The notes beneath the pieces are model-generated. The model was not told the DNA's origin, made no database searches, and worked only from the letters and a program-made list of their open reading frames with translations. A DNA stretch of 64,000 nucleotides. It comes from a candidate division WOR-3 bacterium (GTDB lineage Bacteria > SDB-A). The DNA lies in assembly GCA_016934535.1 (NCBI GenBank), contig JAFGSQ010000037.1, forward strand, positions 1 to 64,000. Direction: 5' to 3'. Numbering within the stretch: position 1 is the stretch's first letter; every line of letters begins with the position of its first letter. Shown piece after piece: positions 1-64,000 of the stretch. The translations under genes and the position numbers were made by a program.

Positions 1-828
1 TTTTATGAATTTTTCAATTTCGGAAACGGAAGAAGGAAGAGACGAGAGGTCTCCTTTGACCGACGAGAAATAGCTCTCGACGGAACCCATGAGCTCTTTC
101 CGATTTTTTGCAACAAATTCTTCAAGAGATTTTAATGCCGTTTCTCTTTCGGCCAGTTTCTTCTCTTCACTTAGCTTCAGAAAATCAATTATCTCTTTGT
201 AATTGGGTTCCGAAAGGAGTTTTTCAATGTTTGTCGAAGCAGACAAGAGATATGAAGACAGGTTCTCGATAAGAAGAGCCTGGTTTTTTTCTATCGAATT
301 GTTAACGTCAACAGCGAGAGTATCGAAAAAGTCTTTTTCGTTGTTTCCGAGGTCTTTGAAAGAATTTTCAATGTTCTTTAAATCTACTTTCTGTTTGATT
401 TCGGAAAGGTTCGCGACCGTTTCTTTAAGCAGACCGAGCATTTCGTTGGATTGAGTATCTTTGGCCTGCGTTTTCAGTTCTTCGAGAAGAACGGTTGATT
501 TTGTTATCAGTCCGATTATTGTATCCGAAACTGTCCAGTAGTTGTCGATTTTTTGCGGGATGGGTTCTATCGCTTCCCTGACAGTGTTTGAAAAGTCCTT
601 CATGTTTTCGCGTGTAGGCAGTTCTTTTATCTTTTCTCCTGTCAGAGTCTGGTCGTTTTTCAATTCGATGAAAGATTCTTTAAGTTCTTCGGATTTGTCT
701 TTGATTTCTTTTAAAACGCCGACGATTTCTAGGAGTCCGCAATTGTCACTCTTTGTGTCGTAAAAATTGCAATCGGGACCGCATAACTTTACTTCTCCCG
801 GCGTTGATGAAAAAGGACAGTTCTTCAT
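1..828 (-). CDS. Cys-motif coiled-coil protein, partial (3' end outside window)
   Basis: I do not recognise this protein. The frame is open without a stop from the ATG at 828 to the window edge, giving 276 residues. The N-terminus carries four cysteines (C4, C16, C20, C30) in a short Pro/Gly-containing stretch that resembles a small metal-binding knuckle. The rest is rich in Glu, Lys, Leu and Ser with heptad-like spacing, suggesting long amphipathic helices or coiled coil. There is no signal peptide or membrane segment in the visible part. The start overlaps the stop of the upstream TPR gene (ATGA at 825-828), so the two are almost certainly translationally coupled and may act together. Zinc or iron-sulphur binding is inference from cysteine spacing only. 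Confidence 0.7.
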   Translation of the reverse strand, partial: MKNCPFSSTPGEVKLCGPDCNFYDTKSDNCGLLEIVGVLKEIKDKSEELKESFIELKNDQTLTGEKIKELPTRENMKDFSNTVREAIEPIPQKIDNYWTVSDTIIGLITKSTVLLEELKTQAKDTQSNEMLGLLKETVANLSEIKQKVDLKNIENSFKDLGNNEKDFFDTLAVDVNNSIEKNQALLIENLSSYLLSASTNIEKLLSEPNYKEIIDFLKLSEEKKLAERETALKSLEEFVAKNRKELMGSVESYFSSVKGDLSSLPSSVSEIEKFIK

Positions 829-3800
829 AATTCCTCAATTGCTTTTTGGATTGTTTTTTCATCGAATAAACCGCTGTTTTTTCTAATTTTTGTGTATATC
901 AGGGGGGGGGATTCAGATAGTATTTTCCCCGCTAAATCGCTGTAAATTCTTTTTTCATTGTCATTTAAATAGTTTGAAGCCGTTTTTAAAACGGACATGG
1001 CAGAAAGAAAATCAGACATTTCGACGTGACATGAAATGAGAAGTTTCAAAAATTTACCCAAATATTCCTGGCCTGATTTCATGCCTGAAGATTTTATCAA
1101 ATTAATTGCCCGGGGATAATCTCCAGCGGAATAAAGACAGACGCATTTCTCGAACAAAGCTTCGGGTGTGTTTGCGTCATTGAGAAGAGCGAGAGCTTTT
1201 TTCGGGTAACCTGCGGCTCTGATTTTTCTGGCGAGAGAAAGATTGTCCGAGGAAATTTTTGTTTTTTCGATTTCTTTCAGTCTTTTTACGTTTGCCCAAG
1301 AAATGAATTTTTCATCCCCCGTGATCGCCTTGTAGGACTTCAAAAATTTCTGAGCTCTTTTTTTATCGTGAGATATTATAAAATCCAGAGCCGCGTTGAG
1401 AACGTGCTCTTTCTGAGAGGAATTCAGATTTGAGGAATCGAGAAGCTCTACTCTTTTGACGGCCTGCTGTATCATGTTATTTTTTATCATGATATCGAGA
1501 AGAATCAGCTGAAGGCTGAAGTTGTCGCTGGACGGAGGTATCTTTGCGAATCTAAAAAGGATTTCTTTAGTGATCTGATCGGGAAGATCGCCGGCGATAT
1601 CTTGTAAAATACGTGCACTTTCCTCGAAATTCTTTTTTTCGTACATGATGTAGCATTTTAGTACTTCAGCTTTGAGATTTTCAATTTGTGAAATTTGAGG
1701 GAGTATTTCTTCCGCGAATCCCGGATTCAAATCAAAAGCTCTCGAAAAGGATTCGACAGCCTTTTCTTCGAATCCGTTCTTGGATGATATTTCACCGTGT
1801 TTGAGGAAAAGGTCGGGATTTAGAAAACCTTTGTCAATGATCTCTTCTATCAGCGTCGCAAGAATTCCATTTTCAAACGAGTCCTCGGTCTTGATTTTCA
1901 GAAGGATGTCTTTGGCTTCGTCATAACGGTCGTTCCTCATAGATATTTCGGCCCATATCAGTTTATAAATGTTTTTATCTGGTTCGGACGCGATTTTCTT
2001 TTTCGAAAACTCGGTTATAGATCTGTTGGAGGGATTTCTCGATACAATTCTCTTTATTGTCGTGTACAATACGTCGAATTTCTGGCATTTGTCAGATATT
2101 GTTATCATGATGTTCAGATTCTTTTCAGAGTCGCTGTTCGTTATTATCTTTTCCATTTCCTCAAGAGATCTAATCGCGAAAGATTCGTCGTAGGAAACGC
2201 TGAGCTGGAATTCCACGGCGGCTTTGTCGAGTTCTCCTTCTGACGAAAGAATTTTTCCCAGATAAAATCTCAGGCTCGCATCGGTAGGAGCTTGCTGAAG
2301 CTGCATCTGGAATTCTTTAATGACTTTGTCGGGAGATACGTATGACTTGGAATAAAGCTCGTACAGCAATTCCGATGATTTTTCGAATTTACCGGCTTTT
2401 GAATAAGCCTTTGACAGGATGTATAAAACTTTCGGATCTTCCGATGTTTTTTTTACTTTTTCGAGCAGATCTATTATTTGGTTTGAATAATTTGGTGAAA
2501 AATCGAGACTCTTCGATACGTGATTCAATCCGCCCTTGACGTTACCTGATTCGAAAGCCACTTGGCCTTTGATTAGATTAAAATAAGATTTATCCTCAGG
2601 AGGTAGTTTCTCGGGAATTTTTTCCATTTCAGTGTCAAGTTGAGAAAAAAGTTTTCTCTTGAGTAGAAAATCCAGATAACCGAACAGAACGCGGTGGTCG
2701 TCGGGATAATGGTTTTTCAATTTCTTGAAAAGATCGAGAGTCCACGTGTCTTCTTTTGGATAATCCATTAAATCACGTAATTTATCCAGTGCCAGAGAAA
2801 GATTTTTCTTTCTCAGCAATATTATTATATTGCTTTTGAGGACGTCTTTGTTTTTGGGGAATTTTTCTGAAACTTTATCAAGAAGATCGTTAGCGAGGTC
2901 TTTTAAGTCCTGGCGTTCTCGGCCCAGTATCTGAATGTACTTGAGAGCGTTTTCAGGATTTTCCGATTTGATTGAAGAGAGGATTTCAGCGACAAAAGAA
3001 ACGTCTTCTCTCTGAATTTTTTCGGTGAATATTGATGTAATTTGTGAGACATTTTTGCTGACGTCGGGGTATATTTCGCTCAGGACGTCGAGTTTGATGA
3101 GAAGTTCAATTATTGTTTTTTCATCTCTTTCCAGGAGAGCTTCGGATGTTTTAACAGCCAGATTCATTTTATCGAAGACGGACGCGAGGACAAAAGAAAC
3201 GTTCAATTTCAAATTGTCGGAAAACCTCTCCATGAGGCCGGAGCATATATCGTAGGAATATTCGATGTTTTGAATAAAACCCGAGAAGGTCAGGAAGTCA
3301 GCGATCAGGATCGCCTTGTCGAAAGTACCTCTCTCCGCGCTGATTTTTCCAAGCAAATAAATGGCTTTGTAGTTTTCGAGGTTCTGTTCAGTCGCGTCCA
3401 GCAGGCAGGATTCGGCTCTTTCGTAAGATTCCGGATAGTTTTTCAAAAGCACTTCAATTATGTCGACGGCTTTGCCTGATTCTCCTTTCTTCATATAGAT
3501 GTCAATGCAAAGGTTGTATATCTGTTCGTCAGGGGATTCAAGCAGAAGGTCTAATTTGCCCGAAACCCATTCGATGTATTCGTTTTTATCCGTGAAAAAT
3601 TCGAGTTCCGCCGATGCTTCCGAAAGTTTTTTTTCAGTTATCAACTGTTCAATATACTGCATTCTCGCTTTAATGTTTTTTCTGTCCGTCTGAAGCATTG
3701 ATTTGAGGTATTTTCCTTCGGTTTCTTTCGGAAGATTCGATTTGTTTACAAGTTCAAGCGCTTTGTCCTGATTGTTGGTCGAGACGTATAAATTGAAAAG

Positions 3801-4565
3801 GAAATCCATTGTTTCTAAGCTGAGCTGATTTTTTGACGATATTACATTTATTATCTTTTCGGCGCATCCGGTATCTATCTGAATAGCTCTGTTGAAAGAT
3901 TCAATGGCTTCCCTGTCTTTCCCGAAATTGAGATTGAACTTGCCCAGGTAAATGTGAGAAACAGGAGATCTGTATTCGCTTTTGGCCATCCACGCGAGTT
4001 GACTGGTTATCAGATCCGCTCTGTCAGGAAACTCGGTGGCGACTTCCTCAAAAAGAGTAATGGCGGCGTCTTTATCGACGTAAAGCGTCAGGGAAGCTAT
4101 CGACATCAAAAGGGAGGATCTTTTTTTTAGGTTAGCGGTACCCTGAGGGAAATTTTTAAGTATCTGGTTTTTTGCGGTGATGTCCTTTGTGACATAATCC
4201 TTGGGCACGTCTTTAAGGAAATCGTTCGCTTTGTCGAAATCCCCCTGCTCAAGATATAAAGAACCTATGAAGAGACCCACTTCGGAAAGTCTGTTGCCGA
4301 GAAAGAATCCGTCTTCCGCTCTGCTTATCGTGTTCTGTATGTTCTCGGGAGCGAGCATGTGAGCCATAGTCAGGTTCCTTGTGGCTACAGGCATGTTCAT
4401 TTTTGCCTGCATCCTTCCCAGTTCAAGATAAATGCTGTAATCCTCGCGGTTGCGCGATTCTTTGTCCAGAAGATCGAGGGCTTTTTTATTTTCACCCTGA
4501 TCCTCGAAACTTCTGACTTTTTCGAGAATTTTGTTTATGTCTTTCCCGAGTATAAATTCAAACAT
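825..4565 (-). CDS. Giant tetratricopeptide-repeat protein (1246 aa)
   Basis: The protein is built almost entirely from degenerate TPR-type helical hairpins. Repeated patterns such as 'YLGKFNLNFGKDREAIESF', 'LGKILSSEGELDKAA' and 'KAVESFSRAFDLNPG' recur along its length. No signal peptide or transmembrane segment is visible, so it is probably a cytoplasmic scaffold. The N-terminus (MFEFILGKDINKILEKV) precedes the first repeat. The ATG at 4565 lacks a Shine-Dalgarno sequence and lies about 11 bases after a good -10 box, so the message may be leaderless or nearly so. A run of nine C on the coding strand (902-910 on the + strand) lies near the 3' end and could slip. The downstream Cys/coiled-coil gene overlaps it by four bases. 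The specific role is unknown. Confidence 0.85.
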   Translation of the reverse strand: MFEFILGKDINKILEKVRSFEDQGENKKALDLLDKESRNREDYSIYLELGRMQAKMNMPVATRNLTMAHMLAPENIQNTISRAEDGFFLGNRLSEVGLFIGSLYLEQGDFDKANDFLKDVPKDYVTKDITAKNQILKNFPQGTANLKKRSSLLMSIASLTLYVDKDAAITLFEEVATEFPDRADLITSQLAWMAKSEYRSPVSHIYLGKFNLNFGKDREAIESFNRAIQIDTGCAEKIINVISSKNQLSLETMDFLFNLYVSTNNQDKALELVNKSNLPKETEGKYLKSMLQTDRKNIKARMQYIEQLITEKKLSEASAELEFFTDKNEYIEWVSGKLDLLLESPDEQIYNLCIDIYMKKGESGKAVDIIEVLLKNYPESYERAESCLLDATEQNLENYKAIYLLGKISAERGTFDKAILIADFLTFSGFIQNIEYSYDICSGLMERFSDNLKLNVSFVLASVFDKMNLAVKTSEALLERDEKTIIELLIKLDVLSEIYPDVSKNVSQITSIFTEKIQREDVSFVAEILSSIKSENPENALKYIQILGRERQDLKDLANDLLDKVSEKFPKNKDVLKSNIIILLRKKNLSLALDKLRDLMDYPKEDTWTLDLFKKLKNHYPDDHRVLFGYLDFLLKRKLFSQLDTEMEKIPEKLPPEDKSYFNLIKGQVAFESGNVKGGLNHVSKSLDFSPNYSNQIIDLLEKVKKTSEDPKVLYILSKAYSKAGKFEKSSELLYELYSKSYVSPDKVIKEFQMQLQQAPTDASLRFYLGKILSSEGELDKAAVEFQLSVSYDESFAIRSLEEMEKIITNSDSEKNLNIMITISDKCQKFDVLYTTIKRIVSRNPSNRSITEFSKKKIASEPDKNIYKLIWAEISMRNDRYDEAKDILLKIKTEDSFENGILATLIEEIIDKGFLNPDLFLKHGEISSKNGFEEKAVESFSRAFDLNPGFAEEILPQISQIENLKAEVLKCYIMYEKKNFEESARILQDIAGDLPDQITKEILFRFAKIPPSSDNFSLQLILLDIMIKNNMIQQAVKRVELLDSSNLNSSQKEHVLNAALDFIISHDKKRAQKFLKSYKAITGDEKFISWANVKRLKEIEKTKISSDNLSLARKIRAAGYPKKALALLNDANTPEALFEKCVCLYSAGDYPRAINLIKSSGMKSGQEYLGKFLKLLISCHVEMSDFLSAMSVLKTASNYLNDNEKRIYSDLAGKILSESPPLIYTKIRKNSGLFDEKTIQKAIEEL

Positions 4566-4575
4566 AGTTATCTAT

Positions 4576-4603
4576 ATTTTACATAATTGGCATTAGCGGT
4601 CAA
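4576..4603 (-). promoter_or_regulatory. Promoter of the TPR gene (TTGACC-16-TAAAAT)
   Basis: Read on the minus strand, TTGACC (4603-4598) is followed after 16 bases by TAAAAT (4581-4576). The predicted start of transcription is about 4569, only a few bases before the ATG at 4565, and there is no ribosome-binding site. Confidence 0.5.
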
Positions 4604-4621
4604 GGTCAATGAAAGAAGAGC

Positions 4622-4649
4622 TTGCATTTTTTATGAGCCCAAATATAAT
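4622..4649 (+). promoter_or_regulatory. Promoter of the ferredoxin gene (TTGCAT-16-TATAAT)
   Basis: TTGCAT at 4622-4627 and a perfect TATAAT at 4644-4649 are 16 bases apart. A strong Shine-Dalgarno (AAAGGAGGT, 4662-4670) follows before the ATG at 4674. The promoter is divergent from that of the TPR gene. Confidence 0.6.
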
Positions 4650-4673
4650 AAAACAATAATTAAAGGAGGTAAA

Positions 4674-4853
4674 ATGAGACCATACGTTAACGAAGCCGAC
4701 TGTATTGCCTGTGGTTTGTGCAAAGACGTTTGTCCGGCAGATCCTAAAGTTTTTGAAATAGAAGATAAAGCGAAAGTAGTACATCCGGACGCATGTACGG
4801 GTTGCATGGAATGCCAAAACAATTGTCCGGTCAGCTGTATTGAAGTCAAATAA
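4674..4853 (+). CDS. 2[4Fe-4S] ferredoxin (59 aa)
   Basis: Small soluble electron carrier. Two classical cluster motifs are seen: C10-x2-C13-x2-C16-x3-C20-P and C41-x2-C44-x2-C47-x3-C51-P, with an additional C55. Spacing and length match clostridial-type bacterial ferredoxins that bind two [4Fe-4S] clusters. The frame extends further upstream, but the ATG at 4674 is chosen because it directly follows a strong Shine-Dalgarno and gives the canonical N-terminus. The gene is monocistronic, with its own promoter and a rho-independent terminator immediately downstream. Electron partners cannot be inferred from this window. Confidence 0.95.
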   Translation: MRPYVNEADCIACGLCKDVCPADPKVFEIEDKAKVVHPDACTGCMECQNNCPVSCIEVK

Positions 4854-4873
4854 AATTCTTTTATTTTCTTATT

Positions 4874-4902
4874 AAAGCTCCCTGTTCCGGGGGCTTTTTT
4901 CT
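4874..4902 (+). terminator. Rho-independent terminator after the ferredoxin gene
   Basis: A nine-pair stem (AAAGCTCCC with GGGGGCTTT, one G-T pair) and a six-base loop is followed by a T-rich tail. It ends the ferredoxin message before the promoter of the next gene. Confidence 0.85.
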
Positions 4903-4914
4903 TTATCTGTGATG

Positions 4915-4943
4915 TTGAAAAATTTCTCCGTATAATTTATAAT
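4915..4943 (+). promoter_or_regulatory. Promoter for the SLBB/PFK/PEPCK run (TTGAAA-17-TATAAT)
   Basis: TTGAAA at 4915-4920 and TATAAT at 4938-4943 are 17 bases apart. A second TATAAT lies at 4931 but is too close to this -35 box. The promoter sits between the ferredoxin terminator and the next ATG, which has an AAAGGAG ribosome-binding site. Confidence 0.65.
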
Positions 4944-4977
4944 TGCGGTTTTAACTGATTCAAAGGAGCGCCGGAAT

Positions 4978-6213
4978 ATGACGTTTTTTATTTTTCTCAT
5001 GGAACTCATGGTCGTCAATCAGGTCAGAGACGACGTTTATCTCATCAACCCTGAAACTTATACTCTTCACCCGAGAGACAGGCTCCAACTGGTCATTTCA
5101 GGAGCTCAGGGTTTCGTTCAGGACCTCGTGGTAAACGGTGACGGAACGATGATAGTGACGGTCGGCTCTCCCGCAATTATAGCCGAACCAAGTGAAACAC
5201 CGATTCCCGGAGAGACAAGCATGATGACTGCCGATTTCGCATCGGGGATGCCCCTCGGAGTAGTATACGCCGAAGGCAGAACGCTGAAGGAAGTCGAAGA
5301 AGAAGTCAGGACACTGGTCAGAAAATATTACACAGGTGTTGAAGTCCGTTTGATTATAGTAAGACCGAGGCATTTTATAATTATGCCGACAGGGGCGGTT
5401 CAAAGCGGAAATACTCCTTTGGAAGTCACTCCCCTTACGAGAGTGTCTTACGCTGTCGGAACTCTTTTGCTGAAATCCACGGCATCACTTATGAACATCG
5501 AACTGAGGTTTCTCGACGGGACAGTAGATACGGCCGATTACATACAATTCCTCAGGACCGGTGATATAGAGTATGACCCGCCTTTCAGGGAAGAAGGCGT
5601 CGTCCTCTATTTTCCGGAAATGAAAAAATCCGTGACAGTTTTCGGTGCAGTGCATCCTTACGGCACTTCCGACGTGATTTGGTCGACAGACACTCTCGAG
5701 ACTTTTCAGAGTGTTTCGGCAGTCCATGAAATATTCGACGGCGAAAATTTAAAAGATCTTATCGAGATCGCCGGAGGATTTCTCCAGAACGCCGATGTAT
5801 CAAATATCACGGTAAAGAGAAACGGGACATTGTTCAGGATAAACGGCAGAGATCAGACCGCTTTGGCGGATTTCGTCCTCGAAGACAGCGACACGATAAT
5901 GATACCTGAAATAAGGAATTCAATAATCGTTTTGGGAGGAGTGAGAACTCCGGGGGAATATTCTTTCGTTCCCATGAAAACCGCTTTTGAATACGTCAGC
6001 ATAGCCGGAGGCGTCACCGAAAGAGGAATGCTTAACAAAGTCACGGTGTATTCTTACGACGGCGTTCACAAGGGCGACGGAATAAACACGCCGGTGGAAA
6101 GGGGAGACGTCGTCAAAGTCCCGGAAGTGACTCTCAGATGGTGGCAGGATTACGCAAGTATTATGGGCACCTTGATAAGTATAGCATCATTTATCGTTCT
6201 CATATCTCAATAA
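4978..6213 (+). CDS. Polysaccharide export-type protein with SLBB domains
   Basis: A 411-residue member of the polysaccharide export (Wza-like) superfamily. A short hydrophobic N-terminus is followed by a poly-export-type domain (about residues 25-140, 'HPRDRLQLVISG...VVNGDGTM'). SLBB-type beta-grasp repeats follow at about 220-310 ('FGAVHPYGT...LIEIAGGF') and 312-400 ('VLGGVRTPGEY...VSIAGGV'). A C-terminal hydrophobic segment (about 391-410) probably anchors it in a membrane. The N-terminal segment is short, so true export across the inner membrane is not certain. It is the first gene of a run with PPi-PFK and PEPCK. That is an unusual pairing of capsule or exopolysaccharide export with central carbon metabolism. 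Confidence 0.75.
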   Translation: MTFFIFLMELMVVNQVRDDVYLINPETYTLHPRDRLQLVISGAQGFVQDLVVNGDGTMIVTVGSPAIIAEPSETPIPGETSMMTADFASGMPLGVVYAEGRTLKEVEEEVRTLVRKYYTGVEVRLIIVRPRHFIIMPTGAVQSGNTPLEVTPLTRVSYAVGTLLLKSTASLMNIELRFLDGTVDTADYIQFLRTGDIEYDPPFREEGVVLYFPEMKKSVTVFGAVHPYGTSDVIWSTDTLETFQSVSAVHEIFDGENLKDLIEIAGGFLQNADVSNITVKRNGTLFRINGRDQTALADFVLEDSDTIMIPEIRNSIIVLGGVRTPGEYSFVPMKTAFEYVSIAGGVTERGMLNKVTVYSYDGVHKGDGINTPVERGDVVKVPEVTLRWWQDYASIMGTLISIASFIVLISQ

Positions 6214-6228
6214 CATGGAGGTTTGAAA

Positions 6229-7443
6229 ATGGCCGAACTCGTCGGAAAAGCTGTCGTCGCGCAGGGCGGTGGGCCAACTGCAGTGATAAATCAAACGCTC
6301 GCGGGGATCGTCTTCAGATCCAAGACCTGTTCACACATTTCCAAGCTTTACGGATCCATAAGAGGAGTCAGGGGGATAATTGACGAGAATTTCGTCGATC
6401 TGTCTTCTGTTTCTTTTGAAAACATGAAGAAGGTTGCTCTTACCCCTGGCGCCGCTCTCAAAAGCACGAGAGACAAACCCGACCCGGAATATTGTCTTAA
6501 AATATTCGACGTGTTCAGAAAGCATGACATAAGGTATTTTTTCTACATCGGAGGAAACGATTCCGCCGACACCTGCAGGATAATTAACGAACAAGCGAAG
6601 GATAGCAATTATGACCTAAGGGTCTTTCATGTCCCCAAGACAATAGACAACGATCTTTTAATCAACGACCACACTCCGGGATACGGATCGGCGGCTAAAT
6701 TTGTCGCTCAGGCTTTCGGAGGAATAAACTGCGACAACGATTCTCTCGGGGGAGTTTATATCGGAATAGTAATGGGAAGGCACGCCGGTTTTCTCACCGC
6801 CGGGTCCGCGCTTTCGAAAAAGAACGAAAGGGACGCGCCTCATCTGATTTTTCTTCCGGAATACCCTTTTGACACAGGCAAGTTTCTCGCGGGTGTTGAT
6901 CGCGCCTTTTCAAAATACAAAAGATGCGTCGTAGCTGTCAGTGAAGGGATTACAGACGCCGGTGGACAGCCAGTTATAGCAAGCCTTTCAAAGGGGAAAA
7001 AGGAATTCGATTCACACGGCAACATACAGCTATCGGGAACCGGCGCGCTGGGAGACATGCTTTCCGAACTGGTCAAGTCTGAACTCAAAATAAAAAGAGT
7101 CAGATCAGACACTTTCGGCTATCTTCAGAGGTCGTTTTCCGGATGCGTCAGCGCAACTGATTCAAAAGAAGCGCGGGAATGCGGAGAAATGGCTGTCGTT
7201 TATTCGTCCGTCACGGAGAATGACGGGTCCGTTACAATCCACAGAACGGGAGAATACGAGATCGAATACAGACTGTCTCTTTTGGCGGACATCGCCGGAA
7301 AAACCAAACTGATACCGAAGGAATTTTACGATTCCGGTGAAAACTTTGTCACGAAGCTTTTTTATCAATACGCCGGACCACTCGTCGGTGAATTGCCTGA
7401 AACGGCGAAACTGTCGGCTCGGCAGATTATAATACAAAAATGA
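6229..7443 (+). CDS. pfp: Pyrophosphate-dependent 6-phosphofructokinase
   Basis: Phosphorylates fructose 6-phosphate with PPi, reversibly, in glycolysis/gluconeogenesis. The phosphate-donor loop reads GGNDS (G108-S112), and the substrate motif is PKTIDND with K137 where ATP-dependent enzymes have glycine. This Lys is the classical mark of PPi use. TPGYGSAA and MGRHAGFLTAG follow in family order. Length (404 aa) fits short bacterial PPi-PFKs. The ATG at 6229 is chosen over an in-frame TTG at 6223 because GGAGG (6217-6221) is correctly placed. The PEPCK gene follows 11 bases after its stop, so the two are probably co-transcribed. Asn in place of the usual first Asp of the GGDD loop is a small variation. 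Confidence 0.9.
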   Translation: MAELVGKAVVAQGGGPTAVINQTLAGIVFRSKTCSHISKLYGSIRGVRGIIDENFVDLSSVSFENMKKVALTPGAALKSTRDKPDPEYCLKIFDVFRKHDIRYFFYIGGNDSADTCRIINEQAKDSNYDLRVFHVPKTIDNDLLINDHTPGYGSAAKFVAQAFGGINCDNDSLGGVYIGIVMGRHAGFLTAGSALSKKNERDAPHLIFLPEYPFDTGKFLAGVDRAFSKYKRCVVAVSEGITDAGGQPVIASLSKGKKEFDSHGNIQLSGTGALGDMLSELVKSELKIKRVRSDTFGYLQRSFSGCVSATDSKEARECGEMAVVYSSVTENDGSVTIHRTGEYEIEYRLSLLADIAGKTKLIPKEFYDSGENFVTKLFYQYAGPLVGELPETAKLSARQIIIQK

Positions 7444-7454
7444 AGGAGTAAAAA

Positions 7455-9218
7455 ATGATGGCAAATGTCATTCCAGCCGGCGTCGAATTGATAGACAATC
7501 CGGATCAGGAGAAATTCAGAGATCTCACTTTGAAATACGGGCCTGCATCGATGAAAACGGCATACGGAAACATGCTCAAACTGACTAGAAATAAAGCGAG
7601 AAAAGCCGAGTACACATATATAGTTGCAGAAGAAAGCGCCGCCAAACTATTTTCAAGTAAAATCATCACTCGCGAAAAAGCTGACCATTACATAAAAAAT
7701 GCCTGCGATTACATGAAAAAGCAGGGAAAGATGATAAAAATTGACCGATACGCCGGTATAGGCAAAAGAGCTGTCGGAGTGACATGGTATTACGATCTTG
7801 TGTCGGCTAATCTCGGCGCCATGCAGCAGATACTGTCGTTTCCCAGGTCATCGGTCGAAAACGCTGAATCTCTGAAAAAACCTTTTGAGCCGGTTTTCAG
7901 ACTTGTATTTTTGGCCGGTTTTCCCGCGCAGGGTCTTCCCGGAAATCAGGCCATTATTTTTGACATTGAGAATTACATCACTTACGTTATGGGACCGGAT
8001 TATTTCGGAGAAAGCAAAAAAGGCATGCTGAGAATGCTGAACGAGTATGTCTATCAAAAGGGCGGCCTCGTTCTTCACGCGGGAGCGAAAACGGTCAAAA
8101 CGAAAGACAAAGAGATTTCGGTTGCCATCATGGGACTTTCCGGAACCGGAAAAACTACGACTACTTTTTCTAAGCAAGGCGAATACAGCAAACCGATCCA
8201 GGACGACATGATTTCTCTTTGGCCCGACGGCACGTTTTCGATAACGGAGAACGGGTGTTTCGCAAAAACATACGGTCTTACCGAGGCATCGGAACCTGTT
8301 ATATACCGGGGAACGCTCAGCCCATCCGCCTGGGTGGAGAACGTCTATCCCGACGAAAACGGCAAATTCGATTTTTCTAAAGAAATTCTGGAGCCCGGCG
8401 AAGTCGCAAGGCTTAAAAAAATGTTGGTAGAATCCGGGGCCGACTCCGTAAACGTTGAAAAATACATAAAGGGAGAAGTGAAATCCGGCGAAGTGGTCGA
8501 TGAATACCTTACTCCCGCCGATGGCTGGGATTTTGTCGTGTGGACTCAAAACGGAAGATCCATAATTCCGATGAGCGACATCGAAAACGCTGCCGATTTC
8601 AACAATCTTCCCCCTTTGAAGTCTTTGGGGATTTTGAACAGAGATGAAGGGAAAGACGCGGCGACTCCGGGAATAGTCCTTTTCTCCTCTCCGGAACAGA
8701 CGGCCGGTTACTTCATGCTCGGAGAGACTTCTAAAACTTCGGCCGCAGGCAAAGACCGCGGTAAAACACGATCTCCATTCACTCAGCCTTTTTTCCCGAG
8801 AACCCATAAACTCCAGGCCGACAGGTTCAGGGATTTGGCCGCATTATTCGACAATTTGCAATCCTGGATGATGAACACGGGATTTGTTGGCGGCGACGCA
8901 AGGGACGTCGAGAATAAAAAGGCTCTGAAAGTCAAGATTTCGCATTCCTCGGCGATGATAGAAGCTTTGTTTGAAGACAGAATCACCTGGAAAAAAGATC
9001 CTGATTTCGGTTATCAGATAGTAGATGTCGCCGACGGAGCCAATTCGTGGCTTCTCGAAAGAGTACCCGCCGAGATCCTCAATCCGGTTTTGTTTTTCGA
9101 AAAAAGCGGGAGAATGGAAGAATACCGGTTCTGGGTTCAGAAAATGAAAAGCGAAAGGCGTGCTTTTCTCGAAAAATTCAAGGTCGAAAGCAACATTATT
9201 GAATCTGTCTGCGGCTGA
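7455..9218 (+). CDS. pckA: Phosphoenolpyruvate carboxykinase (ATP type)
   Basis: Interconverts oxaloacetate + ATP and PEP + CO2 + ADP. The kinase-1a P-loop GLSGTGKTT lies at residues 227-235, and the kinase-2-type motif IQDDMISL follows. 'DYFGESKKGMLRMLNEY' and 'LHAGAK' upstream align with the lysine and histidine metal-binding region of ATP-type PEPCK. 'NGRSIIPM' aligns with the conserved arginine region. At 587 residues it is longer than the usual 520-540, and the C-terminal third (from about 410) is divergent. The start follows AAGGAG (7443-7448). Next to PPi-PFK it suggests reversible glycolytic/gluconeogenic flux or PEP-oxaloacetate exchange. It ends 18 bases before the convergent end of the TamB-like gene, with no clear terminator. 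Confidence 0.88.
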   Translation: MMANVIPAGVELIDNPDQEKFRDLTLKYGPASMKTAYGNMLKLTRNKARKAEYTYIVAEESAAKLFSSKIITREKADHYIKNACDYMKKQGKMIKIDRYAGIGKRAVGVTWYYDLVSANLGAMQQILSFPRSSVENAESLKKPFEPVFRLVFLAGFPAQGLPGNQAIIFDIENYITYVMGPDYFGESKKGMLRMLNEYVYQKGGLVLHAGAKTVKTKDKEISVAIMGLSGTGKTTTTFSKQGEYSKPIQDDMISLWPDGTFSITENGCFAKTYGLTEASEPVIYRGTLSPSAWVENVYPDENGKFDFSKEILEPGEVARLKKMLVESGADSVNVEKYIKGEVKSGEVVDEYLTPADGWDFVVWTQNGRSIIPMSDIENAADFNNLPPLKSLGILNRDEGKDAATPGIVLFSSPEQTAGYFMLGETSKTSAAGKDRGKTRSPFTQPFFPRTHKLQADRFRDLAALFDNLQSWMMNTGFVGGDARDVENKKALKVKISHSSAMIEALFEDRITWKKDPDFGYQIVDVADGANSWLLERVPAEILNPVLFFEKSGRMEEYRFWVQKMKSERRAFLEKFKVESNIIESVCG

Positions 9219-9236
9219 ATCGTTTGTTCAAGCAGT

Positions 9237-12200
9237 TCAATACCGCCATATCCACTGCAGACCTGCTCCCATGATGTCATCGGAGTCCTTGTTAAGGATG
9301 AAGGAAGTGTTCTTCCATATCCTGTAGGTCAAAGTAATATCCGCAGGGGTGTTGTTGAGAATGTCTTTCTTGTATTCGACATAGACATCGCGAGTGACGT
9401 ATTTGGCGAGGGTCAGTTTGGCGCTGTTCGACGAACCCAGTTGAGTCTCGAGATTTATTACACTGAGGTTCAAAGCCCTTTCGAGTCTTGAAAATACTTT
9501 GGTCCTGAGAAGGTAGTTTACCGCCCTGTTAGGCACGGCAGATGCAATAGTTGAAATCGAAGTTATGTTGCTCCAGGTCGTGTTGAAAGTCAGCAGTGAA
9601 ATGATATCCTGTTCAGACATTTTCGGTTCAGATGTCAGTGTCAGGGAAGGTGAGTTGATGTTGCCTGAAAGCCGGGCGATTATTGTCACTTCTCTCGACT
9701 CAGGAGAAGTCCCGTTCGCGGGATCGGAGTAATATATTTCAGTCTTTCCGTAAAAATCTATTTCGCCGTCAATTTGAGTCGAGTCGGTTATGAGCAGCAG
9801 TTGTCCCTCGGTTATCCTGAAACTCCTGTCGAGATAGAAAATGCTGCCGCGTTCTGCGATCAATTCGCCTTTCGTGCTGATCAAGCCGTCGAATGAAGAA
9901 ACATTGTAAGTCCCGCTGAGTTCGACTTCGGCCATTTCGTGCCTGAATATAATGTTCCCTGAAGAACCGTCAATGAATATTTCCATGTCAGGTATTTCCT
10001 GGTTTGCGGCAGGCTGTGACTGTGTTTCTGAAACAGGAGAGATGAGAGCCTGATTTATGAAAGCGTCGCCTCTTATAGACGAGTGAAAATTGGAGTCTAC
10101 TTGAATTTCGAGATTGCCCGTGACGTTTGCCCAAACTCCTTCGAATCCCGTATAGTCAACGTCCTTGAAATCTATTTTTATCCGGGAATTGAACGACCTG
10201 TAACCTTCGGTCATTACCAGGTCGCCTTCGACGCCGAAATGTCCCCGTGAATTCGTGCCTGCGACGCTGAAATTTATAGAGTCGTCGTGAAAATCGGCTT
10301 TAGCCGAAATGTTTTGAGCTATTTGACCTGCGGGTTTGATGAACGCGGCGCCTTCGACAAGCTCAACTTGTCCGTAAATGTCCGGATCTTTGTACGTCCC
10401 TTTTATGGAGGCGTTTCCCCTGACATTCCCGGAGAGCATGACAGCAATGTCTGAGAGGAATTCAAGAGGCCAGAGGCCTATGTCGTCGAAAAGAATTTTA
10501 AGATCGATCTCGTCTTCAGTCCCGAAGGGGAGATAACCCGAAATTGTCGAGGTTCTATTTTGAAAAACCAGCTCGCATGTATCGATTTTCAAGCCTCTCA
10601 AAGTCGTTTCGCCTTCCAAGTGAGCGAAGTCGAGAAAAAGCAGTCCGGACTTGACTTTTCCCGTACGGATCAGAACGTGAGCCCGTGGGTCTGAAAGCGG
10701 GCCCGAGAAGCCGGATCTAAGGTTTAGATAACCGTGTATAGGGGGTAAGGATGGAAAAAACGGATTCAAGTTCATGCTGACGCTGTCTGCGTTGAGAAAT
10801 CCTGATATGTTGTCCCCGTTTATCTCGCAGGAAGCGGAAAAATTCAGGCCGGAATAACCTTCGGCGTAAAATGTGTCCAGTGACAGACGATTGTCGGCAA
10901 AACTGACGATCAACGGCGAAGTCGTCAAAAGAAAAAACGAATCCGAGTTGATAGTTAAATTTTCAAATAAGATATTTGAATTTTCAGCGTCAAAAGCGAA
11001 AAAAGAACCGGCGTCGAAAAATTCAGAGGAGAGTGACACTTTTCCTTCGAGCAAATCGTCCGTTGTTTCTGCAAAAAGGGCAAACGTTTCTGCCGTGAAC
11101 TTATTGTAAACCAGACCTCTTCCCGAAATCCTGACTGCGTCGGCGGTGAATTTTGTGGCTTCGAAGTTTTCAAATTCCATGTCTATGAAGCGGCAGTAAA
11201 AACCGTTGAATTCGGCGTCCTCAGCGGTTACGTCGGCGTTTAGAAATTTTCCATCATACGTCAGAACGCCGTTGAGCCTGCCCCGGATCTGCCGGTCCGT
11301 GATTTTAAGTTGCGACAACAGAGAAACATTGAAATCCTGAAGACGGCAACTTAAATCGTAACCGTTTTTTGAAAAATCTATCTGTGCTCCCAGGTTACCA
11401 TACTCTCCTGTAACGCAGGCGATGGAGAGAGCGTAATGTCCCGCTCCTGCATTTAGCGTTCCGTAAAGTGAATTCAACGAGACATCGTTTACTGAAGAGT
11501 TGGCGAAAGAAAAAACCGCTTCGCAGACAAGAGAATCGGGATTCTTCAGTTCTTTTATCCAGCCTGCGGCCGTCCCGTTGGCAGTGAAATGATTTGGTGA
11601 AAATCCGGAAAGAAATCCTATGTCCAGAGATCTGATTCCTTGAAATTCCGACTGAAAAGACATCGAATCAGTTTTGGGAGCGTAAGAACAGTTAAGAAGC
11701 ATCTCTCCGCCGCCCAAATATATCCTGGAGTTGTCTGTCGATATCATTTCATCTTCGTAGGAAATTTCCGAGGAAATCGAGTCGGCGAAATACTTGTCAA
11801 ACGACAACCCTTCGGCAAATAAATTGAAATCGGCATATTTCAACCCTTCATGATATGTAAAACTTCCCTTTCCTGTAATTCTTCCTGAAATTTCTTTGCG
11901 CCACTCACTGACATCCGACCAGAAAGTGTCGATGACTGCACTGAATCTTGCTTCTCTCGAAAACACGTCGGCACGGGCAACAACGAAAGTGTTGCCGGTT
12001 CCGATTTCCACCAATCCTGATAATCTAAGGTCGGGATAGAGCACGACATCTGATTTTAAAAAAATCTGACTGGAAACATAACAGGTCGAAAAAGCGGCTT
12101 TTTCGACAGTTATGTTTATGCCTTCGGGATAAGACAGCAGGACAGCGTCGACCGATATGTCGGATATTTCTTTGGCGTCGTAAATGAGACGGCCGTTTGA

Positions 12201-12704
12201 AACAAATATCCTTTCGGCGGAAATTCTGGGGAAAGATATGTCTCCGGGCGGTTTACCGTCCTGAGGTTTAGGATCAAGATTCCAGTTGAGTACACCGGAT
12301 TCGGAGTGCGTGAATTGCAGAAACAGCCCGTCCGAAAAGACTGATTTGACTTGCCTTTTGTTTATAATGTCAAAAAAGCTGAAATTGATTTCAGCGTAAG
12401 GACAGCTCAGAAGCAGTTCTTCTCTGTCGTTGTATACGTGAAGGTCTTTGATCCAGACAGAAGGCTTGGAAAAAAACCCGGCCTGTTGATAGGTGACTTT
12501 GATGTCGAAAATATTTTCGAATATTTTTACTGTCTCTTTGAAAGCGAATTCTTCGGCTTTACCCTGAAAAACGGACGCGATGGCAAAATAGAGAATCCCC
12601 GTTGCAAATAAAAGGGGGACGAGTCTCAATCGCGGAAAGAATTTCCTCCAGCGCTCTTTGGGTTTTACTGTCCGTTTATTGTCAGAAGGGATTGCCGAAA
12701 GCAA
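9237..12704 (-). CDS. tamB: TamB-like translocation/assembly module (DUF490)
   Basis: A 1155-residue, beta-strand-rich protein with one N-terminal membrane helix (about residues 29-47) and a C-terminal TamB domain. The C-terminus ('ETQLGSSNSAKLTLAKYVTR', then VYVEYKKDILNN and the final WIWRY) is typical. TamB proteins span the periplasm from the inner membrane and work with an Omp85 partner in outer-membrane protein insertion or phospholipid transport. The gene overlaps the end of the Omp85 gene by 23 bases, the expected pairing and good support for a functional couple. It is the last gene of the long minus-strand run. Confidence 0.88.
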   Translation of the reverse strand: MLSAIPSDNKRTVKPKERWRKFFPRLRLVPLLFATGILYFAIASVFQGKAEEFAFKETVKIFENIFDIKVTYQQAGFFSKPSVWIKDLHVYNDREELLLSCPYAEINFSFFDIINKRQVKSVFSDGLFLQFTHSESGVLNWNLDPKPQDGKPPGDISFPRISAERIFVSNGRLIYDAKEISDISVDAVLLSYPEGINITVEKAAFSTCYVSSQIFLKSDVVLYPDLRLSGLVEIGTGNTFVVARADVFSREARFSAVIDTFWSDVSEWRKEISGRITGKGSFTYHEGLKYADFNLFAEGLSFDKYFADSISSEISYEDEMISTDNSRIYLGGGEMLLNCSYAPKTDSMSFQSEFQGIRSLDIGFLSGFSPNHFTANGTAAGWIKELKNPDSLVCEAVFSFANSSVNDVSLNSLYGTLNAGAGHYALSIACVTGEYGNLGAQIDFSKNGYDLSCRLQDFNVSLLSQLKITDRQIRGRLNGVLTYDGKFLNADVTAEDAEFNGFYCRFIDMEFENFEATKFTADAVRISGRGLVYNKFTAETFALFAETTDDLLEGKVSLSSEFFDAGSFFAFDAENSNILFENLTINSDSFFLLTTSPLIVSFADNRLSLDTFYAEGYSGLNFSASCEINGDNISGFLNADSVSMNLNPFFPSLPPIHGYLNLRSGFSGPLSDPRAHVLIRTGKVKSGLLFLDFAHLEGETTLRGLKIDTCELVFQNRTSTISGYLPFGTEDEIDLKILFDDIGLWPLEFLSDIAVMLSGNVRGNASIKGTYKDPDIYGQVELVEGAAFIKPAGQIAQNISAKADFHDDSINFSVAGTNSRGHFGVEGDLVMTEGYRSFNSRIKIDFKDVDYTGFEGVWANVTGNLEIQVDSNFHSSIRGDAFINQALISPVSETQSQPAANQEIPDMEIFIDGSSGNIIFRHEMAEVELSGTYNVSSFDGLISTKGELIAERGSIFYLDRSFRITEGQLLLITDSTQIDGEIDFYGKTEIYYSDPANGTSPESREVTIIARLSGNINSPSLTLTSEPKMSEQDIISLLTFNTTWSNITSISTIASAVPNRAVNYLLRTKVFSRLERALNLSVINLETQLGSSNSAKLTLAKYVTRDVYVEYKKDILNNTPADITLTYRIWKNTSFILNKDSDDIMGAGLQWIWRY

Positions 12705-14478
12705 ATTGGATCATTCCTTTGTAACGATGTTCGCCGACCATTGGCAATCCGTATTCGAGCCTGATCGGTCCGGCCGGTGTGTTGTAAATAATTCCGATTC
12801 CCAGTGAAATACCTACGTTTTCGTAAGGCGATATATCTTTCGAAGAGTTCCACAATCCTCCTGCGTCGGCGAAGAATTCAAGCGCGAATTCGCCTGAGCT
12901 GTAATGGATTTGCGTCATGGCGTTCATGAGGACGTTGCCGCTGTTGCCGCCGATTTCATCGGGGTCTCCCAGGGAACCCTCCGGATAGCCTCGGAGTGAA
13001 TTCACTCCGCCCAGTGTGATTTTCTGGTCGGAACTTATGCCGTTTTCGAGGGACACCGAATAAGGAAAAGTCCATGTCGAACGAAGGAAAACGTAGTATC
13101 CGAATTGCGACGGTTTCGCCAGCCGCACCCAGTCCCAGCCGAGTCTGTAGAAATAATTGTCACCGCCAAGGGGTCTGCCGGCCATCTGAAACCTAAAATT
13201 CTGTTTTAGACCGGTAGTGGGAGAAAACGGATTGTCCCTGGAATCGAAAGTGTAGCCGAATATAAGACTGTTTGTGAATTTACTGTATGTAAATTGCGGC
13301 TGATCCGTTCCGGATGAAGATGTCGTGTCAAGCCATGCTTTGTGAAAGACGAGGCCTGAATAAACAACGCCGCAGGCGGATATCCTTTTGCCCAGAGAAG
13401 GCGAAAATTCAAGGTATTCAATGTTTCTTTCTCCGATACCTTTTCTTTCGCCTTTAAGAGAGCTCGAAAAAATAAGCGAAGTGCCTAAAAAATAAGGTTC
13501 GGAATAGTTCAATTCCGCATTTTCAATGTAATCACCTTGAAAATCAGTGTCGTAGGAGACAGAAACTGAAATCCTCTGAGCGTTGCCGAAAAGATTGTAG
13601 TTTCCCCACTTGAGATTTATACCGGTTTTTCTGTCGCTTTTGTAGTTCAGTGAGACGAGGAAAAATGACATTTTGGATTCCTCGACCATGATTATGACTT
13701 TCAAACTGTCTTCGTGCAGTTTTGACGGCATAGGTTTTACCGAGACATACGAGAAAAGACCCGTGTAATAAAGATTGTTCCTGACCCTGGCGAGCATATC
13801 GGGGAAGAAAAGCTGTCCGCTTTTCAATCTTGATTCCATCTCTATTATTTTTGTTCTCACTCTGGAATTACCAAGTATTTCGACATTGTTAATAAAAACT
13901 TTGTTTCCAGTGTCTACGGAAATAAAAATGTCGCACAAAAGTGAATCCGCACTCAAAGGAACGATTGTGTCTTCGATCTTTATGTTGTAATATCCTCTGT
14001 TTATGTATTCTGAGGCAATTTTTATCTGTACCATCGTGAGGTTAATCTGATTCAAAGGCTTTCCCGGAAGGATGTCGTGCTGTTCAAAAGCCGACATGTC
14101 TGTTCCGGAATCACACCCAGACAAACTCACTGAATTGATGACCGACCTTTCTCCTTCATTTATCTCGTATTTCAGGACGTATCCTCTGGGTGTGAGAGAA
14201 TCGGTTTGATTGAGAACAGCCGCTTTGAGAAATCCGAGCTGAGAGTAATAAGCGAGTATGTTTTTGACATTTTTTGAGCTTGAGAAAGGGCTGTATAAAT
14301 CGTTTTCGTCCGAATAAAGATAAGGCCGTATGTCTTTTACACTGACCTCTTCACAACCGGTCAATTCGACTTTGTATATTCTGGCAAAAGAACTGTACGG
14401 GTCTTTTCTGGTTCCGCAAGAAAAAAGAAGCAAAAGTGCAGTCGTAATAATTATGGGTTTAAGTTCGAGGTGTTTCAT
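12682..14478 (-). CDS. Omp85-family outer-membrane protein (TamA/BamA-like), lipoprotein-type signal
   Basis: A 598-residue protein with POTRA-type repeats in the N-terminal half and an Omp85 16-strand barrel in the C-terminal half, ending in phenylalanine ('FAFGNPF') as expected for an outer-membrane protein. The signal sequence ends in a lipobox-like LLFSC-G, so the mature protein may be lipidated at Cys, which is unusual for BamA but seen in some Omp85 relatives. The late barrel segment 'PAGPIRLEYGLPM' matches the family. It lies directly upstream of the TamB-like gene, so TamA-like function is more likely than BamA. It is also shorter than a five-POTRA BamA. Confidence 0.88.
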   Translation of the reverse strand: MKHLELKPIIITTALLLLFSCGTRKDPYSSFARIYKVELTGCEEVSVKDIRPYLYSDENDLYSPFSSSKNVKNILAYYSQLGFLKAAVLNQTDSLTPRGYVLKYEINEGERSVINSVSLSGCDSGTDMSAFEQHDILPGKPLNQINLTMVQIKIASEYINRGYYNIKIEDTIVPLSADSLLCDIFISVDTGNKVFINNVEILGNSRVRTKIIEMESRLKSGQLFFPDMLARVRNNLYYTGLFSYVSVKPMPSKLHEDSLKVIIMVEESKMSFFLVSLNYKSDRKTGINLKWGNYNLFGNAQRISVSVSYDTDFQGDYIENAELNYSEPYFLGTSLIFSSSLKGERKGIGERNIEYLEFSPSLGKRISACGVVYSGLVFHKAWLDTTSSSGTDQPQFTYSKFTNSLIFGYTFDSRDNPFSPTTGLKQNFRFQMAGRPLGGDNYFYRLGWDWVRLAKPSQFGYYVFLRSTWTFPYSVSLENGISSDQKITLGGVNSLRGYPEGSLGDPDEIGGNSGNVLMNAMTQIHYSSGEFALEFFADAGGLWNSSKDISPYENVGISLGIGIIYNTPAGPIRLEYGLPMVGEHRYKGMIQFAFGNPF

Positions 14479-14497
14479 GATTGGACAGAAAAGCGGA

Positions 14498-15754
14498 TCA
14501 GAGAGATAAAGTCTCCCTGCCCGGGAAGTATTTTTTCAAAACTTCAGGAACCGACACTTCTCCGTTTTCCTGCTGATAATTCTCCAATATGGCTATCATC
14601 GTTCTCGGGGTGGCAAGAGCGCTTCCGTTTAAAGTGTGAACGAATGAAATTTTACCTTCTTCGTTTTTAAAGCGGATGTTGATCCTGCGTGATTGAAAAT
14701 CCCTGAAAAGCGACACCGATGACACTTCGAGGTACTTTTTCGACACGGGAGCCCAAGCTTCCAAATCGTATGTTATCGCGCTGGCAAAACTCATTTCACC
14801 GGTGCAAAGTTTTCTTGTCCTGAAAGGTATTTCTAATTTTTTAAGCACGAGCTGACTTTCTTCGAGAAGTTCCTCGAGACTGTTTCTGCTTTCCTCGGGT
14901 TTCGACAGATGCACGAGTTCGACTTTGTTGAACTGATGCATTCTCATTAGACCTTTCGTCTCCTTTCCGTAGGATCCCGCTTCACGCCTGAAACAAGTTG
15001 TGTAAGCGCAGATTTTTACAGGCAGTGATTCACAGCCGAGTAATTCCTGGGAAAACAGGTTTGTAACAGGCACTTCTGCGGTCGGATTGAGGAAGAGGTC
15101 GTCTTTTTCAATCAGATACATGTCCTCCTCGAGTTTCGGAAGCTGGCCCGTGCCGAACATCGCGTTTCTGTTGACGAGATAAGGCGGCAATAACTCTCTG
15201 TAACCGTTTTCGGAGTGCATCTCCATCATAAACATAATAAGAGCGAGTTCAAGCCGTGCTCCGTTTCCAGTGTACAGAGGGAAAGCGCTTTTTGAAACTT
15301 TTCCCGCGGAAGCGAAATCGAGAAGTTTTAATTTTGAAGAAAGCTCAAAATGGTCAAGTCCCTTTTTCTCGGAGCCGGGTTTGCCCCAGGAATAAACCGT
15401 TTCGTTGTCTTCGGCTGATTTTCCCGTTGGCACGTCCTGGTCCGGCACATTCGGTATCCAATACAGGGCTTCTTTCCATTTTTTGTCAGTTTCGGCGAAT
15501 TCCTTTTCGTCGGACTTTATCTCGGAAGAGAGTTTTTTTGACTCCGCCAGGAGATCCTGTCCGTTTATTTTTTTTGCAGATATTTCTTTTGAAAGAGCGT
15601 TGAGCCTGCTTCTCTTGTTTTCTATCATCTTTAAAGAGAACTTTCTCGCTTCATCAATTTCAAAAAAAGCGTCAAGATCGCATTTTTCTCCTTTCGACGC
15701 GACGGCAATCTTCACATATTCTCTGTTTTCTCTTATATATTTTACGTCAAGCAT
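14498..15754 (-). CDS. serS: Seryl-tRNA synthetase
   Basis: Charges tRNA-Ser in the cytoplasm. The N-terminal 110 residues form the expected antiparallel coiled-coil arm ('MLDVKYIRENREYVK', 'ENKRSRLNALSKEISA'). The class II catalytic core follows, with 'NPTAEVPVTNLF', the motif-2 region 'CFRREAGSYGKETKGLMR' and motif 3 'GSALATPRTMIAILE'. Length (418 aa) is normal. The start overlaps the end of the Lon-like gene by eight bases, indicating co-transcription, and the Omp85 gene starts 19 bases after its stop. Confidence 0.96.
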   Translation of the reverse strand: MLDVKYIRENREYVKIAVASKGEKCDLDAFFEIDEARKFSLKMIENKRSRLNALSKEISAKKINGQDLLAESKKLSSEIKSDEKEFAETDKKWKEALYWIPNVPDQDVPTGKSAEDNETVYSWGKPGSEKKGLDHFELSSKLKLLDFASAGKVSKSAFPLYTGNGARLELALIMFMMEMHSENGYRELLPPYLVNRNAMFGTGQLPKLEEDMYLIEKDDLFLNPTAEVPVTNLFSQELLGCESLPVKICAYTTCFRREAGSYGKETKGLMRMHQFNKVELVHLSKPEESRNSLEELLEESQLVLKKLEIPFRTRKLCTGEMSFASAITYDLEAWAPVSKKYLEVSSVSLFRDFQSRRINIRFKNEEGKISFVHTLNGSALATPRTMIAILENYQQENGEVSVPEVLKKYFPGRETLSL

Positions 15755-18134
15755 ATCTTCCTCTCTTCACGGCGTATGATTTTTCGAAGTAATTTTTCAA
15801 ACCTTCTTTTATGCGTTTTTCTATGTACTGCATTTTATTTCTTTCGTTTCCGGTGTCCAATATCAGACAAAGCGTTTCGTCAATTGAATTCACGGAATAT
15901 ATAGAGAATGATCCGGCGGCTGACGATTGTCGGATGTCTTTCCCGAGCATCAGCGAATTTTCGTTGTCTTTGGGTATTATGAGCGATCCGTTCCTTATTT
16001 TTTTCATTTTACACGTTCTGTAAAAACCTTCTATTTTTTCGTTGATTCCTCCGACTGCCTGAACATTTCCTGTCTGATCGACTGATCCGGTAACGGCAAA
16101 ATTCTGTTTGACAGGGATTTTGGAAATGCATGACAAAAGAGCGCATATTTCTGCGACGGAAGCGCTGTCGCCGTCGATAATGTTGTAGGACTGCTCGAAA
16201 CAAACGGATGCGTGTATGGACAAAGGGGATTCCTCGGCGTATTTACCTCTGAGATACCCGCTTATGATATTGACTCCCTTTGTGTGGATTTCTCCTGAAA
16301 GGTTGGATTTTCTGTCTATGCTTATTATGCCTTTCTCTCCGGGTGACACCCGCGCTGTTATCCTCGCCGGCAGTCCTACGGGGATGTCGTCTGTGTCAAT
16401 AATCGTCAGGCCGTTCACTTGACCGATCTGACTTCCTTTGAGAAAAATTTTAATGACGTTGTCACGTATCAGTCTGAGGTATTCTCTTTCGAGAGACGTT
16501 CTTCTGAATCGCATCATGTCTATTGCTTTTTCGACGGATTTTTGGGTGACCGTTTTCGCTTTTTTGTTTTTCTTGGTTTCCCAGTAACTGCTTTCCTTCA
16601 TCAGATCGGATATTTTTCCGAATTTTGTGCTTATCAGTTTTTTGTCCCCGGCGAGTTTGACGGCGTATTCACAAATGCTGATCACCGACTCGCGTGAAAA
16701 ATGCGGCAAATTTTCTTTTTTCGACGTCAGGGCGATGAAATTTGAATATTTTTTAAGGTTTCTTTTCGAAAGCAACATGTGCTCGTCGAACTTGGCCTTG
16801 ATTTTGAATATCTTCGGGAAATCGGGATCCTTGTAATATAGCGCAGAATATATTTCGTCGTTCCCTATCATGACAACTTTAACGTCGATTTCAACCGGAT
16901 TCGGTCTTAGATAACTTCGCGAGGAGAGAGGATTGGCCACGGGTGTTATTTCCAGTCTCTGGGTTTTGAGCGTTCTTTTAAGTCTTTGCCATGAATTTTC
17001 CTCCTGAAGGAGGTCAAATGCGTCGATTATCAAAAAGCCTTTGTGGGCTTTTAGAAGACTGCCGGCTTTAATGCTGGTGTGGATCTTTTCGCTCGAGCTG
17101 ACGTTTTCGACAGTTCCGAACAGATTGTTCTCTGACGGAAAACTCTCGATAATGACTGGCCTTTTAATTTTTTTGTGGTTGTTGACGGCGACGTTTATGC
17201 TCATAATACTGTCTATGCTTTCTTTCTCGGATTTCCATTTTTCTTTGTCCTGTTCGGCCTCCATGAGAGTTTTCCAGAGAGATATGTTGGTAAGCATATA
17301 GTCGAGGTAAAAATCGAGATAATCTTTCATTTCCGCCGAAGAAGTGAGCTCTTTCAGGTCTTCGAAAATGAGTTTCAGAAAAGGGTATGCCGTGTCTATG
17401 TCGAGCTTTTTCTTTCTGTTTGAAAAAGCCGTTCTCAAAGTTTTAAAATCGTTCAGATATAAAGCTATCGTTTTTTCGATCTCGTCTTTTTTTTCGAGAA
17501 ATTCCTTCAGTTTTTTGTTTTTTAGCTGGTTTTTCTCAACCAGTTCGGTAAGTTCGTTGAAGCTGAAAACTTTTTTTTTGTGAACGGGCATAAGTTCCAT
17601 TTTCGAGCCTTCTCCTTCGGTCTTCATCCACCTGAATCCCGAAGTTTTAACGAGTTTGTCGATTTTGGAAAAAATTCTGTTCTCTTCCTTTTTTTCTTTT
17701 TTTTCAAAAGTCATAAGTTCCGACATGTATTTGTCGTTGAAATAAATGGCCGATATAAGATTTTCAAGATTCTCGAGAAGTTCCTCCAAAGCCCGTGAAA
17801 GCAGTATTCCTTCACCTTTCGAGAGTTTGATTGAAACAGGCTCTTCGGGAATGTCGAAGTTGTATAGAAAAATTATGTCTTCAAGATTTTTTTCGCCTCT
17901 TCCTATTTTTTTAGTAAGAAACTTGTGAAGAGTGCTTTTTCTCCCCGTACCGGCTAATCCGGAGATGAATACGTTGTAACCCTGCCCGTCTATCTCAATG
18001 CCGGTCGTTATGGATTCTATTGCTTCCCGCTGACCTATTATGTCTTCGGTGGGATTCAACTCGGAGGTGGTTTTGAATTTGAAAACATCTTCTGGGCAGG
18101 ACCATGTGAGCTTGGAAGCGATTATTTTTTTCAA
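15747..18134 (-). CDS. Lon-like ATP-dependent protease (AAA_32 + Lon C-terminal domain)
   Basis: A 795-residue protease of the LonB/AAA_32 type rather than classical Lon: there is no Lon N-terminal substrate domain. A P-loop-like stretch GLAGTGRKST (59-68) carries an extra Arg between the glycine and the lysine. A long Lys/Glu-rich helical insertion (about 100-290) follows. The C-terminal serine protease domain has catalytic S657 (IDGDSAS) and K700 (GGINEKIEG), 43 residues apart as in Lon. Probable role: degradation of damaged or regulatory proteins in the cytosol. The stop overlaps the serS start, and its own start overlaps the biotin-carrier stop (ATGA). Confidence 0.88.
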   Translation of the reverse strand: MKKIIASKLTWSCPEDVFKFKTTSELNPTEDIIGQREAIESITTGIEIDGQGYNVFISGLAGTGRKSTLHKFLTKKIGRGEKNLEDIIFLYNFDIPEEPVSIKLSKGEGILLSRALEELLENLENLISAIYFNDKYMSELMTFEKKEKKEENRIFSKIDKLVKTSGFRWMKTEGEGSKMELMPVHKKKVFSFNELTELVEKNQLKNKKLKEFLEKKDEIEKTIALYLNDFKTLRTAFSNRKKKLDIDTAYPFLKLIFEDLKELTSSAEMKDYLDFYLDYMLTNISLWKTLMEAEQDKEKWKSEKESIDSIMSINVAVNNHKKIKRPVIIESFPSENNLFGTVENVSSSEKIHTSIKAGSLLKAHKGFLIIDAFDLLQEENSWQRLKRTLKTQRLEITPVANPLSSRSYLRPNPVEIDVKVVMIGNDEIYSALYYKDPDFPKIFKIKAKFDEHMLLSKRNLKKYSNFIALTSKKENLPHFSRESVISICEYAVKLAGDKKLISTKFGKISDLMKESSYWETKKNKKAKTVTQKSVEKAIDMMRFRRTSLEREYLRLIRDNVIKIFLKGSQIGQVNGLTIIDTDDIPVGLPARITARVSPGEKGIISIDRKSNLSGEIHTKGVNIISGYLRGKYAEESPLSIHASVCFEQSYNIIDGDSASVAEICALLSCISKIPVKQNFAVTGSVDQTGNVQAVGGINEKIEGFYRTCKMKKIRNGSLIIPKDNENSLMLGKDIRQSSAAGSFSIYSVNSIDETLCLILDTGNERNKMQYIEKRIKEGLKNYFEKSYAVKRGRYA

Positions 18135-18451
18135 TCATCGCTCCTGTATATAACTACGTCCCCTTTTTTTACTTTATCACCCGGTTTGATTTTCAGAACC
18201 ATTACTTTTCCGCGGTATTCGGAAAAGATCTTGTTGTAGGATTTCATCGCTTCAATTACGTAAAGGATGTCTCCTTTTTCAACCCGAGAGCCTTCGCGGA
18301 CAAAGATTTCTTTTATTATTCCGGGGATCGGAGATTTCTCTTCCTTCTGCGTGTTTTTTTCAAAATTGACGCCAGGATTTTTTCTTTTGAAATTATTGGT
18401 TATATAAAAAGAGTCGTCGACGTTGAGTTCTATCTTTTCGTTAAACATCAT
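18131..18451 (-). CDS. Biotin carboxyl carrier protein (biotinyl domain)
   Basis: A 106-residue carrier whose C-terminal half is a biotinyl/lipoyl-like domain with the attachment motif EAMK; K70 would carry biotin. The N-terminal 40 residues are charged and variable. It follows the carboxyltransferase gene by six bases, so it is very likely the mobile carboxyl carrier of that enzyme. No biotin carboxylase gene is present nearby. The system may therefore be a decarboxylase or transcarboxylase, or the carboxylase may be encoded elsewhere. The start codon is one of two adjacent ATGs at 18449-18451 and 18446-18448. Confidence 0.9.
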   Translation of the reverse strand: MMFNEKIELNVDDSFYITNNFKRKNPGVNFEKNTQKEEKSPIPGIIKEIFVREGSRVEKGDILYVIEAMKSYNKIFSEYRGKVMVLKIKPGDKVKKGDVVIYRSDD

Positions 18452-18457
18452 TCGCTC

Positions 18458-20002
18458 CTAAACAGGCATATTGCCGTGGTGTTTCCAAAGCGACTGCCTC
18501 GACTTTTCCCTAAAAATGCCCAGCATGTTTATCAGTATCTGGCGGGTTTCTTCGGGTTCAATGACGGCGTCGACGAAACCCTTTGAGGCGGCGACATAGG
18601 GATTTGCGAATTTTTCCTGATATTCGGTTATTTTTTCTTTTCTCGTTGCGTCTGGATCCTGGCTGTTTTCTATTTCTTTCTTGAAGAGTATGTTCGCGGC
18701 GCCTTCCGGTCCCATGACTGCGATTTCCGCGGTCGGCCATGCCGCGACGAAGTCAGCACCGAGGTGTTTACTGCACATCGCAATGTAGCCTCCGCCGTAT
18801 GCCTTTCTTATAATAACTGTCAGTTTAGGTACAGTGGCTTCGGAATAGGCGTAAAGAACTTTCGCGCCGTGACGAATGACTCCCGCGTGCTCCTGATCTA
18901 TGCCCGGAAGATAGCCGGGAATGTCGACAAAAGTCAGAAGGGGAATGTTGAAGGAATCGCAAAATCTTATAAAACGAGCAGCTTTATCCGCCGCGTTGAC
19001 ATCGAGAACTCCAGCGAGATAATAAGGCTGGTTGGCGACTATTCCGACAGAATGTCCCCCGAGTCTGCCGAAACCGACAACTATGTTTTTTGCCCAGTTC
19101 TCGTGAACTTCCAGGAACTCGGACTTGTCGGTTATTGAGCTTATAATGTCAAGCACGTCGTATGTGACTTTCGGATCGGATGGTATCGTTTTTGTTATGT
19201 CGAATTGTTTTTTCGGGTTTTCTGCAGGGATGAGAGAAGGCATCTCTTTGTTGTTGGCAGGGATGTAAGACAAGAGAGCTTTTATGAGGGAAAAAGCTTC
19301 CGGCTCGCTGGGAGCAACGAAATGCGCGTTGCCGGTGATCTCGGCGTGGGTCATTGCCCCGCCCAAATCCTCCATGGAAATTTCTTCACCTATGACGGCT
19401 TTAATAACTTCCGGACCGGTTATGAACATATTGCTTATTTTTTCGACAACTATCACAAAATCGGTGAGGGCGGGTGAATATACCGCCCCTCCTGCGCAAG
19501 GACCAAGTATGACCGATATCTGAGGCACAACACCCGAGAGTTTTGTGTTTTTATAAAAGATGTCGCCGTATCCCGCCAGTGCGCCGACTCCTTCCTGAAT
19601 TCTTGCTCCGCCTGAGTCGTTTAGGCCTATGAGAGGCATGCCGGAATCTCTTGCCATGTCCATGACTTTCACTATCTTCGAGGCGTGACCTTCTCCGAGA
19701 GATCCGCCTGCGACGGTGAAGTCCTGGGCGAAAAGAGCCACGGGTCGGCGGGAAATTTTTCCTACGCCGGTTATCACTCCGTCACCGGCAAGCATGACTC
19801 CGTCCAGTCCGTATCCTCGAGCTTTGTGTTCGACGAAGAGGTCTGTCTCAAAGAAACTGCCTTCGTCGATCAGAGCTTCGATCCTTTCTCTGGCTGTCAG
19901 TTTGCCCTTGTCTTTCTGCCTTCTGATTGATTTCTCGCCGCCTCCGGATTTCCACTTCTGAACTCTGACAATGAAATCGGCAATTACAGATTTAATGTCC
20001 AT
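18458..20002 (-). CDS. Acyl-CoA carboxyltransferase (methylmalonyl-CoA decarboxylase alpha / propionyl-CoA carboxylase beta family)
   Basis: A 514-residue carboxyltransferase of the crotonase-fold ACCT family, moving CO2 between biotin and propionyl- or methylmalonyl-CoA. It begins with the typical 'KLTARERIEALIDEGSFFE'. The two acyl-CoA and carboxybiotin oxyanion regions are 'NDSGGARIQEGVGALAGYG' with 'GPCAGGAVYSPALTDF', and 'DIPGYLPGIDQEHAGVI' with 'KAYGGGYIAMCSKHLG'. Length fits both MmdA and PccB. Without biotin carboxylase or membrane subunits nearby I cannot decide between propionyl-CoA carboxylase, Na+-pumping decarboxylase or transcarboxylase. It forms a unit with the biotin carrier and lies downstream of the DUF3467 gene. 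Confidence 0.9.
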   Translation of the reverse strand: MDIKSVIADFIVRVQKWKSGGGEKSIRRQKDKGKLTARERIEALIDEGSFFETDLFVEHKARGYGLDGVMLAGDGVITGVGKISRRPVALFAQDFTVAGGSLGEGHASKIVKVMDMARDSGMPLIGLNDSGGARIQEGVGALAGYGDIFYKNTKLSGVVPQISVILGPCAGGAVYSPALTDFVIVVEKISNMFITGPEVIKAVIGEEISMEDLGGAMTHAEITGNAHFVAPSEPEAFSLIKALLSYIPANNKEMPSLIPAENPKKQFDITKTIPSDPKVTYDVLDIISSITDKSEFLEVHENWAKNIVVGFGRLGGHSVGIVANQPYYLAGVLDVNAADKAARFIRFCDSFNIPLLTFVDIPGYLPGIDQEHAGVIRHGAKVLYAYSEATVPKLTVIIRKAYGGGYIAMCSKHLGADFVAAWPTAEIAVMGPEGAANILFKKEIENSQDPDATRKEKITEYQEKFANPYVAASKGFVDAVIEPEETRQILINMLGIFREKSRQSLWKHHGNMPV

Positions 20003-20013
20003 TTTTTACCTCT

Positions 20014-20310
20014 TTAGATGTTGTTGAAACCCATTACGTTCTTTTCGGGTTCATCGGTTTTTATGATGCCGAACTTGTCCTCGAAATCTTTCACGCGTTC
20101 TTCGAGAAGTTTTATCAGTCTTTTTGCTGTCTGAGGGGGCATTATAATTCTGCTGTTGATCTTTGCTTTGTTTTTTCCCGGTACAAGCCTCGCAAAATCA
20201 ACTACAAATTCGGCAGGTGAAGACAAAATTATGACAAAATTGCTGTAAGTTCCGTCGGAGACCTCGTCGGGGAGTTCTATGGATATCTGCGCCGGAATTT
20301 GTTGTTTCAT
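20014..20310 (-). CDS. DUF3467 family protein (98 aa)
   Basis: Small cytoplasmic protein of unknown function that matches the DUF3467 pattern: 'SDGTYSNFVIILSSPAEFVVDF', then a Pro-Gly-Lys-Ala-Lys stretch, 'SRIIMPPQTAKRL' and a C-terminal helix. The frame extends to 20343, but the ATG at 20310 is chosen because GGAGG (20319-20315, minus strand) stands four bases before it and the family begins here. It is the first gene of the 11-kb minus-strand run that ends with the TamB-like gene, so its promoter probably drives all of it. The family's function is not known. Confidence 0.85.
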   Translation of the reverse strand: MKQQIPAQISIELPDEVSDGTYSNFVIILSSPAEFVVDFARLVPGKNKAKINSRIIMPPQTAKRLIKLLEERVKDFEDKFGIIKTDEPEKNVMGFNNI

Positions 20311-20349
20311 CAATCCTCCGTTTTTATGAAAATTTGCATACAATCATTG

Positions 20350-20379
20350 ATTATACTTTAAATTTTCAAGCCGTGGCAA
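20350..20379 (-). promoter_or_regulatory. Promoter of the DUF3467-to-TamB run (TTGCCA-18-TATAAT)
   Basis: On the minus strand TTGCCA (20379-20374) and a perfect TATAAT (20355-20350) are 18 bases apart. The start of transcription would be near 20343, leaving a leader of about 33 bases with a GGAGG site. The -35 box lies inside the first palindrome of the tandem repeat. Confidence 0.6.
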
Positions 20380-20415
20380 GATAATAACTTGCCATGGCAA
20401 GATAATGACTTGACA
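20374..20415. repeat. Two abutting 21-bp palindromic repeats (operator candidate)
   Basis: Two 21-bp units lie end to end (20374-20394 and 20395-20415) and differ at two positions. Unit 1 is a perfect inverted repeat, TGGCAAG-N7-CTTGCCA; unit 2 is TGGCAAG-N7-CTTGACA. The left arm of unit 1 is the -35 box of the minus-strand promoter, and the right arm of unit 2 contains the TTGACA -35 box of the plus-strand promoter. A protein bound here would cover both. The regulator is unknown. Confidence 0.7.
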
Positions 20416-20438
20416 GAAATCTGTTCAATATTTAATAT
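20410..20438 (+). promoter_or_regulatory. Promoter of the J-domain gene (TTGACA-17-TAATAT), leaderless
   Basis: Consensus TTGACA (20410-20415), a 17-base spacer and TAATAT (20433-20438). The ATG of the J-domain gene begins at 20445, exactly where transcription would start, and no ribosome-binding site lies between. Confidence 0.65.
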
Positions 20439-20444
20439 CTCAAG

Positions 20445-21104
20445 ATGGAAGATTTCTACGAAATCCTCGGAGTGACGTTTAATGCCACAGACTCTGAAAT
20501 AAGAGAAAGATACATAGCCCTTGCCAAACAGCATCACCCGGATCACATTGAAGATAAAACGGGTCTTTCGTGGAGGAAAGCAAACGACAGATTCGCTGAG
20601 ATAACAAGAGCATACAAAACCCTGATAGACAGAGACAGAAGGAACGAATATGACAGAAAACTTTCCGGAGAGGTCGACAAAAGCCTCGTCGTTCAGGCGA
20701 AAAACCTTTTTGCCCAAGCCAGAGCGGCTGTTAAAGCGAAAAATTGGTCCAGGGCCGAGATACTGATCGATGCCGCCATTAAAGTGCACAAAAAAACGGA
20801 GTATCTTGTTTATCTTTCGATGATTAGAGTATCAACGGGCCGGGAAGTAGCGAAGAACATTGAATCAATCCAGAGATCGCTCAAGGACAGAATTTTCGAA
20901 GGATTTTTTCACGCCGTATACGCCTGGGCTCTTTACGGAATGAGAAGATTCGACGAGGCCCGTTTTTCCCTCAACGAAGCTTTCAAATGGGATCCCGAAT
21001 GCATCGAGGCCATTGATCTGAAAGAAGTTCTTGAAGGAGATTTCCCCGAAACGGCAAAGAAGGGTGTTTTCAAAAAAGTCAGGAATATTTTCAAAAAAGA
21101 GTGA
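20445..21104 (+). CDS. J-domain protein with C-terminal TPR-like helices
   Basis: A 219-residue DnaJ-type co-chaperone-like protein. The J domain covers about residues 1-70 with the HPD motif (QHHPDHIE) that stimulates DnaK, but the Gly/Phe and zinc-finger regions of true DnaJ are absent. Residues 85-190 form helical repeats resembling TPRs ('AKNWSRAEILIDAAIKV', 'RRFDEARFSLNEAFKWDPE'). It is therefore a type III J protein that may bring a specific client to DnaK. It is the first gene of the long plus-strand run, apparently translated from a leaderless message. The comEC frame overlaps its 3' end. Confidence 0.85.
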   Translation: MEDFYEILGVTFNATDSEIRERYIALAKQHHPDHIEDKTGLSWRKANDRFAEITRAYKTLIDRDRRNEYDRKLSGEVDKSLVVQAKNLFAQARAAVKAKNWSRAEILIDAAIKVHKKTEYLVYLSMIRVSTGREVAKNIESIQRSLKDRIFEGFFHAVYAWALYGMRRFDEARFSLNEAFKWDPECIEAIDLKEVLEGDFPETAKKGVFKKVRNIFKKE

Positions 21105-23388
21105 TTTTTTAAGAGAGAATATAGCTTTTTGGCTTTTTCTCTGCGCCTGTCTCGGAACATATTTTGCCGGTTGTCTTTTTCCGCTTAATATTGCGATAGT
21201 GTGTTCTGTCTTGTTATTGTCCACTGGTATTTTACTGGCGATAAAAAACAATACGGTCCTGTCCAGGTGGTTGTTTATGTCGGCTGCGGTCTTTCTGTAT
21301 GTAATCTGGGGTTACCTGAAAATACCAGGACCCGGCTCCGAATACATCTACCAAGAGAGAATGGACTGTGAGATAACCGGCAGTGTCAAGCCGGTGACTA
21401 GAAAAAGCAGGCGCATTTCGATAACTCGTCTGAACGGCAGACCAGCCAGGTTCGACGCCTGTATTTTGACCTATCAGCCTCTCGAAGACGGCCAGAATGT
21501 CTGGGCTTTCGGGCATTTTGGCACTTTGCCTTTTTCGACGAATCCGCATCAATTTGACTACGGCAGATTTCTTCTCGAAAATTCGATGAGCGTCGTTTTT
21601 TATTGCGACAGTTTCATTGTCACCGGAAACAGCCGCTGCCTGTCCGATTTGACGAGAAACAAAATAAGGCGTCTAATACTCGAAGAATTTTCCGACGACA
21701 GCGCTTTGGCTTCTTTCGCTTTAGCTGTTTCGATAGGTGACAGGCTGTTCATAGATGAAGAAACCAGGGAAGATTTTCTTAAAAGCGGCATTTCACACAT
21801 ATTGGCCATTAGCGGACTTCACGTCGGTATAATTCTGTTCATAATTCTCATGGCGGCTTCTGCCGTCGGCGTCCCGAAAAAAGCTTCATACCTCGTCTCC
21901 ATAATTTTGATTTTTCTCTATCTCTCTCTGACCGGAGGTCACCCGTCTGTATGGAGGGCGACAGTTGGTTCTTCGGTTTTTTTAGCCTGCCTCATCTTCG
22001 AGAGAGAAAGAAATCCGTATCAGATGCTCGGTATTGCGGGCACAGTGATTTTGACGAGAAATCCTCTTTCTCTTTGGAACGCGGGATTTCTGATGTCTTT
22101 CGGCAGCGTTCTCGGCTTGGTGTCTTTTATGCCTCCTGTTTCCGGTCTGATCAAACAAAAACAATTCAGCGCTCCTGTTACATATATGTTGCTCGGATTC
22201 GCTGTTGTCACAATTGTCAATATATGCCTTTTGCCCGTCATTTCCGTAACTTACGGCAGAGTTTTCCTTTTCTCTACTATGGCTAATCTCTTCGTCATTC
22301 CGATTTTGTACATTTTCATTCTCTCTCTCGGACTTTTTATTTTTTTTCCTTATTTCCCTGTTTTTTCGGGAGCCGTCTGGGCTGCCGGAAAGTCAATATT
22401 GCTCATTGCCGACGCTGTTTCAGTGTATTGTCCCAATGTTAGTCTGTCTCCATTTCAACCTTACGAAACTGTTTTGTTTGTTTTTTGCCTTATTCTTCTT
22501 AAACTCGCCTTCAAGAAAAGAAAACTTCTCGGCTGCTTTTTCGCATTCGCTTCAGTTTTTCTGGCCGTTTTTTTCGGAAGGAGGATTTTATTTGAAAAAA
22601 GTTACATACTTTTTTTCGACGTGGGTCAGGGAAACTCGTGTTTGGTCCATTCAAATGAAGGTCACAACTTCGTTATAGACGCCGGAAGAAACGAGCATTG
22701 CGCTCAAATTATTGTAAATTACATTGATCTTGAACATTCAGGATCTGTCGACGCAGTCTTCGCAACTCATCAGGATAAAGATCATGTCGGGGGAATGAAA
22801 AGCGTCATTTCCCGACTCGAAACCGAAGTCGTGTTTTTCAACGGTGTGCTGAAAGTAGAAGACTTTCTTTCCGATTACATGGTCTCAGCGGGCGATAGAC
22901 TGAAAGAGCTATCTTCTGATGACACTTTGATTTTCGGTGAGATTTTCGTCGCCGTGCACTCTCCTGAAAAAGAAGGTAAAGCAGAATTTTCGGGAGATCA
23001 GAACGGATTTTCACTTTTTATGACCGCCGCCTCGGGGAATTGCCTCATTTTATTGCCCGGAGACAGAACACTTTTCTGCCGGCCGGAATTTTTATCATAT
23101 GACAAGGTGGTTCTTCTCGCGTCGCATCACGGTGACGGCAGGGCTAATCCTCTGGATGTAATCGGTGAGATCTCTCCCGACATGACCGTTATAAGCGTTG
23201 GCAGAAACAATCCCTACGGGCATCCTTCAAAAGCGTTGATCGAATATCTTACGGCGTTGAAATCGACCGGTTTCAGAACCGACAAAGACGGAGCCGTTAA
23301 AATATTTCTTCCGGATTTGTCGGTCAAATGCTACAATAACAGAAGTTATCTTTGGCATTTTAGCCGGGAAGAAGTTCTCGGAAAATGA
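21031..23388 (+). CDS. comEC: ComEC/Rec2-type DNA internalisation protein
   Basis: A 785-residue inner-membrane protein of the ComEC family, which carries transforming single-stranded DNA across the cytoplasmic membrane. The order is an N-terminal pair of membrane segments and soluble domain (about 25-200), a multi-helix Competence domain (about 225-500) and a metallo-beta-lactamase-like domain at the C-terminus. The last has HQDKDHVGG near residue 580 and SHHGDG. The start is uncertain. There is no ATG before the first membrane segment; TTG at 21031 and GTG at 21064 are possible, both inside the J-domain gene. Presence of comEC suggests competence, but no pilus genes are in the window. Confidence 0.88.
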   Translation: MKEISPKRQRRVFSKKSGIFSKKSDFLRENIAFWLFLCACLGTYFAGCLFPLNIAIVCSVLLLSTGILLAIKNNTVLSRWLFMSAAVFLYVIWGYLKIPGPGSEYIYQERMDCEITGSVKPVTRKSRRISITRLNGRPARFDACILTYQPLEDGQNVWAFGHFGTLPFSTNPHQFDYGRFLLENSMSVVFYCDSFIVTGNSRCLSDLTRNKIRRLILEEFSDDSALASFALAVSIGDRLFIDEETREDFLKSGISHILAISGLHVGIILFIILMAASAVGVPKKASYLVSIILIFLYLSLTGGHPSVWRATVGSSVFLACLIFERERNPYQMLGIAGTVILTRNPLSLWNAGFLMSFGSVLGLVSFMPPVSGLIKQKQFSAPVTYMLLGFAVVTIVNICLLPVISVTYGRVFLFSTMANLFVIPILYIFILSLGLFIFFPYFPVFSGAVWAAGKSILLIADAVSVYCPNVSLSPFQPYETVLFVFCLILLKLAFKKRKLLGCFFAFASVFLAVFFGRRILFEKSYILFFDVGQGNSCLVHSNEGHNFVIDAGRNEHCAQIIVNYIDLEHSGSVDAVFATHQDKDHVGGMKSVISRLETEVVFFNGVLKVEDFLSDYMVSAGDRLKELSSDDTLIFGEIFVAVHSPEKEGKAEFSGDQNGFSLFMTAASGNCLILLPGDRTLFCRPEFLSYDKVVLLASHHGDGRANPLDVIGEISPDMTVISVGRNNPYGHPSKALIEYLTALKSTGFRTDKDGAVKIFLPDLSVKCYNNRSYLWHFSREEVLGK

Positions 23389-23413
23389 AGTTATACTGGT
23401 GAAGGAGACAATA

Positions 23414-24733
23414 ATGAAAAAAATTCTTTTACTCGGGGCGGGACTTGTAGCAAAACCTTTGATTGATTATTTTTTGTCTTTTGAAGACATAAATTTAACT
23501 TTGGCCAGCAGAAGCGGCGACAAAGGTCTTTTGGCAGGAAGGCCGCGCGGAACCTCGCAGAAATGGAACATAGAAGACATCCCTGGTCTTCAGAAACTGA
23601 TTGATATGCACGATCTCGTGATAAGCCTTTTGCCGGCGGACTATCATCCTGTCGTCGCCGAATGCGCTCTGAAATCCTCAAAGCACATGATGACAACTTC
23701 ATACGTCAGTCCTAAAATGCGTTCTTTCGACGAAGAAGCCAAAAGCAAGAATCTTCTCTTTTTGAACGAATGCGGAGTTGACCCCGGAATGGATCACATG
23801 TCGGCGATGAAGATAATAGATACGGAAAAAGCAGCCGGAGGGAAAATCAAAACTTTTATTTCTTTTTGCGGAGGACTCCCTTCGCCGAGTTTTTGCGACA
23901 ATCCTCTCAATTACAAGTTTTCGTGGAGCCCGAGAGGCGTCCTCGTCGCCGCGACCAGCCCTGCCAGATATTTGAAGAACGGAAAAACGGTCGAGATTGA
24001 CGGGTCCGAACTTTTTCACTGCTGTGAATGCGTCGAGGTCGGTGACATAGGAATATTCGACGGATACCCCAACAGGGATTCTACTGTATACAAGGAAATA
24101 TACAGCTTGAACGATATTGAAACCCTTCTTAGAGGGACCCTCAGATATCCTGAGCACTGTGAGCTTTTCAGCAGAATGGTAAAACTGGGTCTTTTCTCAA
24201 AAGAGAAAATGGATTTTTCAAACAATCCGACGTATTCGGGAATGACGTCGAGACTGATCCCAGATTTTACGGGCGGAGACATCAGGAAATCTTTGGCCAA
24301 ATTCATAGAAACCGATGAAGACGGCGAAGTGATGAAAAAACTGGAGTGGCTCGGGTTGTTCGGAGACGAAGAACTTCCATATAAAAATGCCGCTCCGATA
24401 GATCTGATGACCGATCTCATGAAAAAAAAGATGGAGTTCAAGCCCGGCGAAGTTGACATGATAGTCATGAAGCACAGGTTCGAAATCCTGTGCAAGGACA
24501 GCAGATTGAAGGAAATAATATCTTATTTCGTCTATTACGGCACTCCGGACGGCGATTCGGCCATGTCGAAGTCGGTCAGTTTGCCCGTCGCCATAGCGGC
24601 CAAGCTGTTTTTGGACGGAAAAATAAAACTCACTGGCGTCAGAATACCAGTCGTTCCTGAACTATACCTCCCGATACTCGAAGAGCTCGAGAAACTCGGA
24701 ATGGTTTTCAAGGAAGAAGAAAGATTCCTTTAA
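23414..24733 (+). CDS. Saccharopine reductase-like dehydrogenase (LYS9 type)
   Basis: A 439-residue NAD(P)-dependent enzyme of the saccharopine dehydrogenase family. The Rossmann motif GAGLVAKP lies at the N-terminus. The family signatures 'NECGVDPGMDHMSAM' and 'GGLPSP', followed by NPLNYKFSWSPRGVL, are those of the glutamate-forming saccharopine reductase of fungi and of the C-terminal part of animal AASS. The reaction would join aminoadipate semialdehyde and glutamate, or the reverse. No lysine-forming saccharopine dehydrogenase lies next to it. The ATG at 23414 follows AAGGAGA with five bases spacing and replaces an in-frame GTG at 23399. It is unusual among RNA-modification and repair genes. 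Confidence 0.8.
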   Translation: MKKILLLGAGLVAKPLIDYFLSFEDINLTLASRSGDKGLLAGRPRGTSQKWNIEDIPGLQKLIDMHDLVISLLPADYHPVVAECALKSSKHMMTTSYVSPKMRSFDEEAKSKNLLFLNECGVDPGMDHMSAMKIIDTEKAAGGKIKTFISFCGGLPSPSFCDNPLNYKFSWSPRGVLVAATSPARYLKNGKTVEIDGSELFHCCECVEVGDIGIFDGYPNRDSTVYKEIYSLNDIETLLRGTLRYPEHCELFSRMVKLGLFSKEKMDFSNNPTYSGMTSRLIPDFTGGDIRKSLAKFIETDEDGEVMKKLEWLGLFGDEELPYKNAAPIDLMTDLMKKKMEFKPGEVDMIVMKHRFEILCKDSRLKEIISYFVYYGTPDGDSAMSKSVSLPVAIAAKLFLDGKIKLTGVRIPVVPELYLPILEELEKLGMVFKEEERFL

Positions 24734-24785
24734 GGCTTGAACCGGGGATTTTCTTTGTGTTATTTTTGGACTTGAACGGCTGATT

Positions 24786-25964
24786 TTGCCGGAGACTTAT
24801 TCAATAAAGGTATTCGGCTGTAAGGTAAACCAGTACAACGCCGAAATAATTGAAAGCTCTCTCTCATCGGCCGGTTATGTCAAAAAGAAAAATTTTCCCG
24901 ATTTTACAGTTGTTTTTTCCTGCAGTGTCACCGAAGAAGCGCGCAGGGAATGTATTTCCCAGATAAAAAAATCAAAAAAAGAATCGGGCAGGATTTACGT
25001 CAGCGGCTGTTTTAAAGGCGAAGCCCAACGAGGTGAAGAGATTCTGAATGAAATCGGCGTCGAAAAAGCGGATTACCCTCTTGTCAGGAAGAGATCGAGG
25101 CCTGTTGTCTCAGTTCAGGAGGGCTGCGTTTCCTTTTGTTCTTTTTGCGTCGTCAATCCGATGAGAGGGAGATCAGTTACGAGAAATCAGGCGAGTGTAA
25201 TACAGGAGATCTCGATGCTCGAAAGTTCGGGTTATCCTGAAGTTGTGATTGCCGGCATAAGTCTCGGCAAAACGGAAGGCGGATTCGGCAAGTTCCTTAA
25301 AAAACTTGTTTCGTCCACAGAATCAATAAGCTTCAGAATAGGCTCGCTCAATCCCCGCGATATCATAGACGACGCCGAATTCAATGAGATGTTGAACGAA
25401 AAACGCGTGTTGCCTCACCTTCATCTTTCCATGCAGAGCGGATCACCGGCAGTTTTGAAGGACATGATGAGAAAATACGAACCGCAAGAGGTTATAAAAT
25501 TTGTTTGTCATTTCAGGGACAAAAGAGAAAATCCGGGTGTAGGGGTGGACATCATTGCCGGATTTCCGACAGAATCCCCTGAAAGCCACGCCGAAACAAT
25601 GGATTTTCTTCAAAAACTGTCTCCCTCCTATGCTCATGTCTTTCCTTTTTCGGCGAGGAAAGGCACTCTTGCCAACCTTTGTCCCGACACTGTCGGATCG
25701 GAGGAGAGGACGAAAAGGGCTTTGGAAATCAGGAATATGGCTAAGAATCTCAGCAGAAAATTTCTCGAAAGCCTTGTCGGGACAACAAGACTTGCCGTCG
25801 TCGAAAGGAATAACGGCGGTTTATATACGGCGAGAACAGACAATTACGCCGTCGTCGAAATAATCTCCGATAAATATATGAAAAACTCTTCAAAAGTGAG
25901 AATTGTGATAGAATCCTTCGATCAGATAAAAAGAAAACTGAAAGGAAAGCCGTGTTCGGAGTGA
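24786..25964 (+). CDS. mtaB: tRNA t6A37 methylthiotransferase MtaB-like
   Basis: Radical-SAM enzyme adding a methylthio group to t6A37 of tRNA. The N-terminal domain has its three cluster cysteines (GCKVNQYN, FSCSVT, SGCFKGEA) and the radical SAM motif C-x3-C-x2-C follows (GCVSFCSFC). 'GCKVNQYN' is the MtaB signature that sets it apart from MiaB and RimO. At 392 residues it is shorter than the usual 430 or so, mainly in the C-terminal TRAM part. The start is TTG at 24786 with no good ribosome-binding site; an upstream CTG is possible. It stands just before miaB. Confidence 0.85.
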   Translation: MPETYSIKVFGCKVNQYNAEIIESSLSSAGYVKKKNFPDFTVVFSCSVTEEARRECISQIKKSKKESGRIYVSGCFKGEAQRGEEILNEIGVEKADYPLVRKRSRPVVSVQEGCVSFCSFCVVNPMRGRSVTRNQASVIQEISMLESSGYPEVVIAGISLGKTEGGFGKFLKKLVSSTESISFRIGSLNPRDIIDDAEFNEMLNEKRVLPHLHLSMQSGSPAVLKDMMRKYEPQEVIKFVCHFRDKRENPGVGVDIIAGFPTESPESHAETMDFLQKLSPSYAHVFPFSARKGTLANLCPDTVGSEERTKRALEIRNMAKNLSRKFLESLVGTTRLAVVERNNGGLYTARTDNYAVVEIISDKYMKNSSKVRIVIESFDQIKRKLKGKPCSE

Positions 25965-25999
25965 TGGAATCAAGATTCTTTCTGATATAATCTTCGTCT

Positions 26000-27220
26000 A
26001 TGAAATACTATATAAAGACATACGGCTGTCAGATGAATTTCTCTGAGTCGAGATACATGGCAGAAGAGCTCGGTTCGAGAGGGCTGTTGTGGACCGACAA
26101 CCTGAGCGAAGCGGACCTTATAATAGTCAACGCCTGCTCTGTTAGAAAGCACGCCGAAGACAGGGCGGTCGGATGGATAAGCTCGGTTTCGGGGAAAAAG
26201 GCAAAAATCCTCGCCGTGGGCTGTCTCGCCTCACACGTTCCGGAAAGGCTCAAAAGCGCCGGAGCCGACGAAGTCTCTGCAAAAATAGATTTTGAAAAAA
26301 TTGACCGGATTGAAAGAGGGGAAGGTATTTTTTCAAATGATCTTAAATTCGACCGGATCGAATACGAAATTCCTGTTGTCGTCGGTTGTGACAGATTTTG
26401 CACTTATTGTATAGTTCCTTATCTTCGAGGAAAAGTCGTGTCGAAAAATCCTGAAGAAATTTTTAGCGACGTCGAAAAATGTGTGTCAAAAGGAGGCGAG
26501 GTATTCAGTCTCCTCGGTCAGAATGTCAACAGATATGATTACAAAGGTTACAGGTTTTCTTCTCTTTTAAACGACGTGTCATATATTGCAGGTGTGAAGA
26601 AAGTGACTTTTATGACGTCTCATCCCGCCGACCTTTCAAAAAAAACAGTGGAGACTGTCGCCGGAAACGGAAAGATACTCAAGCATTTTCATCTGCCCTT
26701 CCAGACCGGTTCTGATAAACTTCTCAAACAGATGAAGAGAGGTTACGACGTAAAAAAATATACTGATGACATAAGTATGATAAAGGATATTTATCCTGAA
26801 ATGCGCCTGACAACTGACGTAATGGTCGGTTTACCCGGAGAATCGAAATGTGATTTTGAAGATACGCTCGATCTTGTAAGAAAAATAAGATTCGACGAAG
26901 CATACATGTACGCTTTTTCTCCGAGAAAAGGAACTCTCGACAACTTGATGCCCTGTCAAGCAGAGGAAGATGTCGGGAAAAAACGGCTGGCCGAACTTAT
27001 AGTTTTGCAAAACGGCATATCTCTGGAAAAAAAGAAAGAGAGACTGAACACCATGCAAAGAGCTATGATTACGTCAATATCGCGTTTCGGCGGATATTCT
27101 CTGGGAATACTTGCTGATTTTTCACCCGTTTTAATAGACGCCGAATTTGAAAGGGGCAGGGAGTTGGACGTAATGTTGAGCGGATTGAAAGGAGCGACGC
27201 TTTTTGGACGGCCTGTTTGA
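26000..27220 (+). CDS. miaB: tRNA-2-methylthio-N6-dimethylallyladenosine synthase MiaB
   Basis: Radical-SAM methylthiotransferase acting on i6A37 of tRNA. Motifs in order: TYGCQMN at the N-terminus, VNACSVR and VGCLAS (the auxiliary cluster cysteines), then GCDRFCTYC (C-x3-C-x2-C, SAM cluster) followed by 'IVPYLRGKVVSK'. A compact TRAM domain closes the protein. At 406 residues it is slightly short. It is followed by mutS with a 17-base overlap, so the genes are co-transcribed. The neighbouring MtaB paralogue would serve other tRNAs. Confidence 0.92.
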   Translation: MKYYIKTYGCQMNFSESRYMAEELGSRGLLWTDNLSEADLIIVNACSVRKHAEDRAVGWISSVSGKKAKILAVGCLASHVPERLKSAGADEVSAKIDFEKIDRIERGEGIFSNDLKFDRIEYEIPVVVGCDRFCTYCIVPYLRGKVVSKNPEEIFSDVEKCVSKGGEVFSLLGQNVNRYDYKGYRFSSLLNDVSYIAGVKKVTFMTSHPADLSKKTVETVAGNGKILKHFHLPFQTGSDKLLKQMKRGYDVKKYTDDISMIKDIYPEMRLTTDVMVGLPGESKCDFEDTLDLVRKIRFDEAYMYAFSPRKGTLDNLMPCQAEEDVGKKRLAELIVLQNGISLEKKKERLNTMQRAMITSISRFGGYSLGILADFSPVLIDAEFERGRELDVMLSGLKGATLFGRPV

Positions 27221-29765
27221 GGATGCTCTTTCCGTACCGCAGACACCTTTTCTGAAGCAGTATTTCAGGGAAAAAAGCAAATTTCCCGACGCCATCCTTT
27301 TTTTCCGGATGGGCGATTTTTATGAGACGTTCTTCGACGACGCCAAAACGGTTTCGGAACTCACCGGAATAGCCCTGACTTCGAAACCGGCGGGTAAAAA
27401 CACGAGAGTCCCTCTTGCAGGGGTTCCGGTCAAGGCAGTTGACAATTATATCAACAGTATTATAGGAAAAGGATACAAGGTCGCTGTGTGCGAGCAACTC
27501 GAGCCGCCCGGAAAAAAACTGATAAAGAGGGAGATAGTCAATCTGATAACACCGGGAACGGCGGTCGAGCCGTCTTTGGTCAGCCCTGAAAAAGATCTGT
27601 ACGTATGCTGTATCATACCGGGGAAAAAAACCACGGGATTCGCTTTCGCCGAAGCTTTGAGCGGTGAGTTCAAAACCGGGGAAATACAGACTGAAAATCT
27701 CGAAGAAGAACTTCAGAGAATTTCCCCCAAAGAAATACTTCTGCCCGAAGGAATTGAGTTCGAAGCAAAAGACTGGTTTATATCGCGTCTTGACGACACA
27801 TATTTCAGTCCTGCCGTGTCATCCAAACTTAAAAAAAAGCTCGGAACCGCAACTTTTTTGGGTTTTGGAATAGAGGACGGCTCCCTACCGGCTCTTGCGG
27901 CCTCCGCGCTTTTTGAATATTTGTCGAGGACGACAAACAGCGGAATGGACCATATGAATAAGCTTCAGAAGCACGATTTTTCAAAATCCATGACCTTCGA
28001 CAGAACTACGGCAAAAAATCTCGAAATAATCGAATCTTCTTCTGGCGATAAAAACGATTCTCTGTTCGGAGTACTCGACTACACCGAGCTTTCCTGCGGA
28101 AAAAGACTTTTAAAAAAATGGCTGTCCGAGCCTCTTACTGAAGCGGAAAATATTGAAGAAAGACTGGACGCCGTGCAGGAATTGAAAGAAAAAAGCGGGA
28201 TCCGAGACGAGTTGACTTTTCTTTTTAAGGATCTGCACGACCCGGTCAGGCTGTCAGGCAGGCTGGGGACGGGCAGAGCAACCGTTTACGAACTCACAAA
28301 ATTAAAAAGCGTATTGAAGTGCATTCCTGAAATAAAGAAAACGGTTGGTGCGCTTACATCAAAAATTCTCAGAGACATATCTGAAAAACTGGATCCCCAA
28401 AGCGATGTATATGAAGTGTTGAAAAATTCTTTGGCTGAGATCGCTGAAGAAAGCGTCAAAAGAGGATTCAGAGAAGAGCTTGACCTTTTGAGGGATGACG
28501 TCAAAGATGCTTTGTCCAAGATCACTTCACTCGAGAAGGAACAGAAAAAAATCACGGGAATTTCATCCCTGAAGATAAAGTATAACGCCGTAATAGGTTA
28601 TTACTACGAGATCACGAAACCGAATCTGGACCTTGTGCCGTCGGAATTCCGCAGAAAACAATGGCTTTCCAACGCAGAGCGATTCAGCGACAGAGAACTG
28701 GAAGAACTTGAAGAAAGAATTTTAAGCGGACAGCAGAAAATAAAAATCATGGAAGAAAATATAATAGACGAAATAAGGACTCTGTGCTGCTTAGCGTCGA
28801 AAACGACAAGAGAAAACGGCGAACTGATTTCATGTCTCGATGTTCTGATGTCTTTCTCTAAAGCCGCAGAAAATCAAGGATACGTAAGACCGAAACTCGC
28901 CGATAGCAATGTTTTACACGCATTGGAATCCAGGCATCCCGTCGTTGAGAAAAAGACGGGAAACGATTCTTTCGTTCCAAACGACATTTTTCTCGACGGT
29001 GAAAACGGCCCTTCTCTTGCCATAATAACAGGCCCTAACATGTCGGGTAAATCAACTTACATGAGGCAGGCGGCTCAAATCGCAATAATGGCCCAGGCGG
29101 GTTCGTTCGTTCCGGCAAAATATGCAGAGATCGGGTTGACGGACAGAATATTTTCGAGAATTGGAGCCAGTGACGACATTTCAAAGGGAATAAGCACATT
29201 CATGGCCGAAATGATTGAAACAGCCAACATTACAAACAACGTCACACCGCGCAGCCTCGTCATCCTCGACGAGATCGGAAGAGGGACAAGCACATACGAC
29301 GGCATTTCAATAGCGTGGTCAGTCGCCGAATATCTTGTCTCGCGTATAGGATGCAGAACTTTGTTCGCGACTCATTATCATGAATTGACGGGACTTTCCG
29401 AAAAATATGATTTTGTCGAGAATCTTAATATTTCGGTTCAGAGATCGGGTGAAAAAATACTGTTTCGGAGAAAAGTGGAAAAAGGATCGAGCAGTCACAG
29501 TTACGGAATTGAAGTTGCGAGAATTGCAGGACTGCCCGTCGAGATTATTAAAAAGGCAAGGGAAATACTGAAAATACTTGAAAAAAGCGAAACCATCATT
29601 CATGATTCAGCGGCAGAATCATCTGAAATAATCGAAACTGACGGTTTGGAAAATGTAATAGTCGAATACTTGAAAAAAATTGACCCTGAGAATATTACGC
29701 CGAAAGAGGCGCTCGACGTCCTGTTCAGGTTAAAAAAAATAGAAAGGGAGGGAAAAATTGTTTGA
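27204..29765 (+). CDS. mutS: DNA mismatch repair protein MutS
   Basis: Recognises mismatches and starts repair. The N-terminal mismatch-binding motif 'FFRMGDFYETFFDDA' carries the Phe-x-Glu element. The connector, lever and clamp regions follow. The ATPase domain has Walker A GPNMSGKST (610-618), Walker B/signature 'LDEIGRGTSTYDG' and the conserved 'TLFATHYHEL'. The 853-residue length is normal for MutS1. The start is TTG at 27204, inside the end of miaB. mutL is not in the window. Confidence 0.97.
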   Translation: MDGLFEDALSVPQTPFLKQYFREKSKFPDAILFFRMGDFYETFFDDAKTVSELTGIALTSKPAGKNTRVPLAGVPVKAVDNYINSIIGKGYKVAVCEQLEPPGKKLIKREIVNLITPGTAVEPSLVSPEKDLYVCCIIPGKKTTGFAFAEALSGEFKTGEIQTENLEEELQRISPKEILLPEGIEFEAKDWFISRLDDTYFSPAVSSKLKKKLGTATFLGFGIEDGSLPALAASALFEYLSRTTNSGMDHMNKLQKHDFSKSMTFDRTTAKNLEIIESSSGDKNDSLFGVLDYTELSCGKRLLKKWLSEPLTEAENIEERLDAVQELKEKSGIRDELTFLFKDLHDPVRLSGRLGTGRATVYELTKLKSVLKCIPEIKKTVGALTSKILRDISEKLDPQSDVYEVLKNSLAEIAEESVKRGFREELDLLRDDVKDALSKITSLEKEQKKITGISSLKIKYNAVIGYYYEITKPNLDLVPSEFRRKQWLSNAERFSDRELEELEERILSGQQKIKIMEENIIDEIRTLCCLASKTTRENGELISCLDVLMSFSKAAENQGYVRPKLADSNVLHALESRHPVVEKKTGNDSFVPNDIFLDGENGPSLAIITGPNMSGKSTYMRQAAQIAIMAQAGSFVPAKYAEIGLTDRIFSRIGASDDISKGISTFMAEMIETANITNNVTPRSLVILDEIGRGTSTYDGISIAWSVAEYLVSRIGCRTLFATHYHELTGLSEKYDFVENLNISVQRSGEKILFRRKVEKGSSSHSYGIEVARIAGLPVEIIKKAREILKILEKSETIIHDSAAESSEIIETDGLENVIVEYLKKIDPENITPKEALDVLFRLKKIEREGKIV

Positions 29766-30663
29766 AATTATTTATATTATCCTCTCAATTCTCGACTCTC
29801 ATAACGTTTCCTGCCTGGAATATGAATCCGGTGCAGTTTACGCCGGTACTTTGGGAGGCGGGCTTTACATTATTGAAACGGAAGATTTTCTTGTCAGAAA
29901 ATTGCCGGATTCCTGTCTGCCTTGTCCGTATGTCTCATCAGTCTACAAGCGTGGAAATATTTTTCTTGTGGGCACATATAACGGATTTACAGCCTTGAGC
30001 GAAGACGGCACCTGCCTGTTTTCGTACGTCTCCGCAGATCATTACGAGAGATTCGTGACGTCTATCGAACGATTCGGCGATCGCACGGTTCTCGGAACTT
30101 CGTCGGGAATTGTGGTTCTTGGAAACGGATCCGTTTTTAAAAGACCTGTGACTTCGCCGGTTTCCTGCATGGTTATAGCCGGTGATTCCCTTTTAATAGG
30201 CGCTATGGACGGAATCTACGTGATGAGAGAGGATTATGAATCCGAAAAGATTTCTGTCAACGGTTCATTTTTCAATCATCCGGTCAGATCTATTCTCGTC
30301 GACAGCGGATGGATATGGACAGGTCTCGAAGACGTTTACGAAGGATATTCACCTGGCGGGTTGTATCTTGTGGGGGGGCCAAATCTTTTTTTCAGATTGG
30401 ATGTTTTGACCGGATTAAGGTACTACGGAGTCCGGGCACTCTGCATGGTCGGAGACTCACTGCTTGTAGCGACTTATGAAAATTCAACCGGATCCGGATT
30501 CGGAGCCCTGCAGATATTGTACGCGGGAAAGATCGAAGAATTCGAATCGCCGGGTATCGGATCATCTTTCAACAGAGCGGTGAACGATATTCTCTACATA
30601 AAGGAAAGAAAAGAGATCTGGATTGCTACGTCCAGAGGGATTGAGATAGTAAAAACGGAATAG
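29758..30663 (+). CDS. Beta-propeller repeat protein
   Basis: A 301-residue protein made of short beta repeats such as 'GTLGGGLYIIETEDF', 'GTYNGFTALSEDG' and 'ATSRGIEIVKTE', resembling the two-component-regulator propeller or WD40-like fold. A short hydrophobic N-terminus (IIYIILSIL) could be a weak signal peptide. No catalytic motif is visible. The start is TTG at 29758, chosen because a strong purine-rich site (GGGAGGG) lies just upstream; it overlaps mutS by eight bases. A run of seven G at 30372-30378 lies within the gene. The ligand or partner is unknown. Confidence 0.75.
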   Translation: MFEIIYIILSILDSHNVSCLEYESGAVYAGTLGGGLYIIETEDFLVRKLPDSCLPCPYVSSVYKRGNIFLVGTYNGFTALSEDGTCLFSYVSADHYERFVTSIERFGDRTVLGTSSGIVVLGNGSVFKRPVTSPVSCMVIAGDSLLIGAMDGIYVMREDYESEKISVNGSFFNHPVRSILVDSGWIWTGLEDVYEGYSPGGLYLVGGPNLFFRLDVLTGLRYYGVRALCMVGDSLLVATYENSTGSGFGALQILYAGKIEEFESPGIGSSFNRAVNDILYIKERKEIWIATSRGIEIVKTE

Positions 30664-30669
30664 GTTTGT

Positions 30670-31914
30670 TTGAAGTATATTGAAATCAAAAAACTGATAG
30701 ACGGTCTCGAAAACCGCGAAAAAGGTATGATGAGGTATTTCGAGCCCAATTTGACCGGGCTCAGGAATGTCGCCGCTTCTATGAGCATGAGAAAAAGAAA
30801 AACGGTCAAAGTTGTCGGCACCAACGGCAAAGGTTCAGTCTGCGCTATTTTGACGTCAATTCTCGCTGAAAGCGGACTTAAAACAGTCACTTTCACTTCT
30901 CCTCATCTCGTCAATGAACTGGAGAGGATTAGAATAAATGGAACCGACGTCCCCGAGGAGATTTTTTATCCGGCGATTTCAAAGGTCTTCAGATACGCCG
31001 GCAAGTTTCTCACTTATTTCGAGGCGATGTTTTTAACAGCCCTGACAGTAGCTGAAGATGAAGACGCAGACGTTCTGATACTCGAGGCGGGGATGGGAGG
31101 TAAATTAGACGCTACTAACGCAGTTGAATGCGACGTGTTTTGCTGTACGTCAATTTCCATCGATCACTCTGATGTTCTCGGAGAGACAGTATTTCAGATA
31201 GCACTGGACAAGGCCGGCGGAATGAGCCCCGGTTGTGACGTAGTGTTAGATCTCAAAAAGCCATTGAGAGATCTGTTCGAGCTCCGGGCTTCCCTGAACG
31301 GATCGAGATTTTTTCCGGCGGACGATCTGATAGAAAAAGTGTCAGGGCGCTGTTCCGGCGAAGGAATCCTTTTCAATTGTCGAAATTTCGGAGAAGTATT
31401 TGTTCCCCTCAAAGGCATGTTTCAGATAGAAAATATCAAATTAGCCCTGGCGATAATAGAAAGACTGAAAAGCGAATTTAAAATCGAAACCCGTCATGTG
31501 CTGATAGGCGCTGAAAAAACAGTTCATTTAGGGCGGCTTCATTATGTAGGTCGAAATCCCCTGAAGATTATAGACGGAAGCCACAACGTCAATGGTGTGC
31601 GCGAAACCGTGAAATTTCTTTCGGATACACACGGGGGCTTGAAATTTTCAGTTTTTTTTTCGGCCATGAGGGACAAGGATTATCTTGGAATGATAGAAGC
31701 ACTCGATTCTGTAGCCGGAGTGTTTTACGCATCTGGAATAACAGACAGAATTCTTAAAAAACAGGAATATGAGGAGGCTTTTAACAGGATTGGTCGCAAG
31801 TTCAATTATCTGGAAAGAGATGAATTCATTACGGAATTTATAAAAAACAAAGATGACAGCATAGCGGTCGGAAGCCTTAGAACGGCCGGCGAAATTCTTA
31901 AAGCGTTGACATAA
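30670..31914 (+). CDS. folC: Folylpolyglutamate / dihydrofolate synthase
   Basis: Adds glutamate to folates (and possibly to dihydropteroate). The Mur-ligase-type P-loop GTNGKGS lies at residues 50-56. It is followed by 'TSPHLVNELERIRING', 'ILEAGMGGKLDATNAV' and 'SIDHSDVLGETVFQIALDK', all characteristic of FolC. The C-terminal glutamate ligase domain contains 'IIDGSHNVNG' and ends with 'VGSLRTAGEIL'. Length (414 aa) is normal. The start is TTG at 30670, six bases after the propeller gene. It supports the folate pool used by GlyA and TrmFO, both encoded in the window. Confidence 0.94.
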   Translation: MKYIEIKKLIDGLENREKGMMRYFEPNLTGLRNVAASMSMRKRKTVKVVGTNGKGSVCAILTSILAESGLKTVTFTSPHLVNELERIRINGTDVPEEIFYPAISKVFRYAGKFLTYFEAMFLTALTVAEDEDADVLILEAGMGGKLDATNAVECDVFCCTSISIDHSDVLGETVFQIALDKAGGMSPGCDVVLDLKKPLRDLFELRASLNGSRFFPADDLIEKVSGRCSGEGILFNCRNFGEVFVPLKGMFQIENIKLALAIIERLKSEFKIETRHVLIGAEKTVHLGRLHYVGRNPLKIIDGSHNVNGVRETVKFLSDTHGGLKFSVFFSAMRDKDYLGMIEALDSVAGVFYASGITDRILKKQEYEEAFNRIGRKFNYLERDEFITEFIKNKDDSIAVGSLRTAGEILKALT

Positions 31915-31940
31915 AATAGCAATGGTGATAACTCTAAACT

Positions 31941-32159
31941 ATGGAAAAATCAAAGAGCGTGTCTTTTGAGAAGATGATGTCGAGGATAGGCGAGATTGTC
32001 GACTCTCTGGAAGACCCGAATTTGCCTCTGGAAAAGTCTATTGATCTCTACGAAGAAGGCATGAAGCTCATAAAAAAGACCCGATCGTATCTTTTTGAAG
32101 CCGAAAAGAGGATCAAAATAATTACCGAAGAAGATAAGATCGAGGAAGCGGATATTTGA
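31941..32159 (+). CDS. xseB: Exodeoxyribonuclease VII small subunit
   Basis: A 72-residue subunit of the exonuclease that degrades single-stranded DNA. 'SFEKMMSRIGEIVDSLEDPN' followed by 'LPLEKSIDLYEEGMKL' is the family signature. The large subunit XseA is not in this window. Its stop overlaps the TTG start of ispA, the gene order (xseB-ispA) seen in many bacteria. Confidence 0.93.
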   Translation: MEKSKSVSFEKMMSRIGEIVDSLEDPNLPLEKSIDLYEEGMKLIKKTRSYLFEAEKRIKIITEEDKIEEADI

Positions 32160-33037
32160 TCTCAGTGGAAAACCGGCTAAAAGAGAACAGGGGACTGGTC
32201 GAAAAGTGGCTGAATGAGAACTTGCCCCAAAAATCCGATTTTCCCGAGATCATACACGAAGCGGTAAGATACTCGGTCCTCGGAGCAGGCAAATATCTGA
32301 GGTCATATCTCGTTCTCGAAGCTTGCAGAGTGTCCGGCGGCAAAGAAATAAACGCCCTTCCGGTCGCCGGAGCCATAGAGATGCTTCATTCGTACAGTCT
32401 TATTCATGACGACCTGCCGGCGATGGACGACGACGATCTGAGAAGGGGAAAGCCGACCTCTCACAAAAAATTCGGCGAGGACATAGCCGTTTTGGCCGGT
32501 GACGCCCTTTGCACTTACGCTTGGCAGGTTATAGCGGATTCAACACCTCCTGAAGTCTGCTCGGAAGTCGTCAAAGTGTTGGGAAAAGCGGTCGGCACAA
32601 AAGGAATGATAGGCGGACAGGTTGCCGATATGCACTGGCACCGGATGACTTTCAAAAAACAAAAAATGCTGAGATACATCCACAGACACAAAACGGCGGC
32701 TCTCATTTCGGCTTCTTTAACATGCGGTTCCGTTTGTGCCGGTGCCGACAAGGTTTTAACAGGTAAATTTGAAAGAGCCGGCATACTTCTCGGCATGGAA
32801 TTTCAGATTGTCGACGATATTCTCGATGAAACGGGCGATGAGAAAAAAATGGGTAAAAAACTGAAAAAAGATTCTTCGAGCAACAAACTCACTTATCCTA
32901 ACTTTTACGGTTTGAAGACTTCGAGGTTTTTAGCCGAAAATTACGCAAAAAGAGCCGAGAAGATTTTTTCGAAGATGGGCGAAAAAACCTCCGATTTGAT
33001 TGAATTGACTCATTTCATACTGGAAAGATCAAACTGA
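32156..33037 (+). CDS. ispA: Farnesyl/geranyl diphosphate synthase (short-chain polyprenyl synthase)
   Basis: Condenses IPP with allylic diphosphates to make C10-C20 prenyl diphosphates. First aspartate-rich motif DDLPAMDDDD starts at residue 85 and is followed by LRRGKPTSH; the second is 'FQIVDDILDETGD'. 'GAGKYLRSYLVL' is the conserved N-terminal substrate-binding segment. 293 residues is the usual length for IspA. The start is TTG at 32156 overlapping the xseB stop; a GTG at 32165 is an alternative. It is translationally coupled to the DUF212 gene (overlap at 33037). Confidence 0.94.
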   Translation: MISVENRLKENRGLVEKWLNENLPQKSDFPEIIHEAVRYSVLGAGKYLRSYLVLEACRVSGGKEINALPVAGAIEMLHSYSLIHDDLPAMDDDDLRRGKPTSHKKFGEDIAVLAGDALCTYAWQVIADSTPPEVCSEVVKVLGKAVGTKGMIGGQVADMHWHRMTFKKQKMLRYIHRHKTAALISASLTCGSVCAGADKVLTGKFERAGILLGMEFQIVDDILDETGDEKKMGKKLKKDSSSNKLTYPNFYGLKTSRFLAENYAKRAEKIFSKMGEKTSDLIELTHFILERSN

Positions 33038-33510
33038 TGGAAATCCCTCGCAACGGAATTAGCATTGTACTCATAACTTTGTTTTCGGGATCTCTGGTTC
33101 AGACTGTTAAAGTTATAATAGGTGTTCTGGGAGATTACAGAAAATATAAAAAATTCATTCTCGGAAAAAACATAAAGAGAATAAACGAACCCGGCGGTAT
33201 GCCTTCTTCACACTCTTCTTCAGTAATCACGCTGTCGTTTTTAGTCGGTTACTGGAACGGATTCACGAGTTTGCTTTTCGGCATAACACTCTTCTTTTCT
33301 CTAATAGTCATATACGACGCCGCAGGAGTCAGGCGTTCAGTCGGAAGACAGGCGCAAATCCTCAACAATATAATAGATGAAATGAACAGACTGGGTCATA
33401 TGAAAGCCGGCAGGCTTAAAGAACTCCTCGGCCACACGGCTTTCGAGGTCTTTATCGGCTCTTTGATAGGTTTTGTCATCGCTTGGTTTTTCGGGAGGTT
33501 CCTTTCATGA
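33037..33510 (+). CDS. Divergent PAP2-family membrane phosphatase (DUF212)
   Basis: A 157-residue membrane protein with about four hydrophobic segments. The sequence matches DUF212: 'GGMPSSHSSSV', 'VIYDAAGVRRSVGRQA' and 'LKELLGHTAFEV'. The PSSH and GH motifs resemble the phosphatase signature of PAP2 enzymes. It lies between ispA and dxs with overlaps on both sides, so dephosphorylation of a prenyl diphosphate is a reasonable inference, but the substrate is not established. Confidence 0.88.
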   Translation: MEIPRNGISIVLITLFSGSLVQTVKVIIGVLGDYRKYKKFILGKNIKRINEPGGMPSSHSSSVITLSFLVGYWNGFTSLLFGITLFFSLIVIYDAAGVRRSVGRQAQILNNIIDEMNRLGHMKAGRLKELLGHTAFEVFIGSLIGFVIAWFFGRFLS

Positions 33511-35402
33511 AAACTAAAGAAAATCAATTTCTTTCAGGGATAAACTGTCCCGGCGATGTGAAAAAACTTTCAAACGACGAGCTTGCTGTCCTGGCGGATG
33601 AACTGAGGAAATTTATTATTGATGTCGTCGCAAAGAATGGAGGCCATCTCGCTTCAAACCTCGGCGCCATAGAACTCACCCTGGCAATGCTCAGCGTTTT
33701 TGACGTGACTCGGGACAAGATAATATGGGACGTCGGGCATCAGTGTTATGCATATAAGATTCTGACAGAGAGGAAACATCTGTTTCATACAATCAGACAG
33801 TTCGGAGGGATTAGCGGGTTTCCCAAAATCAGTGAAAGTCCTTACGACGCATACGGCACGGGTCACGCCTCTACCTCGATATCCTCAGCCGTCGGAATGG
33901 CCGTCGCCAGAGACGCTCTGTCTCAGAAACATGAAGTCATAGCGGTAATAGGCGACGGGGCTCTCACGGGAGGACTCGCCTGGGAGGGCTTGAATCACGC
34001 CAGCAGTTTCAGGGGTGACATAACAATCGTAATAAACGACAACGGAATGTCGATAAGTGAAAATGTCGGAATGATCTCGGAATATCTCAACAAACTTGTC
34101 ACTGCGCCCGTATACAACAGGATGAGGGACGACGTATGGGAGCTTCTCGGACTTTTGCCTTCCTTTCTCAGCAAAAGGGCGAGGGATGTTGCAAGAAGGG
34201 TAGAGGAAGGTTTTAAAAACCTTCTGATTCCTACGATTCTTTTCGAAGAGCTCGGTTTCAGGTACATAGGCCCGGTCAACGGTCACGACATTAAATCCCT
34301 CATCGATGTTTTTAAAGGAGTCAAAAGGCTTAAAGGACCCAAAGTCGTCCACGTACTCACTCAAAAAGGCCGGGGTTACGATAAGGCGGAGAATGACCCC
34401 GAGGTGTTTCACGGTATAGGACCTGTCAAAAAATCCTGTGACGAAACGGATCCCCATAAAAATGCGGTTTCGTGGACGGACGAAGTATCGGATTTGCTTA
34501 TCGAACGAGCCGAAAAAGATCCGTCAATAGTAGCAATAACGGCGGCCATGCCTCTGGGAACAGGACTGGACAAGTTTTGCAGACAGTTTCCGGAAAGGTT
34601 TTTCGACGTCGGCATTGCCGAAGCACACGCGTCGGTTTTTGCCGCGGGCATGGCGGCTAAAGGCTTGAAGCCTGCTATCGCTCTGTATTCATCTTTTCTT
34701 CAGAGGGCTTTCGATCCGGTCATTCATGACATAGCTTTGCAGGGATTGCCCGTTTCTTTTTTCATTGACAGGGCAGGATTTGTCGGAGAAGACGGCCCGA
34801 CTCATCACGGTTTGTTCGATATCGGCTTTCTTTTGTCGGTACCCGGTATAGTGTTCATGTCGCCTGCCGACGGAAACGACTTAAAGCAAATGATGGACGT
34901 CTCTTTTGAATGCGGAAAACCGACTGTTTTGAGATATCCGAGAGACAAGATGAGAGATGGTCTTGAAGGATTTTCGCCCGAGAAGGTCGAGATCGGAAAA
35001 CCTTCTTTTCTCGAAGGAGACTGCTCTCTAGCGATAGTGGGAGTTGGAACGTGCGTATACACAGCCGTTGAAGTGAGGGAGATGATGAGCGCCAACGACG
35101 GACTGACACCATGGGTAGTGAACGCGCGTTTCATAAAACCGGTCTCCGGCGAACTCGTAGATTTCCTGAAAGACAAAAAGGCAGTTATCTGTATCGAAGA
35201 GGGTTCAAAAATAAACGGATTCGGGGCTTTCCTCTCTTTGTCACTCGCTGAAAGCGGATTCTCCGGAAAGTTTTATTCGGCGGGAGTCGAAGACAGTTTT
35301 CAGCCGCACGGTTCGAGAGACGTTCTCATCAGACGTGCCGGTCTTGACGCCCGGAGTATTTATGAAAGAACTGCCGACCTTGCGGCCGGTATCAAGAGTT
35401 GA
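33507..35402 (+). CDS. dxs: 1-deoxy-D-xylulose-5-phosphate synthase
   Basis: First enzyme of the MEP isoprenoid pathway, joining pyruvate and glyceraldehyde 3-phosphate with thiamine diphosphate. Seen: 'GGHLASNLGAIELTLAM', 'WDVGHQCYAYKILT', the thiamine-binding GDGALTGG (about 149-156) followed by the Asn motif 'VINDNGMSISENVG', and the pyrimidine-domain 'FIDRAGFVGEDGPTHHG'. Length (631 aa) is normal. The ATG at 33507 is chosen over an upstream TTG at 33483. It follows GGAGG (33493-33497) and overlaps the DUF212 stop as ATGA. Confidence 0.97.
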   Translation: MKTKENQFLSGINCPGDVKKLSNDELAVLADELRKFIIDVVAKNGGHLASNLGAIELTLAMLSVFDVTRDKIIWDVGHQCYAYKILTERKHLFHTIRQFGGISGFPKISESPYDAYGTGHASTSISSAVGMAVARDALSQKHEVIAVIGDGALTGGLAWEGLNHASSFRGDITIVINDNGMSISENVGMISEYLNKLVTAPVYNRMRDDVWELLGLLPSFLSKRARDVARRVEEGFKNLLIPTILFEELGFRYIGPVNGHDIKSLIDVFKGVKRLKGPKVVHVLTQKGRGYDKAENDPEVFHGIGPVKKSCDETDPHKNAVSWTDEVSDLLIERAEKDPSIVAITAAMPLGTGLDKFCRQFPERFFDVGIAEAHASVFAAGMAAKGLKPAIALYSSFLQRAFDPVIHDIALQGLPVSFFIDRAGFVGEDGPTHHGLFDIGFLLSVPGIVFMSPADGNDLKQMMDVSFECGKPTVLRYPRDKMRDGLEGFSPEKVEIGKPSFLEGDCSLAIVGVGTCVYTAVEVREMMSANDGLTPWVVNARFIKPVSGELVDFLKDKKAVICIEEGSKINGFGAFLSLSLAESGFSGKFYSAGVEDSFQPHGSRDVLIRRAGLDARSIYERTADLAAGIKS

Positions 35403-37474
35403 TGAATTTTAAAAAACCGCCTGAAAAAATCCATTATTATCTCTTTTTATACGCTCTTATGTTTTTGTCGCTTTTTTTTTCCTCGAACGGTACTTTTTAC
35501 GACCTCGGCATGAGAGTTTTCAACAGGATCGGGATTGTTCTTCTTTTGATTGTCTGCTCCGGATTCATAATAATGCTATTTGTCAGGACTCAAAAGAACT
35601 TTTTTAAGGCGATTACATTTCACGGCATCGCCACTCTTGTTTCAACTTTTGTTATGCTCGTTCAGCTTTCCGGAGGAGTACTCTGGGGTTTTTATTTTCC
35701 TTTGATGGTTCTCATTTCGTTCCGTTCGGAAAAGAAAAAAGCTTTGGCAGGTTTCTCGGTAATAGCTTTTGCCGAAATATCTTCGTCTGTGTTTTCAAAT
35801 TCCGGCAACAACTTCGGACAAGATTACAATCCTCTTTCCCTTAGGCTCATTCAGTTGGTGTGTCTTTTCGCAACTGTCGAACTTTTTCACAGGATTTTCG
35901 TTTTCAGAAAACCTTCTGTCAGGCAAAGAGAGGCTGAATCTGCTTTCCTGCCTCCGCTTGAAAGAATAATTCCGTCAAAAAAGATTATATCCCGCAATGT
36001 CTCCAACATTCTCGGAGTGATTTTCAGCAATCCGAATGTCCGAACGGTTGTTTTGCTGTTCATTGAGAACTCGATCGAAGGAACTGTTTTTAAAATTTTT
36101 GATTTCAGGTCTTCGGCTGCGGATTTCATCGATGCTTCAAAATACGTGAAATATTCCGGCAGTCTTCTTTCAATTGCGGCTCGAGAGCCGAAATATTTTT
36201 TGTCGCGCAATTTTACCGGAGCCGCTTTTAATCTGGGTTACTACACGGACGATGTGGCGGTTAAATCCTTCTGCGCCTCTCCCGTCAGGATCGGCGAGGA
36301 AACGGTCGGTTTGCTTTGTGTAGACAGTGATGTTCAAGAAGCCTTTTCCGAAGAGACGGCTTTCGACGTTCACAGGTATTCCCTGATTCTTTCAGAAATC
36401 ATTCAGATATCTTCTCACCTCGAAAAGAAAGAGATAGCTTCAACATTTCTTGAAATAATAAACGACCTGGCGGACAAATTCGTGCGTTCAATTTATTTCA
36501 AGGACGTCATAGAGATATTCACAGTCAAACTCAGGGAGACTTTCAATTATGAAGATTTCCTCATAGTCCTGGTCGATAAATACTCAGTCGTCACTCACAC
36601 CAAATCCGGCAACAATATTTTTTTTTGCGACAGATTGGGAACCGATTTCTCGCTGAGCCCGAGATCGATAGCCAGGCTGGTCATAAAAAAGAACATCAGT
36701 TTGAATGAGACTAATTTTCAAAAAAACACTTCGGTTTCGAGATTCATCCTTCACCCTGATGACGGCAGTGTCAACGTGATGTCCTTTTTGGCCGCTCCGG
36801 TGCCTTCGAAGGAAGAACCGTGCGGTGCAGTGTTTTTGATGAGTAATTATTTAAACAACTACGAAAAAAAGGATTCCGAACTTCTCGAAGTGTTCGCACG
36901 CCTTCTTGGAGCGGCGATTTCGAGAGCTAAATTGTACGAAGAGAAAGAAAGGCTTTCTCTCAAAGACGGCTTGACAGGGCTTTACAATCACAGGTATTTT
37001 CAGGAACTCCTGGACGAAGAGATTTCAAGATGCAGCAGAACCACTTCGTCGTTAAGTCTCCTGATCATGGATATTGATTTTTTCAAGAAAATCAACGACG
37101 CTTTCGGACACAGGACGGGAGACACGGTACTGACGGGAATATCTTCTTATCTCGCAAATTCAGTCAGGAAATTTGATTCAGTCGCCCGCTACGGAGGTGA
37201 AGAATTGACGGTGATACTTCCCGAATGCCCCTACAAGGAAGCGGTCATGATATCTGAAAAGCTGAGACAAGGCATAGAGAGTCTCGAATGGCAGGATCAA
37301 AACGGAGTACCTTTCAAAGTGACGGTGTCAATAGGAGTCAGTTCATATCCTCTGAGGGCTCAGACAAAGGAAGATTTAATTGAAGACGCCGACGAGTCTT
37401 TATACTCCGCGAAAGAAGGCGGCCGGAATTCGACGGCTTACGCACAAAAGATATACAATATAAACATAACTTAA
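35402..37474 (+). CDS. Membrane-anchored diguanylate cyclase with GAF-like domains
   Basis: A 690-residue signalling protein that would make cyclic di-GMP. Several N-terminal membrane segments (about residues 12-180) are followed by a region resembling two GAF-type sensor domains (about 195-320 and 360-520). A C-terminal GGDEF domain follows, with the active site GGEEL at 598-602 and an inhibitory-site RxxD (R589-D592). 'KDGLTGLYNHRYF' marks the start of the domain. With GGEEL plus an I-site it should be active and product-inhibited. The start overlaps the dxs stop by one base. What it senses is unknown. Confidence 0.88.
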   Translation: MNFKKPPEKIHYYLFLYALMFLSLFFSSNGTFYDLGMRVFNRIGIVLLLIVCSGFIIMLFVRTQKNFFKAITFHGIATLVSTFVMLVQLSGGVLWGFYFPLMVLISFRSEKKKALAGFSVIAFAEISSSVFSNSGNNFGQDYNPLSLRLIQLVCLFATVELFHRIFVFRKPSVRQREAESAFLPPLERIIPSKKIISRNVSNILGVIFSNPNVRTVVLLFIENSIEGTVFKIFDFRSSAADFIDASKYVKYSGSLLSIAAREPKYFLSRNFTGAAFNLGYYTDDVAVKSFCASPVRIGEETVGLLCVDSDVQEAFSEETAFDVHRYSLILSEIIQISSHLEKKEIASTFLEIINDLADKFVRSIYFKDVIEIFTVKLRETFNYEDFLIVLVDKYSVVTHTKSGNNIFFCDRLGTDFSLSPRSIARLVIKKNISLNETNFQKNTSVSRFILHPDDGSVNVMSFLAAPVPSKEEPCGAVFLMSNYLNNYEKKDSELLEVFARLLGAAISRAKLYEEKERLSLKDGLTGLYNHRYFQELLDEEISRCSRTTSSLSLLIMDIDFFKKINDAFGHRTGDTVLTGISSYLANSVRKFDSVARYGGEELTVILPECPYKEAVMISEKLRQGIESLEWQDQNGVPFKVTVSIGVSSYPLRAQTKEDLIEDADESLYSAKEGGRNSTAYAQKIYNINIT

Positions 37475-37486
37475 TGTGAGGTGAAA

Positions 37487-38167
37487 ATGAAAAAAATCTT
37501 TATCGGTCCTGTTTTTTTGCTGGTTTTTATTCTCGGCTTTGCCGCGGGATTCGTATTTTCCGCCGTCAGATTCAATTCCTCAAAAAACGTTGTCCCCATG
37601 AATGTCGGCAGCGCCCTGCCAGTCAAAGCTGAACAGGTTATTTCAGGCCTCAAGAGTTATTTGTCACAGTGGAAAGGAAGACTCGAGATATTGTCGCAAG
37701 GAGATTTACAAGACAGCCTTATAATAGTCTCTCTATATGATGTCGATCCGGTCAACGTGAAAGGACTAATGATTTCTGATTCATCTTCGAAGCGTTATTA
37801 TCCGCCCGAAATCGAATTTGAGGCCGACAAAGGTGATTTTGGGTTCAATTTCAGCCTCGAACCATTCTACGTGGTTTACTCTTCGGAAAGGACGATCGCC
37901 GTTCTGTTGGATCAGAGTGTTCTCGAGAAGAGAGTCGCGCTTCAGGCGATGTCCAGCTCAGCGACGCCGTTTACAACTGTTTTGTTTTCCGGAGAAAAAC
38001 AGGTCTTTTCCAGTGACGAAGCTTTTACCGCGCCATACGACACTTTGTATGCCTTTACAGACACAGGAAGCGTTTGGACTGACGGTACGATAGAAAAATA
38101 CTGGAAAAAATTCCAGATTGAAAATGTCTTTCTGACAATAGTGATTCACTACGGAAAAGATTTGTAA
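37487..38167 (+). CDS. Membrane-anchored protein of unknown function (226 aa)
   Basis: Not recognised. One N-terminal membrane helix (about residues 5-26, 'FIGPVFLLVFILGFAAGFVF') anchors a soluble domain of about 195 residues with mixed alpha/beta character. There is no clear motif; 'SLYDVDP' and 'IYYPPEIEFE'-like stretches suggest beta strands. The ATG at 37487 is preferred over GTG at 37481, which lies inside the purine-rich ribosome-binding region (GAGGTG). It sits 12 bases after the diguanylate cyclase and just before udp. Confidence 0.7.
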   Translation: MKKIFIGPVFLLVFILGFAAGFVFSAVRFNSSKNVVPMNVGSALPVKAEQVISGLKSYLSQWKGRLEILSQGDLQDSLIIVSLYDVDPVNVKGLMISDSSSKRYYPPEIEFEADKGDFGFNFSLEPFYVVYSSERTIAVLLDQSVLEKRVALQAMSSSATPFTTVLFSGEKQVFSSDEAFTAPYDTLYAFTDTGSVWTDGTIEKYWKKFQIENVFLTIVIHYGKDL

Positions 38168-38169
38168 AT

Positions 38170-38928
38170 ATGAAAGCTTATCACATAAAACTTTCCGAGA
38201 AAGATATCGGCGGTGTCAAGACGGCTCTTCTCCCCGGAGATCCCATGAGAGTCGAAAAAATCGCTTCTCTTGCCGGAAAAAATAATTTCAAAAAACTTAC
38301 CAGCAACAGAGAATTCTTTAGTGCACTTTGCACGGTTCAGAATATTCCCATTCTCGTGATATCTACAGGAATCGGCTGTCCTTCATTGGCCATCGCCGTG
38401 GAAGAACTGGCCCATTTGGGAATTGAGAACTTCATTAGAGTAGGAACGACCGGAGCGATCCAGCCGGGCATACTTCCGGGGGACTTAATAGTAAGCACTG
38501 CGGCCGTGAGGCTCGATGGCACTTCAGGACACTACGCTCCGATGTCATATCCCGCTGTCGCTTCTTATGACATCGTCAACGCTCTTGTAAGATCGGCAAA
38601 AAAATTTAAAATCAGGCATCACATCGGAGTGACTGTAACGAGCGACACGTTTTACCCGGGGCAGGAAAGATACGACACTTTTACCGGCCACATAATAAGA
38701 GATTACAGAGGCTCCATGGAGGAATGGAAAAAGCTGAAAGTTCTCAATTATGAAATGGAATCTTCAGCTCTGTTCGTTATGGCAAGCGTTTTCGGTTTAA
38801 AAAGCGGAACCGTCTGCGGAGTAATTGTAAACAGGTCGGAAAATGAGAAACCGGACGACTCTTTTATAGAAAAAGTCGAAAAAGAAACTGGAACTGTAGC
38901 GCTCGAAGCCGCCACAAAGTTAAAATAA
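38170..38928 (+). CDS. udp: Uridine phosphorylase-type nucleoside phosphorylase
   Basis: Cleaves uridine (or another nucleoside) with phosphate to base plus ribose 1-phosphate. Family signatures: 'ALLPGDPMRVEKIA' (phosphate site), 'STGIGCPSLAIAVEELAHLG', 'RVGTTGAIQPGI' and the ribose-site 'VLNYEMESSALFVMAS'. Length (252 aa) is normal for the PNP/UDP family. The EMES motif supports uridine phosphorylase, though purine specificity cannot be excluded. It begins two bases after the preceding gene's stop, and the mreB promoter lies directly after its stop. Confidence 0.9.
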   Translation: MKAYHIKLSEKDIGGVKTALLPGDPMRVEKIASLAGKNNFKKLTSNREFFSALCTVQNIPILVISTGIGCPSLAIAVEELAHLGIENFIRVGTTGAIQPGILPGDLIVSTAAVRLDGTSGHYAPMSYPAVASYDIVNALVRSAKKFKIRHHIGVTVTSDTFYPGQERYDTFTGHIIRDYRGSMEEWKKLKVLNYEMESSALFVMASVFGLKSGTVCGVIVNRSENEKPDDSFIEKVEKETGTVALEAATKLK

Positions 38929-38929
38929 C

Positions 38930-38958
38930 TTGACATCAGGTCTCTTTAAGTATATATA
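38930..38958 (+). promoter_or_regulatory. Promoter of mreBC (TTGACA-17-TATATA)
   Basis: Consensus TTGACA (38930-38935) is followed after 17 bases by TATATA (38953-38958). The leader of about 50 bases contains the palindrome AAGTATACTT (38983-38992) and ends with GGAGTG before the mreB ATG. Confidence 0.65.
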
Positions 38959-39014
38959 AAACTGTCAATTAAGCCACTTTATAAGTATACTTGTAGGAAC
39001 GGAGTGATGTATTT

Positions 39015-40070
39015 ATGGCTTTTCAGATAAATAGATTGAGAAAGACATTTTCGAGTATGATGTCCAATGATATGGCCATCGATCTTGGAACAGCCTCCAC
39101 GCTGATTTATATAGAAGGCGAAGGAATCGTTTTAAATCAGCCTTCAGTCATAGCTTACCGTGTCAGTGATAAAAGTATTGTCGCCGTGGGAGACGAAGCA
39201 AAAAGGATGTACGGAAGAACCCCGGGCGGTCTTGAATCCGTGAGGCCGATGAAAGACGGTGTCATAGCCGATTTTTCTCTTGTAGAAGAAATGTTGAGGT
39301 ATTTTATTCATCAACAGCAGAAAAAAGGACTCATGGGTCACCCGAGAGTTCTTGTCTCTGTCCCGACAGGTATAACTGCAGTTGAAAGCAGGGCAGTCAG
39401 GGATTCTGTCGAACACGCAGGAGCGAGAGAAGTCTTTCTCGTATACGAACCGATAGCGGCCGCGATAGGAGTTGACATTGATGTCCTTTCTCCCAGCGCA
39501 AGCATGATCATAGATATTGGCGGCGGAACCACAGAAATAGCGGTTATAGCATTGTCCGGCCTTGTAGCGAAAGGGTCTGCGAGAGTTGGAGGAGACGAGG
39601 TAGACGAATATATACAAAGATGGCTCAAAAATAATTTTCATCTGGACATAGGCCTCAATACAGCAGAGGAGATAAAGAAAAAAATAGGATCAGCTTTTGT
39701 CCTCGACGAAGATAGAGAGATGGAAGTCAGGGGAATGAATTACGACACGGGAATACCCAAAAGCATTAAACTCAGTTCGAGTGATGTCAGGGAAGCAATA
39801 AGAGAGCCTGTGAAAATGATAGTCGCTGCAGTACAGGAAACTCTGAAAAAAACAAAACCGGAACTGAGTTCAGACATAGTTGACAAAGGCATACTCATGA
39901 CCGGAGGGGGCTCCATGCTTTACGGCCTTTCCGCATTGATACAGGAAGAGATAAACATAAGGGTCAGGGTGGCTGACAACCCAATTGAATGCGTAGTCCG
40001 AGGAGCGGGAAAAATACTGGCGAACATGGACAAGTTTGAAAAAGTAATCAAAAAAGGCGACGAAGAATAG
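39015..40070 (+). CDS. mreB: Rod shape-determining protein MreB
   Basis: Bacterial actin that directs lateral wall synthesis on the inner face of the membrane. Actin-fold signatures: phosphate-1 'MAIDLGTASTLIYIEGEG', 'VSVPTGITAVESRAV', phosphate-2 'IDIGGGTTEIAVIALSG' and the adenosine motif 'ILMTGGGSMLYGL'. Length (351 aa) is normal. The gene has its own promoter and a Shine-Dalgarno-like GGAGTG eight bases before the ATG. mreC follows directly, but mreD, mrdA and rodA do not. Confidence 0.97.
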   Translation: MAFQINRLRKTFSSMMSNDMAIDLGTASTLIYIEGEGIVLNQPSVIAYRVSDKSIVAVGDEAKRMYGRTPGGLESVRPMKDGVIADFSLVEEMLRYFIHQQQKKGLMGHPRVLVSVPTGITAVESRAVRDSVEHAGAREVFLVYEPIAAAIGVDIDVLSPSASMIIDIGGGTTEIAVIALSGLVAKGSARVGGDEVDEYIQRWLKNNFHLDIGLNTAEEIKKKIGSAFVLDEDREMEVRGMNYDTGIPKSIKLSSSDVREAIREPVKMIVAAVQETLKKTKPELSSDIVDKGILMTGGGSMLYGLSALIQEEINIRVRVADNPIECVVRGAGKILANMDKFEKVIKKGDEE

Positions 40071-40117
40071 ACACTGAAACCCAGTCAAATCATAAGGTTG
40101 ACACTTTCAGCCTTGTA

Positions 40118-40939
40118 TTGATCCTGGTTTTTTCCTTTTTTCTTATAATTCTGGACTTCCAGGCAAGACACGTCGTACTATCGGTTGTTTCTCCGAATCC
40201 GGTTACGAAAGTCATGAAAATAGCTGCAGCTTTCAGAGAATACAAGCATCTGAGAGAAGAAAATGAAAAATTAAGAAAACAGCTCGCTTACATGGTCCTC
40301 AACAGGATTACATATGAAGAGCTGATAAGAGAGAACGAGAATCTGAACAAACTCCTGGGTTTCAGGCAATACAGTTCTTTCAGACTAATACCGGCGGAGA
40401 TAATTTCCCGGTCGGAGGATTATGCCAACTTTTCACTGACGATAGGAAAGGGGTACAGAGACGGCCTCTACAGAAATTCGGTTGTTATCGGTGTAAACGG
40501 CATTGTCGGAAAACTGATAAAAGTCATGTCGAACTATTCAATTGTCCAGACCTATTACGATCTCAATTTCAGGATAAGTGCGATGGATCTCAGATCGAAC
40601 CAGATAGGCATCGTCAGCTGGGACGGAAGAGGCAGAAACCTGACTTTTCAGGTCTCCGCGGATGTAGACATAGCCGAAGGAAGCAGAATAATATCTACGG
40701 GAATTGGAGGCATATATCCCAGGGGACTGGACATAGGAGTCGTCGGTCCCGGACCCTACGACAGGAGTACATTGTTTTTAAAAGTTCCGGTCATACCCTC
40801 TCAGAGTCTTTCCGCGATGGACAATGTCTTTGTCATATCAGGAGACCTTATTGAAAGCGACAGCCTTGAAATGTCTGATTTTCAGGGTGAATTGATTTTC
40901 GAGATATCGGACTGGCGGCTGAAGTTCACCGTCGATTAA
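40118..40939 (+). CDS. mreC: Rod shape-determining protein MreC
   Basis: Bitopic scaffold of the elongasome: an N-terminal membrane helix, a periplasmic coiled coil ('FREYKHLREENEKLRKQLAY') and a beta-barrel domain ('VVIGVNGIVGKLIKV', 'ISTGIGGIYPRGLDIG'). The start is a problem. The listed TTG at 40118 falls within the expected membrane helix. The frame is open upstream to 40040 with no ATG, GTG or TTG, and contains a charged stretch (residues DTETQSNHKVDTFSLV) that would be a normal cytoplasmic tail. A near-cognate ATA at 40067, overlapping the mreB stop, is one candidate. It ends one base before a convergent gene, so mreD is missing here. Confidence 0.88.
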   Translation: MILVFSFFLIILDFQARHVVLSVVSPNPVTKVMKIAAAFREYKHLREENEKLRKQLAYMVLNRITYEELIRENENLNKLLGFRQYSSFRLIPAEIISRSEDYANFSLTIGKGYRDGLYRNSVVIGVNGIVGKLIKVMSNYSIVQTYYDLNFRISAMDLRSNQIGIVSWDGRGRNLTFQVSADVDIAEGSRIISTGIGGIYPRGLDIGVVGPGPYDRSTLFLKVPVIPSQSLSAMDNVFVISGDLIESDSLEMSDFQGELIFEISDWRLKFTVD

Positions 40940-40940
40940 T

Positions 40941-41528
40941 TCAGAATTTCCGGCAATCGTAAATTATACTCGTCCATTTTCCTCTTTCTTTAATTATCTC
41001 TTCTCTGCTGAAAATGAAATTGCTGTATTTCAACTTATTTTCAACTTTTGACGGAGAGTGATAAAAAGATTCGATTTTGAATTTTTTGTTGAAGACGTTG
41101 AGCGAAAGAGGTGTTTTTTGAGGTATAATGTTGAAAACGAAACGGCCGTTTTGTTTTAGTATCTCATAAACAGATGAAAATAATTCTTCCGGGTGTTCAA
41201 TATGAACCATGAGGAACGATGCGACAGCCAGGTCAAAACAGGCGTCTTTAAACGGGAGGCAGAGAGCGTCCGCGACCACCCGGAGATTTTTTGAACCGCT
41301 GTTTTTTTTAAGAATTTCTTTTGCCAGGTCCAGGCTTACTACAGTCAATGATCTTTTTTTCAACTCGGCGAATAATCTGCCGTCACCGGCGCCAATATCC
41401 AGTGTCAGAACCGATTTTTCAAGATGTTCGACGAATTCCGTTCTGTCGAACGAATCGAGATAGGCGTGGTGCTTAAAGTATTTTTCGCTGTAAAAGTTGT
41501 ACCCTGTTTTGGAATCCAGTGTTTTCAA
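40941..41528 (-). CDS. Class I SAM-dependent methyltransferase (195 aa)
   Basis: A Rossmann-fold methyltransferase with motif I LDIGAGDGRLFAEL, the acidic end of strand 2 (VVSLDLAKE), then 'VVADALCLPFKDACFDLAV' and 'MVHIEHPEELFSSVYEILKQ'. This pattern resembles the UbiE/Methyltransf_11 group; the substrate is unknown. The frame runs open up to 41852, but that extension only shadows the neighbouring gene. The TTG at 41528 overlaps the stop of the upstream gene (TTGA) and gives a normal N-terminus. The two genes are likely coupled. It ends one base from the convergent mreC stop. Confidence 0.8.
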   Translation of the reverse strand: MKTLDSKTGYNFYSEKYFKHHAYLDSFDRTEFVEHLEKSVLTLDIGAGDGRLFAELKKRSLTVVSLDLAKEILKKNSGSKNLRVVADALCLPFKDACFDLAVASFLMVHIEHPEELFSSVYEILKQNGRFVFNIIPQKTPLSLNVFNKKFKIESFYHSPSKVENKLKYSNFIFSREEIIKERGKWTSIIYDCRKF

Positions 41529-42307
41529 CGCGTCCAGGAAATTATGTATGTTCCGGTGAGGATCTCGCTTTTCAGTTTCAAAGAGGCGAGAGGGGGAAAT
41601 CCCATTGAATCCGATATTTTTTCGAGAAGTGGATGATAATGAGCGGGAAGGCGTCTCAGGTTGTATGGTAGCTTGATTTTCTCGACACATCGCAGTACGG
41701 ATTGAAGGGTTTTTAAAGCCAAAGAAGGGTCTTCTTTCAGTCTGGAAAGTTTTTTTATGTCGATTCTGTCTTTTACAATTATTTTTTCTATGGAATATTC
41801 GTTTTTTTTCAGCATCAGGGTCTGCACGGCGCCCATTTTGTTTTTCGTGCATGACACGTCAAAAAAAACTGCAAGGTCGGGATATTCTGAAAGAGTGTAA
41901 TATTCTCGGAAATTATTTTTTAGCCAGTGAGATCTTTCGGGAAAGAACCCGAATGTTTTCACGGAAGGGCTCACAAGGTTTTTCAGCTCGGGAGTGATGT
42001 CTTCCATGTCGAACAGACGGCTACATCCACCCGAAGGTGTTTTTTCTTTTTCGAGCATTTTTCTTAACGGATCATCAGGTGAGAGAAGCGGCAGTACAGA
42101 GTTTTTTAAAAAAAGGACCAAGTCGGGATTTTTAGTTATCGAGTTTTTTGATGTGACATCAATATTTTCTTCTCTGACCTTTAAACGGGAAGCTTTTTCA
42201 TTGAGCGGAAGTTTCCTTGTGAGGAATTTTTCTTGTTCGTTCTCAAAATACCACGCAACGGGTTCCAGAAACGGGTATTTTGCGGTTAAAGTTCCGACGG
42301 ATTTCAC
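41525..42307 (-). CDS. Protein of unknown function (260 aa)
   Basis: Not recognised. A soluble, mixed alpha/beta protein without signal or membrane segment. The C-terminal part (about 150-260: 'YPDLAVFFDVSCTKNKMGAVQ', 'LKTLQSVLRCVEKIKLPYNL', 'LASLKLKSEILTGTYI') has a weak overall look of an N-acetyltransferase-like fold, but I would not assign it. The GTG start at 42307 has no ribosome-binding site and coincides with the predicted transcription start (leaderless). It is coupled to the methyltransferase and divergent from recJ, sharing an 18-bp palindrome with it. Confidence 0.65.
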   Translation of the reverse strand: MKSVGTLTAKYPFLEPVAWYFENEQEKFLTRKLPLNEKASRLKVREENIDVTSKNSITKNPDLVLFLKNSVLPLLSPDDPLRKMLEKEKTPSGGCSRLFDMEDITPELKNLVSPSVKTFGFFPERSHWLKNNFREYYTLSEYPDLAVFFDVSCTKNKMGAVQTLMLKKNEYSIEKIIVKDRIDIKKLSRLKEDPSLALKTLQSVLRCVEKIKLPYNLRRLPAHYHPLLEKISDSMGFPPLASLKLKSEILTGTYIISWTR

Positions 42308-42313
42308 CAGATA

Positions 42314-42342
42314 AATATATCAGATACGGAAATAAATGTTAA
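42314..42342 (-). promoter_or_regulatory. Promoter of the unknown/methyltransferase pair (TTAACA-17-TATATT)
   Basis: On the minus strand TTAACA (42342-42337) and TATATT (42319-42314) are 17 bases apart. Transcription should begin at about 42307, the first base of the GTG start. The -35 box lies inside the 18-bp palindrome. Confidence 0.55.
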
Positions 42343-42349
42343 CATTTAT
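42332..42349. promoter_or_regulatory. Perfect 18-bp palindrome, operator candidate
   Basis: ATAAATGTTAACATTTAT is identical on both strands. It lies in the 81-base region between the divergent recJ and unknown genes and covers the -35 box of the latter. Its centre is about 41.5 bases upstream of the likely recJ transcription start, the position used by class II activators. Confidence 0.6.
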
Positions 42350-42369
42350 GATGTTGACTTTGAAGTTCA

Positions 42370-42375
42370 TATATT
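42370..42375 (+). promoter_or_regulatory. Likely -10 box of recJ (TATATT)
   Basis: TATATT lies 14 bases before the recJ ATG. No good -35 box stands at 16-18 bases; TTGACT at 42354 is only ten bases away. Either the promoter is weak or it depends on a factor bound at the palindrome. Confidence 0.35.
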
Positions 42376-42388
42376 GCACTCTTTCCTT

Positions 42389-44074
42389 ATGAAAGGTAAA
42401 ATCTACAGGTGGATCTTTCCCCCTGACGTCTCCGCCACTCAAGCGACCGGGATATCCAGTAAATTCAATGTTCATTCTGTCGTCGCGAAACTGCTTTTGC
42501 AGAAATCACTGAGCGAAGAGGATTTTGACAAATTTCTCAACCCCGATTACAAAAACATTTCTTCGCCTTTTGTTTTCGGCAGTATGGAAAAGGCTGTAGA
42601 CAGAGTACAAAAAGCAGTTCGAAAAGGCGAGAGGATTATAGTGTACGGAGATTACGACGCCGATGGTGTTTGCGCAACTGCAATGCTGACTAAAGTTTTG
42701 AATTCAGCCGGAGCGACCGCTATTCCATTCATACCCAACAGGCTCGAAGAAGGATACGGACTCTGCATTGACAACATAAAAAAAATGGACGAATTTTCGC
42801 TCATCATAACTGTTGATAACGGCGTGCGTTCGGTCGCAGAAGTTGAATTCATCAACGGGCAGGGAAAGGAAATTATAATCACCGATCATCATCCTCCTGG
42901 GCCAGACCTTCCGCGAGCTCTCGCAATCGTCAATCCTCATCTTGAAAACGAAATTACCCCGTTCGCCGGATGCGGAGTCGCTTTTCAATTGATAAGAGCG
43001 CTTGACGAAAAATTGGGTGACGTCGAACCCGAACAATTCCTTGACATCACTGCCATAGGAACTTACGCAGACATCGTTCCGCTTTCGGGAGACAACAGGA
43101 TTATTGTCAGAGAAGGTTTGAAAAAAATAGCCGGTCAAAACCACGCCGGTATCACCTCGCTTCTGCAAATAGCCGGAAGAAAACCCGAAGAGGCCGACGA
43201 GTACGATCTCGGGTTCGTTCTCGGTCCGAGGCTTAATTCAGCAGGAAGGAAAGGAGACGCGAGTGCGGCTCTCGAGATTCTTTCGATTTCAGAAGATTTC
43301 AAGGCGGCGTCCATGTTCGCCAGAGAACTCGAATCGTACAACGATTGGCGAAGAAATGAAATGGAAAGGATAGAGAACGAAGCTCAGGAGATGATAACGA
43401 AAACGGAATCTCTTCCTCCGGCGATAATTCTCGAAAACAGCAACTGGCACCTCGGCATATTGGGACTCGGAGCTTCGAGACTGAGCGAAAATTTCAACAA
43501 ACCCGCCATACTGCTGAAAAAAAACGGCGACATTCTCAAAGGTTCCGGAAGGAGCCCAGGCAAACAATTCGACATGATTAAGAACCTCGAGAAATGCTCG
43601 GAATTTCTTGAAACTTTCGGGGGGCATTCACAGGCGGTGGGAGTGACAATAAAAAGTGAGAATTTTGAAGTTTTCAGAGAACGCTTCTTTTCTCTGGTTT
43701 CAATCCAAAACGACGGATCAACTCCGGAAAAAACAATAGAAGTTTCCGGTGAGCACACACCTGCTTTTGACGATTTTCGCCTCTTTAATGACGTCTCAAG
43801 ACTTTCTCCTTTCGGTTATTGCAACGATAAACCTTTGTTCCTTGCCAGAGACGTGGCTTTTGCAGATGTTAAAGTTGTAGGCTCAAAGCATCTAAAAATG
43901 CTCCTCGTAACAAAAAGAGGCAAAATAGATTCCATAGGATTCGGCCTAGGACACCTGGCGGACGAAGTCAGGGGCAAGTGCGGAGATGTAATATACAGTC
44001 TCAGCCTCAACGTTTTTAACGGAAGGAAAAAAATTCAGGCAAACATCAAGGATCTCAGGACAGGGGAAGGATGA
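42389..44074 (+). CDS. recJ: Single-stranded-DNA-specific exonuclease RecJ
   Basis: A 5'-3' exonuclease of recombination and mismatch repair. DHH-family motifs: 'YGDYDADGVCATAML' (motif I), 'TVDNGVRS', 'ITDHHPPG' (DHH) and the DHHA1 signature 'GGHSQAVGVTI', followed by an OB-like C-terminus. Length (561 aa) is normal. The ATG at 42389 is preferred to an in-frame TTG at 42374, because the latter overlaps the -10 box. There is no Shine-Dalgarno before it. The next gene overlaps its stop as ATGA. Confidence 0.95.
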   Translation: MKGKIYRWIFPPDVSATQATGISSKFNVHSVVAKLLLQKSLSEEDFDKFLNPDYKNISSPFVFGSMEKAVDRVQKAVRKGERIIVYGDYDADGVCATAMLTKVLNSAGATAIPFIPNRLEEGYGLCIDNIKKMDEFSLIITVDNGVRSVAEVEFINGQGKEIIITDHHPPGPDLPRALAIVNPHLENEITPFAGCGVAFQLIRALDEKLGDVEPEQFLDITAIGTYADIVPLSGDNRIIVREGLKKIAGQNHAGITSLLQIAGRKPEEADEYDLGFVLGPRLNSAGRKGDASAALEILSISEDFKAASMFARELESYNDWRRNEMERIENEAQEMITKTESLPPAIILENSNWHLGILGLGASRLSENFNKPAILLKKNGDILKGSGRSPGKQFDMIKNLEKCSEFLETFGGHSQAVGVTIKSENFEVFRERFFSLVSIQNDGSTPEKTIEVSGEHTPAFDDFRLFNDVSRLSPFGYCNDKPLFLARDVAFADVKVVGSKHLKMLLVTKRGKIDSIGFGLGHLADEVRGKCGDVIYSLSLNVFNGRKKIQANIKDLRTGEG

Positions 44075-44715
44075 TAAACGCCGTTGAGATTGCCCGGCTG
44101 GATGGAGCTGTCTTCTTCACGGGCACGAGGCATTTTGTTTTTGAAGAAAAAAAGATTTCAAGTATAACCGGAGCCGAAGCTTTCGTTTTCCCTGTAAAAC
44201 AGGTTCATTCAAACAAGACGGCTGTTTTTCCCGGCGAGAAGCCTCTTGATTGCGACGGTATCATCACTGAACAAAGACGTATCGCGATAGGTGTAAAAAC
44301 AGCAGACTGTATGCCGGTGTCCCTATATGACCCGGTCAGGCATATCATCGCAATATTTCACTGCGGTTGGAGAGGGCTTCATGACGGCATACTTCAACTC
44401 GGACTTCAAAGAATGATTTCTCTGGGCGCTGAACCCGATAAAATGGTCTGTGTCATTCATCCTCACATTTGCTCAAAGTGCTACGAAGTTAAAGAAGACG
44501 TGTCCATGCTTTTTCCCGATAGTTCCGTCGTGAAATTAAAAGACGGACAGCGGCTTGACCTGTCCGGGTTTGCCGAAAGCATTTTGAGAGAAAGAGAAAT
44601 TGAAAAATTCATCGTTTCACGGCTCTGCACGCATCACAATCCAGGGATTTTTCATTCGTACAGAAGAGACAAAGAAAACGCCGGCAGGATATTTTCCTGG
44701 AGCATGATTGAATGA
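44071..44715 (+). CDS. pgeF: YfiH/PgeF-family protein (multicopper-oxidase-like, DUF152)
   Basis: A 214-residue protein of the YfiH family, variously described as a purine nucleoside phosphorylase, laccase-like enzyme or peptidoglycan editing factor. The zinc-binding residues are seen in 'KQVHSN', 'GVKTADCMPVSL', 'FHCGWRGL' and the C-terminal 'LCTHHNPGIFHSYRRD'. It is slightly shorter than the usual 240 residues at the N-terminus. It is coupled to recJ upstream and to the TonB-like gene downstream by ATGA overlaps. The true substrate cannot be told from sequence. Confidence 0.87.
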   Translation: MINAVEIARLDGAVFFTGTRHFVFEEKKISSITGAEAFVFPVKQVHSNKTAVFPGEKPLDCDGIITEQRRIAIGVKTADCMPVSLYDPVRHIIAIFHCGWRGLHDGILQLGLQRMISLGAEPDKMVCVIHPHICSKCYEVKEDVSMLFPDSSVVKLKDGQRLDLSGFAESILREREIEKFIVSRLCTHHNPGIFHSYRRDKENAGRIFSWSMIE

Positions 44716-45989
44716 AGGGTGAATCCGATGTCTCCAGAGACATCAGCGAATTGTTAATACAACTTGAGAAGCAATCCGGAGCGGATAAGGACGACTATTC
44801 CGGAAAAAACAAAATTCAGCCGAAACTTTCCAACGAAGGCGTTTTAAAAAACGAGACCGAGTCCGACGTTAATTTTGTCGCAGAACATGACATTGTCTCA
44901 GAGGAGAAAGTTATAGATTCCGATATAAGTTCTGAGATTATTTGCATAGAAGAACTGCTCGAAAAATCTGACATCATTGAAGAAAACGGGCAAAGTGATG
45001 TCTTTCTCGAACTTCTCTGCGAAAATTCTGATAAAGAATCCGCCAAGGAAATATCTTTTAATCTGTTTGCCGGAAGACCCCACGACAGAATGATGAAGAG
45101 TTTGGCAAAGGAGAAAGAGAACGGAGAAAACTTCAATTCGGTTATTCTGGGCGGCTTTTTATCTTTCTGGATGGTCATGATAATTGTTTTTACTTTTATT
45201 CCTAACCCTCCCCTGAACCTGGGGCTCGAGTCTTACTACGAATGGAAAGTCAGAATGGCGGACGATGAGATGTTTGAAAGAATATTCAGAAAGAGAGCTG
45301 AAACGAACGGACTTCAAACGCCTTCAAATGTTCACACAGTCTCTTTTGCCGGATCAGGCGCTTCATCGTCAACTTCTGTAAACGGCTTTTCCGTCACACA
45401 GCCGCGGGTTCAGAGAGCGCTGAGAGTGATGACCGCCCCGACCGTTTATCAAGGCGGACTGTCTTCCGGAGATGCTACAATTCAGGATCTGCTTGCCGAC
45501 CCATCGTCGATCTCTCTTACAGGAGGGTCACCTTTATCACATTTGCCCATGGGCGGCGGCATGGTAATGAGGACTGTTGCATCAGACACTCAAGCCCTGA
45601 ATTTCCAGTCAACAGGAGGTGAATTGACGCACAGCACCAGAATCGAGCTGTCTTATCCTCCTACTCTCACCGGAGATCCCGCGACGATGTCACAGAGGTC
45701 CAGTGAATCCATCAGCAGAGTCGTCACAAGGCATTTTTCTGCGGTGAGTCATATTTTCAATTCATCGAGAGAGCTGAATCCGAGCCTCAGCGGAAAGGCG
45801 GTGGTATCGATAACGATAGCTTCAAACGGTGAAGTGCTCGAAGCGGCCATAGTTTCTTCAACTCTCGACGACGGCAATTTTGAAAGAAGACTGTTGGAAC
45901 TTGTCCGTAAATGGAGATTTCAGCCTCTCGAGGATTCTTCACTTGCTCCCGTTGTGGTTTCTGTTCCTTTCAATTTCATAGATTTTTGA
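44712..45989 (+). CDS. TonB/AgmX-family C-terminal domain protein with one membrane helix
   Basis: A 425-residue protein with an acidic cytoplasmic N-terminal region of about 140 residues, one membrane helix (about 143-167, 'VILGGFLSFWMVMIIVFTF'), a Ser/Gly/Thr-rich periplasmic linker and a C-terminal TonB-like domain (about 345-425). The TonB end reads 'GKAVVSITIASNGEVLEAAI' and 'LLELVRKWRFQPL'. The C-terminus resembles AgmX/PglI and TonB energy transducers. No ExbB/ExbD lies nearby, and the long N-terminal cytoplasmic part is unlike ordinary TonB, so a role in gliding- or envelope-type machinery is possible but not shown. Confidence 0.75.
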   Translation: MKGESDVSRDISELLIQLEKQSGADKDDYSGKNKIQPKLSNEGVLKNETESDVNFVAEHDIVSEEKVIDSDISSEIICIEELLEKSDIIEENGQSDVFLELLCENSDKESAKEISFNLFAGRPHDRMMKSLAKEKENGENFNSVILGGFLSFWMVMIIVFTFIPNPPLNLGLESYYEWKVRMADDEMFERIFRKRAETNGLQTPSNVHTVSFAGSGASSSTSVNGFSVTQPRVQRALRVMTAPTVYQGGLSSGDATIQDLLADPSSISLTGGSPLSHLPMGGGMVMRTVASDTQALNFQSTGGELTHSTRIELSYPPTLTGDPATMSQRSSESISRVVTRHFSAVSHIFNSSRELNPSLSGKAVVSITIASNGEVLEAAIVSSTLDDGNFERRLLELVRKWRFQPLEDSSLAPVVVSVPFNFIDF

Positions 45990-46028
45990 AGTCCAAACAT
46001 TTTTTTGACGCATGGAAGGAGAGACAAA

Positions 46029-46214
46029 ATGCCTTACGTCGAAGTACGGGTGGCCGGAGAGTTAAAAAACGAACAGAAAAAAATGATAGCAAACGGAATA
46101 GCAAAGCTTCTCGAAGAAGTTGCGGGTAAACCGCAAAACGCGACCTACGTAGTGTTTGACGAGGTCAAAAGGAGCAATTGGGCGGTGGGTTCAAAACTGC
46201 TGTCCGAGTCCTGA
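46029..46214 (+). CDS. 4-oxalocrotonate tautomerase-family protein (61 aa)
   Basis: Small enzyme of the tautomerase superfamily. It begins Met-Pro-Tyr-Val, so Pro-2 becomes the N-terminal catalytic base after removal of Met. 'PYVEVRVAGELKNEQKKMI' and 'ATYVVFDEV' fit the beta-alpha-beta subunit of 4-OT. The frame extends to 46005, but ATG at 46029 follows GGAAGGAGAG and gives the required Pro-2. The substrate is unknown. It is the last gene of the recJ run, ending 11 bases from a convergent gene. Confidence 0.9.
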   Translation: MPYVEVRVAGELKNEQKKMIANGIAKLLEEVAGKPQNATYVVFDEVKRSNWAVGSKLLSES

Positions 46215-46225
46215 AAGGTTTGGAT

Positions 46226-47650
46226 TCAGTAATCCACTTCAAGGACTTTAATGTATAATTTTCCCATTACCGTCATGATTCTCGCCTGTTCCGCGCTGTT
46301 ACCCCTCGAAATTGTCAGATGAGTAGCGTCGGCTGAATTCTGGCCGAAAGTGGGATCGACGGATATCCAGCCGTCAACGTAGGCTTCGCACCAGGCGTGA
46401 TAGTAAAATCCGTCGTTGTTGGCGTAAACCACACCGACTGCCAGTCTCGAAGGAATTCCGCTCGCTCTGAGCAAAGCGCAAAGCAGAGTGGAATGCTCGT
46501 TGCAGTCGCCCTTCATCGAATTGAGGATGTCTGCGGAAGATGGAACGGTGAAAGTCGGTTCTTTTATCAGATTGCGGAAGACCCACTGATTAAGCGCATA
46601 AAGTTTTTCTCTGGGAATCCGTATGCCCGAAGTTATTTCCGAAGCTTTTTCGATTATCTTGGTATCTTTAGACTGTATGAGAGGAGAAGGTTCCAGGTAA
46701 ACGAGAACAGAATCCGGAACAAAAGAACCTTCGGATAAATCCGTGTTTCTTATAATCTCTACGGTGTCGGCGTTTTGAATTTGATTGAAAGAAGATATAT
46801 CTGTGGAGAGACCCTCTGCAACTATTAAAAGCCTGGACACGGACGTCGGATTCTCGATGCGCGTGTCAGACCGGACCCTGAACTGTTTGTAAATATCGGG
46901 CGAAAGTCCGGCCGATGACATATTCTCGGCGACCTCTTTCGGTTCGGCTATCAGAAGCATCTGAAGGGCTGATATCTCCTGTTTGACGAACATGTTGTTT
47001 TCGTCGAGCCACAGTTCGACCGGTATGCCGAGAAGGTCAACCGTGTAATGACGAAGTTCTCCGAAATCGAAAGTCGTATCCAAACCTCTGTTTATTATGT
47101 TTATACTGACGACTTCCTGAGTGCTCGGTTCGAATATTTCCATCGTCACAACGCTGTCAGTTCCGAAAAATCTTATGGCTTCAACTATGTTCAAAGGGAG
47201 CCTTTCGGACGCGATTTTTCTCGACTCCTCGGAGTTGTCTGTGAAAGATTTAAATGACAAACTGTCATTGCTGTAGATGCCGCTCATAAGAAGATTCTGG
47301 TCATGTGATTTGATGTTGTAGAAGAAACTGTCTACAAATCCTTCACTCGATCCGAAGCTGATACCTTTGGTTGATATTTCCATGTTCTTGGATCCGGCAG
47401 TAAGCTGCATGAACATGAATTCTTTTTCCGAAATTGTGCCGTCCGGGAGCGTTTCGAGAGAATACACAGAGTACCCGACTTTGTTTCCACCTATGTACAA
47501 ACCGAGCCATTCGTCGCGTTCAGTGAAAGAAAAATCGAGTGCGTTCGTTATCGCCTCTGCCTGGGGATGTTGTATTTCAGGCTTTTCAGTACAGCCGGTC
47601 AAAAAAAACAATATTAAAAACGACAGAGCGAAGATCTTGGCGTTTTTCAT
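46226..47650 (-). CDS. Lipoprotein with transglutaminase-like cysteine-protease domain
   Basis: A 474-residue protein with a lipoprotein signal ending in LTGC (Cys about 20). The first 300 residues form a beta-rich domain ('[21 protein letters not shown]' and so on). The C-terminal transglutaminase-like core has the Cys-His-Asp triad C383 (GDCNEHS), H418 (YYHAWCEAY) and D432 (VDPTFGQ). Such proteins act as peptidases or amidases in the periplasm; the substrate is unknown. The start overlaps the glyA stop by four bases. Confidence 0.85.
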
Positions 47651-48921
47651 CTTTCCAGCCTTTGCTCGTAAAGAGGGAAGGCCGATGTGAGATCGACCAC
47701 TTCCGATTTGACGCTGGACAAAGCGCTTTCGTCATTGATGGCCGAAACAGCTTTGTCTATGAGAAGAGCTATTTTCTTCATTTCATTTGTTCCCATTCCC
47801 CTTGTAGTCACTGAAGGAGTTCCCAATCTCAGGCCGCTGGCGACGAAAGGTTTTTCAGGATCGAAAGGAATTGTGTTCTTGTTTGCAGTTATTCCGGCTT
47901 TATCCAGAGCTTCTTCGGCGGCCTTACCGGTAACGCCTTTGGATCGGAGGTCGACGAGCATCAGATGGGTGTCGGTGCCGTTTGTGACAAGCCTGAAGCC
48001 TTTTTGCTTCAGCGCTTCCGACAAAGCTTTTGCGTTTTCAACAATTTTGTGCTGATACTGCTTGAATTCGGGTTTCAGTGCTTCTCCGAACGCGACTGCT
48101 TTGGCGGCTATGATGTGTTCAAGAGGGCCTCCCTGAATTCCGGGGAAAACCCATCTGTTCACGTCGTTGTAATTGTCTTTTTTGCAGAGAATCAGTCCGC
48201 CTCTTGGTCCCCTGAGGGTTTTGTGCGTAGTAGAAGTCACCGCGTCTGCGTGAGGCACCGGAGAATTGTGAATTCCGGCGGCGACGAGTCCGGCTATGTG
48301 AGCCATGTCGACGACGAGTTTTGCCCCGACTTCGTCTGCAATTTCTTTGAATTTTGTGAAATCCAGCTCCCGTGGATAGGCGCTCGCTCCCGCGATTATC
48401 AGCTTCGGTTTCGATTCAGCGGCGAGTTTTTTCAGCGCTGAAAAGTCAATCTGTTCCGTTTTCGGGTCAACGGCATAATGAACCATGTTGAAGAATATTC
48501 CAGAAAAACTGATGGGATGTCCGTGTGTCAAATGTCCGCCGTGAGAAAGATCGAGCCCCATGACTACTGGTTTGGGGGCTCCTTCTGGCCATTCCTCGGG
48601 CTTGAGGAGGGCGAAATACGCCGCCATGTTTGCCTGGCTTCCTGAATGCGGCTGGACGTTGGCTCTTTCGGCTCCGAACAGCTCCTTAACTCTGTCCCGA
48701 GCTATTTTTTCGGCCACGTCGACAAATTCGCATCCGCCGTAATAGCGTTTTCCGGGGTAACCTTCGGCGTATTTATTTGTCATTACCGAACCCATCGCCT
48801 CAAGGACCGCTTCGCTGACAAAGTTCTCCGAAGCTATGAGTTCGAGATTGTCGGCTTGTCTGCGTGTTTCTCCCATGATCGCTTCGTATATTTCCGGATC
48901 CGTTATTTTTAAAGCGCTCAT
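47647..48921 (-). CDS. glyA: Serine hydroxymethyltransferase
   Basis: Converts serine and tetrahydrofolate to glycine and methylene-THF with PLP. Seen: '[19 protein letters not shown]', '[18 protein letters not shown]', and the PLP-lysine motif '[15 protein letters not shown]'. Length (424 aa) is normal. It supplies the methylene-THF used by TrmFO two genes upstream and lies 16 bases after rpiB, a common pairing in bacteria. Confidence 0.97.
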
Positions 48922-48937
48922 TTGTTCCCCCCTGATT

Positions 48938-49369
48938 TTAGTTATTGTCTATTTGCTGAATTCTTTTTTGGTGCCGGCCGCCTTCGAATTTTTCGTTCAG
49001 CCAGGCGTCAACCCAGCTTATCGCGAGGTATTCGGTCGTCAGATCGGAGGCCAGAACGAGAACGTTTGCGTCGTTGTGGCGCCTGCTCGAGAGGATCTGT
49101 TCTTTTGACGTGCAAAGAGCCGCCCTGACTCCTTTTATCCTGTTTGCGGCTACGCTCATGCCTATGCCTGATCCGCATACGAGAATGCCGAAATCGGCTT
49201 TTTTTTCAGTCACTTTTAGTCCAACGGCTGAAGCGAAAACCGGGTAGTCGGCCGATTCAGGGGAATGAGACCCTTCGTCTGATACTTCGATGTCTTTTTC
49301 CGACAGGTAGCGCGTGAGAGTTTTTTTCAAAAGATAGCCTCTGTGATCACTGCCGATGGATATGGTCAT
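48938..49369 (-). CDS. rpiB: Ribose-5-phosphate isomerase B
   Basis: Interconverts ribose 5-phosphate and ribulose 5-phosphate. '[14 protein letters not shown]', '[10 protein letters not shown]' and the active-site '[18 protein letters not shown]' with its Cys are diagnostic; '[10 protein letters not shown]' follows. The frame extends to 49402, but the ATG at 49369 is chosen because it gives the family N-terminus and follows a GGGGGAAG purine stretch. Length is 143 residues. It is in an operon-like order with glyA. Confidence 0.94.
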
Positions 49370-49475
49370 GATTCTTCCCCCGGTTGTTGCAAAAATATAC
49401 AATTAATACATATATCCTGAGCAGGTCAAGTTTTTTGTGGAATCGCCACAGCAGTTATTGTCACAAGGTCATTAT

Positions 49476-50789
49476 CTAAAACAGAATTTCCCGCAGAAAA
49501 CCGTTCCTCCATTGAATTATCGCTTCCATCGAGCGGGAAGACATGTAAGCCTGCTTTTCTTTTTTGTTTTTAAACCTCATTTCCGGCGCTTCGACGAGGG
49601 AATAATTCGCGGCACTGGGCTGAAAGTCACTTTTTTCTTCATGAACGTGCCTGAAAAGTCCTCCCATGAGAGTGTGCTCGGGTGGAGGAACAAATTGTAT
49701 GTTTTTTATCTTTGCGAGGACGCAGAACGCTGCAAGCATTCCTGATGCGGCGGATTCAGTGTAACCTTCAACCCCGCTCAACTGACCTGCAACAGCAGTC
49801 TTCAAGTTTTTAATGAACATGGTGTCTTTTTCTAAAATTTTCGGCGAATTGATGTATGTGTTTCTGTGTGCCTGACCGTATCTTATGAATTTTGCGCCGT
49901 TTAGTCCAGGTATGGACAAAAATATCTTTTTTTGTTCAGAATATTTGAGTCTTGTCTGGAAACCGACAATATTCCATCTTTTCATCTCTTTGTTCTCTCT
50001 TCTCAGCTGACAGACCGCGAACGGTTCCTTGCCGGTATGGGGATCTTTGAGTCCCCTGGGTTTCATAAGGCCGAATCTCAGCGTGTCGTAACCTCCCGCA
50101 GCTATTTCTTCAACGGGCATACATCCCTGGAAGAATACATTTTCGTCGTGATGAGATTCAGCCCTCTGTGCCAGGGCGAGTTCTCTAAGGAATTTTTCAT
50201 AGGTTTCAGTGTCGAAAGGGCAATTGAGATAATCATCTCCAAAACCGTACCTGCCCGCCATGTAGCAGATATCGAGGTCAATATGTTCCAGTTCCACAAT
50301 AGGCGACATCGCATCGGTGAAATAAAGAAAATCGTGTCCCGTCACATTCTTTATCCAACTGCATATATTTTCGGACGACAGGGGACCAGTGGCGATTATC
50401 CAGAGCCCTTCTGACGGCGACTTCACTTCTTCTCTGATGATTTTTATGTTGACGTTTTTTTCGATCGTTTCGTGAACTAGACGTGAAAAACCGTTTCTAT
50501 CTACAGTGAGCGCTTTCCCGCCGGGAACGGATGTTTTTTCGGCGCAGTCGATGACGAGAGAACCCAGAGACTTCATTTCGCTTTTAAGCAAACCGTGCGC
50601 GTTTGTCAGTTCGGTGCTTTTGAAAGAATTTGAACAGACGAGTTCGGCCAGGCAATCTGTTCTGTGTGCCCCCGTTTTCACCAGTGGTCTGGCTTCGTAA
50701 ATATTGACTTTAATGCCGGAATTCGTTAAGAGCTGTGCGGCCTCACAGCCGGCAAGGCCGCCCCCGGCGATGTTTACAGTTTCAGACAT
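49476..50789 (-). CDS. trmFO: tRNA (uracil-5-)-methyltransferase TrmFO, folate/FAD-dependent
   Basis: Makes m5U54 in the T-loop of tRNA using methylene-THF and FADH2. The FAD-binding motif GGGLAGCEAA lies at residues 9-18. The Gid-family stretches 'TGAHRTDCLAELVCSNSFKS', 'LLKSEMKSLGSLVI', 'PGGKALTVDR' and 'GHDFLYFTDAMSPIVE' follow. Length (437 aa) is normal. It is divergent from the Xer recombinase gene, a neighbour pair also known in other bacteria (gid-codV/xerC). The spacer of about 100 bases to the Xer gene holds both promoters. Confidence 0.96.
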   Translation of the reverse strand: MSETVNIAGGGLAGCEAAQLLTNSGIKVNIYEARPLVKTGAHRTDCLAELVCSNSFKSTELTNAHGLLKSEMKSLGSLVIDCAEKTSVPGGKALTVDRNGFSRLVHETIEKNVNIKIIREEVKSPSEGLWIIATGPLSSENICSWIKNVTGHDFLYFTDAMSPIVELEHIDLDICYMAGRYGFGDDYLNCPFDTETYEKFLRELALAQRAESHHDENVFFQGCMPVEEIAAGGYDTLRFGLMKPRGLKDPHTGKEPFAVCQLRRENKEMKRWNIVGFQTRLKYSEQKKIFLSIPGLNGAKFIRYGQAHRNTYINSPKILEKDTMFIKNLKTAVAGQLSGVEGYTESAASGMLAAFCVLAKIKNIQFVPPPEHTLMGGLFRHVHEEKSDFQPSAANYSLVEAPEMRFKNKKEKQAYMSSRSMEAIIQWRNGFLREILF

Positions 50790-50888
50790 GTGCCTTCTGA
50801 CGGAGTTAAGTTATATTTATATGGTTAAAGATTCATCCATAAAGTATAATTCTATGAATAAAAAATCTTAAGTAAAGTAATATATGAG

Positions 50889-51785
50889 ATGAATGAATAC
50901 GAATCTGAAATCAACGACTACCTGAAGAAACTTTCTGTACTGAAGGATTCTTCGGAAAAAACACTCAGGGCTTACAGATCCGACCTGCTCGCTTTTTTCT
51001 CGTTTGTCGGGACTTTTGCGGATATAGCCGGAATTGAGGACGTCACAACTGAACACGTCAGAGGGTATGTAGTCAAGTTAATGAAAGAAAATTGCAAAAA
51101 GACGACAATTGCGAGAAAGATTTCGGTAATAAAGAACTTTTTCAGGAGCAGTATGAAAGAAGCAAGTCCCGCTGAAAAAATAACACCCATGAAAAAAGAC
51201 AGGTACCTGCCTTCTTACGTGACTGAAAAGGACATGGCTTCTCTTTTGAACAAAAAATCTCAGTCCGCGCCGAAAAATTTCAGGGACGAGGTGATAATAG
51301 ATCTGCTATACAGCACAGGCATAAGATCCGAAGAACTCGCCCGCATTGACATAGGGGACGTAAATCTCGCTGAAAGAGAGATACGTGTTCTCGGCAAGAG
51401 AAACAAGACGAGAATCGCCCCTTTTCCCGAAGCTCTCTTGAAACGGCTGGCGGACTACATCCATGAAAGAAAAAATGAAAAGTCGAAAGACGGTTCCAAT
51501 GCGCTTTTTTTGGGAAAACGGGGAGCGAGAATAAACACAAGAGAAATCAGAAGAATAGTGCACAGGGCGATTACCCCATTTATAACTGCTGAAAGGATGG
51601 GCGCTCACGTGCTCAGGCATTCTTTTGCGACTCACCTTCTCGACAACGGAGCTGACCTGAGGTTTGTTCAGGAACTTCTGGGTCATGCGAGCCCGACGAC
51701 TACTCAGATTTACACGCACGTGTCTCTGAAAAGACTGAAAGACATTTACAAAACCGCCCATCCCCGGTCGGGGAAAAAGGACTGA
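50889..51785 (+). CDS. Tyrosine recombinase XerC/XerD-like
   Basis: Site-specific recombinase, probably resolving chromosome dimers at dif. The N-terminal SAM-like core-binding domain (about 1-90) is followed by the catalytic domain. Catalytic residues are seen as Arg in '[13 protein letters not shown]', Lys in '[12 protein letters not shown]', the box '[20 protein letters not shown]', and '[18 protein letters not shown]' with the nucleophilic Tyr. Length (298 aa) is typical of Xer rather than phage integrases. No integration signs flank it, so it is housekeeping. A TATAAT at 50845-50850 is a plausible -10 box. Confidence 0.93.
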
Positions 51786-51786
51786 C

Positions 51787-52644
51787 ATGAAGATAGAGTT
51801 CAGACCGAATGAACAGAGAAAAGTTGTCGTGTCGTCAGGCTCCGGAATAGCGGTTAAAGTATTTATCATCGCCTGTGTGAGCGTTTTTATAGTTCAGTTC
51901 TTTTCCGGTCCCGAAGTTGGCATGAACATTCTCGCGCAAAAGTTAGGACTGGTCCCGCTCAGGGTGTGGAAGAATTTTGAACTTTGGAGGCTGGTGACCT
52001 ACGTGTTCCTTCACGGCGGTTTTTTTCACCTGTTTCTCAACCTGTTCGTATTCTGGATGTTCGGATCCGAACTCGAAACGCATTGGGGCAGCGGAGAATT
52101 CCTGAAATACATTACTATTGGCGGAATAGGCGCCGGGTTGCTTCAGGTAGTCGTAAGTCACAATTCACTAATACCGGTCGTCGGGGCTTCAGGAGTCGTT
52201 TTTGCGCTCCTTCTGGCGTACGGTTTGGAATTTCCGGACAGGAAAATTTATCTTTATTTTCTTTTTCCTGTCAAAGCGAGATATCTCGTCATGATACTGG
52301 GTGCCGTCGAGATTCTGATGATTATTTCCGACAGATCGTCCAACATAGCTCATCTGGCTCATCTCGGAGGCATGGTTTTCGGTTTTATTTATCTCAGGTT
52401 TTTAAAAAAAACGAAGATTTCGAGCAGAAATTCGCAGTTCAACATTCCTTACAGAGCCTTAAGTGAAGATGACAAAACGCTGAAAACAGGAAATTTGATC
52501 AGATTTTACGACGACGAGACTATAAAAAGAGAACTCGACAGGATTCTGACCAAGATTAAGTACCAGGGTAAAGAATCCATCACCGTCGAAGAGATGATGA
52601 TTCTCAAGGAAGCCGGCAGGCGTTTCAGCAGAAATTTCAACTGA
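51787..52644 (+). CDS. Rhomboid-family intramembrane serine protease
   Basis: A 285-residue polytopic membrane protein with six core helices and a soluble C-terminal tail of about 80 residues. Rhomboid signatures: 'LHGGFFHLFLNLFVFW', the nucleophile S135 in GASG, and H192 in 'AHLAHLGGMVFG'. It cleaves single-pass membrane proteins within the bilayer; the substrate is unknown. It starts one base after the Xer stop. The tail ends in a short charged helical region ('ESITVEEMMILKEAG'). Confidence 0.92.
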   Translation: MKIEFRPNEQRKVVVSSGSGIAVKVFIIACVSVFIVQFFSGPEVGMNILAQKLGLVPLRVWKNFELWRLVTYVFLHGGFFHLFLNLFVFWMFGSELETHWGSGEFLKYITIGGIGAGLLQVVVSHNSLIPVVGASGVVFALLLAYGLEFPDRKIYLYFLFPVKARYLVMILGAVEILMIISDRSSNIAHLAHLGGMVFGFIYLRFLKKTKISSRNSQFNIPYRALSEDDKTLKTGNLIRFYDDETIKRELDRILTKIKYQGKESITVEEMMILKEAGRRFSRNFN

Positions 52645-52652
52645 ACAGTCAA

Positions 52653-52658
52653 GGGAGG
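52653..52658 (+). promoter_or_regulatory. Strong ribosome-binding site without a canonical start nearby (MoxR gene)
   Basis: GGGAGG is a near-perfect Shine-Dalgarno. The MoxR frame opens at 52663, right after an in-frame stop (TAA 52660-52662). The first ATG/GTG/TTG codon in frame is TTG at 52681, 22 bases downstream. ATC (52663) or ATT (52672) would be closer to normal spacing. Confidence 0.6.
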
Positions 52659-52680
52659 ATAAATCAGCGACATTGAAACC

Positions 52681-53646
52681 TTGAAAGAACTTTCCGAAAC
52701 TTTTTCGGAGCTTAAAAGAAAACTTAACCAAGTCGTAATAGGCCAGGAGAGGATGACGGATGTAATAATCTATTCTCTTCTCTGCGGCGCTCACAGTCTG
52801 ATAATCGGCGTACCCGGTCTCGGCAAAACCCTTACGGTACAGACAGTGGCGTCTCTTCTTGACCTCGATTTCAGGAGAATTCAGTTTACTCCGGACCTAA
52901 TGCCATCGGACATCACGGGATCTGATGTTCTCGAAGAAGACGCACTGACCGGAAAAAGGGAGTTCAGATTCATAAAAGGCCCTTTGTTCGCCAACATTAT
53001 TCTCGCTGACGAGATAAACAGAACTCCTCCGAAAACGCAGGCGGCTCTGCTCGAAGCCATGCAGGAGAGGCAGGTCACCGCTTCAGGCAAAACATACGCT
53101 CTGCCTTCGCCTTTTTTCGTTCTGGCCACTCAAAATCCAATCGAACAGGAAGGGACTTACCCTCTACCCGAAGCCGAACTCGACAGATTCATGTTCAGCT
53201 ATACAATGGATTATCCATCGGCCCAGGACGAAGCGAAGATAACGCTTGATACCACATCCGAAAGGGACGTCACCTTCTCTCCTGTTCTTGGTAAGCAAAA
53301 AATGGAAAAATTCAAAAAGCTTGTCGAGAAAATCCCCGTTTCTCAGAGTTTGGTGAACAAAGCGGTTGAAATCTCGAGAGCGACCAGACCGTCGAAGTCT
53401 TCACCGAAATGGGCTTCAAAATACATACTTTGGGGAGCGGGGACGAGGGCTTGCCAGAATCTGATTTTCGGTGCCAAAGCAAAAGCCGCAAGCGAAAACA
53501 GAAGCACACCGAATGAAGACGATTTGTTCTTTTTTATTGATTACGTTTTAAAACACAGACTGGTCCTGAGTTTTACCGCAGAAGCCGAGCAGGTAAACCA
53601 TCAGGACATTTTGGAAATGCTCAAGAAAGAAATAAACCGGAGGTAA
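52681..53646 (+). CDS. MoxR-family AAA+ ATPase
   Basis: A chaperone-like ATPase that usually helps mature proteins with VWA-type partners. Walker A GVPGLGKT lies at residues 43-50 (counted from the TTG), Walker B and sensor in 'LADEINRTPPKTQAALLEAMQERQV', then 'NPIEQEGTYPLPEAELDRF'. Length (321 aa) is normal. The start is uncertain: TTG at 52681 is far from the strong ribosome-binding site, and the open frame reaches 52663 (up to 327 aa) through near-cognate codons only. The usual DUF58 and VWA partners do not follow; a DUF3108 gene comes next. Confidence 0.9.
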   Translation: MKELSETFSELKRKLNQVVIGQERMTDVIIYSLLCGAHSLIIGVPGLGKTLTVQTVASLLDLDFRRIQFTPDLMPSDITGSDVLEEDALTGKREFRFIKGPLFANIILADEINRTPPKTQAALLEAMQERQVTASGKTYALPSPFFVLATQNPIEQEGTYPLPEAELDRFMFSYTMDYPSAQDEAKITLDTTSERDVTFSPVLGKQKMEKFKKLVEKIPVSQSLVNKAVEISRATRPSKSSPKWASKYILWGAGTRACQNLIFGAKAKAASENRSTPNEDDLFFFIDYVLKHRLVLSFTAEAEQVNHQDILEMLKKEINRR

Positions 53647-53648
53647 CA

Positions 53649-54365
53649 GTGAAAAAATTCCTTTTGATAGCGATTATGCTTTGTTCAGTTCTTTTATCCG
53701 CCGAAGTTCCCTGGTCGGTGGGGGAGAACCTGAGATTTTCAGTACAATACGGAGCCATTACAGCGGGGGAAGCGGTCATGGTAGTTCAGAGCTACGAAAC
53801 CGTGTCGGGAAGACAGACATATAAAATTGTCAGTTACCTGAGAACGAACGACTATTTTTCCAAAATATTCAGGATAGACGACACTTATCAGAGTTTCATG
53901 GACATTGAACTTCTGTCTTCGAGGAAATTTGTAAAGCACATCGAAGAAGGATCATACAGGGCTGAAAGAGAGATAATTTTTATTCCGGAATTGAACGTCG
54001 CGCTGTATGACGAAGAAAAATTTCCAATTGAAGATAACACGCAGGACCTCCTGTCCTGCATATATTACGCCAGAACGCTTCCTCTCGAAGTTGGCGAGAA
54101 ATATCCCATAAACATTCATGATTCAAAAAAGAATTATTCCGGATACATAGACGTCCTCCGTTCCGAAACAGTCAGCACTCCTCTTGGGGAGTTTGAGTGC
54201 GTTGTAGCAAGAGCCACGGTAGAAGGGGCCACTATTTTTGCCAGCAGAGACGGTCTTGAAGTCTGGTACACTAACGACAACTGGCACATACCGGTTCTCG
54301 TCAGCCTTAAAATAATGGTAGGTTCGATTCAAATGGTTTTGGTCGACGCGGACATGGGAAATTGA
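53649..54365 (+). CDS. Secreted DUF3108 family protein
   Basis: A 238-residue protein with a clear signal peptide (MKKFLLIAIMLCSVLLSA, cleavage after about residue 18). The mature part is beta-rich and matches DUF3108: 'VGENLRFSVQYGAITAGEAVM', 'YKIVSYLRTNDYFSKIFRIDD' and 'TPLGEFECVVARATVEG'. This periplasmic or outer-membrane-associated family is of unknown function. The start is GTG at 53649, five bases after GGAGG. It follows the MoxR gene by two bases and overlaps the manC start. Confidence 0.82.
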   Translation: MKKFLLIAIMLCSVLLSAEVPWSVGENLRFSVQYGAITAGEAVMVVQSYETVSGRQTYKIVSYLRTNDYFSKIFRIDDTYQSFMDIELLSSRKFVKHIEEGSYRAEREIIFIPELNVALYDEEKFPIEDNTQDLLSCIYYARTLPLEVGEKYPINIHDSKKNYSGYIDVLRSETVSTPLGEFECVVARATVEGATIFASRDGLEVWYTNDNWHIPVLVSLKIMVGSIQMVLVDADMGN

Positions 54366-55420
54366 ACTCCCCTGTCAAACTCACTTCAGTAATAATTGCT
54401 GGAGGCAAAGGCGAACGGTTCTGGCCTCTGAGCACCTCCGAAAGGCCGAAGCAGTTCATAACCCTTTGGAACGCCGACAAAAAGAGCATGCTTGATGTGA
54501 CTTATGAAAGGCTGGAAACTCTTTCGCCTGGCGACACCTGGATACTTACAACATCGTCGCTGAAAGAGCCTCTCAAAAAAGCAGGGTACGGGGAAAACAG
54601 GATCATTTTTGAACCGGAGGGAAAGAACACTGCCATGGCTGTCGCTTTTGCCTGCGTGATGTTCGAAAAAGCGACCATCGGCGTTTTTCCCGCGGACCAT
54701 GTAATAGAAGGCGAAATTAAATTCCAAAAATGCGTGGAACAGGCCTGCGAACTGGCAGAAAAAGGCGACATCGTCATTTTCGGAATTGAACCGGACAGAG
54801 CGGACACGGGATACGGATACATAGAAATCGGAAAAAAAACAGGTGATAATTCGCACGAAGTTTCTCAGTTCAGGGAGAAACCGGACCTCGCGACGGCGAA
54901 GTCTTATTTAGAGAAAGGCAATTACCTCTGGAACGGAGGGATGTTCGTATTCAGAACCGACGTAATGCTTGAAGCATTCAGGAAACACGCTCCACATTTC
55001 GATGAATCCATATCTTTGCTAAAAAATTACGCGAAGACAAAAGACGGAATTTTCCTCGAAAGAGCTTATGCGGCAGCGCAATCACAACCGATAGACATAG
55101 CAATAATAGAAAAAACCCGAAACGTCAAATGTGTTTCGTGCGATTTTTTCTGGGACGACGTAGGATCCTGGCTCGCGCTCAGAAGACTGAGAAAACCCGA
55201 CGCAGACGGCAATGTTGTGATTGGAAACGTGTCAGTTGAAAACGTGAAAAATTCCATACTTCTTTCGGAAGATTCTCTGCTGGCAATGGGATTGTCTGAA
55301 GCAGTAATCGTTCAGGGGAAACACGGCACACTGATTTCCAGCGTCGAAGAAATCGGTTCTTTAAAAAAAGCTATAGGACGTCTTAGTGAAAATTCTGCTG
55401 GCGACAAACAACAGGGATAA
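54362..55420 (+). CDS. manC: Mannose-1-phosphate guanylyltransferase
   Basis: Makes GDP-mannose from mannose 1-phosphate and GTP for surface polysaccharide. The nucleotidyltransferase signature 'AGGKGERFWPLSTSERPKQF' lies at the N-terminus. 'EPEGKNTAMAVAFA', 'FPADHVI', 'GYIEIGK' with FREKPD, and 'WNGGMFVF' follow in the order of ManC. At 352 residues it is the short form without the mannose-6-phosphate isomerase domain. The TTG start at 54362 overlaps the DUF3108 stop. The rdgB start lies inside its 3' end (35-base overlap). Confidence 0.93.
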   Translation: MNSPVKLTSVIIAGGKGERFWPLSTSERPKQFITLWNADKKSMLDVTYERLETLSPGDTWILTTSSLKEPLKKAGYGENRIIFEPEGKNTAMAVAFACVMFEKATIGVFPADHVIEGEIKFQKCVEQACELAEKGDIVIFGIEPDRADTGYGYIEIGKKTGDNSHEVSQFREKPDLATAKSYLEKGNYLWNGGMFVFRTDVMLEAFRKHAPHFDESISLLKNYAKTKDGIFLERAYAAAQSQPIDIAIIEKTRNVKCVSCDFFWDDVGSWLALRRLRKPDADGNVVIGNVSVENVKNSILLSEDSLLAMGLSEAVIVQGKHGTLISSVEEIGSLKKAIGRLSENSAGDKQQG

Positions 55421-55991
55421 GCGAAGAGAAATTTCTGACGTACTCTCCTCGGACCGGATTGAACTCGTCTTTCCCGAATCTTTGCCTGAAACGCCGCCAT
55501 TTGTCGTCGAGGATGGATTTTCTTACGAAGAGAATTCGCTTAAGAAAGCCCGCGCCTTTTCGCTTTGGGCTGGAATGAGCGCCCTGGCGGACGACACCGG
55601 ACTCGAAATTTCCGCTCTTTCCGGTGAACCGGGAATTTATTCGGCAAGATACGCCGGCGAAAAAGCTTCCTACGAGGACAACGTCAGGTTGCTTCTTGAA
55701 AACCTCAAAGACCAAAGCGACAGAAGAGCAAAATTCGTTTGTGTGATATGTTTATACACTTTTTTAAAAGAAAGTTTTTTCTTCAGGGGCGAAATCGAAG
55801 GCTTTATATCGTTTTTTCCCTCGGGAAATAAAGGATTCGGGTACGATCCCGTGTTTGTACCAAATGGACACGGCGTGAGTTTCGCTGAAATGCCTGAGGA
55901 ATTAAAAAACAAGATCAGCCACAGGGCAAAAGCTCTTGAAGCGTTTTCTCGGTGGCTGAAATCCGTTGACCTTCGGATTTTGGGCGTTTAA
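55386..55991 (+). CDS. rdgB: XTP/dITP pyrophosphatase (RdgB/HAM1)
   Basis: House-cleaning enzyme that hydrolyses non-canonical purine nucleoside triphosphates. It starts with the family signature 'MKILLATNNRDKRREISDVL' (SHR/TNN..K motif). 'SALADDTGLEISALSGEPGI' with SARYAG, 'GFGYDPVFVPNG' and 'SFAEMPEELKNKISHRAKA' follow. Length (201 aa) is normal. The start is GTG at 55386, within manC. A tRNA-Pro gene follows 12 bases after its stop. Confidence 0.95.
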   Translation: MKILLATNNRDKRREISDVLSSDRIELVFPESLPETPPFVVEDGFSYEENSLKKARAFSLWAGMSALADDTGLEISALSGEPGIYSARYAGEKASYEDNVRLLLENLKDQSDRRAKFVCVICLYTFLKESFFFRGEIEGFISFFPSGNKGFGYDPVFVPNGHGVSFAEMPEELKNKISHRAKALEAFSRWLKSVDLRILGV

Positions 55992-56003
55992 AATGCTTTT
56001 ATT

Positions 56004-56076
56004 CGGGGTGTGGCGCAGTTGGAAGCGCACCTGCTTTGGGAGCAGGGGGTCGTTGGTTCAAATCCAATCACCCCGA
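56004..56076 (+). tRNA. tRNA-Pro (anticodon TGG)
   Basis: A full cloverleaf can be drawn. The acceptor stem is CGGGGTG/CACCCCG, and the D stem GCGC/GCGC. The anticodon stem CCTGC/GCAGG has loop TTTGGGA, with anticodon TGG at 56037-56039. The T stem GTTGG/CCAAT has loop TTCAAAT, and the discriminator base is A. The 3' CCA is not encoded. It is read in the same direction as rdgB and the next small gene. Confidence 0.95.
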
Positions 56077-56104
56077 TAAAACAAATTAAACCTGAAGGCG
56101 GAAC

Positions 56105-56509
56105 TTGAAAAAAAAAGTAATAATTACTCTTTTTTTCCTTGCCGTTTTCATATCCGGTTTTGTATTGGGTCTGGCACAACCGCCGTGGGTCAGAATGAAC
56201 GAAAATCACCCCGGACATCTGGAATCACTCCATGAGTTTCCCGACACTTCAAACCTGATTTTGTCGGAACATGAAGACAGTTCAAATGACGTCGAATCGG
56301 CAGCCGTCCTGACTGTATTGCCCGAAACTTTACAAACTTCAGGGATAATTTCCGCTGAAACTGTTCATACAGACCCGCCAGGCGAATCAGACACTGCCGT
56401 AGATAATACTGAAGTCATTTTTCCGGTTGAAACACAGCCTGAGACGACTGCGGTTCTGACTGATACCTTCACAGCGCCGATAATTGACGACACTCTTGAA
56501 AGGTTTTGA
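56105..56509 (+). CDS. Small membrane-anchored or secreted protein (134 aa)
   Basis: Not recognised. An N-terminal hydrophobic helix (about residues 5-24, 'VIITLFFLAVFISGFVLGLA') is followed by about 110 residues of low-complexity, acidic, Thr/Ser/Pro-rich sequence with no fold signature. It is probably an extended periplasmic or linker-like segment. The start is TTG at 56105, and a run of nine A follows it directly (56108-56116), a possible slippage site. The GH57 gene begins within a few bases of its stop. Biased composition and normal start context make it a plausible real gene. Confidence 0.6.
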   Translation: MKKKVIITLFFLAVFISGFVLGLAQPPWVRMNENHPGHLESLHEFPDTSNLILSEHEDSSNDVESAAVLTVLPETLQTSGIISAETVHTDPPGESDTAVDNTEVIFPVETQPETTAVLTDTFTAPIIDDTLERF

Positions 56510-56513
56510 AGCT

Positions 56514-58589
56514 TTGCCAAAAAATTATTTCATTCTCGGACTTCACTGCCATCAGCCCGTTGGAAATTTCGGGTTCGTTTTCGAAGAGAATTTTAAAATG
56601 GCCTACGAACCCTTCATAGAAATGATGAAAAAATTCGACAGAATAAAAGTCGCGTTGCATTATTCCGGTCCTCTTCTCGAATGGGCCGAAGAAAACAATC
56701 CGGAGTTTTTAAATAACCTCGCATCTTTCTCCTCCCAGGAAAGAATCGAAATTATTTCGGGGGGATTTTACGAGCCCATACTTCCCGCCATACCCAGATG
56801 GGACGCGCTGGGACAGATAAAATACATGAACGGGTGGATATTTGAAAGATTTGGCGTTAAACCGAAAGGATTATGGCTCGCTGAAAGAGCGTGGGAGCCG
56901 CATCTACCTTCCTTGCTCTACGACGCCGGAATGAATTTCACATTTCTCGACGATTTTCATTTTTTCGGAGCCGGTGTCGCTGAAGACAGACTTGGCGGAT
57001 ATCACGTCAGTGAAGATCAGAATAAAAAAATAAACGTCTTCCCGATTTCGAAAGACCTGAGATACGCCATTCCGTTTCACCAGGTCGAAGAGGCCGTAAG
57101 ACTTGTAAAATCGGCGCCGAAAAATCTCAATGGAGATTCTCTTGCCGTTTTGTTCGACGACGGGGAAAAATTCGGAACGTGGCCCGGAACTTTTCAACAC
57201 GTATATACAGGAAGCTGGCTTGAAAACTTTTTCAGAGCCATTTCTGAAGATCCCGAAATTGAGATGATACTGCCTTCGCAAGCGGTGGCGAAACTTTCTC
57301 CGGCAGGATTGACCTATTTTCCGGCTTGTTCATATTTTGAACTGACTCAGTGGTGCCTGCCCACCGAAGCGAGGATTGATATTGAAACTTTTTCTGAGAA
57401 TGTGAAAAAAAACGGAAATAACGAGAAATACGAAGGATTTTTAAGAGGCGGATTTTGGAGAAATTACCTGTCGAAGTATCCGGAATCCAATCAGCTGAAC
57501 AAGAGAGTCGCGTTGATTTCCGAATCATCGCTCGACGATGACTGCCGGCCAGACGAAAAAAGGAAATGTATTTGGAGAGCACAGTGCAATTGCGGATATT
57601 GGCACGGTATATTCGGAGGGATATACCTGCCGCACCTCAGAGAAAGCCTCTACAAAAATCTTCTGTCGGCCGAGAAAATTCATTTTGCGGAAACAAAAGA
57701 AGGATCGGACTGGTCTAAATTATCAGCCGTAGATATCAACTCCGACGGCAGGGATGAATTGCTTTATCACGATTCGAAAATCACGGCCGTGATAGATCCT
57801 TTCAAAGGAGGAATGATAACAGAGCTCAGCGACAGGGACGTCATGTTCAATTTTGCCAACTGTCTTACACGAAAAGAGGAAGCTTATCACAGACACATGA
57901 AGACCTTGCCGGAAGATAACGACAGTGGAGTTGCGACCATACACGACAAATATCTTTACAGGGACCGGGATGCCGCACAATTCCTCTATTTTGACACCGA
58001 TTCGCAGGGGATTTTTTTCGATCTTGTCTCTCTCGGCAAAGAGAACGAAGACCCGTTCAGAGATGGAGTGATTTTTGACAGCAGAAAATCCTTCAGAGAT
58101 TGCTCGACTAAAAAAGAAGGTGATAACTGGATATTCGATTTCGAAAAAGATATGACCGAAAAATTTTCTATTAAAAATACAAAAATTTTGACGGCAAATT
58201 CAAAGAGAATCATGTCCTTTTATTCACTCGAAAACCTTTCGGATGCCTGTCTTTATTTCAGGTGTTATATTTGCCTTCTCGTGCCCGAAGCCTTCAGCGA
58301 GAAGAGGCGTTTCTCTTTCGGTAACGGCGAAAAATCAGCCTTTCCCGGAGACAGAACCGAATTCAATGGAAATGCTTTGAAATTTACCGATGAAGTGGTT
58401 GGATCAGTATTGACGATGTCTTCCTCCGTATCAGCAGATTGGCTTTTAACGCCTGCTTATTCTGTTAATCTCAGCGAAAGCGGATTTGAAAAGAACATGC
58501 AGTCGGTCATAATATCAGCCGGACGCTGGTTTTGCGAAGACAGAAAAGAAGAAATGACGGTTGAAATAAATATTAACAACTGGAGGTAA
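56514..58589 (+). CDS. GH57 4-alpha-glucanotransferase/amylase-type glycoside hydrolase
   Basis: Acts on alpha-1,4-glucans (glycogen, maltodextrin). The N-terminal GH57 barrel begins 'YFILGLHCHQPVGNFG'. The catalytic nucleophile is E124 (GLWLAERAWEP) and the acid/base D215 (LFDDGEKFG). These closely match the positions known for the Thermococcus litoralis 4-alpha-glucanotransferase (E123/D214). The C-terminal half holds the DUF1925/DUF1926-type beta domains. Length is 691 residues. TTG at 56514 gives a family-like N-terminus and follows AAAGG; in-frame TTGs at 56484 and 56496 are alternatives overlapping the upstream gene. There is no signal peptide, so it acts in the cytoplasm. Confidence 0.9.
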   Translation: MPKNYFILGLHCHQPVGNFGFVFEENFKMAYEPFIEMMKKFDRIKVALHYSGPLLEWAEENNPEFLNNLASFSSQERIEIISGGFYEPILPAIPRWDALGQIKYMNGWIFERFGVKPKGLWLAERAWEPHLPSLLYDAGMNFTFLDDFHFFGAGVAEDRLGGYHVSEDQNKKINVFPISKDLRYAIPFHQVEEAVRLVKSAPKNLNGDSLAVLFDDGEKFGTWPGTFQHVYTGSWLENFFRAISEDPEIEMILPSQAVAKLSPAGLTYFPACSYFELTQWCLPTEARIDIETFSENVKKNGNNEKYEGFLRGGFWRNYLSKYPESNQLNKRVALISESSLDDDCRPDEKRKCIWRAQCNCGYWHGIFGGIYLPHLRESLYKNLLSAEKIHFAETKEGSDWSKLSAVDINSDGRDELLYHDSKITAVIDPFKGGMITELSDRDVMFNFANCLTRKEEAYHRHMKTLPEDNDSGVATIHDKYLYRDRDAAQFLYFDTDSQGIFFDLVSLGKENEDPFRDGVIFDSRKSFRDCSTKKEGDNWIFDFEKDMTEKFSIKNTKILTANSKRIMSFYSLENLSDACLYFRCYICLLVPEAFSEKRRFSFGNGEKSAFPGDRTEFNGNALKFTDEVVGSVLTMSSSVSADWLLTPAYSVNLSESGFEKNMQSVIISAGRWFCEDRKEEMTVEININNWR

Positions 58590-58590
58590 T

Positions 58591-59352
58591 ATGGAAAATG
58601 ATATCGGCGCTATCTTCAACGTACTCAAATACGGATCCGAAAAAGAAAAAAAAACTATATACATAAAATTCGGAACGGATGAAAAACTGCTGGGCGAGTT
58701 TCTCAAGAACGTGACAAGCTCGGATTATCTCGACAGGATTACGATAGCAAAAGCCGCTGCCTACGTTCAGTCGAAAAAAATGCTCGGACCAGTCATGGGC
58801 CTTTTGAGCGATGAAAACAAATACGTCAGGCAGGCCGCATGCGACGCGCTCGGAGAAATGGAATACAAGGAGGCGGTTCCTTATCTAACAAAAGAAATGT
58901 ATTCCGACGAATCGTATATAGTGTGGACGAGAGCCGCAGTGGCTCTCTATAAACTCGGCGAAGACAAGGGCGTAAAAATGCTCGTCGAAAATTACAATTT
59001 CACTGAACCTATGAAAACAGAACCGGCAGTAACGGAAGCGCTCAGAGAACTCAAGATAGACCCGGCTACGTTCAAAGGAAAAAAGGAAAAATGTTTTGTA
59101 GTCACTGCCTGCGAGGGTGAGAATTCAGACACTGTTTTATGCCTTTCAAGATGGCGGGATGATTTTCTGATAAAAACTTTATGTGGGAGAACTTTTGTTT
59201 CATTATACAACATTGTGGGCCCTCCGGTCGCCAAAACTATTGAGAAATCTGATGTTCTCAGAACAGTGGCGAGAAAAACACTTATCCGGCCCTTATTTTA
59301 TGTAGTATCGAGATATTTAGCCAATGACGACAGGCATTCTGAGGCATCTTAA
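58591..59352 (+). CDS. HEAT-repeat protein with C-terminal CFI-box-like domain
   Basis: A 253-residue protein in two parts. Residues 10-165 are HEAT/PBS-lyase-type helical repeats ('DENKYVRQAACDALGEMEYKE', 'DESYIVWTRAAVALYKLGEDK'). The C-terminal 75 residues resemble the CFI-box-CTERM domain: Cys-Phe-Val (usually CFI) followed by 'LCLSRWRDDFLIKTLCGRTF' and 'LYNIVGPPVAKTI'. The order small hydrophobic box, RxFRD-like helix, GR-F, PPVA is as I remember it for that domain. The function of the domain is not known to me. It starts after GGAGG and follows GH57 by one base. Confidence 0.8.
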   Translation: MENDIGAIFNVLKYGSEKEKKTIYIKFGTDEKLLGEFLKNVTSSDYLDRITIAKAAAYVQSKKMLGPVMGLLSDENKYVRQAACDALGEMEYKEAVPYLTKEMYSDESYIVWTRAAVALYKLGEDKGVKMLVENYNFTEPMKTEPAVTEALRELKIDPATFKGKKEKCFVVTACEGENSDTVLCLSRWRDDFLIKTLCGRTFVSLYNIVGPPVAKTIEKSDVLRTVARKTLIRPLFYVVSRYLANDDRHSEAS

Positions 59353-59418
59353 AATATACATTCATTGTATATGTATTTCTAACGAACTCCGTTTGTATGC
59401 CTTTATGAATAATTATTA

Positions 59419-59446
59419 TTGACATTTTTTTTAAAAATGTTATAAG
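59419..59446 (+). promoter_or_regulatory. Strong promoter of the H1-like gene (TTGACA-16-TATAAG)
   Basis: TTGACA (59419-59424) and TATAAG (59441-59446), 16 bases apart. The spacer is an AT-rich perfect inverted repeat, ACATTTTT-TTT-AAAAATGT (59422-59440). The upstream sequence also holds ATATACA-N5-TGTATAT at 59354-59372. A GGAGG site (59467-59471) precedes the ATG. Confidence 0.65.
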
Positions 59447-59476
59447 TAATATAGTTAACATCAAATGGAGGCAAAA

Positions 59477-59599
59477 ATGGCAGTAAAGAAGAAAGCGACA
59501 ACGGCGAAGAAGACTTGCAAAACAGCTAAACCGGCGGCCAAGAAAACAGTGAAAAAAGCCGCGGCGAAAAAACCGGCAGCGAAAGCCAAAAAGAAATAA
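59477..59599 (+). CDS. Lys/Ala/Pro-rich histone H1-like small protein (40 aa)
   Basis: A 40-residue, extremely basic protein made almost only of Lys, Ala, Thr and Pro, with repeats of AKK, KPAAKK and KKAAAKK and one Cys (residue 14). It resembles the C-terminal tails of eukaryotic H1 and the short H1-like proteins of Chlamydia and other bacteria, which bind DNA electrostatically. Start and expression signals are good: TTGACA/TATAAG promoter and GGAGG five bases before the ATG. The gene is separate from its neighbours. A DNA- or RNA-binding or nucleoid role is inference from composition. Confidence 0.8.
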   Translation: MAVKKKATTAKKTCKTAKPAAKKTVKKAAAKKPAAKAKKK

Positions 59600-59788
59600 C
59601 ACTAGTTATTTCGGAGATCAGGAATCTCTGTGAAAACAAGCGGCTCGAATAGCATTTGCTGGTTATCTCGGCGCCGCTGACAGGGTTTTGATGTTTGCTG
59701 TTTTTTTCTTGAGAGGTTCTCCACGAGGAGAACCTCTTTCGTTTAGGCTTAAAATGTACAACAATCATGGAACACACGGAGAAAGGAA
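59600..59788 (+). other. Untranslated stretch with three stem-loops
   Basis: No gene is seen here. Stem 1 is CGGAGAT-N5-ATCTCTG at 59612-59630. Stem 2 pairs AGCGGC (59639-59644) with GCCGCT (59673-59678). Stem 3 is the hairpin at 59712-59737. The stretch follows the H1-like gene and may be its structured 3' region, or an RNA gene of its own. Confidence 0.4.
59712..59737 (+). terminator. Terminator-like hairpin after the H1-like gene
   Basis: A perfect 11-pair stem, AGAGGTTCTCC with GGAGAACCTCT and a four-base loop. The T tail after it is weak (TTCGTTT), while a long T run lies before it, so termination in the plus direction is possible but not ideal. Confidence 0.5.
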
Positions 59789-60007
59789 ATGTTTTTTGGT
59801 TCTGAGCTGAGCGGCCAAAAAGCTGATGAATTCAGCGGCGACGACTCCAATGAATTTTTGGAAGCGGACGATTTTGAAGACGGCAGAAAAAAGAGAGTAA
59901 AGATCAGAGACAGAAAAACTTCGGACGAATTCCCTTACGAAAGCAAATGGAAGAAAATGAGCGCGGACAAAAGAAGAAAAAAAAAGAATTTTAAAAAAAA
60001 ACATTGA
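59789..60007 (+). CDS. Small charged protein, acidic then basic (72 aa)
   Basis: Not recognised. The first 32 residues are acidic (many Asp/Glu), and the last 40 are very basic and end in a Lys/Arg-rich tail (RRKKKNFKKKH). There is no hydrophobic core or membrane segment, so it is likely disordered. GGAG (59778-59781) stands seven bases before the ATG. The polar split suggests a nucleic-acid-binding tail with a regulatory acidic part; this is inference. It lies between the H1-like gene and a secreted protein gene, with no clear promoter. Confidence 0.55.
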   Translation: MFFGSELSGQKADEFSGDDSNEFLEADDFEDGRKKRVKIRDRKTSDEFPYESKWKKMSADKRRKKKNFKKKH

Positions 60008-60021
60008 CATTCCCTTTGTTT

Positions 60022-60038
60022 TTTCAAGTCACTTGAAA
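60022..60038. promoter_or_regulatory. 17-bp palindrome upstream of the secreted-protein gene
   Basis: TTTCAAGT-C-ACTTGAAA is a perfect inverted repeat around one base. It fits the spacer of a weak promoter (TTGTTT 60016-60021, TAGAAT 60039-60044). It could be an operator. Confidence 0.4.
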
Positions 60039-60080
60039 TAGAATTTACCTTTAAATTGAAATCATAAGATCGGCAAATCA

Positions 60081-60791
60081 ATGAAAAAAACTGGGGCAAT
60101 TTACTTTATAACTATTCTTTTCTCAGTCGTGTCAAGCGCTCAATTACCTTTAATTGAAAAGATTGAGAAAAAAAGTTACGTATATCTGCTCGGCGGATAC
60201 AACAGGGCTGAGATGTCAGAACTCAACACCTCTTTGAGAAAATTCGGCTATCCTGAATTCTGTCAGCGCTTTTATTCTTACGGGATAGGTTATCACTACA
60301 AAGTCGGCGACAGGTACATCCTCAGACTTGCCGGGAGAAAATATCTGCCTCAGAAGAACGCTGAAGGAGGCAGAACGATCAGCGTCAGCGCTGAATGGAT
60401 ATACGCCGAAAGTCAATTTGGTTATGTATTTAAAAAAAGCGAAAATGCGGATTTTTATTTGCTTTTCGGAGCCGGGATCAATGATGTCAGATTGAAGATA
60501 TTTGATGCCGAAAAGACCGGATTTGATTCTCTTTTACTTTTTCCCGAAAGAGGAATTGAATTTTCCGGCAAAATTTTCAGCGTGTCTTTATCAATAGGAA
60601 CTGATTTGCTTATTGGCCCTCTGAAGTGCGTCTCTGAAAAATCGGGAATAGTGCTCGGGGGTAATTTTGGTTATCGTTTCACTCCTTATTGTTTTTCCTG
60701 GGAAACCCCTTCTTTCAATGTCGAAGGAGGCCCGTCCATGGATATATCAGGACCATTTTTTGAATTTTACGCAGGCTGGGGAGAACTTTAA
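60081..60791 (+). CDS. Secreted or outer-membrane barrel-like protein (236 aa)
   Basis: Not assigned to a family. A signal peptide is clear ('KKTGAIYFITILFSVVSSA', cleavage before Gln). The mature part alternates hydrophobic and polar residues with aromatic ends ('YSYGIGYHYKVGDRYILRLAG', 'SVSAEWIYAESQFGYVF', 'GIVLGGNFGYRF'). This is the pattern of a small outer-membrane beta-barrel. The C-terminus (FFEFYAGWGEL) does not end in the classical aromatic residue. The ATG at 60081 lacks a good ribosome-binding site. Confidence 0.65.
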   Translation: MKKTGAIYFITILFSVVSSAQLPLIEKIEKKSYVYLLGGYNRAEMSELNTSLRKFGYPEFCQRFYSYGIGYHYKVGDRYILRLAGRKYLPQKNAEGGRTISVSAEWIYAESQFGYVFKKSENADFYLLFGAGINDVRLKIFDAEKTGFDSLLLFPERGIEFSGKIFSVSLSIGTDLLIGPLKCVSEKSGIVLGGNFGYRFTPYCFSWETPSFNVEGGPSMDISGPFFEFYAGWGEL

Positions 60792-60810
60792 AAAAAACCG
60801 GAGGTTGCTC

Positions 60811-62046
60811 GTGCCCGAAAAACAAAGAACAGTAATTCACGCCGAGACTCTATTCGACGGCATAAAGAAAATTGATGACGTGAATGTGGTGATCGAAAAA
60901 GACAAAATCACCGATATCTCAAAAAGTTCCGCCAGAGCTGATATTTCAGGAATAGTAACTCCGTCTTTCATAGACGCCCATTCTCACATCGGAATGGCCA
61001 GGGAGGGTGAACCCGGAGACGAAGAAGAGACCAACGACATAACCTCGCAATTCCTTCCTCTCAACGATCCTTACAACAGCATTTATTTCGACGACAGGGC
61101 TTTTTCTGACGCTGTGGATTTCGGTGTACTTTACAGCTGTGTTGTCCCCGGCAGCGGGAATCTTCTCGGCGGAAAAGCAGTCGTTATAAGAAATTTCGCT
61201 CAGAACAGGGGAGAAGGACTCTTTAAAGAGTACGGTTACAAAATGGCTCTCGGATACAATCCCCGTTCTACAGGTCAGTGGAAAGGCGAAAGACCCAACA
61301 CAAGGATGGGAATCTACGCCATGCTTGAAAGCAAATTCGACGAAGTGCTTTGCAAGAGAGAGAAGGCCGGAGTAGCCGCCGAAAAAGAAAAATCGGCGTT
61401 GTCGAGATCGCTTTCCGAAAAAAAAATAACCGGAGACGAGGCGAAAGAAGAGACGGCGAGAATAGAAAAAGCTTTTGAGCTCGAACTTTCCTCAGCCGAA
61501 AAAGAGATCCTAAAAATCCTCGACGGGAAGAAGACTGTCAAAGTCCACGTTCACAAAGAGGACGACGCCCTTTATCTCATAGACCTTGTAAAAAAATACA
61601 AAATTAAAGCGACGGCGGACCATCTCGGCAACGTTTTTCACAAAGAAATATTCGATGAACTCGCTGAAAACGGTATTCCGATAGTGTATGGACCGCTGAA
61701 CTCATTCTCGTACAAGGTTGAACTCAAACATTCGTATTACCAGAATGTAAAACTGCTGATGGAATCGAAGGCTTTTTACGGTTTGATGACGGATCATCCC
61801 GTCATTATGACAGGCTCTCTCAGGGACAGTCTCAAGTATTTCATGATATACGGCATGACTGAGGAAAAGGCGATAGGAATAATAACAAAAAACAACGCGG
61901 AAATTCTCGGAGTTGAAGAAACTCTCGGAACCGTGGAGACCGGAAAACTCGCCAGCCTCGTCGTGTGGGACAATGATCCCTTGCATTTTTCAGCTTATCC
62001 CCGCGCCGTATTCGCCGAAGGCAGACTGATAAGACAAAGAAACTGA
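60811..62046 (+). CDS. Amidohydrolase (imidazolonepropionase-related)
   Basis: A metal-dependent hydrolase of the amidohydrolase superfamily, 411 residues. The metal-binding HxH is in 'VTPSFIDAHSHIGM'. 'VKVHVHKEDDALYLIDL' and 'KATADHLGN' give further histidines, and 'LMTDHPVI' gives the catalytic Asp. A charged helical insertion (about 180-240, rich in Lys/Glu) precedes the VHVH strand. The closest group is the imidazolonepropionase-like hydrolases; the substrate is unknown. The frame extends to 60667, but GTG at 60811 is chosen: GGAGG (60800-60804) is six bases upstream, and the extension shadows the previous gene. Confidence 0.85.
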   Translation: MPEKQRTVIHAETLFDGIKKIDDVNVVIEKDKITDISKSSARADISGIVTPSFIDAHSHIGMAREGEPGDEEETNDITSQFLPLNDPYNSIYFDDRAFSDAVDFGVLYSCVVPGSGNLLGGKAVVIRNFAQNRGEGLFKEYGYKMALGYNPRSTGQWKGERPNTRMGIYAMLESKFDEVLCKREKAGVAAEKEKSALSRSLSEKKITGDEAKEETARIEKAFELELSSAEKEILKILDGKKTVKVHVHKEDDALYLIDLVKKYKIKATADHLGNVFHKEIFDELAENGIPIVYGPLNSFSYKVELKHSYYQNVKLLMESKAFYGLMTDHPVIMTGSLRDSLKYFMIYGMTEEKAIGIITKNNAEILGVEETLGTVETGKLASLVVWDNDPLHFSAYPRAVFAEGRLIRQRN

Positions 62047-62047
62047 T

Positions 62048-62803
62048 TTGACTTTGTTTTTTTTGATTATGACATTCGGTTTGCAGGGGAACATAGCGGT
62101 TTCTTCTGAAGTCGGCGAAAGGATTTCAACCGTTCTGTCGGCACTGAAAATCCACTGCGACAGGTGTGAGCTTTCGAGAGAGGGGCATCTTTATTACATA
62201 GATCCCGCCGAATATCTTCCGGAGACTCCTGAGTCTCCCCGCTTAGGACAAAAAAGAGGTGACGACGAAGGCGTGTCGGTCCAGAGACTCGTTTACGGCA
62301 TTCCTTACAAAGTTGACGGAGAAGAAGTGATTTTTGAAATCGAAAGTGTTTACCCGGTCAGAACGGGCCGCCTCGGTTTCGGTTTTCTAAGAAGATCGGG
62401 CAGGACTCCGACGGGATTTTACGTTTTCGGAGATTATTATCTCGCGCAGGAAAAATATACAAACCTCAGCTCGACTCATCCGGGCGAAATAACGACAGGA
62501 AAAATTCTTCTCGTCAACGTCATTAAAAACGGAAGGTCCATATACGAGGAGACACTGGGTCAGAACAACCCTCTGTTGAGAGGTGTCATTGTCCACGGCT
62601 TCGGCCTTTCTGAGGAAGAAGAGGCTGGCGAAGATGAAGGTTCGAAGGGTTGTATTCACGTTACGGCATACGGCATAATCGACATGATAAGCACGCTGAA
62701 AAGAAACAGAGGCAGAACTTATATTTTCATTTGGGGCTCGTCGCCGGGTTTTGACGACCTGCCGGATTATGAAAAGCGAATTTTCGAGAGTTTGAGCAGA
62801 TGA
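62048..62803 (+). CDS. L,D-transpeptidase catalytic-domain protein (YkuD/YafK-like)
   Basis: A 251-residue exported protein with a weak hydrophobic N-terminus ('LFFLIMTFGLQGNIAVSS'). The domain has 'GFLRRSGRTPTGFYVFGDYY', HGFG and the nucleophile in SKGCIHV, the usual H-x(n)-S-x-GC arrangement of YkuD enzymes. These cross-link peptidoglycan or attach proteins to it. An acidic loop (EEEEAGEDE) is inserted between His and Cys. The start is TTG at 62048, with weak translation signals; it follows the amidohydrolase gene by one base. Confidence 0.85.
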   Translation: MTLFFLIMTFGLQGNIAVSSEVGERISTVLSALKIHCDRCELSREGHLYYIDPAEYLPETPESPRLGQKRGDDEGVSVQRLVYGIPYKVDGEEVIFEIESVYPVRTGRLGFGFLRRSGRTPTGFYVFGDYYLAQEKYTNLSSTHPGEITTGKILLVNVIKNGRSIYEETLGQNNPLLRGVIVHGFGLSEEEEAGEDEGSKGCIHVTAYGIIDMISTLKRNRGRTYIFIWGSSPGFDDLPDYEKRIFESLSR

Positions 62804-62831
62804 TAATCCGGAAAAAACGAGGGGAAATTAA

Positions 62832-63983
62832 ATGAACATGATCATACTGCTGTCTCTGCTTTGCAGTCAAAGGGTGTTTTTCGATCCGGTTCTGATAACC
62901 GATGACTACATTTACGATAAATTCGGTTTCAGGCAGGTCACAGTAGAAGCTCCAGACAGGTCTGTTGTGATAACTTTGGCCGGAGATATAAACATGTCGG
63001 CGTCGAAAACTTACGTTGACTCAGGTGGTGCGGTTTCGAGCAGGGGAGTCCTCACTTTTTCCGTCTTCAGCGACTCCATAAAAGGACAAATCAACGGAGA
63101 CATTAACTACTGCAATCTCGAAACCGTAGTTCTGAACGACAATACTCTCAGACATGCAGACAAGAGTTTTTGTTTCAGGATGCACACCAACGCTTTTCGT
63201 CACCTTCTCGGGTTAGGCTTCAACCTTTTCGGTCTTGCAAACAACCACATGGAAGATTACGGTGCCCAGGGTATAATCCAGACCATTGATAACATTTCGG
63301 CACTGCAGTCGGATTTCACGTTTTCTTTCGCAGGCGCCGGGAAAAATTATGAAGAATCTGTCAAACCGTCTGTTTTTGAGGTAAAAGGTCACACGTTCGC
63401 GTTTTCGAGCATAGGCATTTCCGGTCTGCCGGCGACGAGGTACGGAGCAGGTGTCGCTCTGACTTCATTCTGCGACAGAGTACTTCAGGAATTGTCTGTG
63501 GCCGAAGCCGATTACAGAATACTTGCCGTTCACGCCGGTCTTGAGAGAAACGAATTTGTGACTCAGATACAGACATCGGTCTTCAGAAAAGCTCTCGACG
63601 AATACAAGATAGATCTCGTCGTCGGCACGCACCCTCACATAGTTCAGGGCGTCGAATACAACGACGGAAGAATAGCCTTCTACAGTCTCGGAAACTTCCT
63701 TATGCTCGGCGCGCGCGACATGTCAACGGTCGAAAACTCTTACTGTAAAAAAGACTTCGGACTGTTCGTAAGAATCTATCTGTCGGATTCCCTCGATCTC
63801 GACTCAGTGACCGTACACCCTGTCTTCAACATGCATTTTCAGCCGTATTTTCTCGTGGACTCGGTTTCGGTGAGAAGGAGAATAGACTGGCTCAACAGGA
63901 TAAGCTTTCAGCCTTATCTCAGTCCCGGCGGTGAAAAAGTGCATTTCGAAAGCGACGGCAGCAGAGGGATTTTTGTCCCTTAA
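62832..63983 (+). CDS. CapA-family metallophosphoesterase
   Basis: A 383-residue protein related to the CapA poly-gamma-glutamate synthesis proteins. A hydrophobic start is followed by 'VITLAGDINMSASK', 'NYCNLETVV', 'GLANNHMEDYGAQGI', 'ILAVHAGLERNEF', 'DLVVGTHPHIVQGVEYNDGR' and FYSLGNFLM. These Asp/His motifs are the metal-binding set of the family. The partner capB/capC genes are absent, so poly-glutamate synthesis is not implied; many relatives are periplasmic phosphoesterases of unknown role. The ATG at 62832 follows GAGGGGAAA. Confidence 0.87.
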   Translation: MNMIILLSLLCSQRVFFDPVLITDDYIYDKFGFRQVTVEAPDRSVVITLAGDINMSASKTYVDSGGAVSSRGVLTFSVFSDSIKGQINGDINYCNLETVVLNDNTLRHADKSFCFRMHTNAFRHLLGLGFNLFGLANNHMEDYGAQGIIQTIDNISALQSDFTFSFAGAGKNYEESVKPSVFEVKGHTFAFSSIGISGLPATRYGAGVALTSFCDRVLQELSVAEADYRILAVHAGLERNEFVTQIQTSVFRKALDEYKIDLVVGTHPHIVQGVEYNDGRIAFYSLGNFLMLGARDMSTVENSYCKKDFGLFVRIYLSDSLDLDSVTVHPVFNMHFQPYFLVDSVSVRRRIDWLNRISFQPYLSPGGEKVHFESDGSRGIFVP

Positions 63984-64000
63984 TCCGGGCGGATGAAACA

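Follow-up and report, generated by a model that had tools for sequence, protein, structure and literature searches.

Back-to-back divergent promoters of the sigma70 type consist of two complete outward promoters in one intergenic region, with the -35 boxes facing each other and the -10 boxes outside. A different arrangement is found in bidirectional promoters with a shared symmetrical -10 element, in which transcription starts on opposite strands within or on either side of one -10, as outlined in PMC12825309 after Warman et al. (2021). Competition between the two directions of such shared promoters in E. coli occurred only when one direction was strongly activated, and the authors stated that direct clashes of this kind do not affect separate divergent promoters (PMC12825309). 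Overlapping divergent promoters under an operator array form the pLS20 switch, as it is outlined in PMC4207663.

The locus analyzed here is located in a 64-kb window (the whole stretch of DNA analyzed, positions 1 to 64,000 of contig JAFGSQ010000037.1) from a candidate division WOR-3 bacterium. The phylum was represented by four genomes, namely that of the window, two congeners (G001 and G002) and one other member of the family serving as outgroup (G003). G002 corresponds to JAFGIG010000116.1, candidate division WOR-3, isolate Zod_Metabat.185. The features of the locus are the following.

20014-20310, minus strand: DUF3467 gene, first gene of the minus-strand run, with a probable ATG at 20310 behind GGAGG (20315-20319)
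20350-20355, minus strand: predicted -10 box TATAAT of the DUF3467-to-TamB run; ATTATACTTTAA identical in the window, G001 and G002, ATTATACTT in G003
20374-20379, minus strand: predicted -35 box of the DUF3467-to-TamB run, TTGCCA; G002 and G003 have the same hexamer and 18-bp spacer, and the hexamer of G001 is TTGCAA
20374-20394: unit 1, left arm TGGCAAG, core ATAATAA, right arm CTTGCCA (TGGCAAGATAATAACTTGCCA); the left arm is the minus-strand -35 box
20395-20415: unit 2, left arm TGGCAAG, core ATAATGA, right arm CTTGACA (TGGCAAGATAATGACTTGACA); the right arm is the plus-strand -35 box
20410-20415, plus strand: predicted -35 box of the J-domain run, TTGACA, with the same hexamer in G001 and G002
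20433-20438, plus strand: predicted -10 box TAATAT of the J-domain run, with a 17-bp spacer and 6 nt to the ATG, likewise in G001 and G002
20445-21104, plus strand: gene of a J-domain plus TPR protein, first gene of the plus-strand run

The two units abut and follow the pattern TGGCAAG-N7-CTTGnCA, and the original prediction was exact to the base, both in position and sequence and in the 21-bp period and the coverage of the two -35 boxes. The arms matched at 7/7 positions in unit 1, which is a perfect dyad, and at 6/7 in unit 2, and the 7-bp core of the palindrome was itself not palindromic. Perfect 7-7-7 inverted repeats occurred nine times in the 64-kb window, and such a dyad taken alone is within chance expectation. 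What goes beyond chance is the identity of the abutting units at 19 of 21 positions (mismatches at two) and the presence of one conserved unit at the corresponding site of either congener. The identity of the abutting units indicates a duplication, and the two dyads are not independent events if one was copied from the other.

In a sigma70-type consensus scan of 19 kb, the minus promoter (TTGCCA-18-TATAAT) matched the consensus at 11/12 positions and ranked first of 41, and the plus promoter (TTGACA-17-TAATAT) matched at 10/12. The promoters lie on opposite strands with spacers of 16-18 bp and the -10 boxes outermost, and their elements and spacing are kept in relatives, both promoters in G001 and G002 and the minus one also in G003. 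Nothing essential separates this arrangement from back-to-back divergent sigma70 promoters, the 21-bp duplication between the -35 boxes being a local peculiarity. The claim of a divergent promoter pair with the -35 boxes as outer arms, at a conserved place and heading two long runs, was therefore borne out at the level of promoter prediction.

Comparison with the other described systems was less close. The locus resembles the shared -10 promoters, as far as PMC12825309 describes them, in that symmetry of an element gives divergent transcription and possibly competition of polymerases. However, it is the -35 boxes that are symmetrical here, and the two promoters have no element in common. In the window the predicted starts lie near 20343 (minus) and 20445 (plus), about 102 bp from each other, and in the congeners the distance is about 81 bp, compared with 10-23 bp in five E. 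coli cases (PMC12825309). Assignment to the bidirectional promoters with a shared -10 was rejected on the separate -10 boxes at 20350-20355 and 20433-20438. The pLS20 switch, in the outline given in PMC4207663, is alike in having repeated elements between divergent promoters, but the site described here has neither an adjoining regulator gene nor a second operator.

The minus-strand run is tight, with gaps of -23 to 19 bp, and reads DUF3467, PccB-like carboxyltransferase, biotinyl protein, LonC-like protease, SerRS, Omp85 and TamB (to 9237). The plus-strand run starts with J-domain/TPR, ComEC and so on, and is fairly tight only to 31914, where a 241-bp gap with a promoter-like site (32095-32122) follows. 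Because of this gap and promoter-like site, control of the whole 20-kb plus-strand run from the site is unlikely; the originally described layout of both runs was correct, but its 'whole 20-kb plus-strand run' overstated the reach of a tight run that stops at 31914. Both runs consist mostly of housekeeping genes. Gene order around the site was conserved in all four genomes where contigs reach, and was inverted on the G003 contig. Over 9237-21104, the order TamB-Omp85-SerRS-LonC-biotinyl-PccB-DUF3467 divergent from J-domain-ComEC was kept in 4/4 phylum genomes. A DUF3467 protein is at the head of the minus run, and the literature on DUF3467 yielded an incidental mention only. Two adjacent tandem UPF0004/radical-SAM genes (MiaB/MtaB-like methylthiotransferase) were observed at 24786-27220.

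The start of the J-domain/TPR gene (20433-20447) is also conserved in the window, G001 and G002, the -10 ending 6 nt before the ATG. No Shine-Dalgarno-like sequence was found upstream of this ATG in the same three genomes. Since the -10 is only 6 nt from the ATG and a Shine-Dalgarno-like sequence is lacking, a leaderless J-domain mRNA is predicted for each of these species. A preference for leaderless transcripts was assessed genome-wide by counting TTGACA..TANNNT followed by ATG at 5-7 nt versus 30-32 nt. The counts were 15 versus 14 in the window genome, 14 versus 12 in G002 and 12 versus 5 in G001. A genome-wide preference was thus not shown in the window genome or G002, while the short spacing was commoner in G001.

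Both congeners carried one unit in the orthologous intergenic region, TGGCAAGATAATAACTTGACA in G002 and TTGCAAGATAATAACTTGACA in G001. The minus spacer of 18 bp, the plus spacer of 17 bp and the 6 nt from -10 to ATG were common to the window, G001 and G002, whereas the -35 hexamers were separated by 9 bp in G001 and G002 and by 30 bp in the window. The promoter on the DUF3467 side was exact in G003 (TTGCCA-18-TATAAT), where the other palindrome arm was gone. The doubled array is thus a 21-bp tandem duplication, most simply one confined to the lineage of the window, because the alternative requires two losses of one unit. The expectation of conservation in relatives therefore held for the single unit, which is kept in the genus, and failed for the pair, which is unique to the window genome. 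The optimal -35 TTGACA is retained in the right arm of the congeners, while drift in the left arm is uncompensated (arm match 6/7 in G002 and 5/7 in G001). This drift is modest evidence from three species, and is to be expected of -35 boxes and not of a dyad recognized by a symmetric dimer.

Taken together, the site is probably two constitutive-type (housekeeping, sigma70-type) promoters placed back to back with their middle duplicated, which would require no dedicated regulator. Facing -35 boxes have the form TGTCAA...TTGACA, an inverted repeat by construction, and a -35 box facing its reverse complement makes the stretch read as a 20-21 bp palindrome. What is conserved in the arms is the -35 hexamer and one further base. 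Comparison of the species shows that the genus ancestor had two outward-facing -35 hexamers 9 bp apart (TGGCAA-G-ATAATAA-C-TTGACA). In the window lineage the 21-bp stretch was then duplicated in tandem; a less simple course would be two separate losses of one unit in the other lineages. The duplication moved the promoters apart by two helical turns, to the present 30 bp between -35 boxes, and left the right arm of unit 1 and the left arm of unit 2 unused. With the boxes 9 bp apart, simultaneous binding of two polymerases would be hindered, and a distance of 30 bp would relieve the hindrance. The effect of this shift on polymerase interference may be small, since direct clashes do not affect separate divergent promoters according to PMC12825309.

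The conservation of the middle is less readily explained by two promoters. A 19-bp core, GCAAGATAATAACTTGACA, was identical in both congeners and one base off each window unit, and the 7-bp core ATAATAA was identical in both congeners and window unit 1. The four-fold sites of the J-domain gene were saturated (23-32% pairwise identity, 3/44 identical in all three species), therefore any unconstrained base should have drifted. The chance of seven A/T-only columns staying identical is roughly 6e-5. These comparisons indicate that the 7-bp core is under constraint beyond what two -35 hexamers explain. In an UP element, the alpha subunits of RNA polymerase contact DNA just upstream of the -35 box, and the A/T stretch at this site sits immediately upstream of the -35 box for both promoters. 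The likeliest cause of the fixed core, which we assume here, would be proximal UP-element-like contacts of the alpha subunits common to both promoters; a local regulator is a possible cause. Two observations count against plain back-to-back promoters, namely the identity of the core despite saturated four-fold sites, and the change from CTTGACA to CTTGCCA in unit 1, which, if it was a point mutation, created the perfect dyad.

Whether the doubling matters is evenly balanced. The chances are about equal that the doubled unit has no effect on expression and is a neutral, recent slipped-strand duplication in one genome, as suggested by the near identity of the units, by the presence of the pair in one of three species and by the -35/-10 spacings, which are untouched in both promoters. 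This reading falls within that of back-to-back promoters, and the two probabilities overlap. It is compatible with them, the single difference being that the change in distance from 9 to 30 bp would be of no consequence.

A local operator is unlikely. Here a dimeric regulator would bind the palindrome and block or tune both promoters as its single target, with two in-phase cooperative sites in the window species and one in the congeners. The core identity beyond saturated neutral divergence, the 21-bp phase and the perfect dyad of unit 1 are in agreement with such an operator, and a site covering both -35 boxes would be well placed for a repressor. However, the arms are fully accounted for as -35 boxes, the arm changes between the three species are uncompensated, the core is not palindromic and the runs are mostly housekeeping. 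No recognizable DNA-binding transcription factor was found among the annotated genes of the 64-kb window (about 50 proteins compared with Pfam). Nor were further copies found at other promoters or at a regulator's own gene. The genome-wide check for further TGGCAAG-N7-CTTGCCA sites gave no other copies at ≤1 mismatch in the window genome. With a free core and ≤2 mismatches, three places were detected (the two units and C39:7204, inside coding sequence), compared with seven for a reversed control pattern. The full 21-mer at ≤3 mismatches gave only the orthologs in the four phylum genomes. Other back-to-back -35 layouts in these four genomes were unrelated to the window site.

It is quite improbable that a new, dedicated regulator of this uncultured phylum recognizes GCAAGATAATAACTTGACA and jointly governs the envelope/protease run and the J-domain run; if it does, the 21-bp duplication would be a natural way for one operator to become a cooperative pair. 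The originally proposed tandem operator for a regulon found no support, with no third genome site at ≤1 mismatch and the pair absent from the congeners. A global regulator site common to many genes, as the genome-wide check supposed, is very improbable, since nothing beyond the dyad itself speaks for it, the own genome has no further site at ≤1 mismatch, and G001-G003 have only the orthologs of the full 21-mer at ≤3 mismatches. Searches extending to 60 genomes gave only the orthologs in this phylum, and the matches of a loose pattern in other phyla were scattered and had unrelated cores.

Two known operator types were also considered and rejected. The HspR/HAIR heat-shock operator, considered for the J-domain gene, is CTTGAGT-N7-ACTCAAG; the arms TGGCAAG-N7-CTTGnCA have the opposite polarity, and the junction CTTGCCA/TGGCAAG is without a spacer. 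SARP-type heptamer repeats have a shorter spacing than this site and were rejected on that ground.

A separate perfect 30-bp palindrome, TGTCAAGTATTTTGCGCAAAATACTTGACA, was observed in G003 (L063:1501-1530, contig C44), about 50 bp upstream of a DUF6088-domain gene that is preceded by GGAGG and that we take to be AbiEi-like. There are -35-like boxes overlapping this palindrome, and judged from its sequence it resembles a genuine autoregulatory operator, in contrast to the window site.

Back-to-back housekeeping promoters thus remain the preferred reading of the window site. The case shows that divergent promoters can mimic an operator when sequence alone is considered, and that this effect is doubled when a short stretch is duplicated in tandem. 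With their natural alleles of one and two units, the sister species offer a clean pair for asking whether polymerases at back-to-back promoters interfere with each other at 9 versus 30 bp.
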